Shown in pieces: positions 1 to 64,000 of a stretch of 64,000 bases of DNA. This DNA is from Citrus sinensis (taxonomy: Eukaryota; Streptophyta; Magnoliopsida; Sapindales; Rutaceae), in the NCBI RefSeq assembly GCF_022201045.2, contig NC_068556.1, positions 21,991,501 through 22,055,500 of the forward strand. The letters run 5' to 3'. A program made the position numbers and the translations under genes. The notes under the pieces were generated by a model. It was not told the origin of the DNA, did not search any database, and saw only the letters and a program-made list of their open reading frames with translations. Position 1 is the stretch's first letter, and each line of letters begins with the position of its first letter.

Positions 1-640
1 TTTTTTTGAACATGCGAGCCAGGCTTAAAAAGTCCAGGGCTAGAATTTTGTTTAATCTAGATTTCAAAAACCCAATTTATGATTTTTAGAATTTACTTAA
101 CGAAATTGCGCTTGAAAATATTAACTTTAAATGTTTAAAATTTTAAATATATGTAATAGGTGACTAAATAAATATAATTATTCAAAATAATTTATATTTT
201 TATATTTTTTTTCATAAAATTTGGGTTCTGGGTCGGACCCTAGGTTATCAAGTGTAACTCGGGTCTTGCCGAATATTGCTTGAGTTCAGTTCGGGTTGGA
301 TGGGGTATTTTTGATATCCCTATAATCCACTCATCCAAAAATTGTAGGTAATCTAGTTGTGATTAATTTTTTTTTTTTTTATAAATTATCATTGTCTTTT
401 TAAGTCAGTATAAAACAAACGGGCTAGCTTAAGCAGATTCTTGATTCAGTAGAATAATGATACTAGATGTTATTCTAGCATGGGTACTTGAAACTTAATA
501 AAGAAGGCTCTCATGAGAGAGGAAAAGATCTCAATAGATAAATTAAACTGAATGTGTTCGATTGAAAAGAAATAAACATAACGAGCCTATTTATACTAGA
601 TGTAATTGATTATAATCCTAATAAACTTATGATTCTTTAT
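1..640. other. Intergenic, probable right end of a DNA transposon
   Basis: No gene is visible. The stretch 215-335 has relatively GC-rich words (GGGTCGGACCC, TCGGGTTGGATGGGG) and closes with TTGATATCCCTA near 311-322, which resembles the terminus of plant hAT-like elements; the other end would lie outside the window. 420-640 is featureless AT-rich DNA. Confidence 0.3.
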
Positions 641-644
641 AAGG

Positions 645-1245
645 CGAAAATATTTGTTTAATTCCTATATTTTAATTTAAGCGTAGTATAGTCCCCTTAT
701 TTTAAAGTACCTCAAAACAACCTTATAGTTAAATATATTACATTCTTGCCCTTACTTTTTTTTTAACTTTTACAATAAATATTCTCACAATAATATTCTT
801 GATATTAATTAATTTATCTATAAGAATTTAATTAGTAAATTAAGCAATAAATACCAATATGAAAAAACTAATATTTTTTGAACTCCTGCAACAATCTTGT
901 TAATAATTTATTCATAAATAAATTAATATCAGCCAACTTAAAGTAATCTTTATATCATTGCAACAATTTTACTAATAGTTATTTTGTAAACAAGAAATAA
1001 TTTATCAAATTACTCTTAAAAGAAAAATAATAACATAAAAATTTATGAAAATTTTTAATTTACTTTTAAGACTAATTTGATATATTAACATTTTTTTTCA
1101 CTAGTATCTTGAAAAAGGTAAAGAATATTGTTTGGAAAGGTATTAATGTAAAAGAAAAGAAAAAGGGTAGGACGTAACATATTTAACAGTATGAGTGTCT
1201 TCAAATATTTTTTAAAATATAAGAACTAAACGGATACTTAACATA
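645..1245. repeat. AT-rich foldback element, copy A
   Basis: The two ends are imperfect inverted repeats: the left has AATATTTGTTTAATTCC, TATATTTTAA and later TTAAATATATTACATTCTTG; the reverse complement of the right has CGTTTAGTTC, TATATTTTAA and TTAAATATGTTACGTCCTA. The interior is AT-rich with no reading frame. The same design and wording recurs at 30275-30841, so this is a dispersed family, probably a long non-autonomous inverted-repeat element. Boundaries are approximate. Confidence 0.5.
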
Positions 1246-1672
1246 AAATAGAATAAATGAACGTTTACCTCTTTATAAGAAAAATAATATTACTTAGTAA
1301 AAAAAAAAAATAAAGCAAATCATAATCAAACTGAAAAACAAAAGAAAGAAATCACACTTACACTTCTACCTCTTGCTTTATGCTTTGAATTGACAAATTT
1401 TAATTTTTTGATGATAAGTAGATGAATCAGACACTAAGCTGATGATTCATATACAATTCCAATTATATAATTTTAATTCAATAAAATTATCGTGGTGACC
1501 CATATGCAAACAAACTTGTCTTTCTATATATTCTTCAATCGCAGAAAACAAAAATTGAAGGGGTCCAAAAATTTGTCTTATTACTTATCAAGAGCCAAAC
1601 TCTAAGTCAACTAACCCCTTTGACCTAACCCTACATTTGTACTAAAGGCCAAACTTTAAAAAAAATAGGTGC

Positions 1673-1884
1673 GTGGGCTATAATTTTTTTTTGATACAAT
1701 GGATCCTAGTAAAGATTAGGATAAAACAGCGCGGGAATAGTATTCTCATACATATCATTACATAACCAATATTCAATACCCTCTGGTGGGTTATCAAAAT
1801 CATGAAAACCGAGAGATAAAGATCCTGCCAACTTGGCCATGAAATCAGCAGCAAAGTTTTCATGTCCAGAAGTGGGCTATAATT
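1673..1884 (-). mobile_element. 5'-truncated LINE 3' end with 13-bp TSD
   Basis: On the minus strand the sequence encodes the end of the RNase H-like domain of a plant LINE (FAADFMAKLAGSLSLG, then NPPEGIEYWLCNDMY and a stop). It closes with GTATC plus a poly(A) run, seen on the plus strand as T's at 1684-1692. The insertion is flanked by the direct repeat GTGGGCTATAATT at 1673-1685 and 1872-1884, a typical target-site duplication. Only about 190 bp of the element arrived, as usual for target-primed reverse transcription. The 16-bp string TTTTCATGTCCAGAAG just inside the right end recurs about 37 bp further right. Confidence 0.75.
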
Positions 1885-2260
1885 GATTGTTAATTTTCAT
1901 GTCCAGAAGCGGAAAAACTGAAATTTGTATTTATGCTAAATTGCTAATATCACCTTACTTTGTTGAATACCTAGAGATTAAACATTTTTGCGCCATATTT
2001 GTATTTCTAATTATTATATTATATTATATTTTTTGTTTACGGCAATTAAATTCTCTGCTCACTTGTATTTTGTTCAGCATAAGATTAGATTAGCATAAAA
2101 TCAAATACAGAAATTAAACCTAAAGAAAAAAAAATTGGTTATTAATCACCGTAGCTTAATTTTTGTCTCATCGTTGGGTTGTGGGCTACCTGTGTCTTGA
2201 GTGGATTCCACAAAATAATAGAATAAATTCTAAAAATAACCCGCTCTCTGTACCATAAAA

Positions 2261-2270
2261 TTATATAAAT
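2261..2270 (+). promoter_or_regulatory. Candidate TATA box of the IPT gene
   Basis: TTATATAAAT lies about 520 bp upstream of the IPT start codon. It suits a transcript starting near 2295 whose leader carries the candidate intron at 2667-2770. Inferred only; a second TATA-like word (ATATATAA, near 2708) lies inside that candidate intron. Confidence 0.35.
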
Positions 2271-2331
2271 ACCAAGCTCGTCGTTCATGCTTATGCAAAA
2301 GCCTTGAGCTTTGAAAGATATCAGATAATGG

Positions 2332-2604
2332 ATGTCTAGCCAGTTACCCTTGTGTTGTCAACAATATTCCTTTTCACAAGCCCCCTCAAATGATCTCTAC
2401 TTCTTCTCGATTCTTTCTTCGAAGTGTACATATTGCATACAAAAAATCTCAAATAGCCAGACTACCCTTGCTTTATGCGTGGTGCTAGCTCAACTATTAG
2501 CTTTTGCATATACCTTTACAAGTAACGCCACCACTATCTATTGTTTGCTTCTTATTCCTCACAAACTTGCAACCCATTTGAGCCATCTTTTGATTCACAG
2601 ATAG
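2332..2604 (+). other. Candidate 90-codon upstream ORF in the IPT leader
   Basis: If transcription begins near the TATA word at 2261, the leader contains a 3-codon ORF (ATG at 2328) and, overlapping it, a 90-codon ORF from 2332 to 2604, followed by the candidate leader intron. The predicted peptide has no family I recognise and no clear codon bias, so if it matters it is more likely as a translational brake than as a protein. It may equally be chance, or lie outside the transcript. Confidence 0.3.
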
Positions 2605-2666
2605 CTCTCTTCTTCCCTTCACCAATCTTCCTCCACAATCCGCCGCATATTTGATTTTTAAAAAAG

Positions 2667-2770
2667 GTAAGCGGTCCATGAAACCAAGTGGGGTTGTTGA
2701 ATTTAGGATATATAACTTGTTGCATGCTTATTTAGCTATTGCCTTATTCTTGTTTTGCTTAACTTGGCAG
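2667..2770 (+). other. Candidate 5'-UTR intron of the IPT gene
   Basis: AAAAAG|GTAAGC at 2666/2667 is a near-consensus donor. A pyrimidine-rich run ending TTGGCAG at 2770 is a good acceptor, 16 bases before the IPT start codon. The enclosed 104 bases are AT-rich, as plant introns are. The coding part of the gene is intronless. Confidence 0.45.
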
Positions 2771-2786
2771 CTGGTGTTAGATAAAT

Positions 2787-3770
2787 ATGAAGCTTTCGAT
2801 GACTGCCTGTAAACAAGCTGTACAGCCCCTGGTGACTTTCCAAGGGGTACACAAATTGGAGCATTTTTTTCGACGGAAAGACAAAGTCGTGTTCGTAATG
2901 GGAGCAACAGGCACCGGCAAGTCCCGTCTAGCCATTGATCTCGCCACCCGTTTCCCGGCGGAGATTATAAATTCGGATAAGATGCAGGTTTACAAAGGTC
3001 TTGACATAGTTACCAATAAGGTCACCGAAGAGGAATGCCACGGGGTCCCCCACCATTTACTAGGCATAATTGAACCAAATGCGAATTTCACAGCAACTGA
3101 TTTCAGAAACCACGCATCCTTAGCCATTGAATCCATCCTCAGCCGCGACCGGCTCCCGATCATCGCCGGCGGGTCCAGTTCTTACATCAAAGCCCTAGTG
3201 AACGGAGATGCTGCCGAGTTCCAATTAAGGTACGAATGTTTCTTTCTTTGGGTTGACGTGTCATTGCCCGTGTTGCATTCTTTCGTATCCGAAAGAGTTG
3301 ACAGGATGGTGGAATTGGGCCTAGTGGAGGAGGTTAAGCAAATGTTTGATCCACAAGCTGATTACTCAAGGGGTGTTAGGCGAGCCATTGGGGTGCCTGA
3401 ATTGGACCAATATATACGTGCTGGATCACTCCTAGATCATAAGATCCATGCTAAACTTCTCGAGGCAGCCATTAACAAAATTAAAGAAAATACATGTAAC
3501 CTATCTTGTCGCCAATTACAAAAAATTCATAGGCTCAACGACATATGGAATTGGAACATGCATCGAATTGATGCCACGGAGGTGTTCTTAAAACGAGGCG
3601 AAGAAGCTGATGAAGCGTGGGAGAAGCTCGTGATGCTACCCAGTACCATGACTGTTCGTCAATTCCTCTACGACGAAGATCGTGTGGCCACTATGCCGGA
3701 AACCGCCCCGGCTATCGTCAACACTCCACCGGTCCCTATTCCCACCGCTGTTGCTGCCGCAACCCGTTGA
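2787..3770 (+). CDS. IPT5: Adenylate isopentenyltransferase (cytokinin synthase), IPT5/IPT7 type
   Basis: This enzyme transfers the isopentenyl group of DMAPP to ATP or ADP, the first committed step of isoprenoid cytokinin synthesis. The protein is 327 residues in a single exon, the usual length and structure for plant ATP/ADP-type IPTs. The P-loop GATGTGKS is at residues 39-46, followed by INSDKMQVYKGLDIVTNK and PHHLLGI, both diagnostic of the tRNA/adenylate IPT family, and by IIAGGSSSYIKALV and RRAIGVPELDQY in the C-terminal half. No zinc-finger extension of the tRNA-IPT kind is present. The N terminus could act as a plastid signal, as for several IPTs, but this is weak here. The first Met is taken as the start. 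Assignment to the IPT5/IPT7 branch rests on sequence feel and on the neighbours (MEF18-like, L34e-like and MED33A genes), which match those around the Arabidopsis genes; IPT3 or IPT1 is possible. Regulation may involve a leader intron and uORFs. Confidence 0.9.
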   Translation: MKLSMTACKQAVQPLVTFQGVHKLEHFFRRKDKVVFVMGATGTGKSRLAIDLATRFPAEIINSDKMQVYKGLDIVTNKVTEEECHGVPHHLLGIIEPNANFTATDFRNHASLAIESILSRDRLPIIAGGSSSYIKALVNGDAAEFQLRYECFFLWVDVSLPVLHSFVSERVDRMVELGLVEEVKQMFDPQADYSRGVRRAIGVPELDQYIRAGSLLDHKIHAKLLEAAINKIKENTCNLSCRQLQKIHRLNDIWNWNMHRIDATEVFLKRGEEADEAWEKLVMLPSTMTVRQFLYDEDRVATMPETAPAIVNTPPVPIPTAVAAATR

Positions 3771-5103
3771 AAGAATATTGGGACCCACATAATCTACGGC
3801 GAAATGCGTGTGATGATGCCATGTAGCATTTTGTCACATAGCAAATTAGCAAGTTTTTGGCACTTTCTCTTACTTTTCTCATAATTTTGAGTTTGGTACA
3901 TATGTGCGCTTGCAATAAACTTCAAAATAAGAGTGTTAAATTACATTTAGAGTAATTTACCATCCAATTAAGTTAGAAGTTGGCCCATCAACTAGATTCA
4001 GGACTATTTGAGATCAAAGTGTTGTAACTTTTAAATAACAGTTATTGTGAAAAAAGTTGTAATTATAAAAAAAATTAATAATATGTAGTAATTATAAATT
4101 TTAAATAATAATTTTGATAAAATTATTAAAAAATAATAAATTTTTTATTAAAAAATTATATCAGTATATCTTTCAATCTCAATCTCAAATACACTCTCAC
4201 TGGATTACTTATATTTGTACTAGGATACCTGGTTGTAAGTTGAAGATGTAATTTGGTAAAAAGGAGGGAAAAAAAAAAGGTAAAAAGGAGGAAAAAAAAA
4301 AAAAGAAGTAAAATGGAATTTAGAGAGGTTGCCGTCACTTGTCAGGTCGTTAAGTGCCTACATTTGGCGGCCGTACGGTTGGGAGCATTTTAAAAATCCA
4401 TGCGGGCTGCTGAAGATTTCCGTACTAGCGTGTGCTGCGCCTTCATCAACCATGATACAGAAGACTCTCTTTGGTGGGTCCGTTTGTGATTGTGATGTCG
4501 GAATAGGCCCCACTTTTCTGTAACGCTAGCCTAGAGTGGCATTTTGGTCTTTGGACCTTTTCTTTTAACGTGTGCTTGAATTTTGATGACGACATATATA
4601 CACACATATACAATTTACATGATTGGGAATATTATTTTATCTCTACCGCGCTTTTGTGGAAGTATCTGAAAAAGTCGTTACATGCATGATTGATCAGTCA
4701 CCATCCGCTGAGGATCTAAACGTTTCTGGAAGCTTTTTATGTGGGGTCAGAATGGTTTTGATTTGATGGGAAAGTAAATTTCTTGGCAGTGATGATATGA
4801 ATCAACGATTGTGATTTAATGTATGGGAAATGGAAATTAATGTGATGTTGGGGAATGAGAATCTTAAAAAAGGGTACAAAAGGCAAGAAAACGGAGGAAT
4901 TTGGTGGGTCCAACACAGTAATGCTTGTCGTTTTGATGCCACATGATTCCAATTTCCAATTGAATGATACAAGAGGAGATGAAAGCTTCATACGCCACTC
5001 ACTACCTCCCGTTATTTTTAAAGGCCTGTGGGCCCACTTAAGGAAAAAAAACTTCTTTTGTTTTTAAGCCTCTTTCTTCACATACGGGTAGTATCAAAAT
5101 ATT
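3771..5103. other. Intergenic region downstream of IPT
   Basis: AT-rich 3' flank. 4030-4170 is a very AT-rich low-complexity run, 4255-4310 has two purine runs (GGAGG followed by long A tracts), and the rest is unremarkable. No gene is supported; the short frames have no recognisable domain. Confidence 0.5.
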
Positions 5104-6078
5104 ACCTTTTGGCAAAAGGCCCAAGAGGGCTGAATTTGCATCCCATCGAGAGGAGGAAGAAGGGGGAAAAAAAAAGATTCAAAAAATAAAGTTGAATTTG
5201 GAACAACTTATAAAGGTAATACTTTGGCGTGATTGATTTGCAAAAATATAAAAACTAAAAATAAATAATCTTTTTAATTACATCGAAAAACATCAAGTTG
5301 GAATCAAGTCCATTAAAAGGTATTACTATTATTAGTAGCCTAGAAAGTAAAGATGTTCCAATTTTTGGCAATCTAGTATACGCTGGCTGCAAGTGGAGGT
5401 GGATGGCTTATGTGTGTCTGAGACGGTTGCCAATTTTTGTTGTTTAAACAATGAATTTTCTTTCCTTATTTGGTTAATAAAAGAGCTTCTGAAGCGCGAT
5501 TGGCATATTCGCATCAATCATATCTACCGAGAGGCCAATTACGTTGCAGATCATATGGCTAACCTCTCTACTTCCTTTTCACTGGGTCTCCACCTTTTGG
5601 CAAAAGGCCCAAGAGGGCTGAATTTGCATCCCATCGAGAGGAGGAAGAAGGGGGAAAAAAAGATTCAAAAAATAAAGTTGAATTTGGAACAACTTATAAA
5701 GGTGAATACTTTGGCGTGATTGATTTGCAAAAATATAAAAACTAAAAATAAATAATCTTTTTAATTACATCGAAAAACATCAAGTTGGAATCAAGTCCAT
5801 TAAAAGGTATTACTATTATTAGTAGCCTAGAAAGTAAAGATGTTTCAATTTTTGGCAATCTAGTATACGCTGGCTTCAAGTGGAGGTGGATGGCTTATGT
5901 GTGTCTGAGATGGTTGCCAATTTTTGTTGTTTAAACAATGAATTTTCTTTCCTTATTTGGTTAATAAAAGAGCTTCTGAAGCGCGATTGGCACATTCGCA
6001 TCAATCATATCTACCGAGAGGCCAATTACGTTGCAGATCCTATGGCTAATCTCGCTACTTCCTTTTCACTGGGTCTCC
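5104..6078 (+). repeat. Tandem duplication, period about 488 bp
   Basis: Two near-identical copies, 5104-5591 and 5592-6078, differ at only a few bases. GGCAAAAGGC starts at 5111 and again at 5599. Each copy contains unrelated flanking DNA followed by the 5' part of a truncated LINE. The junction is CTCCAC|CTTTTGG; copy two instead continues CTCCACATGTTTCC into the rest of the LINE. Only about 2 bp (AC) are shared at the break, which suits a microhomology or replication-slippage event after the LINE had inserted. Confidence 0.85.
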
Positions 6079-6218
6079 ACATGTTTCCGATTCCTCTTGA
6101 AAGTATCAAACCTTTACTTATTCATGATATGTATGGGGTAGTTTACCCCCGATTAGTTCATTCATAGCTCTTTGATTGAGAGCCTCGTTGTATCAAAAAA
6201 AAAAAAGTAAAGATGTTC
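5344..6218 (+). mobile_element. 5'-truncated LINE 3' end, partly duplicated
   Basis: Both copies encode the RNase H-like domain of a plant LINE: VDGLCVSE, then WHIRINHIYREANYVAD, then NL(S/A)TSFSLGLH. The second copy runs on to a stop (DMYGVVYPRLVHS) and ends GTATC plus a 12-bp A run at 6195-6206, the same tail as the element at 1.7 kb. The 15-bp word AAAGTAAAGATGTTC at 5344-5358 and 6204-6218 is the target-site duplication. The first copy stops at the tandem-duplication junction and reads into unrelated DNA. Not a functional gene. Confidence 0.75.
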
Positions 6219-9200
6219 AACTTAACTCATTCGATTTATTAATGAATTGCCTTTTAAGTAGTTTTCTTTGGTTTGTCACCAAAATTAGTTTGAATAGCAG
6301 GTGAGAATTAAAATTTTAGTTGGATTTTTTCCCAAAAAAAAAAGAAAGAAAGAAAGAAAGAAAGAGGTTCAACTTAACTAATTTAAATTATTATAGTTTT
6401 TGAATAATATGAATTCAACTAGGTTATCAAGATAAACTAACCAAATGATGAAATTAACTACTTATATCTTAATTAACAATGTAAAATTGAAAGATGCCAT
6501 GAATGTTGATAATAAGATCAATCAAAGTTATACTTGTGGCATAGATTGTCACCAATTATTTAATCGTGGATTCCTTTAATTTCGAAGTCGTTTTTAGAAT
6601 GGCAGTTCTTAGTTCTTACTAGTGTGCTGAACTAGATGGATCGCGATTAATTTATAATTGTTATTTAATGTTAAATTAAAAGACCACATTCGTTAAGTGT
6701 TGTTTATTTGTTTGGCACACATAATTTATCATGTAGCTGTCTAGAAATTTTTACAAGCTGCAGTCAAATATAACTCTTGTAGCTAAGTAAAGTTATTTGA
6801 ACAGTAATAACATACTACGAAGATAGAAATATGTGTATTGTACAAAAATGATAGTAATGTTCATACCGTAGTAGTTATTATTTCTGTCCTGCCACTGTTC
6901 AAATATCATTTTCCATTTATTATGTTGTCATCACAGAGTCAAAAATACCCCAAATCGTATCCGAAATTATAATCTTGCTTGATGAACAGTCAACACTAAC
7001 TCTTTGAAAAATTGCGTTCAAAGATTTAAAAAATCACATGGGGTCCAAGTATTCAGCCATTATATGTCGCACTCGTATATAAATTTAGCATTTAACTGAG
7101 CATATCATTGACGCCTATAATGTCTTATTCTTTTTTTTTTTTTGGGTTAATTAATTTCTGTTTTCGCTTGTAGATATCTCATACATATTTGTACGTTTTG
7201 CGCAACATGCACGGTGACAATAATGGCACTTTTTTTGTATTGTTAGCTAATCATTTTCTTGTAAACGCATCATTTGATCCTCATTTTCAAGAAGTGGGAA
7301 AAAATACACAATGTATATAGCCAAACAAACAAAAAAATTGGAAGATGATTATGTACTTATCGATCCTTTTCCTCTTCTTGTCTTTCATCTTTAATGGTGG
7401 AAACTGAAAAGAGTAAAGGTTGAATGAGATGGGAAAATTTCCGTTGACGGGAACAATGCCTACCACCACTGATAACTCATAAAAAACAGTTCTTCTTTTG
7501 GAACAAATACAAAATAAGGATCAAACGGTACTCCATCAGTCACTCCCATAGTTTCGTCAGTAAGCGTCACTTATTAAATACATAAAATAAGACAAAACCA
7601 GCAAATATTTGTTGTATTCTAAAAAATAACATCAAGCCATTAATTAAAGACACTAACGGCCGGTAGGTACTGCGTAAGGACAGTCTATCTTACGGTTGTT
7701 GCACGGTGAGAAAGACGGCAAGGTCATATCAAAATATCGTGTGCCTGAGGACTGAGGTACTTTTCATTCGAATGGCCACAAAAATTTCTGATTCTTGTGA
7801 TTCAATAAAGAAATATTTGCGCTTGTATCGGTGTATACATATTCATCGTCCACTGAATTCTTGTTATACGTGGATTTACTCTTTCCCGATTCATTCATAC
7901 TATAAGAAGTATTACACGGAGGAAAAAAAGATTGTATACACTAAAAGCACCTCAAAATTTTTCATGAAGAGAAACGGATATGTCGGCAGTTATAGATTGA
8001 GGCTAGATTTAATAGGTGTCTTCTTCATTTTACTCGAGCTTAGCAAAATGAATCCATGCATCTTATCGTTGTATGCATGCATGCGTGTGCATTTTTTTTT
8101 TTATCTCTTTCACCAACTCTTTGAAGGTTTAACCTAGCTAGCTAACAGGCAAAAAAGTCAGTACTCACGAACGTGTAAAACGATCGAGAGCCCAGATATG
8201 AATAACATCTTTGTAAAGAATTAATGCATGATGGTTCTGAGAGATAGAGTCCAAATCTTGGGCGGCAAGAGCAGCCAAATAAGTGTCGTGTCAGACATGA
8301 ATATTATCTATTTCAATTTCGTTCCTAATTAAGAATCTTGATTGAGCTAGATAGCTCTCATGCAAACGCAACCTTGTACTCTTTCCCCTCTATTCATTTG
8401 TCAAAAACAAAGTCCTTTGGATTCTCTTCCACGTGCGAAGCTTTCCTCGAAGTTATATTTCATTCATAGTGTTTTGGCTTTCATGTTGTCTGCAAACGAA
8501 GAGCTTACATCCCCACAAATTAAATGATTCCTTTGTTTTCATTTTCTTTTTTTTTTTTGTTTTCCCTTCTTGTTGATCTGCACATGCTTTATCTCGATCT
8601 ATATCAACTAAAATGCAAATAGTAATAGACAACCTAAAGACACGTGTGATGATTCCATGATACGATAGAGACGCCTTTGCATGGCAAGGCTGAGGACTTT
8701 GATTTGCTGCTAGCAGCTACGAATGTGATATAGCAACCACTCTTATCTAACTCTTTTTTTTTCAATTTTTGTTCTTTTAAAGTTAAGTAGTGGGTAAAAT
8801 CCGAAATTAATGTTTTACCTTCTATTTAAAAACTACTCAATCAAGGCCACGGTGGCTTATATTTACTTCACAATAAGCTTAGATACTTCCCCGTTTGCAT
8901 GTAGTGATTTTTTTCCCCTTAATATCATGCCTAGGGAAGTATTATCGTTATGGACAAACTTTCACTTAGCTAAGATTAAACATAAATTTTCATTTAGTAC
9001 TTCTCATAGTTCAGAAATTTGACTCAAAACATGCTTACCATTACTTCTCCTGTAACTATTAAATGTGGGAAAATAATTATTTTTTTAAGAGATGTGGTAA
9101 ACATATATATTTGAAACTTATGCGTTTACATAAGTGGTTACCTTAAGGATTTGACCGAGTAATTTCTAATAATTTTCACATGGACTCTCTTGAGTTCAAA

Positions 9201-9799
9201 TCCTAAAGAAGCTAAGAATTAAAAAAAAAAATGATCAATTTAAAGTTTGATGCATCAATTCGTTGCCTTTAATATTATATATTGCACTAGAGGAGGTGAA
9301 GTTTTTAACCTATTATGTTTAGCTTAGAGCTTATAATCCTTAATCTTATCGAATATACTTTCGGCTAACCTATTGCCAAAGCATTTTCTTTTTATAGAGC
9401 TAGGTTATCGAGATAAGATGTAGGTGTGTAATAATTTTATAGCATCTTTTATTGGTCAGATTCTATTTTAATTGTAGTTAATTATTTTCCAAAAGAAAGA
9501 AGAATCCACAAATTAATTATGAAATTTTAATCCAATGCCTTTTACTTGTATTGGTGGAATCGAAAAGTAGTATGAAAAAAATGCACCGAATCTTCTTCTG
9601 TTTTTATTAAAAATACACTAAATGGTATACTTTTATCTCTTGCAGTTTCAAGATTCACTTTTTATCTCTTTGAAATTCGAATGCAAGATGCAATTTATAA
9701 TTTAGACTTTAACTGAAGAGGGAATGAATTAGTAAACGGAAGTTTCAATTAAGGACAATTAAACTAAAGTTACGAGATTAACTATAATAAGTGTAGAAA

Positions 9800-9834
<35 letters not shown>

Positions 9835-10420
9835 GTTTATTATAAATTTTACCGGCTTTCTACACTTACGTACCATCATTAATTTATAAGTTTCATCAAT
9901 CAAAAAGGAATATTATCTCTTTTACATGTACAGAGTATTGTTGCCCAATCGTCTTTTATTGCTATATGAACTGTAGACAATTTTTCTTTTATAGTTCACG
10001 ACTTATATTATTAATCTTTTATAATCAGATGAGAATATTATCATCTCTTTCACTATTATTCTTCTATAATGCGATCGGTTTTTCAATTCTCTTGTTATGT
10101 TAACCCTTGATTATTCTTCTTAGTTAAAATTTGACGTTTATTGATATGAGAATAATAATTACACTTTTTAAAGACCTTCAAGGAAAATAAAACCGGCTAA
10201 GCTATCTTGTCTATATTCGTTGGGTTGTCAACTAAAAATTATGATCAATAAATTTATAATCTTGAAGATAAGACCCAAGTAATAAATGATGATGGGGCTA
10301 CGTTTAGTGCCGAATCAAGATTTTAAATACAGTGCGGGGCTAAAATACTGAACAATTAAGATTTTTGGTTGTGCCTTGTAAGACCCAAAGGAGTTGAAAT
10401 AAACAAAAGGAACAAAGCAT
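6219..10420. other. Gene-poor AT-rich intergenic region
   Basis: No supported gene. Contents: an (AAAG)n microsatellite at about 6341-6365, a (TA)n run at 9804-9831, and G-box-like CACGTG words at about 8431 and 8642. A 143-codon frame at 7706-8137 has no family signature, and its composition matches the surrounding DNA. On the minus strand, roughly 8175-8300 is open for about 40 codons without a start or a recognised domain. Confidence 0.5.
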
Positions 10421-10575
10421 ATATGATAATTGGGAAAATGAGCGAGAAAACGCTGTTATTTATTAAAACTAAGTGGAATCCTCCTCAAGTTTTAAAATTA
10501 GTTAAAATTCCCCTTATGTTAAAATATTAACAGGGAATTTACTTTTTCAAAGACAAATTCTGTCCTTAAAAATTA
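10421..10575 (+). repeat. Dispersed repeat, copy 1 (inverted partner at 16.5 kb)
   Basis: This stretch contains TTAAAATTAGTTAAAATTCC and TTATGTTAAAATATTAAC. Its reverse complement matches 16500-16668 over about 150 bp with scattered differences, including TCAAGTTTTAAAATTAGTTA, TTTTTCAAAG and a GGAAAAATGAG-type end. Probably a non-autonomous DNA transposon family. Confidence 0.6.
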
Positions 10576-11491
10576 ATTCAACAACTTTTTAATATAAATA
10601 TACTTCTTGGATACAATTCAAAGTAAAATAAATTAAAAAATACTTGTACTTATTAAAAAAATTTTTAACTTCATTGTTTTTTTCTTTCTCAATCTCCTAA
10701 CTCACTTGAATCACCATGGACGGTCCAGTTTTGATTCTATTCGTAAGAGAAATTCCAAACCCCCCCCCCCCCCCCCCAAAACCATAGCCAACAGAACAAA
10801 TTTATAAATTAAAAAAAAATCGTTAAATGAAGATTGAGATCTTTTATGGCGTTACCTACTAGTCAAATCATCATGTTTTGGCTGTTAAGACTATAGATGC
10901 CCAATGGACCGGGCCGGCCATCAAAGAAAACCCTCGCGTGATTGTGCTCGTGCTCGAGCTCGTGCCATATAATGTCGTGCCTATTTTTATTGCTTAGACG
11001 TGACCGGACACACATGTCATGCCCACACATACTGTGTTACACTTGAGAAAAAAACACAAAAATTTTTTTTTTTAATTTTTTTAAGAGCATGTCAATTTGT
11101 TGGAGTTTTTTTTTTTCAAACCTATGTATTTTTTCGGTTCCATGTGCCTTTAGTCCAATTTAATAGAATCAAGAATTCAAAATTTTAGTTCATATTTAAT
11201 AACAATAAGTTAATAATAGTAAGAGAATATAATATTAATTACTAAATTAGACCCTACAATATTAGAATTCTTTTTTAATACTTAATAAAAATAACAACAA
11301 CAATAATAATTTTTTCTTAAGGGTTAATTTAATTATTAACTTGAACTTACATTGGGTCATAAATCACAATTTATAATAACATTAATATATATTTAGAAAA
11401 TCATGATATTTATAATTTTATTAATTAAAATCATGATATCAATTATTCATTTAATAAATTGTGAACATAAATTGATTAATGATATGTTTAC
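10576..11491. other. Intergenic with an 18-C homopolymer
   Basis: A run of 18 C's occupies 10760-10777. 10890-10985 is a locally GC-rich island with GGACCGGGCCGGCC and repeated GCTCGTGC words, like the ends of a plant hAT family, but the matching second end was not found. The rest is AT-rich; no gene. Confidence 0.4.
10760..10777. repeat. Poly(C) tract, 18 bases
   Basis: An unbroken run of 18 C's in AT-rich DNA, one of three such G/C homopolymers of 18-21 bases in the window. Confidence 0.9.
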
Positions 11492-11492
11492 C

Positions 11493-11637
11493 TACTGGAG
11501 TGGGAGTGAAGAGAATGGATTCTTCCTACTTTTGTGTTTACTTATATATTTTAAGGAATGAGTGTGAATCTTAATCCATAAGCCCCACCTATTTTTGGAG
11601 TGGGGAATATGGTTTCCACTCTCATTCCCCACTCCCA
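11493..11637. repeat. Small foldback element at the broken end of a Copia relic
   Basis: GGAGTGGGAGTGAAGAG near 11496 faces CTCTCATTCCCCACTCCCAT near 11617, whose reverse complement is nearly the same, enclosing about 120 bp. An inner pair (GGAATGAGTGTG / GGAGTGGGGAATATGG) repeats the theme. It sits exactly where recognisable Copia integrase sequence ends. Confidence 0.45.
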
Positions 11638-12712
11638 TGAGAGGGAGATGTTTTAGAACTGTAAAAGATAATCTATTAATGTGATAAACAACTATATAGA
11701 AGGCATCCCACCAGAATTTAAATGGTAACTTGGCTTGAGCTAACAATGTAGGGTCTAATGTGTTTATGCTTCCTTTCAACTAAGCCATTTTGGTGATGTG
11801 TATAGAGGCAAGAATGTCTAAACATAATCCCACATTGGTTTAAAAAGTGAGTGAATGATCTATATTCTTCCCCCAGTCAGATTATAGGTTCTTGATGGTA
11901 GCATTGAATCGATTTTTAGCCTGTAATTTGAACAATTTGAAGACATCTAATGGTTCTGATTTTAATTTTAGAGGATAAATCCATGTATATCTACTGATAT
12001 CATCAACAAAGCTTATGTAATATGAGTAACTGTTTCTAAAAGGAATAGGTGAAGGACACCACGAGTCTATATGAATAAGTTCAAGAGCTTTAGTTTCGTT
12101 GACAGGGAAGTGAAGTCTGTGAACTTTGCCCATTTGGCATGCTTCACAGATATGTTCAAGTGCTTGCTTTTACTGAATTACTTGAGAGATTAAGAGAATG
12201 AACATTCTTTAGCAAAGGCATTAGTATTTGATGATAAGGATGACCAAAACATCTATGCATGAGAACAATTTTATTGATTGATGCATTACAAGAAAGAATA
12301 AAACTGAAAGTATTATTCTGAGCATCATTTGAAACATGTAAATTGAGATAACATACAGACAACATTGATAACGGTCTAATGGAAGGTGAGTGACATAAGA
12401 AAAACAAAGTGAAAGACTAAGATGACTTTAGAAGCAGCTTATACAACCTTTTCTTAGCAAGTCCCTACATAAGCACTTGCTTCTTCAGAGAGTCCTTCAC
12501 ATAACAGACATTGTCAACAAATTCAACAAAAATGTTATTATCAATTGTTAGTTTTGACATGCTCAATAAATTCTTAATAATGGTAAGTACTAACAATATA
12601 TCTTTAAGCAATATATATTTATAATTGTACTTTGTGTTTGAACATTTATAACTAAAACAAGCATCACCAATATAAATTATAAGCAAACCTTGCCTATCGC
12701 CAGTGATAAGCT

Positions 12713-13094
12713 GATTTGAGCCTTTGAATTCCTCTTTGACATACAAATTGACCATATTGTTGGTCAAATGATGTGTAGTACCACTATTAAGGTACCATCC
12801 TTCATTAGTAAATCATTCGTAGTTAGCAATATAAACTTTAGATGCAACAAATTCTTTTGATGGATAAAAAACAAAGTAGTGCATAAAGTCAAAACTTGAG
12901 TAAGATTTGAGCCTTTGAATTCCTCTCTGACATACATATTGATCATATTGTTGGTCAAATGATGTGTAGTACCACTATTAAAGTACCATCCTTCATTAGT
13001 AAATCGTTCGTAATTAGCAATATAAACTTTAGATGCAACAAATTTTTTTTATGGATAAAAAAAAAAGTAGTGCATAAAGTCAAAACTTAAGTAA
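12713..13094 (-). repeat. 191-bp tandem duplication inside the Copia relic
   Basis: GATTTGAGCCTTTGAATTCC occurs at 12713 and again at 12904, and the two 191-bp units (12713-12903, 12904-13094) match almost throughout, with point differences and an A-run length change. It doubles part of the protease/linker region, so it arose after or during decay of the element. Confidence 0.85.
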
Positions 13095-14078
13095 GAAACA
13101 ACATAATAGTCTTCAACAGATGATGCATAGCCAAAGAATGACTCAAAGTTAGCCATATAAGCAACTCAGGTCTCATATGTGGTGGCCTGTGAAATTACAT
13201 AGCATGTTCTCTGCCACAACCTCTAAAATTGCCATTACTAGTTGGAAAACCTCTAGGATATGAATTGAAGAACATGCCTTTACCAACATTGAGTCATTTG
13301 TTCCTAAAGTGACCATAATGTCTATTGCCATATAAACCTCTTTTAAAGTTACCTCTCATATGAAAGTAGTTAGCATTCATTGTACTGTTGTTGGCATTGG
13401 ACATAATTTTAACACCTTGACTTTGCTTAAGTTTGGCTTCACGTGTTAATAACAGAACATAGGCATCATCATAACTCATTTTATTTACAATGATAATTGA
13501 GATAGATCCAGATAGTTAAGGGTTAAGCCATTCAAAATCCTCATCAATAAATCTTTTTCAGCTATGTTATCACCAGCACAAGCAAGTTTATTAGCAAGTA
13601 TTTTCATTTCTACACAGTATTCTTCAACAGACATTGATTCTTTTATTAAAATATTCATTTTATATTGAAGCATTTTAACTTTAGATTGAACTTTAAACTG
13701 CCTTTCAATAATCTCTAAACATCAACAGAAGTGTCATAGCTAAGAATATAACTTAAAAAACCTTTACTGACGGTGGATAACAGCCAGCCAAGAAGTGTTT
13801 AATCTTATGCTCGCCAATTGATATATGATGGATTTTCAATCTTCCAAACTGATCTATCAACTATTGATTTAGAGAGATATTATTTTGAATGATATGAGGT
13901 TTTGAGATGAATTTTTGAAGATAATTTCCTCTAATTGAAGTCAATACTTGTTTACGTAAAGTGGAAAATTAGATCGATTGAGCTTTATAGTAGCAGCAAA
14001 GGTGAATGATGTTTGTGAAGATTGATTTGAGTTATTGATTGGTTATTCTAAAGTTATAGTACTTAAGCTAGTCATTGT

Positions 14079-14091
14079 GGCTCTGATACCA
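14079..14091 (-). other. Copia primer binding site
   Basis: On the minus strand this reads TGGTATCAGAGCC, complementary to the 3' end of initiator methionine tRNA, the usual primer of plant Copia elements. It directly follows the CA end of the 5' LTR and fixes the element's orientation. Confidence 0.85.
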
Positions 14092-14313
14092 TGCAAAAAG
14101 CTAAGAAAATGTTGTTTGGCTTAAGGAAAATATGTCAGAGAAAATGTAATGGTGAATTCCAAAAGTTTTAATTCATTCTTCAATATGTTACATGTACATA
14201 TTTATATATGCTTTACACATTAATAACAACTTGTAACTAATTCTATTTATTTAGCTAATATGCTCAATGCATTTTGTTATGTATAATTGTGTGTGATAAT
14301 AGTAATCTTAACA
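14092..14313 (-). repeat. 5' LTR of the Copia relic
   Basis: About 222 bp. On the minus strand it starts TGTTAAGATT and ends TTTTTGCA next to the primer binding site, the TG..CA form expected of an LTR. TATATAAATATG inside is a plausible promoter TATA. No second LTR was found, so the outer boundary is inferred. Confidence 0.55.
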
Positions 14314-14319
14314 AACTAT

Positions 14320-15514
14320 GTTGAGCTATCATACTCTTCAACAACCTTTGTGACTTGGCATTGCTAAGCTGCTTAAGCTTGCTTTTCATTGCCTCTGTAA
14401 CCTCTGAACAATGAGCTGCTTTAACATGGACCAACATCTCAATGGACTTTATTGAACAATTACGATCTTTTAATAAACATACAATTATTATGATGATCGT
14501 TGATTGATTGACCAAATATGCTTACTTTGTGGCCTTGTAACATTTGTTTACTGCAATTGTTGTTGCCATGGCATTTTTTCACTAATGTTGTCTGTCTCCA
14601 CGGCATTTAGACATCAATTGTTAGTGATCGAGGTAAGGCATTTATTATTATTTTTGTAACCATTTTTCGAGTTTCAACAAACTATGTTGTGCATGAGTTC
14701 TAGTTACTATCCGCAGACCAATGGTTAAACGAAAGTTGTAAATTGCTCTTTAAAATAATATTTACAGTGTTTTACAAGTGACCAACCTTAGAAATGGCTT
14801 AAATGGCTTCTTTGGGCAGAATTTAGCTACAACACATCCATTCGCTCCTCCACCAAGATGGCACCCTTCGAGACAGTTTATGGAATTCCACCTCCAAGCA
14901 TACTAGATTATGTTCCAAGCATTTCTAGAGTGTAAGCAGTAGATGAGTACTCGCGTGATCGAGACACCATCATGCGTAAGTTGCATCACAACCATTAACT
15001 TCCACAAAAATGAAAAAAATTGTCAAGCAGACCTACGCCGGCGTGAAGTCACTTTTACTATGGGCGATTATATGTACTTGAAACTTCAGCTATGTCACTA
15101 TGTGGTTTTGCACAAGTTAGGCTTATGTTTAAGTTCTTTGGTCTATTTCAAATTTGTGATGCATCGAAGAAGTAGCTTACTGGTTGGCTTTACCCCCTTA
15201 CTCCCAAATCCACAATGTATTCCATGTTAGCTTATTACGAAAACATTTAAGCTCAGTCACTCTCACTTCAGCCCATCAACATCCAATTTCAAATGCTTCA
15301 TCTATAATTTTGTAACGTGAAAATATACTCAATTGGTATGTGATTTATATAGGGAAAATATCAACCCAAATTTAAAATCATGGTCAAATGGTGAGTAGGA
15401 TGGTAAAAAATGCAACCTCAAGAAATGATTAACGTTTCTCTAAATCATATCCTAATTCCAACCTTGTGGACAAGGATCCTTGAAGGGGGTGTGGGAGGAG
15501 AGAGGGAGGGGAAT
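14320..15514 (+). mobile_element. Decayed Ty3/Gypsy retrotransposon, integrase and 3' part
   Basis: On the plus strand the readable pieces are the Gypsy integrase core: SMDFIEQLRSF (about 14440), LTKYAYFVAL, VSDRGKAF (about 14622), then SSYYPQTNG (about 14698), KWLLWAEFSYNTS and TKMAPFETVYG, then a post-integrase stretch ending near PYSQIHNVFHV (about 15205). Many stops and frameshifts interrupt it. Near 15470 GACAAGGATCCTTGAAGGGG and then a purine tract (GAGAGGGAGGGGAA) look like the polypurine tract that precedes a 3' LTR. Gag, protease and RT are absent; the left limit meets the Copia LTR. Confidence 0.8.
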
Positions 15515-15899
15515 TGATATGTTTAATTATGCATGCATACATTATATTTGTGAGTGGTAAGGTGGTAGAGATGTTGAGCAGAGACTTAGTTATGTATTTT
15601 GATATAGTAAGCTGATAAACTTATTCAATTGAGTTAGGATGTTAGATGAATGAGCTACTAATCTTTAGCATAAGTGGTAAGTACTTTTTTTTTTTGTCTT
15701 TTCATATTGTTTTGTTTTATTGTTATTGATGTTGTAAGGCTATAAAAACATAACCAAAAGTATCTTAAATAAGAGGTAGACATATTTCAACAAAATAACT
15801 TTCTCTTTTCCTTTAACTTCTTTGGCTTTTTCTTCTCATCTTCTAGATCAACTCTTTACTAAAAACTAAAAACCTATCTTTCATACAATTCAATATGCA
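15515..15899 (+). repeat. Possible 3' LTR of the Gypsy relic
   Basis: It starts TGATATG directly after the polypurine-like tract and may end at AATATGCA (15899), giving a TG..CA segment of about 385 bp. With no partner LTR the limits are a guess. Confidence 0.35.
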
Positions 15900-16499
15900 G
15901 TTTTTAAGGATTTGAAGTAAAAATATCAGAGGAAAGAAAAGAATATAGAGAAGAGAGTAGTTTTGTGAAATAAATTATCTAGTCCCTTTATTCAAATAAC
16001 TTCTATGCTTTTTATAAGAGCCATTGGAAACATATGATCTACACTACTAACTATACTATAACCAACAAAAGACATACTAAGCAATAATTCATGAAACACA
16101 AGTAATAATGTGAAATATGGTAATATTACATACGTAGTTAGTGGACCAATGTCAAGCACCCATTTGTTTTAAGACAAATAATGACTAAGTCCTAGACTCT
16201 TCTTCTCAAGCATGCATATCATTTACTTGGGATGTTTGTTAATTGCGTGGCTTAATGCTTATCTTTTGGAGACAAATAAGAAAATAAGGAAAAAAAAAGA
16301 ACAATTAAACACATATTTATTTTTTATTAGCAATAGTAATGGAAACGTGGGTAAAATCGATATGACGACTTGGGATACGAAAAGTTTGATAATATATTAT
16401 TTCTTTTTATTTGTGTTTGAGAAGATGATATATTTTGGGTATTTTCTTTCATTTATTAATTTGTAAATTAAAAACTATTTTGTATTGCCCCGTGATATA
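15900..16499. other. Intergenic, no gene seen
   Basis: AT-rich DNA between the Gypsy relic and the dispersed repeat. An 84-codon frame at 16212-16466 has no recognisable domain. Confidence 0.5.
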
Positions 16500-16668
16500 A
16501 TGAGAATAATTCTATTATTTTTAAAGACAAAACCGCCCTTTGAAAAAGTCAATTCATAGTTAATATTTTAACATAATGAGAATTTAACTAATTTTAAAAC
16601 TTGAGGGAGTTTCACTTAGTGTTGATAAATAAAGGGGGTATATCTCATTTTTCCTATAATTATTTTCA
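16500..16668 (-). repeat. Dispersed repeat, copy 2 (inverted partner of 10.4 kb)
   Basis: This is the inverted counterpart of 10421-10575: TTAATATTTTAACATAATG, TTTAACTAATTTTAAAACTT and the terminal TCATTTTTCCTATAATTATT all match the reverse complement of the first copy. Confidence 0.6.
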
Positions 16669-16671
16669 TTA

Positions 16672-16746
16672 AGTACATTGCTCTTCAACCAGTACCTCAT
16701 GCCACATTAATTTGGTACAAAGGGTATGTGGTTATTGTATCATTAT
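16672..16746. repeat. Truncated copy of the 17.0-kb MITE
   Basis: CTTCAACCAGTA, GCCACATTAATTT, GGTACAAA, TATGTGGTT and TTGTATCATTATG match the right half of the MITE at 16978-17162 in the same order and orientation. The left half is missing. Confidence 0.55.
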
Positions 16747-16977
16747 GGGCAAGAAATAAATAGGCCAAATCTTTTGGGAGATTTTCTTATAATAAAGTTG
16801 TTTTAGTACTTTTTACTATATATTAATGTAAAAAAAAAAAAACAAATTAGAGAGAGTGATGCTCTCAACGCCCCTTGAATATCCTGACAAAGCCCATTTT
16901 CTTCTAGAATTACATTTAAGGAGAAATTCTTAGTGATAATGATTTAATAATTAATTTTAAATTGAATATATTTTATG

Positions 16978-17162
16978 AGTAATGATATAGTCACAAATTC
17001 TTGTACAAATTTATTTTGTACAAACTGATGTAACATTAATTTATTGGTTGAATTAAATATCTCTTGACTCACATGATTTATTTATATTATTTTATATTGT
17101 CATTCAACCAATAAATTAATGCCACATTAATTTGTACAAGAGTTTGTGGTTGTATCATTGCT
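16978..17162. repeat. MITE with about 35-bp terminal inverted repeats
   Basis: The left end GTAATGATATAGTCACAAA followed by TTCTTGTACAAATTT is mirrored by the right end, whose reverse complement reads GCAATGATACAACCACAAAC then TCTTGTACAAATTA. Length is about 185 bp. The flanking TGA on both sides may be a 3-bp target-site duplication, which would suit a PIF/Harbinger-type element. No coding capacity. Confidence 0.7.
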
Positions 17163-17456
17163 GATATTTTATATTCCAGTTTAAAACTTAAAACTATTAA
17201 AAAATTCTTTTAATTTTAAAAACCTTCACGTATTCAAAATTTATTGGGATGCCTCTCGTTATCCAATACAAAAGGAATTTGAAAAGTTAAAATGTTGGGT
17301 TTGGATGGATCCACTCAAAAAATTTAGCCCAAACATGTTGGGCTTCTTTTATTTTTTGGGCCGGTTAACCGTCGTTCATTTACGCAAATTTCACCAACAG
17401 CATAAACCCTCCAGTTACAGTAGAGTGAGGTATCAGGGTTTTGACTTCGAGTTGAA

Positions 17457-18925
17457 ATGGCGCTGTGGTTGCCATGTCCATCGCCTTTCTCATCATTATT
17501 GCTTGGCTCCCGCCAACACACAAAAACTGCAATTCCAAGACCCTTTATCTCTAAAGCCCTAACTTCCAATAATTCTTCTTCAGTTTCTGTTTCACGCATT
17601 TACAGCCACCCTTCTCTTCAAACCAAATGTTCAGGCTCGAACTCGAGCAATTCAACGGAATCCGACACTTCTTCTCGAACTGGGATTTTCATTAAAGGTG
17701 AAAATATACCTCTTTTGCTTCGCTTTCATCCCTTTTTTAACATTTTGATATCAATGTGTTGTAATTTCGAAATTTGATTTGAATGAAAGAGTAATGTGTT
17801 TTTGAGAAAGCAACATTTGCAGTGTTTGGTTAAAACTGACAATGATTATATGACTCAAGTGCTGCCCCTGCCCCCCCCCCCCCCCCCCCCCTCTTTTTTT
17901 TTTGTCTGAAGAAGCACTTCAGTAGTGGTTTTTGAGAAAGCTTCTATAGTTTTGAAAAGCACTTGAAGTGTTTATTAGTGGTCACATTCATTTGATAGAT
18001 ACCTTTCCAAAAAAAAATCTTTTTTAAATTAATAATTATCATTTTTTTTTCATATGTTGCTATTCTTCTTTAGCTTAGGTTATATTTCTCTAGAATTCAT
18101 GTGTTTTGAGTGGTCACGTTCTAGGGAGAAAATTGATGCAGGACTGCCAGAATCTATGACTGAGGGACGGGTGAAGAAGGCTTTTTCACAGTTTGGGGAA
18201 GTTGTCCAAGGTGAAATTTTCTACTTTATGCTTTTTTCCAGTCTTGTGTGCATGGAAGTGACTCCTCGAAGGAATGGCTTATTACTTAGATGTAACAACA
18301 TAGTGTAGTAATTTATCTTTTTGAATGTTATACAAGTGTGTTTATTATTTCTAAATTTAGATCTTTCAATCTATGGTGCATGGTCAATGCACTCACAAAC
18401 TCAATCTGATGTCAGGGCAAATAATTTTGGACATAGCCACATAGGCAAGAAGTTCATTGCAATAGGATTTTAGTCCTGTGGTTAATCAAGATTTATTCTT
18501 CTTGAGAATTGCCTAAAACTGAGTCATATGTTTTCTAATTATGCAGAGTTGCAGCTTTCATGCGATTGTGAAATGTTGAGAGCTACATCTATTCTGATTT
18601 TATTTTAATGTTCAATTGGTTGTTACTAATCTCGCAGTCAAAATTGTTACTGAGAAACTGTCGAAGCAGCCTTTAGGATCTGCTTTTGTTTGGTTTTCAA
18701 GGAAAGAGTCTGCTGACTTGGCAGTAGAAAATATGAACGGAAAGGTACGTAACTTCGTAGTTTGTTTTTTTCCATCCCTGTGTAGTTAGTTATGCGGCAA
18801 ATTGTGTTTCACTGCTTGTGTTATGTTTTGCTGCTCAGTTTTTCTATGGCAGGTTTATCTTGGTTAAGATTGCTGAGGCTGGCTTGTCCAAAAATAGGGG
18901 AAGGAGAACACGATACAAGTTCTAA
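17457..18925 (+). CDS. Small RRM RNA-binding protein, probably organelle-targeted
   Basis: Four exons by phase and GT..AG borders: 17457-17697, 18142-18210, 18638-18744 and 18839-18925, giving 167 residues. The first ~75 residues are rich in Ser, Arg and Ala with few acids, like a mitochondrial or plastid transit peptide. A single RRM follows: RNP2 IFIKGL at 77-82, then MTEGRVKKAFSQFGEVVQVK, RNP1-like LGSAFVWF at 116-123, and MNGK..FYGRFILVKIAE at the end. In RNP1 the third position, normally aromatic, is Ser, so one stacking contact is lost. A short basic tail (NRGRRTRYKF) closes the protein. Such proteins bind organelle or cytosolic RNA; plant small organelle RRM proteins (ORRM or S-RBP type) are candidates, but I cannot name the ortholog. 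Intron 1 has a 21-C run at 17871-17891. Confidence 0.75.
17871..17891. repeat. Poly(C) tract, 21 bases, in RRM intron 1
   Basis: A run of 21 C's inside the first intron of the RRM gene, followed by a T-rich run. Confidence 0.9.
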
Positions 18926-20309
18926 TTTGAAATCTTGTCAAGCCAATAAATGGGAAAGCATTTACGCACATCTTACTATTTAGGAACTAAAAATTGTTGG
19001 CACAGTCAATACCATGAAGAATAGATATTACCCAATGGAGTTTTGGACACTGGTTTTACAATGTTGGACCAAAACTAACTACATTTGCAGAATTTCTGGT
19101 TGATGTTATGGTTATGGTTCTGTAACTTTATACCTCTGTAAATCTTTGTGACATAAGATAGTTCCAGAATCTGTAATTCTTGAATTCTTGAATACGACCT
19201 TAGTTAGCAACTTGAATTCGACGTGACCTAGTCCAGTGACTTGAAAGTTGCGAGCATTTATTGTAGTAAGCTGCTGCTGTTTGTGGGAATGTAATTGCAG
19301 CCGTCAAGATGGTAATAACTACATTTGTGTTGTGAGAGAGAATCGAACTTGTTTTGTTGTTATACTGAATCATGTTGAATTTGTCGATATCATTGTAAAC
19401 ATAACGAGGTCTATTATATGGTCGTTAAACACAATGAATTCATTTGAAGCTACAACTTGAATTCCCTTCCTGATGACCTTTGATGAACTGGTTTTGAATT
19501 TAGATTGGAACAATTGTCATCTGTGATGATTGGATTGTTTTCACTTTACAATTTCTCAGGATAAATCTTGATCTTTATAGTAACTGCAATCCTTGTTGAC
19601 CTGCAGTTTTTTTAATTTCTGAAATATTACATTACATTAAGGAGTATAATTTTTAAATGTGATACAATCCAATATATGTATGTCAGGAAATCCAACCCGG
19701 CGCTTTCTCATGAATAGACGTAAATTGTAAACTTTAAAAATAAGGTGAGAAAGTGTTTGACCAATTTAATCATGTATTAAGAAATTTTTTTTTTTACTTA
19801 ATTTTTGTCAAATTTATTTTGTTGATGTGGGCTGTATTTAAAACTTTAGTAATTAAGAAAAATGAGAAGTACGATTTTCTTTTTGGATCTTCTTTTTATT
19901 TTTGGTTCAAAGACAAAAATACGGACATACGGTGTGAATTTAATAATAAAAATAAATTTTGTACGAATACGATGAAATTTGAAACAAAAGGTCCAGTAGA
20001 ACTCTTTATTAGACCTTTTCACGCGATCTAACCCATCCATGAAGCCCAAATAACTGATCGGTACGGGCCTAAGCTAAGGAGTATTTGTTCTAGTCAAAGA
20101 ATCTACCAGAACGCGCCACGTGTACAAAAATAATATTGTAATAATAAATTAATCATAAATGCCTTCATTTTCCAATCCGGATCGTACTCTGTTCATGGTC
20201 ATAACAGCAAACAACTCATAACAACAATAAGTGACTGAAACACATTGCAGTATTGCACAAACACAGCCTTTTTTTTCTTTTTTTTTTCAAATTAATTTAA
20301 CAGAAACGA

Positions 20310-20346
<37 letters not shown>

Positions 20347-20402
20347 CGTCATCATTCAACTGGATCAGAGAAGAAAGACAAGAGAGAGAGATCCAGACGA
20401 CG
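18926..20402. other. Intergenic between RRM and CBS genes, with (GA)n leader
   Basis: No gene is supported in 18926-20402. 20312-20341 is a (GA)15-type microsatellite just upstream of the DUF21/CBS start codon, probably in its 5' UTR; GA tracts there are common BPC/GAGA-factor targets in plants. A CACGTG word lies near 20117. Confidence 0.5.
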
Positions 20403-23400
20403 ATGCAATTACTAAATGCGGTGATGGCGACGCGGATGCTGACGTCGACGATGAAGAACGGCGGTGGCCCCTCGTCTGAAGGCATACCGTTTGGCTCCGT
20501 CTGGTGGTTCGTATACGCCGGAATTTCCTGCGTTTTGGTCCTCTTCGCTGGTATCATGTCTGGACTCACCTTAGGCCTCATGTCTCTCGGCCTCGTCGAA
20601 CTTGAAATCCTCCAGCGTAGCGGCACTCCCTCCGAGAAGAAACAAGCAGGTCTTCATTTATCCGCAGATTCATTATATTATACTTTAATTACTAATAAAT
20701 TAGTTATCTGGATCAAAATGTTATCGAATTGTAGAAATGATTTCGTTTATAATCAGTGATAATAATGAATGACAATGACAAAATGTCACGCTTTTTTGTT
20801 TGTGTATTTAGCGGCGATTTTTCCTGTGGTTCAAAAGCAACACCAGCTTCTTGTGACTCTGCTACTGTGTAATGCCGCTTCTATGGAGGTAGATAATTGG
20901 AAATTTTGTTTTTCAACTTTGTAGCTTCTATTATTTTCCAACTTAAATAAATTCTGAGATCATACATTTCCAATTTACTATCATCAAGCTTAGACGGGCA
21001 CTTAATGCTTGTAAGTTATAAAAGAGATTATTTTGTTTGCAGGAGATGTTGATACTCTGTTGAACAAAATCTTAATTTTAGCAACTCTTTGGTTTTCAAT
21101 TCCTTATCATTGTTTGAGATATAGTTCAACTTCTAGCTACAGCTAATGGCTTTGATGCTTGCCACGTGCAGGCCCTTCCTATATACCTCGATAAGCTTTT
21201 CAATCAGTATGTTGCCATAATACTCTCTGTCACTTTTGTTCTCTTTTTTGGAGAGGTATGTTATCTTAACTCTTGAGCAGTGTCATCTATTAGACCTTTA
21301 GTTTCTTCCTATCTGATTTTGAATTCATTGGAATTTGATTTTTTTTTTTTTTTTGATCCTTTTATTTGTAAGGTTATTCCACAAGCAATATGCACAAGGT
21401 ATGGACTCGCTGTAGGTGCTAATTTTGTATGGCTTGTGCGAATTTTGATGATTATCTGCTATCCGATAGCTTATCCCATTGGAAAGGTAAAAATTTGAGA
21501 CTGATGCTTAGATTTTTGTAAGATTTCATATAGCTAGAAATGTGTATTTATGCTGTCAACCTGAGGTGACCTCTAATCAAACTGCTGTTTCTAATTGCAC
21601 TAGAGGAGCCATCAGGCACCTCTTACATATGTTCAATATATTTGAGACCTTTGACTTTCTAGTATGGGTCTCTTGGGAGTTTATGACAACTAATATTTCA
21701 TGTCATTGCATCATTTATTGAAATAAATAGCTCTTTTGAATGTCTGTATGTGAGCCCTGGAGAGCTTTTCTTCGCCATATTTCATATTTTATTTCATTTT
21801 CTTACATGTTTTTAGTTGAAAATTGATAATAGTAGCGTAAGGAAGCATGGGAAATTTCCAATTTTCAATCCCTATTCTCCTTTTGGACTTGTGAGGCCTC
21901 TTCCTTTTCTCATCAATGATATATTTTTGTATAGCACGGAAAATTTTAGTTCTTTGCTTGGTGGACAACTGGTTCACTTCACTGTAATGATTCTTCATGT
22001 TTGATACATTTTGGGTTTCTTATTAAAAAAAAAAAAGTCAATGACAAAATCTTGCTCATGGGCCTACGGGATACTGCCCGCTGTGGATTAAGTCTGTTCC
22101 ACTCATTGCTTTTTCTTATTTTTGCTTGTTCTTGGCTAGAAATTCATGATAGTTTGTGGGGCTTTTGTAATGTCTTCTACCATTCTACACAAGTGGGTAG
22201 GGTGTGCATGACCTTTTATTTGGTTTCTCACTTTCTTGTGTAAAGGATTTTGTTTTATCCTTTAATTTCTATCTCTACATAGTTTTTGTGTTGAACACTT
22301 AATGTGATTTTATCTGCACTTTGGTACTAAAAAGAGTATATTTATCTTTTTATTTCTAGTGCTGACAAATTACTTGAATTGATATGTGTACTCCAGATCT
22401 TGGACTGGGTATTGGGACATAACGAAGCTTTATTTAGGCGAGCTCAGTTAAAAGCTCTTGTCACGATACATAGCCAGGAGGTAAAATAAAGCAGCTGGTA
22501 TAGCATAAACATTAGGTTTGTGAAGTATCAGTTTAAGAATGCTGAATATACCTAATGTTACTTATATTGCTTTTGACTACTTATTACAATAAGGAATGCT
22601 TTTCTTGGTATATGTAGGCAGGTAAGGGAGGCGAGCTCACTCATGATGAGACGACGATTATTAGTGGAGCACTGGATTTGACCGAAAAGGTATGCACTGT
22701 GATCACTGCTAAACTGCCAATCTGTAGCTGTTCTATTTTGCTAAATGAAAATCAGGGAATGCATCTGAAATCATTCCGTTGCTTATATTTATTCTTGTGT
22801 CTATGTTGCTTGTGCATGGATTAGGGTGAATGTACTGTGTTTTCATGCAAAATGTTTGCAGTTGGTTTTGGCTAGCAATTGTTTATGTGGTTAAATCTCA
22901 TCATGTAAACATTTTAAGGTGCATCCAATACTTCTATTAATTTGTTTCTTTTTACTATCTATAACTTGTGACTGAGATTTCAAGCTGTTAATGTGTTATA
23001 AAGCGGCTAGCTACTTCCTTAGGATCATGGTTGCTTACACTTGCTGATTGCATCTCGACTTATTCATTTTGCTACACTTCTTATTTCAACAGACTGCTGA
23101 GGAGGCTATGACCCCTATTGAATCAACTTTTTCCTTGGATGTCAATTCAAAGTTGGACTGGTAAGTATTGATCTTGAATATTTTTGGCATGTCTATTGAA
23201 ATTTTTTTCTTGAATAATTTTCTTTTTTGGAGTCTCTTTCTTACAAGTCTATGTTTTTGATGGCTGGGTAGTTATTGAAGGTAAATTCCTTGTTACATGG
23301 TCACCCTCCTATAACTAGTTCTTTGTTCTGATGCTTCTATGTTCATAACCAGCATTACACATTCATGTTGACTGGTATTTTTTTGTTCTTTATTCTTGCT

Positions 23401-25283
23401 TCTTTCCAATCTATGCTGCTTGTATGCCATAAAGGTCATATTTGTCAGGGATGTTTGAAGTTTCAGTCATCATCCTTTCTATGTTTTTTGGCTGGAAAAT
23501 TTCTATAATTTGTTGTACGCAATTTTTCGTTTACTCATACCTCTGTTTCTCTTTCCACACTAATAACTTAGGGAGGCTATGGGTAAAATTCTTGCTCGAG
23601 GTCATAGCCGGGTACCTGTCTACTCTGGGAATCCAAAAAATGTTATTGGACTTCTGCTGGTGGGTGTTAGAATCTGGAACATTTGATAAAGTTCTGTTTT
23701 GTATTGTATTCCTAAGTTCAAAATTGAAGCTTTTGTTAATTGTTTATTTCATTTCTTCCCTTTCTCTGCTGCTGGTTGGATTTAGGTGAAAAGTCTTCTC
23801 ACTGTACGACCTGAAACAGAAACTCCAGTTAGTGCCGTTTCAATAAGGAGAATTCCAAGGTTTGCTAATTCATCTTTGAATTTGCTTATTATTATTATTA
23901 TATGATGGAAATATTTGATATTTATTCTTGTGTGGTATGTCTTTCCAGAGTACCATCAGATATGCCTCTCTATGATATACTGAACGAATTTCAAAAGGGC
24001 AGCAGCCACATGGCGGCTGTTGTGAAGGCTAAAGGAAAAAGCAAGACTCTCCCACCAATGACTGATGGCAAAAAACCCAAACTGAATGAAGCCAAAGGCG
24101 GGGATTGTGACTTGACTGCTCCTTTGCTATCCAAGCAGGATGAAAAGACAGAAAGTGTTGTTGTTGACGTTGATAGGCCCTTGTCATCAGGCAGTATGAA
24201 CCGGCTATCCTCTTCACAACGTAGTGATTCGACAACAAACGGATTAATTTATGCATCTGAGGATATTGAAGATGGTGAAGTCATTGGTATCATCACCCTG
24301 GAAGATGTATTTGAAGAACTTTTGCAGGTGAAATAGAACTCCTTGGTATTCGACTTCATTTGTTTATTTGCTTGCTGCCACCAGACTGTATTTTGATGAT
24401 TTTCTTGAATAATGCAGGAGGAGATTGTAGATGAAACAGATGAATATGTTGATGTACATAAAAGGTGGTACAGAAAACTTTACAGTTGTGATGTAGGATT
24501 ATTGCAAAAACATATAATGAAGCTGGATGCTATTTAATTGTCTTTTGCAGAATCCGTGTGGCTGCAGCTGCAGCTGCTTCATCTGTGGCCAGGGCTCCAT
24601 CAAGTCGCAGGTTAATTGGCCAGAAAGGAGCTGCTGTAAGTGGATATCCTGTATGACTTACTATTTTTCTCGATTATTCTGTGGACATGTAGTTTATCAG
24701 GGAAAAAAAAAAAAAGAGAGAGAGAGAGAGAAATATATGGCGAACATCTTCTGGTAGAAAGAATAAAAATTATTAAACAAATTTCCTGAAATTAGGTTTC
24801 AATGGTTTTAGATTGCTCAGAAGTCAGAACTTTTAATCCAATATAATATGATGGCTCTGAGAGTGCATCTGGTGAAACAAATCAATGAACTTTATTTCTT
24901 TAACAACCTATAAAAAAATTTTATCCTGCTAACAAAATTTAGTTTTAAAAGAGTGTTGCCAAGTGTCCCTGCCCATTTTTTCTGAATGTAGCCATTTTCT
25001 AAGTTTCGTATTATTGTTCTACTGTCAAAAAAGGACTTAGAAATTAGTGGGTTCAATTAGTAGCATAAAATTACTCTAGTGATATATTTGGCCTAACAGT
25101 CACAATATTTCCCCCAAAATTTCCGCTTGTGAGTCGAGCTAAATGGTGCGGATTCTTGTTATTTATATTCTTCAGAATCAGGGAGGTCAAAGTAAGCAAG
25201 GGCTACCTCCAAAGAAAGCTGCTGAGAGTGATTCAAGTTCAACAAGAGCAACTCCTAGTGACCCTCCCCTTGACAGCAAGTGA
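20403..25283 (+). CDS. DUF21 / CBS-pair membrane protein (CNNM/CorC-like)
   Basis: Thirteen exons: 20403-20649, 20812-20888, 21172-21255, 21373-21486, 22397-22480, 22618-22689, 23093-23160, 23572-23659, 23786-23859, 23949-24327, 24418-24464, 24551-24635 and 25176-25283, giving 508 residues. All phases agree. The N-terminal half is a DUF21 (CNNM) transmembrane domain: [37 protein letters not shown], then helices in exons 3 and 4 ([34 protein letters not shown]). The region from about residue 227 carries two CBS motifs: [12 protein letters not shown] with [14 protein letters not shown], then [20 protein letters not shown]. About 85 low-complexity residues interrupt the second. Relatives in animals (CNNM) and bacteria (CorC) act in Mg2+ or divalent cation handling at membranes; the plant members are poorly characterised. 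The C terminus is Ala/Ser/Pro-rich. A start further upstream is possible but unlikely. Confidence 0.9.
24715..24731. repeat. (GA)n microsatellite in intron 12 of the CBS gene
   Basis: A short GA repeat preceded by a 13-A run. It also makes spurious short frames across the intron. Confidence 0.8.
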
Positions 25284-26136
25284 TGAAGGGATGATGACAA
25301 GTCTAGAATTTGACTGCCATTTATCTGGGAAGTCATACCGAGAGAAGAATTTTGTTTAGGTACATAGAAAATGAACATTGAAGCCATGAAATGTAATAAA
25401 AATTTTGAAGTTTAATGAGTGGATAGTAAATCTGTTGCTTCTCAACAGAACTCTTTTCTGTATGGTTGATATGAACGAGTACAGAAAGTAAATGGTCGTT
25501 TTTGATTTGGAATTTGATATATGTAAAGATTATTCTTATGATCTGCACTTATTTGAGATTAACTGTACATGATGCCTCGTCTTTACTGGAAAAGAAAATT
25601 TTAAAAAGAAAGATGTCTGGTGGAATTGTAGGGATGACCGGCGAAACAGATCGGATGGAAAATATTTGATATGTCGGGGCGGTGAAGAAAATGAGCTGTA
25701 ATGGATAATGAACTGCATGTACCGATGGGTGGCCAGGAGGTGCTTGATATTAAGTTGAAAATTATGGCCATAAACAGATTGCCTTGATATGCGTTTCATT
25801 AGCAAATATTTTCTTTTTTCTTGCTGATTGTTGTCCAATATGAAAAAGCCAGTCCTGTGTGTGCCCGTGTGAGGGAAGGAGAGAGGTAACTGAATAGACA
25901 AAAAGTATCATAGAAACAAACTTCTCTTCTGTTTTTACATGAGAACGAGTATTGTTCTTTAAATTTATCCTAAATTACCCATTACAAAAACTGCTGCTAA
26001 TTCCACCTTAACTGGGTTTTTCATAATGATCAAACTTGGTTGTGCAGATGCAACCTTACAGCACGAAGCTGCTTTTATATGCAATAGCTTTCTTAATGTA
26101 CAAACAAAGGTCCGAACCTACGACTCGCCTCCAGGC
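25284..26136. other. Shared 3' flank between CBS gene and micropeptide gene
   Basis: The DUF21/CBS gene and the first DVL gene face each other tail to tail here, so this stretch should hold both 3' UTRs. No additional reading frame with family similarity was seen; the 121-codon minus-strand frame at 25536-25901 looks like chance. Confidence 0.5.
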
Positions 26137-26274
26137 TCACTCGTCCCAACGAAGAAGAATCACTGTACACCTCCATATGATGTAAAAACGCGTTCGCTGC
26201 TCCCGTACAAGCCTCGAACATCGTTGCCATGATCCAAGCTTCCGAATCCCCCTTGAAGTTGATTCTCTCGCCAT
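26137..26274 (-). CDS. DVL/ROTUNDIFOLIA4-like micropeptide, 45 residues
   Basis: DVL/RTFL peptides are small plasma-membrane-associated plant proteins; overexpression restricts polar cell proliferation and alters leaf, fruit and inflorescence shape. The C-terminal part (from residue 14) shows the DVL signature: W..RCSRLVREQRTRFYII, then RC, a hydrophobic run and a final RW. The usual end is CWH, so RWDE is a deviation. The frame is open further upstream to a Met at 26514, but two TATA words (26406-26415 and 26346-26353, read on the minus strand) lie between that Met and 26274, and no other in-frame Met occurs. So 26274 is the likely start, and 45 residues is normal for the family. A second family member follows about 0.9 kb upstream on the same strand. 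Confidence 0.85.
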   Translation of the reverse strand: MARESTSRGIRKLGSWQRCSRLVREQRTRFYIIWRCTVILLRWDE

Positions 26275-26345
26275 CTTCAACTCACCGGAAGAGAAGACTA
26301 GGAGTGGTGTTCTACGTATCAGTTTGTAGCTTGAATTATGGAGAG

Positions 26346-26415
26346 TATATATAGTGGTCTCTGTGTAGCTAGCTGTTGGGGGATAGGGAGAGCTTAAGGA
26401 AACAAGGTTTATATA
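26346..26415 (-). promoter_or_regulatory. TATA words of the first DVL gene
   Basis: Read on the minus strand, TATATAAACC lies at 26415-26406 and TATATATA at 26353-26346, about 130 and 72 bp upstream of the ATG at 26274. Either would place transcription start downstream of the alternative upstream Met. Confidence 0.45.
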
Positions 26416-27169
26416 GAGAAGATTGTAGTAGTGGGTGACAATTGTAGCGGAAGATGAAGGCCCCAGAGAATAAAAAATTGACAAGACAGAGTCATCAGCG
26501 TGTCTCCCTGCCAAATCACCCTGGAAAATGACTTGCTATAACTTATCCTGATTCCAAGGCCCTTCCCTGTCTGTATATGGCTGTAAATTTGCCCCACACT
26601 CTGCAATCTATCACAAACTGATGCCCCCGAGTTCCGCAAGTGCTTGGATGGATTCGTTATGATGCTTCCTTTAATATATATTAAAGATTAGAAACGGAGA
26701 AGCTATTCGCAGACAATATTACCAGGGTATTTTGGTGCGCATTGACTTTGCATGGCATCATAATAAGCACTTTCAAACTTCAAAGCATCAAATTTATGTG
26801 AGGACCAGCAACAATTGTACAATTTTATACTCTTAATTTCTCTGGATGAGTCACCTTCTGAGGCTTTCAGATGTTAAACTGAATAATACGAAACGCAAAT
26901 AGGCATGCATGCAAGCTTTGTATATACACGTCACATATGTAAGTGTGCAAATCAAGAATTCATGTTTACATATGCGTTCATTACATTCTGATATATAAAC
27001 ATTAAGAAACATCAGATAACAAAATTAGCTATGGTAATATAATACACGTTCAGAACATTGAGTGCTAATCATGAGAACCAAGAATTAAAAGGAAAAAAGC
27101 CAAAAGAGTGGAGAAAGGAAGGCTCCATGAAAGTTGAAACTATATGTGACAGTTTTGAGCTTCTTGGTT

Positions 27170-27289
27170 TCAAGAGTACTTGTGCCAACAAAGAAGCATA
27201 GTGATGCAGACTCTCATGATATAGAGCTTCCCTCTCTGTTGCCTCACCATTCTCTTCCACTTTGCAAATCTCCTCGCCACTCTTCCCAT
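27170..27289 (-). CDS. DVL/ROTUNDIFOLIA4-like micropeptide, 39 residues
   Basis: An ORF of 39 codons plus stop, too short for most gene finders. The peptide begins MGRVARRFAKWKRMVRQQ, then RGKLYIMRVCITMLLCWHKY. It carries every landmark of the DVL/RTFL domain: a basic N-terminal stretch, the (K/R)..QR.(K/R)LYIMR block, a conserved Cys, the hydrophobic TMLLCWH core and a short hydrophilic tail. The family acts in shoot and leaf growth control at the plasma membrane; this one's role is unknown. A longer 63-codon frame overlapping it in another phase has no family match and is a shadow. TATATAAAG on the minus strand near 27370 would give a leader of about 45 bases. Intronless, as the family is. 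Confidence 0.88.
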   Translation of the reverse strand: MGRVARRFAKWKRMVRQQRGKLYIMRVCITMLLCWHKYS

Positions 27290-27361
27290 TAATTCAATTG
27301 CTCCTTGATTTGCACTAAGCATATATAAAAACTACAATTACCAAGTAAAATCTGTTGAGGT

Positions 27362-27373
27362 CTTTATATATGT
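27362..27373 (-). promoter_or_regulatory. Candidate TATA box of the second DVL gene
   Basis: The minus strand reads ACATATATAAAG here, about 75 bases upstream of the start codon at 27289. Confidence 0.4.
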
Positions 27374-27659
27374 ACATTGGATCCACATGTATGTTGGAAG
27401 GCCTTGTCACAGGGTCCACTCCTGTATCTATTTGAACTTGCCGGCCACTGATTACTGTCAACTTCAATTTTTGCAAAGCAGTTTCTAAGTTTCAAACAAG
27501 AGCCTTATCTTGTGGAGTTGCTAAACCCACAAGATTGTCCTTTTTGGGACATGTAACGTTATTAACAAGCAAACTAAAGAAAGTAAAATAGGGGAACTTT
27601 GTTTGAAGACCCCCGTCAATTAGAACAACAACCTCACATGCATTTGCAGCATATACATA

Positions 27660-28010
27660 CATATAGAGAGAGAGAGAGAGAGTAGTTTTTAGTCCGGATT
27701 CTTAAAAGTGCGGGAAAAATTTAAAAAACTTTTAAAACTATGAAGTTTAAGATTTAAAGTGATTAGAATTAGTGTTGAGCTTATTTTTTGCTTAACAAAG
27801 AATCAATGGTTAAGATTTATTTTATATTTTAATTTTTTTATTTCTTTTACCTAATAATTATTTATTTAGTACTCATTAAAAATTCAGTTCAATATTAAAT
27901 TTTTATCCAACTTAAGTATTTAAACTGCACAGTTTATATATATATTTTAAATTTTTTCATACTTTAAAAATATTTTTTTTTTCTCTCTCTCTCTCTATGT
28001 ATACACACAC
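27660..28010. repeat. Imperfect foldback with GA and CT tracts at its ends
   Basis: A GA run at about 27665-27682 on the left and a CT run at about 27982-27996 on the right face each other. Inside them GCGGGAAAAATTTAAAA (left) faces the reverse complement of TTTTAAATTTTTTCATACTT (right). About 350 bp in all, AT-rich interior. It may be a MITE whose ends carry microsatellites. Confidence 0.4.
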
Positions 28011-28784
28011 GCGCGATCATCAAATCCCATTTAAGGGTACACATTGAGTTTTGATAAGTTTTAAACCATTAATGTTCAAGAGTGTCAGGCCCCCCTCCTC
28101 AAAGAGAACAAAGCAAAATCACCATCTCTCTGGGTCGAAATCCACGCGTCGAATCATGTCCCATTGCCATGCAAAAGAACGGCAAAGAAATGTCTTACAC
28201 CTTATCCAAAATCATAAGTATCAAAGATAAGATCTTTAATATTAACAGAGAGAGATTTTTGTGGACCTTTTATTGATAATTAAGCTATTTGAGTTTCCAG
28301 CTAACACGGACCCCAGCTGATGGCTGACACATGGACACACTGCTTAGATATGGAACGAATGACAATGAACACACGTGGCTGCAGACACATTTAATAAAAA
28401 ACTGGCAGACATGTAGCGATATGAAAATTGGAATGTTATGTTGTGCTGGCTTTAATTGAACTGAAAAGAGCAAAGAGGAAAGCTCCAAGTTGGTGGGGAG
28501 TTTTATCTTTAATAGCAGTGTGTTGGGGGTCGGGGAAAGGGCAATTAATAATAATAATAGAGGGAATCATGGTTCTATCTGCAGTTTAAGATGTGACTAA
28601 CTGAAACACCAGAATCACTACATTATCCCCTTTAAAGAAACATCACTGAAAGTGCTAGCTGTGGCGGCAATGCGTGTACTGGGAAGTTCAAAAAAAGTAG
28701 ATTCAAAATCCTACTGTTTGATGAATTATTAAAGCTGTAGTCATGTAGTTTTCAACATAAGATAATGTAATGTACTGTATATTC

Positions 28785-29541
28785 ACAAGTGCTGTTTCTG
28801 ACGATGAGTAACGAGTATGATGATGAAAACAATAAGATAGTGAGTGACTGCAATCGGGATGAAGTTTTCTGCAGTATTTTCTTGGATCAAAACTACTGCA
28901 GCCCAAGATCAATTCATATTTCATAACCACCATTATAATCAACCTCAGGCCGAAACTTTCTCATTGCTATTTTTCAATCTATTTTAGAGTTGTCATAAAT
29001 CTTCTATTTATTAAGACGACAAAAGAAAACAGCTGATAATACAAGTCTCAATATGTTATCTAGTTAAGATTGATTTAATAATTTAATATTGAGGAGGTTT
29101 TTTTTGCTTCTAATTTAAGACAATATCCTAGGGGTGTCGCGGATCGGATTTTACAGATTAGACAAGTGCTGTTTCTAACGATGAGCAACGAGTATGATGA
29201 TGAAAACAATAAGATAGTGAGTGACTCCAATCGGGATGAAGTTTTCTGCAGTATTTTCTTGGATCAAAACTACTGCAGTCCAAGATCAATTCATATTTCA
29301 TAACCACCATTATAATAATCAACCTCAGGCCGAAACTTTCTCAGCTATTTTTTAATCCATTTTAGAGTTGTGATAAATCTTCTACTTATTAAGATGATAA
29401 AAGAAAACTGCTGATAATACAAGTCTCTGTATGTTATCTGATTAAGATTTATTTAGCAATTTATTATTGAGGAGGTTTGTTTTGCTTCTAATTTAAGACA
29501 ATATTCTAGGGGTGTTTGCGGATCGGATTTTACGGATTTGA
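28785..29541. repeat. Tandem duplication, period about 377 bp
   Basis: ACAAGTGCTGTTTCT begins at 28785 and again at 29162. Both copies carry GAGTATGATGATGAAAACAA, GATGAAGTTTTCTGCAGTAT, AACCTCAGGCCGAAACTTTC and finish with the start of the hAT-like element (AGGGGTGT.GCGGATCGG). Differences are scattered single bases and small indels, so the duplication is not recent. The second copy's end is continuous with the full element at 29507. Confidence 0.85.
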
Positions 29542-30218
29542 CATCAATTCATATCGGATCCACGATTTTACAGATTATAAATTTTTAATCCAATCCAATC
29601 TACGGATTGGTGAAATTCAATTCAAATCCAATCCATACGTCTGCGGATCAGATGCGAATTTGACCCAATTAATATATAATTCACCATTTTATGGATTGGT
29701 TTGCAGGCTAAAATTTTTTAATCATGTCCTATTCACGAACTAATTAAATTAAAAAAATTAATATAAAAATAAATTTATTACTGATCAAATTCAAAATTAA
29801 ATAAGATTTAGATAAATTAATTGTTTAAATAAAGTTAGAAAATACATTTAAAGTTTCAAAATATAACACGTACAAAAAAATCTCATTTGTAGATTAGTAC
29901 ATGAAAATTAACTGCTTGAGAAGCTACGTCTTTTTATTTAATTATTTTTATTTTATATTATTATCAAATAAGACATAATATGATGTTAACGTAACTATAT
30001 TTTAATTTATTTGTTTATTAGTAAGTATAATGTCATATTTACAAGTTTAATTTTTTTTTGCGGATTCATAGAAGTAAATTAATATCCAATCTATCGACTG
30101 CGGATTTTCAAATTTTCAATCAAATTCAATCTACCAATTCATGGATCAGATTTTTACGGATTAGATTTCTTCGGATCAGACGGATTGAACGAATCAAATT
30201 AGATTCTGAACACCCCTA
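29507..30218. mobile_element. Non-autonomous hAT-like element, 712 bp, 8-bp TSD
   Basis: The ends are short inverted repeats TAGGGGTGTT / AACACCCCTA. The flanks CAATATTC (29499-29506) and CAATATCC (30219-30226) form an 8-bp target-site duplication with one mismatch, as hAT elements make. Subterminal regions are packed with CGGAT/ATCCG words (GCGGATCGGATTTTACGGAT, TTACGGATTAGA, TCGGATCAGACGG), typical transposase-binding repeats of this superfamily. No transposase frame. The upstream duplicated copy of its left end (about 29126) has the flank CAATATCC, which matches the right flank exactly. Confidence 0.8.
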
Positions 30219-30274
30219 CAATATCCAATATAACAAATAGCAAGCCACAATGGGGTAGATATTAGACTTAAGAG

Positions 30275-30841
30275 CTAGTTTAATATTTATATTTTAAAAA
30301 ATATTTCAAGACATCCCATTGTTTAAAATATCATGTTTCTACCCTTAATTTTTTCTTTCTTTCTATAATAATACCCTTCCAACAATATTCTTGAGAATAT
30401 TAATGAAAAAGAAAAAATATTAATAAAAAGAAAAAATGTTAATTTGTCAAATTAGCTTTAAAAATAAAATAAAAATTACAATAAGTTTTATATTATTATT
30501 TCACTTTTTGGAGTAATATGGTAAATTTAATTTTTATATACAAATATTAGTAATATTGTTGTAAGGATATTAAACATTACTTTAAATTAGCTGATGTTAA
30601 TTAATTTATAAATAATTATTAGCAAGATTGTTATAAAGGTATAAAAAAATTACTAATTCTTTAGTACTAGTATTTATTTATTTAAAATTTTAATTAATTT
30701 TTTAAATAAATTAATTAATGTCAAAAATATTTTTGCTAAGATATTATTGTAAAAGTAAAAAAGAAAAATTAGGGTAAAAATGTAATATATTTAATAATAG
30801 AGATATACTAAGATAACTTTTAACATATAATAACCACTCTT
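30275..30841. repeat. AT-rich foldback element, copy B
   Basis: Same layout and words as 645-1245: TTTATATTTTAAAAAATATTT, CAAGACATC, TTTCTACCCTTAATTTTT at the left, and GGGTAAAAATGTAATATATT then TAATAATAGAGATATACT at the right, whose reverse complement resembles the left. The interior repeats AGTAATATTGTTGTAA-like words also seen in copy A. Confidence 0.5.
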
Positions 30842-31093
30842 AATTAAATTAATAAAAATCAATCTTATACTACACCCAAAAAAAAAAAAAAAAAAAAAAA
30901 AATCTAACAAATTACGTGCGTGAATACACAAAAACTGAACATTACCCACCGATCCTACATACTAACAGTCAGCAAGATATCTTGACAGTCAGCAAGAGAG
31001 GTGATTTTACTTCCTAGCCTTGACCAGCGTGTTCGGTGCTCTTGTTGTAGGCTGTGGCTAGGAGTTTCTCGACAGACAGAGGAAAGAGAACCA

Positions 31094-34000
31094 ATGTCTT
31101 GCTTAGCATCATGCTGTGCGTCGCTGACTTGCGGCCTCTGCTCATCAGTGGCTTCTGGGATCTCCAAAAAATCAGCTAGACTCGCCTACTGTGGCCTCTT
31201 TGGTCTTTCACTCATCGTTTCTTGGATTCTCCGAGAAGTTGGTACTCCGCTGTTGGAAAAATTCCCTTGTATGTCTCGTTTCTCACTGCCCCTTTTCATT
31301 ATTTCATAAAATACTTTTAATTTAGATGACAAGCGTGAAACTTTATCATAATTCATAACTGGGATTTTTTTTCTTGTGTGATATTCTAGCGGATATTTTA
31401 CCCCTTCCGATATTTGTTCTAATTTCCTTTTCAAAATATTAAATTTTGATTAGTTATTAGATTAATCAAGTTTATTATCCCCCGTGTGTGAGTCTGATTC
31501 CTAAGTACTCCACTTAATAGTTATGCAGATTCCGAATTCGGTATTGAACAATTGATATTTTTTGGCTGCATAGGGGGTTGATAATTAGCAGAATGGTTTG
31601 GAATGAAAATCGGGTTCATTCAATTTCATATATGATTTTGCAGTTGAATGTTTATGATTAGCTTGGTTTAAGTTTGATGCAGCTTGAAAAAGAAAAGCAA
31701 GCTCTATTTGAGTTTGGCATGGCAAAATCATGGTCTATGGAGCAAATTAAGACTAGATAGAGAACTCTTTTCTTTATCACTTTTGGATGGGGAATACCAG
31801 GGTCGTGAATGATAGATTCTTTACATATTCTTTGTATAGTTATGTAATATCATACATAGTATCTTGGTGCTTGAGTTTAGGCACCAGACTTGCTTGAGTT
31901 TAGGAGCCAAACTTCTGGAAGTCTGAGTTCAAGCTTAATAATAAATGAGTGCACATAATTTAGTAGTGCTATCAAGATAAGACTTCTGATGTAGTGATAA
32001 ACATTTTCGATGATTTTTTTATTTATATATTTAATTTTTTTGTAGGGATAAACACTTCTGATGGTGATACACGTACAAAGGAATGGTATCAAATACAAGC
32101 TGTTCTTCGCGTGAGCTTGGGGAATTTTCTATTTTTCGGTATACTTTCCCTTATAATGATTGGTATTAAGGACCAAAATGACAAACGTGATTCGTGGCAC
32201 CATGGCGGATGGTGTGCAAAGATCATTATATGGGCTTTGCTTGTTGTCCTCATGTTTTTCCTCCCAAATGTCGTCATCTCGATTTATGGTTAGTCTTACT
32301 CCTGCAGTTGATGCTGATCCAGGGGATTTATCAGTTTACTCTTTTTTTTTCTTTTTTTAAATTCTTAAATAATTGTATTTATTTAATTTTGTGATCCATA
32401 TGTTGTAGCATGCTGTATTTTCTTTGGCCTCTTTTGTAAGGATAAGATTTGAACAAGCCGAATTAATAGAAGTAAAACTTCTTCCATGGTTCTTTGTAGT
32501 ATCACTTCCAAATGACTATTAAAAATAAAAAGATAAGGACTGATTTCTCATTGAGGTCCACCTTGTCGTTCATGCATAAGTCAAATCTTGTTAATTTTAT
32601 ATGGTGAACAATGAAATTTGATCTACCAAAATGCTTTCTTTCTTTTCTGTTTTTGTCATCTTTTCATCTGAAGTTTAAACTTCAAATTTTTACAGTGGGT
32701 TTTATTAATTGATTGTTTGCTATATGCCCACTATGTGTACCATACACTCATATTGGAGCAAAATTGGAGAAGGAAGTTTAGCTGCTTCTTTCTCTTAATG
32801 ATTATATTCCTTTTTACCATGTTGGCACCATTTTTCTATTTTAGTTTGCACATTTCGTTTTATGTAATTCTTTCCAGACATCAAATTCCAAGCTTACTAT
32901 ACTTGCAGAAACTATATCAAAGTTTGGAGCGGGATTATTTTTATTGGTTCAAGTGATAATATTACTGGATGGTGTCCACACGTGGAATGATGCATGGGTT
33001 GCAAAAGATGAACAGAAGTGGTTAGTTCAAGTTCCAATGTCTCATCATTTTTTGTTCCTTACTTTGCTTTCTAACAATAGAACTGGGCTGTTTAGGTATG
33101 TTGCATTGCTTGCCATATCAGTTGGATGCTACCTTGCAGCATTTACATTCTCAGGAATTCTGTTCATATGGTTCAATCCCTCCGGCCATGACTGTGGCCT
33201 GAATGTATTTTTCATTGTCATGACCATGATCCTTGCATTCGTTTTCGCTGTTATAGCCTTGAATCCTTCGGTAAGTATTTGATCATGTTTTTTATTTATT
33301 GATGCCTCATGAGCAAATCACTGTGTCGATATTTTTAGACAACTTTTAACCATCTGGTATGCATGTCCTGTGGAAACCATTATATGTGTTTTCCCACTCC
33401 TCAACAGTTTGAGGCTTTGAGTGACATCTAATGGGCATAAGCATTGAATCATGATAAATTTTGGATACATGGCATGCTAAAAGTTCCCAATCTAGAATTG
33501 TACTACATAAGTGGAATTAGCTTTGACTATTTTATCAGATGATTGATCGACCTGTATACAAAGTTGCACGACCAGTGCAGACTTTGTCATTCCTATTTAA
33601 GTGGTGGCAAAGTCCAGATTCTTTTTCATATGGTCATCCCATTGCTAGGTCTGAAGTCATAATTGCTTATGGTATGGTTATCTTGTTCCACTGATGTGTG
33701 TAACAGTAGAGCCGCTAACATATTCCCTTGAGTGAGTATTCCTTATTCCACCCATATTCACTACAAGAAAGCTAATGAAATTGTTCCTTATGTATATAAC
33801 CTATCAGTGTAGCTTGTATCATAACAGACTTGGATATTTTAGTCGGTATCCACCAGAAGAGGTGCTTTACCATTTATTGAACTTGAGCACAACTAGATTC
33901 TACAACTTAGAATATGATCTGGATGAAACTTTGTAACAGGTAAACGGCAGTCTTTTGCCTGCTTCAGTAATATCCGTTTATTGTGCTTACGTATGCTATA

Positions 34001-34708
34001 CGGCTCTCTCTAGTGAACCTCATGACTATGTCTGCAATGGCCTCCACAACAAATCCAAAGCGGTTACCATAAGTACCCTTGTTCTTGGGATGCTCACAAC
34101 AGTTCTCTCAGTCCTATATTCCGCTCTTCGTGCTGGTTCTTCAACAACATTTCTGTCACCGCCATCTTCACCTAAGTCAGGTGCTCAATCACATGGAACC
34201 TTTCTTTGCTTTTTGAAAATGCAGACAAAATGGCTTGATTTTTTTATTTTTTTAAATAGTTAGGATAAAGCAGTCATTTTGATTGATTAGCTATTCTAAT
34301 GGTTAACTCTAAAATGCTAGCTTTACATTATTGTTTGTTGGAAGAGTTGAATTAGTGCAGCTAGCTCATTCTAAGCCATTCCAAATGTTTGCCAAATCTT
34401 GTGTTGCAGCTGGAAAGAAACCGCTTCTTGAAGGAGAAGACGTGGAAGAGGGAACAGAGAACAAGAAGGACATAGAAGGACGGCCAGTTAGTTATTCCTA
34501 TTCATTCTTCCACTTGATATTTGCTCTGGCCAGCATGTATTCAGCTATGCTTCTGTCTGGATGGACCAGCTCATCCGAGAGCTCAGACCTGATAGATGTT
34601 GGCTGGACATCTGTTTGGGTTCGGATATGCTCTCAATGGGTCACTGCTGGACTCTATATTTGGACACTCGTTGCCCCTTTGCTTTTTCCCGACCGTGAGT
34701 TCTTTTAG
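31094..34708 (+). CDS. SERINC / TMS family multi-pass membrane protein
   Basis: Six exons: 31094-31268, 32046-32288, 32909-33020, 33096-33270, 33940-34180 and 34410-34708, giving 414 residues with consistent phases. Serine incorporators were proposed to aid serine entry into phosphatidylserine and sphingolipids; recent work also supports lipid scrambling. The family's Cys-rich start is present (MSCLASCCASLTCGLC), then about ten hydrophobic segments: ARLAYCGLFGLSLIVSWILR, SLGNFLFFGILSLIMIGI, WCAKIIIWALLVVLMFFLP, LFLLVQVIILLDGVHTWND, VALLAISVGCYLAAFTF, FFIVMTMILAFVFAVIAL, ASVISVYCAYVCYTALSSEP, VTISTLVLGMLTTVLSVLY, YSFFHLIFALASMYSAMLL and TAGLYIWTLVAPLLFPDREF. The motifs YCAYVCYTALSSEP and HLIFALASMYSAMLLSGW are family signatures. 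An acidic loop (EGEDVEEGTENKKDIEG) precedes the last helices. Length is normal for plant members. Confidence 0.93.
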
Positions 34709-36109
34709 ATGTTCTAGTTCGTCTGTTCTTGACATCTTGGCGATTCTAGATGCTGATAATAGTCTACAAAATCGATCTGTTTGATACTGTTGTGTAATAG
34801 CCTACCAACTCGATCTGTTTGATAATGTTCTATGCTCTGGTTGTTTCATAAGAGAAGAGCTTAGAAGTGGACTTGTAGTTGCTACTATATCCTTGTGCAT
34901 ATGTGTATGCAATTGAGGAAGCGATGTATAGTTCTTTTCCATGATAATTTATTTGAGTGCGAGGAATTATAATGTAAATGGTCCAGTTTCAATCTAGCGC
35001 ATCAGTTGTGGTAGAAAAATGTGAGGAACTAAACACCAACGTTTCTGTATTATGCAAATTTCAAGTCACAAATCACGTGGCCGCGGCTGTGTAGCTATGC
35101 TGATTTATAATGTGGGAACTGGAAAGCATGAAAATGGTTTTAGATTCGTCATGAAGTCAAAACACAATAAGAACAAACTGATGATGCTGAGAATTCAGAG
35201 ATAGCCGTAAGAAGAAAGATAATTTATTAGAAAATTGTATCAGATACTCAAATTTTTGTCTAATCCCAACAAAGTTGACAATCAATATAACTTCAGAATA
35301 TTCTTAATCTCATAATTAAGCTAAAGCACAAGTTCGCATTGTCAAAATAGTGAGGTTGGTATATGGCTGGCCGGGATTAGATTGCTATTAGGTGATTCTA
35401 ACAAAAAGAAGGATAAAATTAAAATTAAAAAAAGGAATTTTATATCTCAATTTACCTTATAATCTAGCTTCTATCTCTCCCGTAAATTTTTTTTCCTTAT
35501 TTAATGATTTTTTTTTCAAAAGAAAAACAAAATCTAAAGAAAACTTCTACTTATTAAATTTTCCACATCACCATCTCTGATTTTATCTTCTTCTTGAAGA
35601 ACTTAATTTAGATATCAAAATCCCATTAGTTTGAGATCTAATATCATCTACGGCGGGATAACTTAATCCACAAAATTACAACCGCGCTTACACAAGATTA
35701 ATAATTAGACTATTACACCCCTGTAATCAATTTATCAAAAGATGATCAATATAAACAAATAAGGGTAATATAGTCAAATATTTGATTCTATGACCTTGGA
35801 TGAGAAAAAAAGAAAAATGCAAGAATAGAAGAGGATCATCCTCAAAATTACTACTCTTAAGTATGAAACCTAAAACTTAAAATCCCAAGTCAAATCCATC
35901 ACGAAAAGAAAAGGAAAGCAAAGAAAAGAGTAAAGAATTTTAAAAAAAGGTAAAAAATCGTCCCACCACTCTCACTGAAGGCGCGTGTAGCCCACCCATC
36001 GCCACTTGCCATTTGATGCCCAACCTCCTCCTCACATCCCCCCACCAAAAAGTTCAAAAACCCACCCACAAGGCCACAACAACAAACACCACCATCATAG
36101 GAGCATAAC
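34709..36109. other. Intergenic between SERINC and L34e-like genes
   Basis: The first ~250 bases are probably the SERINC 3' UTR; the last ~100 bases, C/A-rich with CCACC words, are probably the leader of the next gene. Nothing else was recognised. Confidence 0.5.
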
Positions 36110-38918
36110 ATGCACCACCACCTCGTCCCGGCAACCACCATGCCCTCCGCCGCGCCGTCATCCGCCACGTCATCGACGACCCCTCTCCTCTGCAAGCACT
36201 CACCGTCGGCGACCCTCGACCTGCTGATCCTAATCCTGGTGGTCTTCTCAGGGACATTCTTGATATCGTCGTACTTGTCCTACATCTTCCACTCGCTCTC
36301 CCTCCTCCTCTCCCACTCCTCCCTGTCCCCGCACTTGCCTTACATTCTCGGCTTCGTCCTCTTCTTCCTCACCGTCCTACTCGCCGTCGAGTTTTGCTGC
36401 GGCTCACGCGCCAGGAAATGCCACAACCCTAATTGCAAGGGCCTTAAGAAGGCTATGGAATTCGATTTGCAGCTCCAGACCGATGAGTGCGTGAGATCGG
36501 ATGATGTTATTGATAAATTGCCCTGGAAGGGCGGCAGCGAAGGGAATCCTGACTACGAGTGCCTTCGCGCCGAGTTGCGTAAGATGGCGCCGTCTAATGG
36601 GCGGGCCGTTTTGTTGTTTCGGGCCAAATGTGGGTGCCCCGTTGCCAAACTCCAAGGCTGGGGCCCTAAGCGTGGCAGAAAGCATAAAAAGTGAGTTCCT
36701 TTTCCCTTTTTTTGTTCATTTGATGGTGATCTAATTAGTTTTTGTGAAAATGGTGTTTTTTTTTTTCCTTCTTAAATTTTGTTGTTGAATCTGAAATTGC
36801 TGAATTTATGTGATGATTATAGTGAATTGAGGAATTTGTTGATTGCAAGGCAGTTTAATTGATTGATTGTCTTGATGATGGTTTTGTTGTTTGACATTTT
36901 ATGATGTGTATTGCGATTGCATTGTGGTGGTATTCAGATTGGTTGTTACTGATTATCTGTTCTGCAAAACGTTGATTGAAGTCTATAATGATTAGTCAAT
37001 GCCAACGAAGAATGTATTGGTTTCTTTATGATGTGATCTGCAAAACTTCATCAATAGTTTTGAATCTGTTTCAACTCAAGTGCCAGGGCTAAGCATCAAT
37101 AAAACTTGTAAAAGACTTGTTCTTCATTGGAGCAGTGCTAATCACATTTAATGGTTCTACTCGTTTACAGTTAAAGAATGAAAATAAGTAAGATAACCCT
37201 CAATAACATACTTTAGAGGTTTCTCTAACTGTCTTACTCAAAAAGTTCTCTCATAATTTAGCCCGTAGTTATATAATGAAAACAGGATATGATGATCTAA
37301 GCTTTTCCAAACTGTTTCTGGCTCTCGTTAGGAATTTTTGCAAACTGTATTTGAGTCAACTAGTCACGTTGTATATCTTATCAACCATACACAGATACTT
37401 TCTCTCTGTTCTCTGATATTCAGCTCTTAATTGGGCATTCTTTTGAGTTACAGTTTGCATTCGTCCTGTTGTTTTACTTGTATATCCATTTAATCATTTT
37501 TTCCTATACTGGTTCAATTATTTTTTTTCAAAATGGGTATTATAAAAGGTGTTTTTGAAGGACAGTGTTTAGGCTTCAGAAATTTAAACTTCAAGGTATT
37601 CACAAATATAAATGATCTTGTGCTGCCTTTTCTGAAAATCAATGGTAAACTTGGCAAAGCTCCAAAATCTGCACTCTTGGCTGCAAATTGTCATTTTATT
37701 CATGAATGTGATAGATCGTAATAGGCAACACTTAAGCCTTATTAATATATGGTTCTGCTCTTAAATTTCTGGCTATAACCATAGATTTATAGCACACTTG
37801 TGGCTTAACCCTTTGAAGTCCCTAGCTGCTCCCAGTTCTAAATCTCTTTGAGTTGCCATGGGGTTAGCTTACAGCCTCGTACCACCTGCAGAGATCTTCC
37901 TTCTGATGTCTAGTTGATACTTTGACAGACAAATAATTGGAATTGGTTCGAGCTGTGATGAACTCTCAACTATTGTGGACAAATGTCTCTATGTTTTATT
38001 GAGTTAGATTTCATGGAAAATATACTTACTTTCGTCCTTGTAAACAATTGCAAAGTAGGATATGCAATTTACAAGTGTTCCTACCCATGGTTTTGATGTG
38101 TTTCAAATGAGATCTGTATGGTTTGGCAATCTCTAAGCAAGTATTTTAGCATTTGAAGTATCACTGTTCAACTTTAGTGAACAGTCCAGACAATTTCCAC
38201 TCCAATGCCGTCTTGTTCTTATTTTGAAAGAATATTCAATTTGTTGGGAAACATGGTTCTGTCATTTTCCTAAACAATAATATATTCTGATTTAACTGAG
38301 AAGGACCTCCTACTTGTCTTGCTCACTTGCTCTTGTCTCTATTTGGGAATCTTTTGCTTTTAGTGCAAGTGGCGTCATATCCATTTTTATAAAACTGGAC
38401 CAAGGGAGCTTAATTTAATTGATTGTTAAATACTTCCTTCTTGTTTTTTCCCCCCTTTTTTGGAAAGTTTAGTCTTTAAAAGTTTAAAAGTTTGTAAGAA
38501 GTTGAAACTGCTTGAAATTGTGGATTTCAGCTCTCAGGAGGTACTTTATTTTACGCATTATTGTAGGTTATGCTAATCGTACCCCATAGAACAGTTTTAA
38601 GTTCTTGCTTAAGCAATTGAAAAAGTAAATAGGTAAAGTGATAAACCAACTATGGTGACCTTTTCTCTCTCCGATAAGGCTAAACCATCTACGGTGACCT
38701 ATTTGCAGATTCTTGATAATTTGATGACATTAATATTGGTTCTTCCTTTGGGGTTTCATAGTTTTGAATTCGCATTTTGTCTATATGACAGAGTTGACTA
38801 CAAAATCCAAATGTTTATTTTAGTATAATTTTGTTGGTATGAGCATGATATATTTGCTGCATGCACTTGCAGGGCTCTGGCTAATGTGGTTGCGAATGGA
38901 GGAGGAGATCATCGCTGA
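36110..38918 (+). CDS. Plant L34e-superfamily membrane protein (uncharacterised)
   Basis: Two exons, 36110-36690 and 38873-38918, give 208 residues. The 2.2-kb intron separates the last 15 codons, which encode ALANVVANGGGDHR. The donor GTGAGT supplies an in-frame TGA straight after KHKK, so an intron-retaining transcript would make a 194-residue form. The protein has a Pro/Ser/Thr-rich start, two hydrophobic segments (LDLLILILVVFSGTFLISSY at about 42-61 and LPYILGFVLFFLTVLLAVEF at about 82-101), then a Cys-containing hydrophilic part (KCHNPNCKGLKKAMEFDLQL) and a basic end (RAKCGCPVAKLQGWGPKRG). Arabidopsis relatives are labelled ribosomal protein L34e superfamily, but with two membrane helices it is unlikely to be a ribosomal protein; the C-terminal Cys pairs may bind metal. 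Function unknown. The MEF18-like PPR gene follows directly, as beside At5g19025, from memory. Confidence 0.8.
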
Positions 38919-40067
38919 CGATTCATGATGGCTTCATCATCAGGCTCCCCATTTTATAGATCACCTTTCACTTTATTTGTTTACCTTTCAGATTTCAAAA
39001 TGGTCACTTATCCTTTAGGAGACTTCACATTCAATCAGAACAATCACCTAATCATATAGCCTGCAGCGCTACTCCTTCAATATATGAAACGACCTGTGTC
39101 CAAATTACCTTGGATAATTATCACTTATTTCTGGGAGGATATACAAAATTTAATGGGAATAAATATATAAAATGCCATTCAGATATTTGTTCACTTCAAT
39201 TTGAACTGCATTCATTAGCCATATTATTGGGTATTACATTGTTTCGGCCCGCCTATGAGGATCTACTTTCGAATCATATGGGATTGTGTTTGCTGTGATA
39301 CTAATTATAGCTAGAAGATGAACGGAACCAAGTAGTAAATTCTTTAACGCAAATAGACTGGTTCGGTGAAATGGTTGTGGTGTATGTAACTTGGGGAATA
39401 GCTGAACTAGACAATTGTGTGTTTTCCATTGTTTCGTCCTGGAAATTTCTCAATTTTTAGTCATTTTAGAGTATATTTGAGCTTGGGATGTTGTGGGTTT
39501 TAATCCGTAATTGATTATGTTAGTGACAATTATTGTGTGGCAGGAAATAAAAAAATCACCTCCCCATTCTTGTGACCGGAGGGGAGGGCGAGTTTTGAAT
39601 CCTTAAAAAAGTTTCATTAGTTGAACCAATTAGCCCCTGCATAGCAACCTAGAATTTACTAACAGTCAATTCTAAAAGTGCGCGAGAGTTGTTTTTGATA
39701 ATCTTAGTTGTCAAGGTCACATCAAGTGTTTTTTTAACCAAAGTCACATCGAGCGTTCGGTAAAGCTTAAGAAACTGAATTGTGAATGTCATAAAAGTTA
39801 AATTTCTTAGAAAAGGTTTCAAGTCTTCTAATAAGTTTTTGATTGGTACTGAAATAAAAATTAAATAATTTATGATAAAATTTTTTATTAATGTTAATAA
39901 AAAGAATAAAAATATTATTATATCTGAAGTCCAATTCTGGCTCTAAACCAACAGTATAAACGATTCTCTGTGTATTTCTCAGGCCGTTACGCAAGTAGTT
40001 TCCCTCCAAAACTCAATTTTGTAAAGTGAAACATCAGGCTTCAAAAGGCTTCCCATGATCTCGTCTG
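38919..40067. other. Intergenic between L34e-like and PPR genes
   Basis: Contains the 3' UTR of the upstream gene and AT-rich DNA; no further gene recognised. Confidence 0.5.
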
Positions 40068-42155
40068 ATGATCAAATCTCTCAAATTCAAACCCTCAATT
40101 CCTTTTCTTGCACTAAAACCTCCAAATCTCAAATGTGTCTCCGGCATATCCTCAGAAACCCCACTAGATCATTTTCATTCTGTCTTCAATTCCCAGAAAG
40201 CCAATCTTCAAAACTCAGATTACGAGCTGGCGCTAGTTTCAGCCCTCAGGTATTGTTCAGTCCATATCGCCGTCTCTCAAGGCCAACAAATCCATTCTTT
40301 AATCTTCAAATCAGGACTTGAATCAAACACTTTCATTCAAAACAGCTTAATTAACTTGTACGCAAAATGTGGGCTTATTTCTCAAGCCAAATCCATGTTT
40401 GATTCATGCTCTACATTGGATCCTGTGGCTTGTAACATTATGATATCTGGGTATATTAGAAATGATAGATTAAACGATGCGCGCGAAGTGTTTGATAAAA
40501 CGCCCATCAAATGTTGTGTTTCATATACTAGTATGATAATGGGGTTTGCTCAAAATGATTGTTGGAGGGAAGCGCTTGAGGTTTTTAGGGATATGAGAAT
40601 ATTGGGCGTGATACCGAATGAGGTGACTTTAGCCAGTGTGATTTCCAGTTCTGTGCATTTAGGTGGGATTTGGGAGTGTAGGATGCTGCATGGGTTGGTG
40701 ATTAAATTGATGATTGATGGGTTTGTTATTATTTCGACAAATTTGTTGAACATGTATTGTGTTTGTTCAAGTTTGGTGGAGGCAAGGAGCTTGTTTGATG
40801 AGATGAAGGAAAGAAATATTGTTTCCTGGAATGTGATGTTAAATGGATTTGCAAAGGCAGGGCTTGTTGAGTTGGCTAGAGAGTTGTTTGAGAGGATTCC
40901 TTCAAAGGATGTAGTTTCCTGGGGTACGATGATTGATGGGTATCTGCAAGTGGAAAGGTTAAGTGAAGCTTTGACAATGTATCGTGCAATGCTATGTGAT
41001 GGAATAGCACCTAATGATGTTATGATTGTGGACTTGATTTCAGCATGTGGGCGAGCAATGGCATTTGGCGAGGGCTTGCAAATTCACAGTATAATTGTGA
41101 AAGCAGGTTTTGATTGTTATGATTTTATTCAGGCAACGATTATTCATTTCTATGCAGCTTGTGGGAGGATCAATCTTGCTCGTTTGCAGTTTGAATTGGG
41201 AATTAAGGACCATATTGCATCTTGGAATGCCCTTGTTGCAGGGTTTATACGTAATGGAATGATTGAAGATGCAAGGCAATTATTCAATAACATGCAGAAA
41301 AGAGATGTTTATTCATGGAGTGCCATGATTTCTGGCTATGCACAAAATGAGCAACCTAACATGGCTTTGGAGCTCTTTCATGGAATGGTAGATGCTGGAG
41401 TGAAACCTAATGAAATCACAATGGTGAGTGTGTTCTGTGCAATCGCCTCTTTAGGAACATTAAAAGAAGGGAGATGGGCTCATGAATATGTGCTTAACAA
41501 TTCCATCACTCTTAATGACAACTTAAGCGCAGCAATTATTGACATGTACGCCAAATGTGGCAGCAACAATACTGCCTTAGAAGTATTCTATCATATCCGA
41601 GACAGGACAACCTCTGTATCACCGTGGAATGCAATTATATGTGGATTAGCTATGCATGGAGATGCAAATTTGACTCTCAAAATTTATTCTGACTTGGAAA
41701 AGAGAAATATTAAGCTCAATTCAATTACATTCATTGGAGTTCTCAGTACATGTTGCCATGCTGGGTTGGTAGATCTAGGGGAGAGGTACTTCAAGAGCAT
41801 GAAGAGTGTGTATAATGTAGAACCTGACTTAAAGCACTATGGTTGTATGGTAGATCTCTTGGGCAGGGCTGGTCGATTAGAAGACGCTGAGGAAGTGATC
41901 AGGAGCATGCCAATGAAGGCAGATGTTGTTATCTGGGGCACGCTGTTGGCCGCATCTAGAATACATGGAAATGTGGAAGTAGGAGAAAGGGCTGCTAAGA
42001 GCTTGGCAGGGTTGCAACCATCTCATGGACCAAGTAGAGTTCTTTTATCTAATATATATGCAGATGCGGGGAGGTGGGAGGATGCCTTTTCAATCAGGAA
42101 AGAAATGCGAGATTGTGGAATGAAGAGATTACCTGGGTTCAGTGGCGTTGTTTAA
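40068..42155 (+). CDS. MEF18: PLS-class pentatricopeptide repeat protein, E subgroup (MEF18-like)
   Basis: A 695-residue intronless frame. PPR proteins of the PLS class bind organelle RNA base by base and select cytidines for C-to-U editing. About 14 P, L and S motifs run from residue ~55 to ~600: for example QNSLINLYAKCGLISQAKSM, SWNVMLNGFAKAGLVELARE, SWSAMISGYAQNEQPNMALE and YGCMVDLLGRAGRLEDAEEV. The end is an E domain (VIWGTLLAASRIHGNVEVGE ... IRKEMRDCGMKRLPGFS). There is no DYW deaminase domain, so it would need a partner with that domain. The first ~40 residues are basic and Ser/Pro-rich, like a mitochondrial presequence. MEF18 identity rests on the subclass and on its place next to the L34e-like gene, as at At5g19020/At5g19025 from memory; the repeat code was not compared. 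Confidence 0.88.
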   Translation: MIKSLKFKPSIPFLALKPPNLKCVSGISSETPLDHFHSVFNSQKANLQNSDYELALVSALRYCSVHIAVSQGQQIHSLIFKSGLESNTFIQNSLINLYAKCGLISQAKSMFDSCSTLDPVACNIMISGYIRNDRLNDAREVFDKTPIKCCVSYTSMIMGFAQNDCWREALEVFRDMRILGVIPNEVTLASVISSSVHLGGIWECRMLHGLVIKLMIDGFVIISTNLLNMYCVCSSLVEARSLFDEMKERNIVSWNVMLNGFAKAGLVELARELFERIPSKDVVSWGTMIDGYLQVERLSEALTMYRAMLCDGIAPNDVMIVDLISACGRAMAFGEGLQIHSIIVKAGFDCYDFIQATIIHFYAACGRINLARLQFELGIKDHIASWNALVAGFIRNGMIEDARQLFNNMQKRDVYSWSAMISGYAQNEQPNMALELFHGMVDAGVKPNEITMVSVFCAIASLGTLKEGRWAHEYVLNNSITLNDNLSAAIIDMYAKCGSNNTALEVFYHIRDRTTSVSPWNAIICGLAMHGDANLTLKIYSDLEKRNIKLNSITFIGVLSTCCHAGLVDLGERYFKSMKSVYNVEPDLKHYGCMVDLLGRAGRLEDAEEVIRSMPMKADVVIWGTLLAASRIHGNVEVGERAAKSLAGLQPSHGPSRVLLSNIYADAGRWEDAFSIRKEMRDCGMKRLPGFSGVV

Positions 42156-42634
42156 TATTTACTATAGTGATGGGTTTTACAATCTGCTGTAAATTCACAC
42201 GTATTACACAAAAATTTGGGAAAATTTTGACGTCTTTGATGTTAATAAAGGCCTCTTTTAGTTCCAGAGATTTTGGTTAAATTTCATTTAATCACTTTCT
42301 ATTGCCGATTTGGTTTCTGTTGATTGATTCTTCGTGATCATTCAATTAAAATTACTCCGCCCCAATCTAAGTTTTATCGATGGATGGAACTGTTTTAGTA
42401 TAATTACAAAGCATTAAAGTGGCAGGATTTGGTTGATAGAACTTTGTTAGCAACACCTTCTCAGGACCTCAAGAGTTGCAAAATTTTGACCATCATGTAC
42501 AAGGATTTCCTTTTCAAACTTAGGACTGACTACAAATGAAGTTAATTTATGCACAACCTTTTAGAGTTACATGGTTTAGAGTACAATTGCCATCCTATTA
42601 GAAACGGCAACAGATGGGAACTAAAACACAGAAG
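42156..42634. other. Convergent 3' flank, PPR and MED33A
   Basis: The PPR gene (plus) and MED33A (minus) end facing each other, so this stretch should hold both 3' UTRs. Nothing else recognised. Confidence 0.5.
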
Positions 42635-45600
42635 TCATGAATCCTTCTCAATTATCAGTTCAGCTGCTGCACCCATCGTACCAAGCCCACCAATCCCCAG
42701 CAGAGCGATGGCAAGCTCCTCTTCATTCCACTGCTTCAGCCCCTTACTCAGTCTCTTCAAGACTTCTACATCCACTTCTAGCACCCAAGTTGGTGTGCAA
42801 CTAACCATCAGGCTCATGAATCCTGACACATAGGCATGCCAAGTGGCCGAATCACAACCAAGTGATATCTTGCCATCAAGTGCACTTGCAAGAAATTCCA
42901 TGTGGAACCCCAGGATTTTAGGGCGCCGTTTTGATGCCAATGATGATGAGTCAACTCCCCAAGCGAGAGCTCCACAAAGCACAGCAAAATATGCAAGTGC
43001 ATATCCCCCAAGCATTGAAACCAGCCCATCGGAATATTTGTGTTCAGACTTATGAACAGATATGAACCAAGAAGGCAAAGTTTCATATATCAGTGAATGA
43101 ACCGAACCTAAGCCCCCGGATAACCATACTAGAGAAGCCCCAAGGGAAGCTGCGAGTTTTACTCTTGTTATTGCTGCAGCTAGTGAAACCTGCCCATATC
43201 TCATACCATTCTTTGATGCCTTCAGTTTCTCCATTTTCTCTTGAGGAAGCCCACTGAATGCTATTTCTCTCACAGAGTGCATCAAGAGAGAAACAATTTC
43301 CTCAGTTATGAACAAAATATCTCTCATGGATCGATAAACACGCAAATAGAGAATCCCTGGAGCAACTGGGGATATTCCACCACAGAAATGGGACCCAAAT
43401 CCATGTCCAAGAAGAGCTCCAACACCAACATTGCTTGAGATAGGATTGGAATTCAAACCGAGCGTGGCAGTGAAGCAACTTTTAAGAAGCTGAACCACTG
43501 CATCACTGTTGTGAAGGAAGACAGTACGGGATGCAGAAAAGACAAGAAAATCAAACCATCGTTTTGCCTTTTGGGTCCATAAGGAAGCTACAATAGGCAT
43601 GCAAGGCCATGGGCACCCTGCTGCAAGGGACTCCAAAGCTGGGCCAGCCAAATTGAGAAATCTTTCTGAGGCTTTATCAATTTTGTAAGTAATTGTTAGG
43701 CTCAGAAAGGCAGCCAAAGGTAGTGGAAGTGTAGCTGGAGAGGTCCCCCCTGTTGGAACAACAATTCTTAGTCCCCAATATGTGCTCTAATCAGATATTG
43801 TTAAGTCCTCAGGTTTCTAAGTGTGGATGTTATAAAAACACAGAGGCAGAGTGACAAAAAAAGGGCGATTTGAGCCAGGTAAATTCTTAAACTAAATATT
43901 AGCTACACCAAACATTTTTAAACTTAAAGTATCAACAAGAATACCTGCAGCAAGACTTGGAATATCAATACCGGTAGTTGCTAGAATTTTCTTTATATGT
44001 TCCTCAACATTGGTCAAATTTGTAGCTGGGCTGGGCCAATCCATACCATTCATAAAAGCTGGCTTCCAAACACCTCGACTAACTTCAGCTGAGAAGTAGC
44101 TTACGATTGTTGCCAAAGATGCAGGAAGAAAATCAGCTAAATCTTTCAGTCCTGAGATATTAAAAAATTTAAGTAAGCATATATTTGATTCAACCTAAAT
44201 GAATTTTAAATTTCTGTAAATGGCCACATCAACAAACACTAAAGCATTTTTGTTATTGCTTTAAGTACCCAGGTCGCAACTGCATTTTGAGAAAATATAA
44301 GATATACTGTCTAATAGAGACTTCAGAGAAGACTTTGACAAAAAACCCTAGATTCTCAGGCATAGCGTTTTCGAACAGAGTCCCAAGTATTCATTAATCT
44401 GGTGCTACATGTCTCAGCGAATAAAGCTTAAATCAAGAAACAACAAATAATAACCTGTAGCCAGTTCACGTGGAGAAAGTCTTCCGTGAGCACAGCCTGT
44501 TAAAGCGGCATCAACCACAAAAGGAACCGCTTCAAGAATATCCCAGGCAGGTAATTTTGGTCTTAGAGAACTATCTTCATTTCCAGGTCCGGATGAGCTG
44601 CTACTTCCAGAGGCAACAGAATTTAGACCCTGGCTTGCTCTGTTAATCTTTCTGAACATCATGCTAAGAAGCTCATCTACTGTCTGATGAACTTGGGTTC
44701 CGTGAACAAGACCAGAGAGAGTTGCAGCTATACATCTTTGGTGCTGTCGATACCAGACTTTTAATTTTGGGAAGGAGTCCACAAATATAGGTTCTGGTGA
44801 TGATGAACTTGCAGCAGCAGAGAGTCTCCTTTTGTTTCGATCCTGGTGGATGCTTTGAGAAGATAATAGATGGGAATTTCTTACTGAGAGGAGGTATTCA
44901 GGAGTTAGCTGGGACCCAACTGTAGGAACATCTCCAACACCATGTTCAATAGGAGGATGATTAAATCTCCATAGCTTTAAAAGAAGAGCAAAAGCATTTG
45001 AAAAAACAGCATGAGCGGAGATCTCTTCTCCTGTGGGAAGAGTCCAAGAGACATTGGGCACACATGATCCGAAAACCTCGCAGATGGGCATTAATGAGCA
45101 TGCAAGTTGTGGAACCTGAAAAGGAAACAGAAAAGCCAAAAAACAGAAGAAATATAACACACCAATCCTATCTTTTCCCCAGTATAATTGATGCTCTGGC
45201 TCAAAACACAAAAAATTCAATTCATGCTGTTTTTTTATGAATATAATGACAGACTTTTAGGTAAGTGAAAGTGAAACATACCAATCCATGAAGAGAGAAA
45301 ATCTGAACACAATCGACAGGGCTTATCCCAACCATTAGTACATTCAGCATTGGAGCATAACCTATCAAATGGCTCTCACCCCCATCATACTCTGCAGGAG
45401 CTGGAGGAGACAGTAATCTAGTAATAAATTGAACCGTGTGTTCCTGCAAGAAATGCAATATTCAGAACAACTAGGTAAGTAGCAAACAAATTAGGAAAAC
45501 CAGGAGGAAAAACAATATAATTGCATGCTCAGTCAAAGAATTCAGCACTAGTACATCCTTACCTGTATATTCCAACCTCGAATTAGAGAGGCTCCACAGA

Positions 45601-45677
45601 GTACGGTGGCAGCAAATATCTTCTCATCGTCAGCTCCTTTGATAGCTATCTCAAAAACTTTCTCGAGCTCTGCTAAA

Positions 45678-45714
<37 letters not shown>

Positions 45715-47556
45715 CCCTTGGTAAATTTACAAAAAAGAGCATCTGATATACCTGACTTCAGGAAAGAAAAAGAGTAACTGAAGACCAGGCCAAAGTCAAA
45801 GAAACTAGAAGATAATTTAAAAGTCACATAGGGTTCACCCTTGGGTTTTTGCCCATTAACGGTCAACAAACTGAATGGCACCTAGTGCCAGCTGCTGAAT
45901 ACAAAGATATTCCATACTCATAAAATTGCCTTAAAAAGATTTGCAGTTACAATATTCACTTCCTGCAAGGCTATGGGGCAGCACACATTTTTCTGAAGTC
46001 AAGAGATCACCATTGCTGGACCCTGTGAAGATTGATCTAGTCAAACAAACTCATTTTCTTAACCTTTGTAGTTCATACCCTTATCAAGTTACAATGGAAC
46101 TGGAGAATCAAATTTGATGGCAATGGTGGAAAAATGGAGAAGGTTATAAGTACTATAACAGAAATTGGAAAGTTTAATTTTCTCTCTTGTCATGTTCTTG
46201 CCTTTTGGATTGGAAAATGGCTATGCTTTTTCCTGAAGTCAAGAGATCAGCATTGCTGGACAGCGAAGGTTGACCCGGTCAAACAAACTCCTTCCCCTAA
46301 CCTTTACCTATTATCACTAAAGCTAAGAAAATCCTGATTTTGTTCCAACAAATTCAAGGTTGCCTAAAAGAACTAAATTTGACAGGACCAATGGATTGGA
46401 CTGTAGTTTTTATGGAGATTAAATTTCAACAGCAGAGATATATAAGGTATGATCATCCACATCAACTTTTGAGCATAATAATTTTATTATACCTTGAAGC
46501 AGGACTTGAAACTAGAGCATTAACCATCAGTGGTGTAAGTGGGGCCCCCTTCGTGAATGATGACCAACCAGGCACCTGAGCTGGCACAGTATTAGGTATT
46601 TGGTTGATGTGTCCATTCACATAGCCTGGCCAGAAATATGCTGATGTGTCCAAAAGATTCCTCGCGATACAAGCCTCTACTATCAGGTGCCGCAAGTTTC
46701 CAGCTGAACAAGGACGAAAAACTTAGATTTGAAAGTCTTACAGGTGCTAACAGAAGGGTTAATGCTGGCACCACAGAAATTTTGAGGATAAAGCACCAAA
46801 ATTTTTTAGGGGGATGGAAACTGAAGAGAGATTAATGAAAATCAACTTTGCCAAACTTCATGAAATTCAACAGTTAGTTTAGCATAAGTAATTCTTTTAC
46901 ATTTTTTGGACATATACCTCAGAACCGATGGAAAAAAGTTAACTTCACTGGCCAAAACACGAAGGCAGCCAATGTTAACCAGCATCTTCTCCTTTTCTTT
47001 CTTTTTAATCCTTCTAATCTCATCATTAAAAGACATATTTTCACACAATTTCTTCCAAAACAAACTGAGGAATTCCTTCGCACAAGGGTCTAAGATATGT
47101 TCTCATCAGTTTAGAGGAAAGCTGTACTAAGATCAGTTTGATCATTGATGTCTGCATTCTACAGCAGAAATATTGGCACACGCAGAATGCAGGACCAGAA
47201 ATTAGCAAGGAGCAAGGTGCATCCATATCCCGAAGAAACACTCTAGGATCACCTACTTTATCTTACACCACTATTTGTACTTTTCAACTTTCAGAGTTTG
47301 AATAGAAGTTTACCATCTTGAAAATGTTCCAAGATTTCTAACAATCTGCTCTACCATCATTCCTTTGTTGGGTAACTCATATGAAAATTAAATGCACACT
47401 TGCTTCATTTAAAATATGCCAAGAGGGTAGCCCCTGGAAGACGCAACTGAGTGGCTTTCAGCCTCTTTATTTGGCTAACCATCTGAGTTCAACTACTAGG
47501 GGAGGTAGGGGGTTAAAAATTATATTTGTGCTCCACCCATCCTGTGCATGTTTAAA

Positions 47557-47594
<38 letters not shown>

Positions 47595-50500
47595 CAAAAG
47601 TGTTTGACCTTCATTAAACCAATGCGCTTAGATCATAGTTTAAGAAGCTTGAAAGGGAACAGATATCGATGCCTTACAACAGTTAACCGGCATGTCTTTC
47701 ATGTTGATGCACTCAAAGTATGCACTCCCTACATCAATGCCTGAAACAAACAGCATTGCTTTTGCAGCAGCCTGATTGGCTGCAGAAACAACAGATTGCG
47801 GTGGAGTCAGCAGGCCCTGATAATCACCCAGTACCTGTAAGCTGGAGACCAAATCATTGCGACGCTTTCCTGGAACCTTCTTTTCTTTCCAGGGATAGGT
47901 GAAGCCACATTCCGTTTCATCATTTGGTGCACTCTCCTCTTCATCAATAAGATCAGCAATCAGAAGAGTTGTGACAGAGAACAGCATGCACAAGCGAGGA
48001 TCTAGGCGAGGCATAGGGCCTTCGATGGGATCCCTTTCCTAATTGTCAAGAGAGAACTAAATATTTTAATACAACAAAAACAAAAATAAGAGCACAGTCT
48101 TGAAATGACTATGTAAGACAGGAAATAATCGTCCTTTCATGTCTCTGTCTTTTAATTTAAAATAAGACAAACACAAGCAATTAATACAATTGTGGATAAA
48201 AATTCGGGCCAATAAGCAAGGCATTCAACAGAACTGAAATTCTTCCCCAAATATCTAATTTAATAATAGTAATAAATTCTGAAATATGTCTTGCAACACA
48301 AGTTCCAGAAAGTTCATAATTTATTCCGGTGCTGAAAAGGAAGAAAGGAAGGAAGACAGAGAGTTTTCAATCAGCAAGAAAAAATTCTAACCCTTTGGAC
48401 AAGACGGAGAGCTGCAATCCAGAGGCCTAAGAATGTCTCATGCCAGGTGGTGCCATTAATTGCCTGAAGTGTTTTGATCAAACCTGTGGATATGAAACCT
48501 TATGTACGCATTCGTAAAATACTTATTTCTTAAGACTTGGATTATATAATAATTTAACCCCCAAAAAAAATGAGAAGGCTACAGAGGACAGTAGAAAATC
48601 TGCACTCACTGGTTATTATTTCAATAGCACTTGTTGCGTTAACCTGATATCCATCCAAAGCATCCTCCAACACGAGATCAAGCGGAAGCCAAAGAGCAGA
48701 ACGACTGGCTCCATGACACAGACCAGCAGAAGAAGCTAGAGATCCAAAAGCTAGAACTGCATCGAACTTTGGCTGTGGACTTGTTTTGCATTCTTGAGAC
48801 AAGCCTAGATGAGTATCAGATGTCAACTGCAGAAGATCCTCAGGAGTTAAAATTGTTGAACTTTTCAGAGCTGAAGAATTTGCTCCCAGCAGCCGTAACC
48901 TCTGGATGAAAACTACCCAATGGGTTCGCCTGAAAAGCGGCAAAAGGTGGCTAAGCAACATATCTCTTATTCAAGGGGAAAGAGATAACTAACTACAGTG
49001 ATTGTGAAAAGATATAATGGTTATAGATTTTCAAATGGGGTAAATCTAAAGAAAGCAAGAAAGGCAAAGCAGATTTACATATGTTCCAGAACACTAAGAT
49101 GAAACTTTATTGAGTTGAAATTTCTAGGACAATATATACAACACTTTCCGAACAGTAACCCAGTCCATCCTTACAAAATCAATAATAAACTAAAAATCAA
49201 ACTTTTAGAAAGCCAAAGTACATGCATGAGATTTTAAGAAACAACAGCTCAAGATAACAGAATACATACAAGTTACGGTGTGCCAGGTAAACAATTCTAG
49301 AAGTTACTTTATTTTGCAAAATTTTCCCAATTATCTCAATTGCCATTACAGTATTCATGTTCCGCAGTCTCTCGTGATATTCAGTCCTCTCCTCATCATA
49401 AACATCGTGGCCATCTATTTCCATTTCCAAAGGTTTAGTTGGCCATCTAGACTTTCTTTCTGGAGTAAGTTCCAACAACCTTTCATCATCTAGTGATGCA
49501 TCTAGCAACTGCAACAAAACTGAGAATATATACCCAGCCACAAGAATGCCTGGTTCACTTGCTGACAGACCAAAAATCTCGGAAAGATGAAGAACAGCAT
49601 CTATTGCTTTCATAACCCTGCATGGAGAAAATATTTAAAATCGAAAACATGACATTAATCAGCGACTAAGCAAAAACTAGATCTCACTTTGGATAATCTG
49701 GGCCATGAATTTGGCATTTGAGTTGAAATATGTGTCTCTTAAGAAGTTCCATGTAAAGCCTGTAAGCTGCAGGCTGCAAACGTCGATTTGGAATGACCCT
49801 GTGGAAATAATAATACATAAGTATGGTGTAACAATACCCCCAAAATAATAATAATAATAATAATAAGTGAAATAAAAAGAGAAAAGAACGCTGAACTACA
49901 GGAAATTAGTCCTAAAGGAAATTAGCTACAGCAAAAACTTTCCATTGCTCCAAGATTGAGCATAAAAGAGAAGAAAGGCCTTACAATATCATATAAAACG
50001 AAGTCATTTACAACAGAAACAAATTCCGCAGAGGAATGACAAATGGCGACTCATATCAAGAAGAAAGAGAAAAAGATATGAGCATATTGCAATAAATTTA
50101 ACTCGACATGGACCAGATTTAACAATAAAATACAACAGAAACTAACATTGTTTAAAACACAACAGAAAGAATATAGCAACATGAAATGAACAAAAAGGAG
50201 AAAGACAACACAAGCAAATGAACCAGGTAACCAACTGAGATGACCCAGAAGCAACTACTTGGCCAGCTAGCTCAATTTGATTAAACACAAAAAGCATTCA
50301 ACCCTTTTTGGCAAAATGTATCCTTTCTTTAGCATCTAGCTCACGAAACACAAAGTATCAGTGAATCAAAAACAGGACAACAAAGCGAAGACAAGAGACC
50401 ACCTGGTAGAAAGCAGAGCGAGGAGGAGCAGAGGAGGGGCGATCCTGAGGGTGAGAGCCTTTTCTACAAACTTCCAAGCAATGGGCACATTGTTGTCCCA

Positions 50501-50695
50501 ACAAATGTACGAAACCAACACGTGGGCCAACTCAACAGAAGGCAATGAAACTCCCGCCGAGTTCAAACTCGAAGACAACTGTACGGCCCACAGCAAAGGG
50601 TCACTTCCTTTCTCTTGCGCCACCTTTGTTACTTCCATCACGTTGTCCCACACAGCGCCGCCGCCGCCGCCGCCGTCTTCAAGTTTCGCCGCCAT
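42635..50695 (-). CDS. MED33A: Mediator tail subunit 33A (REF4-related 1)
   Basis: Twelve exons on the minus strand, 5' to 3': 50403-50695, 49688-49798, 49270-49617, 48610-48929, 48392-48483, 47678-48038, 46493-46703, 45563-45677, 45282-45443, 44455-45115, 43945-44151 and 42635-43749. Phases agree and give 1331 residues, close to the ~1300 of plant MED33. The start MAAKLEDGGGGGGAVWDNVM is followed by conserved blocks VWDNVMEVTKVAQEKGSDPL, HLIVEACIARNLLDTSAYFW, VPGWSSFTKGAPLTPLMVNA, LPAWDILEAVPFVVDAALTG and WKPAFMNGMDWPSPATNL. MED33A/B (RFR1/REF4) sit in the Mediator tail and restrain the phenylpropanoid pathway through transcriptional control in the nucleus. The exon 8 acceptor (45678) is purine-rich and was chosen because it keeps SLAELEKVFEIAI in frame; it is the least certain border. 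Intron 7 contains a direct repeat and intron 6 an AC microsatellite. Confidence 0.9.
45971..46310. repeat. 240-bp-period direct repeat in MED33A intron 7
   Basis: CTGAAGTCAAGAGATCA occurs at 45993 and 46233; each copy continues CATTGCTGGAC, then GTCAAACAAACTC and TAACCTTT. The two ~100-bp units differ at several positions and are separated by about 135 bp. Confidence 0.7.
47559..47588. repeat. (AC)n microsatellite in MED33A intron 6
   Basis: Fifteen AC units in the intron between exons 6 and 7. Confidence 0.9.
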
Positions 50696-53600
50696 TAGAG
50701 GGGCCGGAAACGATATACGTGCCTACTGAGTTCAAGACGACAAAGAGAAAGAGTCAATGTTCTTTTAAATTTTTCCTTTTTTTTCTTTTTCCGCGTTATC
50801 TTTCAGTTGTGTTGTGTCTTGTCTTTTGTATTTATGAATTTAATTTCCATTTTTGGATATTAAAAAGGGCGTGGATCGATTGGTTGTTCGTTATGAAAAG
50901 TCAAACAAATGCGAGGGTATAAGTGGTATGATAAATTTGAGCTAATAACATTTGGATCCCTTTTATTTTAATAAAATCGCAACTAAGGATATAAGTTGTG
51001 ATTTCTTTGCAAGGGTCCGTATTTTAACTTATAAATATTCTGTTAAAAAATTTGTTAATAAAATGTATTAAGCCCTATAATAGGATACTTTCTAACAAAA
51101 AATTGGTTTTTAGCAGGTGGAATTTTCATGTTCATCCAAATCTTTCTAACAAAAATAGATGATTTTGACGTTATGTCTTCAGATTAGTTTTATATTTAGA
51201 GACTTAATTATTTCAATATTTTCATATCATTGATTCCATTAAGCGTAATTCTAACAAGAACTAAATATGGGTTGTAATCCATGTCTTATTTTTGACAAAA
51301 GTTATGGATTTAAATGAGATAAACACAAAAAAATATTCGGTTTTAATATTATAATTTTTTTTGGGGGGTTTGGGGGGGGGGGGGGGGGGGCGCTTCAAAT
51401 AGCGGGACAACAGAACTAGCGAGTAGCTTATTCTTAGCTAAGAGTTCGGTAAGAGTACAATGTTTCGGGACTTGTCAAAAGTTGTGCGTGGAAATTATTT
51501 AAAGTTACTTTTAAGTACTTTTATAACCTAAAATAATATTCGGTATGGAAATGAATTTTAAATTACTTTTTAAAAAATATTTAAAATATGAAAAAAAAAA
51601 AAACACCAAGTTGAAGCCAATGCGTCTGACATTTGATTTAACAAAGCCCCAATTATATGTTTTATGAAATTGTAAAGATGAAGACTTTTTTTAAAAGGGT
51701 TGGATTTGTTGATTATCTGAAGGAACTTGAGCGATAGACTAATGATCCAAAAAGGGCACAGAGGGTCTCTTTAGATTGGAATTTGGAAGCAACTACTGAA
51801 CTGCCTAAGTACTCTGATTCAAAGATAACACGCTCAACACTAATAATTGATGTGGACCTTCTTACCCACTCGTGAATCATACTCAATCATGTACTTCAAA
51901 ATTGCCATGGACCACCACAAAACCCACCAACCTTAGTGGGTTCCACATCTCCAAACGCCTTCCCTATACAGCTACTTGTAAGTACTGCTCAAATAATTTC
52001 AACTCTATTACGTCTTTGCTCTGCACCAGAGTCCAAATGGATACATTTGCAGAGAATGTTCATGATTAAAGGTAGATAATTTCATTCTAAAATTCAATGA
52101 AATCAAATACGACGAGTCTTTGTTTAAATGAGCTTTCCAGTGATAACAGTGTTCGAGAAACGATAGGAGGGCGAGGCTGTTTTGGTGGGTGTGTGTTAGT
52201 TTTAATTTCTACTGTTAAAATTGAGGCCCGAACCACCCCAGGAGAGAAATGAATTTTGATCGTGCTTATAATAAAAAAATTCGAAATAAAGCGCATGAGA
52301 GTGGCGGGGGTAGGTGAAGATGATGACAGGAGATGATGATGCATTCTTCCAACTACAGATTTGGCCCCCAGCGCCTACTCTGGGGTAGTGGTGGCATTGG
52401 CATCGTCACACTCATAGGATCATATTTGCTTTAGGCGTGGGTGAAAAAACAAATATAAAAAAAAGGGGGAAAAAGCCAAGTCTTTGCCCACCTTTGCATT
52501 TCTTTCCAATGGAGGCAAAACATTTGCCAATTTTTCCTGCTTTTATTTACCCAACTGACCTTCTCTCTCTTCAGCCTAACTGACGCTGGGTAGGTGGATG
52601 AAGCACCAGTGGCTAATATCATTAGCGCTGTTGATTTGAAAGTGATTGCTTTGGATCCATCTCTATCTTCGCTGCCTTAATTATGTCATCTAGTGTCAGG
52701 TGTGGTTCAACTATCCTACCAAAAGAAAGGAAAATAATAATACCCTCAAGCAAGCTTTTTTTTTTTTTTTTGTTTGTTTGAATCATAAGGTGATCTTGAA
52801 TAGACTCTAATTACGGGAGATATTTTTAAATTCTTATCATAATTTAAATTAATCTCTGTTCATATTGGATCGGCCCATAAAAAATAAAATATTGATTAAA
52901 GTGACAATTTTATACGAGAGCGAGACTTAAATTTTGACCCCTCTTAAAGAATGAGAGTGTCAAATCACTTACATCAATCAACTTTAATTACTCTCAAGTA
53001 GGTTTTGATTGATCTTTTAGCAGAAGATTGTGAGTGTTCAATTCAGATTGGTGAGATTTTGCTACAATTAAGTAAAACTTTGAATCATGCAAAGAAGAGG
53101 GATCAGCTTATTGGCTATTAAAAGTTAATCAGTAATTAATTTTGGGACTGATAAAAACTTTCCTTAGCTGTTAGTTGAGAGTGTACGAGCCAATGGCTTT
53201 TACGGTGGCCAATGGATCTTATGATTACAAGAAGGTGAGTTAGGTGAGATCGTTATGTCATTCTTAGTACTTGCACCATCTGGTTAAATCTTGTTAGAAA
53301 GTTGTTGAGTTCGATGAGATGTAAAGAAAAGAGAAAAATAAATGATTTAATTAATTGATGTAAAGAACTTATGATCCAAAAATCTGTATGTCACTGATGT
53401 TGATAAGTATTGGTGCTTGTATTGAGAGGTATGTTAAAGAGTGCCTTTAGGTAATGTTTAGAGCACTGCATGGCATAATATTGGAATATTATTTTTTGTT
53501 AAGCTAATGTTATCTAACGTTTGAAGGATCATTTTTATCACATTAAATTTTTAAGTTAATCCGCCTCCATAGCTATTTGTACTTTAAAAATTATTGTGAA

Positions 53601-56003
53601 CGCTCTTATTTCAATAAAATAATTCATTATAAAAAATATTTATTATATGAATTACTATTAATGATAATTTATTATGAACTAATATAATATAATTACTATG
53701 ACCACCTATTATAATACACCCATTATTTAACATATAAAACCATAAAAAAAATTAAATCCAACATTTACACAATACTTAGTTGAACAAGGTGAAAAATAAT
53801 TATTTTGAAAGATTTTAACTAGAACCGTGTGACCTTTTTAATTTTTTAAAAAGTAAAATAAAGTACAATAAAAAATTGATTTTTCCCCAATTTAAAAAAA
53901 TAAAAAAAAAATTAAAATGTCTTAAATCTATTCAACTTCTTCTTCGTCCTTCTTCTCTTGTTGCCATCAGGTTCTCGATCGATTGCAAGTTACTTTTTGG
54001 GTGCACGTTTCCAATATTGAACATTTTTGTTAAATTAAATAAAACTAATTATAAATAAAATTTTGTGAAAAAAATATTATTTTCAACTTGAATATATATA
54101 TATATATATATATATTTATTTATTTATGAAAAAAAAGAATGCTATATTGTGCAATTTTATTGGTATTTTGATTAAATAAAGATAAATATTTTAAATAATT
54201 TTAAGTAAGGAACTTTTTTGGAATTTTAAGGAATGTACAAAATAAAACTTAATTTTTTAAATTTAGTAGATAAATGTACAAAGTAATAGAGTATTCAAAG
54301 TAATTTTTAGATCGTAAATAACATTACACTTCATTAAATCATGTCTTTATTTGTTTTCGTTAATTATTAAATTAAAAACATGTGGTTAATAGAAGCCATA
54401 TCCAACCACCGTAAGGGCCGCCATTAGCTACCAATTTTTACGTTCGTTAATGTTCATTTTGATGCCATTGAAACTCTCATTATAAGATCTACGCAGGTGT
54501 TTAAGTATTACTGGCAACAGAGCTTTATTTCACCATAGATTTATTGTTAGAGTTTTGAATTCCAAAATTTCGACTGGGGATTTACAACGAACGAAAGCAC
54601 TATTATTGGTAAACTTTGTACCATTGAGTAGCCCTAAAGAAGAGAGCTCTAATGGTACCAAAAATGACATCAACAACTGGAAAATTTTAACTATCGAGAC
54701 CACCAATTAGTAATTTTATTTTTATTTAAAAATTAAACAATAATTTTAATAAAAACAAAACATAAAACTTTAAGATATTAATAATTATAAAAAATAATTT
54801 TAATATATATGTGTGGAACGCACCTTTAAATAGTTATGTAGTTTGCACGTTGGCAACTTTTAAAATGTGAATAAGCTAAATCGTATATTGAACGTGTCAC
54901 TCAAGAAAATGACCTGCCAGCTGATATCAAGACGGCCAAGAGAAGCAATCATGGCTGCACTGTGGACATGATGACGAAACCAAGTTTTTGTTTTGTTTTT
55001 TTATTTTTCGTTTTGGGGTGATAAAATGCTGATACTTGGCGGCTTACCTGTTAATTATCGGGTCCAAATATTGTGGCTATATGAGACACGGCGTGGGAGG
55101 GACACATGTACCAAGCAGGTAACAGGACAGCACAAGGCAATCTAATTATCAGCTGATGGCCCGTGCTAGGCCCATGAGAGTTTGATGCTTTACAGTAAAG
55201 CCTCGTGACCAATTCTTGTGCCTCATTCTGCTGATTTTAGTTTTCCATTTCTAGCTTGTATGAAATTTTGCAGATTTTCTGATACATGCCCATTATTAGC
55301 AATATATAATGGAGTTTTTACCAGTTCTGGGTAGGTTCAAAGAGTCTCAACCACTAGATCTTTTTGACTTTCAAATTCTCAGCAGCTTTGATAAAACACG
55401 AGCTAATCCGCCGGAGAAAGCGCATCAGAGTTGAAATGAAGCCAGCTTTCTACTTCCCACTCATAGCGAGTGCGGATTGATCATAATCCAAATCCAAGTC
55501 ATGATTCTTTGATCTCTTCACCAAAATGTCAAGGCGCTAATTGGGTACACTGGTTGCATCTTATTGCCAACTACTCCAAACTGCTAGGATGCAAAAATAT
55601 ATTTCAAAATATTTGCAAGGACAAAAGCACGGGGACGAAATCTCTATATTCAAATTCATTTTCATTCTAAACAAATATTACGCAAGAGTAAAGTAAAAGC
55701 AACGATGATCTAGACGTTCCACCTAGAAATTATATATTGTAAATTATAGATACATTTTACCTTATGATTGAGACGTCCAATAATGTTAGCAAACAAAATA
55801 TAGCAGTGAACATCAAATTAAAAAAATGTACATAAATCTGAGTTTAAAGAAGGTCAATATGAATTTAAAATGTACCAGTTTAATTTCGCATCTCCTGCAG
55901 GAGTCCATAAATGGTCAAAATATTAATATAATGCATAGTACAAAACCTAAATTGCCCGCTTGAGCACATGAATACTTACTAGAGGGAGGCAACAAAATGT
56001 TGA
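50696..56003. other. Gene-free 5.3-kb region upstream of MED33A
   Basis: No gene recognised. Contents: the MED33A promoter side (50.7-51 kb), a 19-G homopolymer at 51372-51390, AT-rich low-complexity DNA (53.5-54.8 kb) with a (TA)n run at 54091-54115, and unremarkable DNA to 56.0 kb. Short frames (for example 51872-52069, 55470-55670) lack domains. Confidence 0.45.
51372..51390. repeat. Poly(G) tract, 19 bases
   Basis: A run of 19 G's, preceded by GGGGGGTTT, in the gene-free region upstream of MED33A. Confidence 0.9.
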
Positions 56004-59895
<3,892 letters not shown>

Positions 59896-61009
59896 TTTTC
59901 CTCACAAGTTCTGTTTTTGTTATTTGTGGCGAGAAGAGAAAGAAAAGTAATAAAACCCTGCAAAAACCTCTTCTTGTTAGAGAGAGCAAGTGGACAGAAT
60001 TTCAATTGTTGATGGATAGCAAAATCGTTAGTGACTGATAAACGATCATGCCTTTCGTTTCCCTGCCTCTGCTTTGGCAGTTTGTTGAGTGACTTTGGCT
60101 ATGATGTTATTAAAAGTTAAAACTCCCCTCCTTATCGCGCAGTATACAGCTATTTTAAAAAACAAAACTATTATTAGTGACTTGATTAAATTCAATTACA
60201 TGTATCGTAAACGAATTAATTAATTGTATTATCTATTCTAAAATTCATTCATTGTACGTGATAATACCTACCTTAAAATTATTTTGCATGATTATGTTTA
60301 AATTAAACATGCAACTACAAAAGTGCCCTAGGGCACTTTGGTACATGAAAGTTGACTTAGATTAAATGAACTAACTTTAAAAATAAAATAAAATATAGTA
60401 TTGCTAATTTATTATTTATTAGATATTTGAAATTATGAGATTTTAGTATAAATCTACAAATATAAATTTGTATAAATTTTGCTGAAAAACATGCCGTGTA
60501 ATAACTTTATGAATTAGATGTGATAAATAGATAAAAACAGTCAATTCCGACTTTCATGTACCACACAATTTTTCTTGTTCAAAATTTCTTTACATTTCTA
60601 GAATTAGGATTCATTCACCCCGATCTCAACTTACTTATTAATCATTTAAATTGCATTTTGTTTTTATGTCGCTTGAATCACATTTTACATGCTAAAGGGG
60701 AAAAAAAAAATAGGTAATAATCAAAGGATTTGTGATTGGGAATGAAAATTATTTATGTCAGGCAGAATCATGCAGCAACGTTAGCATGGACTTGAGATGT
60801 AATATGGGCCCAACATTTGGGTCGAATTGGGCTGAAAATTACAACCTCATTTGACGAAAGCAGTGACGTTAAATCGTTGATTGCCAAGCTCAGCTCCCTT
60901 CCAACTCAATTAATTATATATTCTCTCCACTCTCCAGTGCATAATCAGATTCCCTCCATTTCTTCCGAAGGTAATACAGTTAATTCCATTATCGAATTTG
61001 GGTTTGAAT
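59896..61009. other. Divergent promoter region, RNR2 and dienelactone hydrolase
   Basis: The RNR2 gene (minus) and the hydrolase gene (plus) diverge here. 60100-60760 is AT-rich with no frame. GGGCCCAAC near 60805 resembles site II/TCP-like elements (GGCCCA), often found at plant cell-cycle and housekeeping promoters. No gene. Confidence 0.45.
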
Positions 61010-62675
61010 ATGTCAGGCTCACAGTGCTTTGAGAACCCACCAAAGCTGAGCCCGGGTTCGGGTTGTGGAGCTGGGACTGTACAGCAACTCGGTGGCCTCA
61101 ACACTTATGTGACCGGGTCTGGTCCTCCAGATTCCAAGTCTGCTATTCTTCTCATTTCTGACGTTTTTGGTAACAACCCATAATCTTTGCTTCTTCAATA
61201 TTTTCCCCACTTAGTCATCATCTAATACTTAGAGTCATTTGATTAAATAATTTTTGAAGTGGGATATTATTTTTAATACATTCTCTTGGAACTTTGCAGG
61301 GTATGAAGCTCCTCTTTTCAGGTATGTTATTGAAGTAGCTTCGGTTTATATCTCTATTCGTGATGTGTCTCCTAGGTTTTAGTTGAATCTGTTAATTATC
61401 ATTAATTGACAAGTTCAAATGTCCACATCAATCGGGATACGAATTTTATATCTCAACTCTGTAAGCTTAGTATAAATCTTTTAAAATTATTTATGCTTGC
61501 ACAGATCAGTAGTTTCTGGTTCATTGGATTATAAGTGTGCCCACTTCTTGCTATATGTATGCAGGAAACTTGCCGACAAAGTTGCCGGTGCTGGATTCTT
61601 AGTTGTGGCTCCTGATTTCTTTTATGGCGACCCTATTGTTGATCTGAACAACCCTCAGTTTGATCGAGAGGCCTGGAGAAAAATTCATAACACGGTTAGT
61701 TTGTTACCGTATTGGTACAATTTGTGCATGTATGTGAGAATAAAAGGGCTTATTGTAGCCTTCCTTAAACTGAATTAAGCTTGATTAATAATTTTTTTCC
61801 TTATAGGACAAAGGTTATGTAGATGCCAAATCAGTAATTGCTGCTTTGAAAAGTAAAGGTGTATCTGCCATAGGGGCAGCAGGTTTTTGCTGGGGAGGTG
61901 AGCTTCTGTCGCTCTCTTCTTTTACTTTTCTCTTTAAGATGTTCTGGTTTTGGGAATCTAGAATGATCAAATTAGATAACATGATTTCATTGCTTGCATA
62001 TTTGTATCAGGCGTTGTAGCTGCAAAATTGGCAAGTTCTCATGATATTCAGGCTGCAGTTGTGTTGCATCCTGGTGCCATCACAGTCGATGATATAAATG
62101 GTAAATTTGAAACATCCCAGGCTTACCCTATGTGATTGCCACTGACAAACTGTTGTTTGTTTCAGAGATTAAAGTTCCAGTTGCTATTTTGGGAGCTGAG
62201 ATTGATCACGTTTCCCCACCAGAAGATCTGAAACGTTTTGGAGAAATATTATCTGCAAAACTGAAGGTTAGAGAACCTTAAAAACAAAACTTGATATATA
62301 TTGTCCCATCAAAATCTCAGATTTTGGGCATCTGAAAATTTTATTTATTGTACATTCCGGATTCCTTGGCATGTGATGAGACCCTGGTTTGCTTTAATGC
62401 AAATAGAACTACATCATTCAATGATAAATGGGGAGTCCAACCCAAAGAATTCAAAAGACTCTTGATTTGCTGTTTAAGCTTTCCATATCCAACCTTACAG
62501 TTGACTTTGTGATTACTAATTGCAGAATGACTGCCTTGTGAAAATATACCCTCGTGTATCTCATGGATGGACGGTGAGGTACAATGTTGAAGACGAATTT
62601 GCCGTCAAGAGTGCAGAAGAGGCACATGAAGACATGATAAATTGGTTAACCAAGTATGTCAAGAGAGACGAATAA
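61010..62675 (+). CDS. Dienelactone hydrolase family protein (alpha/beta hydrolase)
   Basis: Seven exons: 61010-61169, 61300-61321, 61565-61694, 61807-61897, 62011-62100, 62166-62266 and 62526-62675, giving 247 residues with matching phases. Exon 2 is only 22 bases. Members hydrolyse ester or lactone substrates; the plant substrates are largely unknown. The catalytic triad fits Cys132 in GFCWGG (nucleophile, Cys as in the DLH family instead of Ser), Asp178 in GAEIDHVSP and His211 in SHGWTVRY. The strand motifs SAILLISDVFG and GFLVVAPDFF belong to the alpha/beta-hydrolase core. No signal peptide, so probably cytosolic. It lies head to head with RNR2, as around At3g23570-At3g23580 from memory. 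A TTG-start extension of four codons is not needed. Confidence 0.92.
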
Positions 62676-64000
62676 ACTTTCGGTTGGGTATTGCACTTGT
62701 AAGAAATGAGACCACAATGATGGCTTATCATCCTCCATAATTTCATGATGTTATTAGCATCATTGGCTTCAGTGGCTAGAACCTGCTATGTATTTCAAGC
62801 TTTCAAAGCTTTACATCATAAGTAGCTTGTAATATCACAGAGCAATATTTATATAGATCTTATGTTTATACATTTAATTATATTTTATATGATAATTAAT
62901 TTGGTTATAATATAATTATATATATAAAAATAAATTATATGGCACACCCAACATTTTTTCAGTAGTAGCAAGATGGTAAAATCAGATTCCCTCTCTATTT
63001 ATAAGGATATTTGAAACCGAGACCACTTATACTCAACAAGATATTTTATCTTAGACTTGGACTCATAGGAGATTCATCATATCTGAAGTCAAGTACACAT
63101 GTCATCCAATGAGTTTTATTAAATCCGATTTTTTGTCTACCAATATTATACATGGATGGCCTGTCCTAAATTATATGCTTCCGCATATAATTTTTACAAC
63201 TTGTCGTCTGATAAGGTTTTATAAGAGATGACTTGTTGCCAGATAATGTTTTACATAGATGCTATGCCATTTACGAACATTCAATTTCAAAGTGTTTCAG
63301 GTTAATACAATTTATCCAAGAGATAGATCCATCAAAATTACAGATCTAGTTGCGCATAATCAGGAAAGGATTAAATGAGACGGATGTAATTACATGCAAA
63401 ATCAGTAAATGAAACTCGAGAATGAAATTCCCCAAAAAAAAAAAAAATTCCTAAAAATCAGTAAATTACAATGACATATTAAATAGGTCACTACCTGGTG
63501 ACCATAGCACTCAGAGAAGTGCTACCAAAATAGGATGTTTCATTTTATTTCTAAGCTTAACGTGGCACCAATCAACTATAGTCATGTGTTCATTATTATG
63601 AAAGTTTGTAGAAACTGCATCCCAAACTTTGTATGCTTAGTATTATTATTCTTATATAACAAATTGTGTGTTACATGCTTAGAAGTTGCACACAGAATCC
63701 CTGATTCAGAGCCTTTGCAACTGTAAAACACTGATATAAGGCGAGTTGGGGAGTGTGATTGAAATTGAATAAACTATTTATTTTATAATTTTTGATAAAA
63801 ATAATATTTGGTAAATTTTGTAAAAGCAGTTTATTTCATAATTTTCTCCTGTTTGTCAGCAGCTTTTAAAAGCATGCATGTGGGGGTTGCTTTTCATAAG
63901 CAGTTTATTGAACAAGTTACTATACCCTTTTAAAATTCATATTATAACTCTATAGTTTAATAAAAAAACAATTGTATCTCACTTATTCGTAAACCCTTAT
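62676..64000. other. 3' flank and AT-rich intergenic tail
   Basis: The first ~200 bases are probably the hydrolase 3' UTR. The rest is AT-rich, and 63770-63930 has repeated TAAAAGC/GCTTTTA and AGCAGTTTATT words that may be part of a MITE. No gene. Confidence 0.4.

Follow-up and report, generated by a model that had tools for sequence, protein, structure and literature searches.

The stretch of Citrus sinensis DNA analyzed here (the window: 64,000 nucleotides, C1:21991501-22055500 of a 299.7-Mb assembly in 11 contigs) carries two micropeptide genes of the DVL/RTFL family, DVL-A and DVL-B, on the minus strand. The features needed for the argument are the following.

2781-3767 (+): IPT open frame, Pfam IPPT (scanned as 2790-3767); synteny anchor, partner L023:7750-8559
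about 20301-24534 (+): exons of a CNNM-like membrane protein, CBS part named by eye; synteny anchor, partner C3:44294780
26137-26274 (-): DVL-A, a 45-codon DVL/RTFL gene, RTFL13-like, matching PF08137; C-terminus LLRWDE with Arg42 at the usual Cys
26409-26415 (-): TATATAA, a candidate TATA box 141 nt before the start codon of DVL-A; suggestive only
27170-27289 or 27170-27322 (-): DVL-B, a DVL/RTFL gene of 39 codons (ATG at 27289) or 50 codons (ATG at 27322), matching PF08137, CWH retained
27364-27370 (-): TATATAA before DVL-B, 48 nt ahead of the 50-codon start and 81 nt ahead of the 39-codon start
within 56844-58602: two exons of a ribonucleotide reductase small chain, over the Pfam cut-off

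Both minus-strand ORFs had been called DVL in the initial annotation, and a search against the Pfam DVL profile (PF08137, cut-off 19.6 bits) bears this out: DVL-A scores 36.3 bits and DVL-B 36.0 bits in its 39-codon form (35.2 bits in its 50-codon form), each over 19/19 profile positions. The reported spacing of about 0.9 kb is likewise confirmed by the ORF coordinates; a random scatter of 20 loci would be expected to give about 0.0014 pairs lying 1.1 kb or less apart. Each gene is a small ORF with a variable N-terminus and a DVL domain close to the C-terminal end, as in the family at large. The S-acylatable Cys of the CW motif, a trait of the majority that does not define the family, is present in DVL-B and absent in DVL-A. 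DVL-A and DVL-B are best read as ordinary nuclear genes for DVL/RTFL micropeptides and add two members to a known family.

A genome-wide search with the DVL profile, in which 46 candidates were scored, gave at least 20 loci (a lower bound), and 20/20 scored over the cut-off. The profile found zero loci in 14 control genomes, and among 84 and 40 pattern stretches from viral and prokaryote collections, respectively, none was confirmed as a DVL relative. A search for solved structures of the 39-aa DVL-B peptide found none. The 50-codon DVL-B peptide also matched TMEM9, at 15.1 bits against a cut-off of 28.6, which we put down to chance. Two pairs of loci elsewhere in the genome have identical predicted peptides: L015/L016 (C3:47.636 and 47.890 Mb), 99.4% alike over about 3 kb, and L008/L009 (C3:0.649 and C4:15.446 Mb), 94.8% alike over about 3 kb. 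There are two possibilities for these pairs, recent duplications or duplicated assembly.

The short start of DVL-A had been preferred to a 125-codon extension on account of TATA words. The choice is right and the argument for it weak. The extension starts at TTG, and the whole stop-to-stop frame of 132 codons contains a single Met, the first residue of the 45-codon ORF; the start is settled by ATG usage and not by TATA words because no other ATG is available in the frame. The two words upstream of DVL-A (TATATAA and, 79 nt from the ATG, TATATAT) are close to the background of the window, about 0.5 TATAWAW per 300 nt. At the other 18 DVL loci, TATAWAW occurs within 300 nt before the ATG of the longest ORF in 8 (67-182 nt upstream) and is absent in 10, which is near chance expectation. 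ATG-started ORFs of 68, 45 and 41 aa on the plus strand and of 45 aa on the minus strand overlap DVL-A.

For DVL-B, the 39-codon ORF first reported is real, but it is one of three, since the in-frame ATGs give 50, 39 or 26 codons. The 39-codon ATG is weakly favored over the 50-codon ATG by (i) the base at +4, which is G at the former and C at the latter, and (ii) leader length, which for the 50-codon start would be about 16 nt if transcription begins at an assumed distance of about 32 nt past TATATAA. The longer frame said to overlie this ORF does exist, as stop-to-stop frames of 74 codons (-) and 53 codons (+), but only without an ATG start; starting at GTG or TTG gives 63 or 52 aa, respectively, and apart from its own frame DVL-B is overlapped by no ATG-started ORF that reaches 25 aa. 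DVL genes of 39-50 codons can be detected by profile and synteny, while ORF length alone is uninformative.

The IPT neighborhood proposed for the pair holds, with the IPT frame (IPPT, 137.4 bits) about 22 kb from DVL-A. Two scanned exons of the CNNM-like gene score 22.5 bits (E 1e-4) and 27.6 bits (E 2.6e-6) with the CNNM profile, each under the cut-off of 28.4. Over Pfam cut-offs are Serinc exons, a PPR gene and the two ribonucleotide reductase exons. We take the region at about 42.6-50.7 kb to be a MED33-like gene, of which one exon was scanned with no Pfam hit. The window also holds two repeats: two tandem 487-bp copies, 97% alike, at 5104-6080, with reverse-transcriptase/RNase-H-like frames (named by eye), and, within 12465-13096, two 191-bp copies (12713-13096), 94% alike, which overlap a minus-strand copia-like fragment (named by eye).

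In Arabidopsis, locus numbers follow chromosome order. We take RNR2A to be At3g23580 and At3g23637 to be a further DVL gene next to RTFL13; our literature search found no paper naming At3g23580 together with RNR2A and did not find At3g23637. With the order rule taken as general background, RTFL13 (AT3G23635) lies next to IPT7 (At3g23630) and in the neighborhood of MED33A (at3g23590) by locus number, the latter two numbers being given in PMC4691322 and PMC5480960. By these numbers, the window fits the IPT7/RTFL13 neighborhood.

Window order and strand are matched at C3 44.277-44.316 Mb by an IPT gene (+), a CNNM-like gene (+) and two DVL loci, L012 (-) at C3:44307513 and L011 (-) at C3:44315302. 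This comparison used tblastn of 844 window frames against 12 stretches of 10 kb, 8 from C3 and 4 from C7. When the CNNM-like gene is the query, the C3 copy ranks second to the gene itself with 103 bits, and the next match has 54 bits. Across the 80 kb of C3, nothing matched the Serinc, PPR, MED33-like or ribonucleotide reductase frames, and one further window frame (16947-17081) matched L030 out of order. Window and C3 copies of IPT differ at 0.857 of synonymous sites (268 codons), which is saturated, and those of the CNNM-like gene at a mean of 0.62 over 443 codons in ten stretches (single exons 0.47-0.94). Because these differences are saturated for IPT and high for CNNM, the duplicated block is old; that it stems from the eudicot triplication is a guess. 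In the 40 kb of C7 around L019, neither IPT, CNNM nor a second DVL gene was matched, and the three matches there are DVL-B to L019 and two weak ones. Two other regions, C8:1.47-1.81 Mb (L017) and C7:4.44-4.68 Mb (L010), each have a CNNM-like match and a DVL locus 245-343 kb apart. L010 and L017 pair in the DVL tree (99/98), and their regions are perhaps a further old duplicate pair.

The initial annotation saw in the two genes a hint of divergence after tandem duplication, which our searches do not support. Elsewhere in the genome, DVL-A is best matched by L012 (62% identity; 17 matches listed) and DVL-B, by score, by L005 (57% identity; 19 matches listed), with L011 and L012 ranking 14th and 19th of the 19 matches for DVL-B. 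With E up to 1 allowed, neither DVL-A nor DVL-B appears among the matches of the other. In a tree of 18 DVL proteins and 36 columns, in which 2/15 inner branches are well supported, modest support (82/87) unites DVL-A with L011 and L012, and L011 pairs with L012 (85/73). The branch of DVL-B is long and not firmly placed, and the two window proteins are not nearest rows to each other. Since their best matches lie elsewhere and neither finds the other, a recent tandem duplication followed by divergence was rejected as improbable. An older tandem pair common to the window and the C3 block was set aside, both C3 genes being DVL-A-like in the tree. Such a pair may nevertheless be reflected in L011, which occupies the place of DVL-B and whose frame matches DVL-B too (E 3.9e-6, vs 8.3e-8 for the DVL-A frame). 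L011 and L012 share the IIW[RK]C core of DVL-A, with the Cys kept in both, and seem to stem from a duplication of their own within the DVL-A type.

That DVL-A ends in RWDE where CWH is normal was noted from the start and stands: it is the only Cys-less member among the 20 listed loci. At the CW position, 19 of these have a TGT or TGC codon and DVL-A alone has CGT (Arg), a single transition from the TGT of its nearest relatives. Across 18 distinct DVL proteins, four residues never vary (in DVL-A numbering Y31, C36, L40 and W43), and 17 of the proteins have Cys at position 42. In Arabidopsis ROT4, the corresponding C42 is described as the main S-acylation site and as required for plasma-membrane association (PMC10897394, EMBO Rep 2024). 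That paper lists RTFL11, RTFL13 and RTFL14 as members in which this Cys is absent, and states that RTFL13 has Arg there, is not S-acylated and is distributed globally in cells, and that an R41C change gives more membrane association. The Arg form is thus a known subtype, already in print for Arabidopsis. Because it is common to RTFL13, Arg at the Cys site is probably older than this species.

RWDE most likely marks the orthologue of RTFL13, because RTFL13 has Arg at this place and, by locus number, IPT7 nearby, as DVL-A lies near IPT; this assignment rests on the Arg and the locus numbers. DVL-A could instead correspond to another Cys-less member, RTFL11 or RTFL14. Guo et al. 2015 (PMC4408365) place RTFL14 in one clade with RTFL13, citing their unpublished data, and treat RTFL13, 14 and 20 as a loose subgroup 5; the main text of that paper has no mention of "tandem" or "IPT". 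Other reports link an RTFL13 SNP to the effects of cucumber mosaic virus on the plant (PMC8067046) and describe RTFL13 expression as light-regulated (PMC11346216). Our literature search, which had most subscription papers outside its reach, found neither a report of the two neighboring DVL genes as a pair, nor a paper naming RTFL13 together with IPT7, nor the DVL-A and DVL-B peptide strings.

We consider it probable that the locus holds two ordinary DVL/RTFL genes, a soluble RTFL13-like DVL-A and an acylated, BSK-binding DVL-B. By analogy, DVL-A would be a short helical peptide that, with Arg for the S-acylated Cys, is soluble and weakly active when over-produced. DVL-B, in which the Cys is kept, would be S-acylated, attach to the plasma membrane from the inside and bind brassinosteroid-signaling kinases (BSKs), as ROT4 and RTFL18 do. 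Whereas our analysis itself shows the family membership, the Arg/Cys difference, the duplicated block and the purifying pattern of DVL-A, acylation, location and BSK binding are here transferred from the Arabidopsis papers. ROT4 and BSK5 are given as a binding pair (PMC10897394), and RTFL18 has been modeled as one long helix whose C-terminal residues I36, I39, R40, M43, L46, L47, H50 and D51 contact BSK3 (PMC10613268). A single-sequence structure model of DVL-B is also one helix (residues 4-38, mean pLDDT 76, pTM 0.36). Aligned to RTFL18 from the CW motif, DVL-B has Arg at R40, keeps Cys and His and has Lys for D51; in DVL-A, Trp stands at R40, Arg takes the place of the Cys, and the HD is replaced by DE. 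BSK binding by DVL-A may differ because of the Trp at the BSK-contacting R40 and the DE for HD, and is expected to be altered or weaker, DVL-B being the one expected to act as a membrane-anchored BSK partner. Counted against this explanation are the modest tree support for DVL-A, the L011-DVL-B match and the missing C3 partners.

An alternative is that DVL-A and DVL-B form a built-in pair, in which the soluble peptide competes with the membrane-bound one or buffers it at the same kinases. The presence of the acylation Cys in DVL-B and its absence in DVL-A would suit such an arrangement, as would the induction by low R:FR light of RTFL13, one of five RTFLs so induced, and of membrane-bound RTFL18 (PMC10613268). 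Against it, RTFL13 overexpression is reported to cause no abnormal phenotype (PMC10897394), and we regard a built-in pair as unlikely. A broader version, in which a lipidatable and a non-lipidatable DVL gene were paired before the split from the Arabidopsis lineage and have been kept so, with the soluble peptide modulating the membrane-bound one at kinases common to both, seems very doubtful to us.

It is also very improbable that either ORF, or the two together, is a remnant that is no longer transcribed or translated, although TATA words close to background density would be compatible with this. The frames are intact, the profile matches are strong and the codon contrasts show a purifying pattern. 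In six pairwise contrasts (Fisher test), DVL-A and L012 differ at 17/22.5 synonymous and 17/76.5 non-synonymous sites (p = 9.4e-6), and DVL-B and L005 at 15.4/19.7 and 30.6/85.3 (p = 8.2e-4); since constraint in either lineage shows up in a pairwise contrast, constraint on the partner alone could also produce it. The remaining p values are 4.3e-5 (DVL-A/L011), 1.4e-5 (DVL-B/L011), 0.007 (DVL-B/DVL-A) and 0.054 (L011/L012). The pattern of DVL-A is purifying. Least probable, and already largely refuted, is that one gene is a decaying copy of the other after recent tandem duplication, with RWDE a degenerative end: adjacency on one strand and the single transition from TGT to CGT agree with it, but the best scores lie with L012 on another chromosome and with L005, non-synonymous changes between DVL-A and L012 are relatively fewer than synonymous ones, and Arabidopsis RTFL13 has Arg at the same place.

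Under the preferred reading of two ordinary genes, a non-lipidatable DVL gene beside a lipidatable one is of modest interest. Should the Arg form prove to be conserved between Arabidopsis and this species, the missing lipid anchor would be a maintained state and no defect, and RTFL13-type peptides would be a natural test of DVL action away from the membrane.

Compared with known systems, the pair on C3 lies beside IPT and CNNM-like genes in the order and strand of DVL-A and DVL-B, but its members are 7.8 kb apart and, unlike DVL-A, both have the Cys. ROT4 (AT2G36985) and RTFL18/DVL1 (AT5G16023) have the acylatable Cys and the CWH end that are kept in DVL-B, in contrast to DVL-A, where the Cys is absent. 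Arabidopsis RTFL13, of the same RTFL/DVL family, resembles DVL-A in having Arg where other members are acylated (R41 in RTFL13, R42 in DVL-A) and, going by locus number, probably in its IPT neighborhood.
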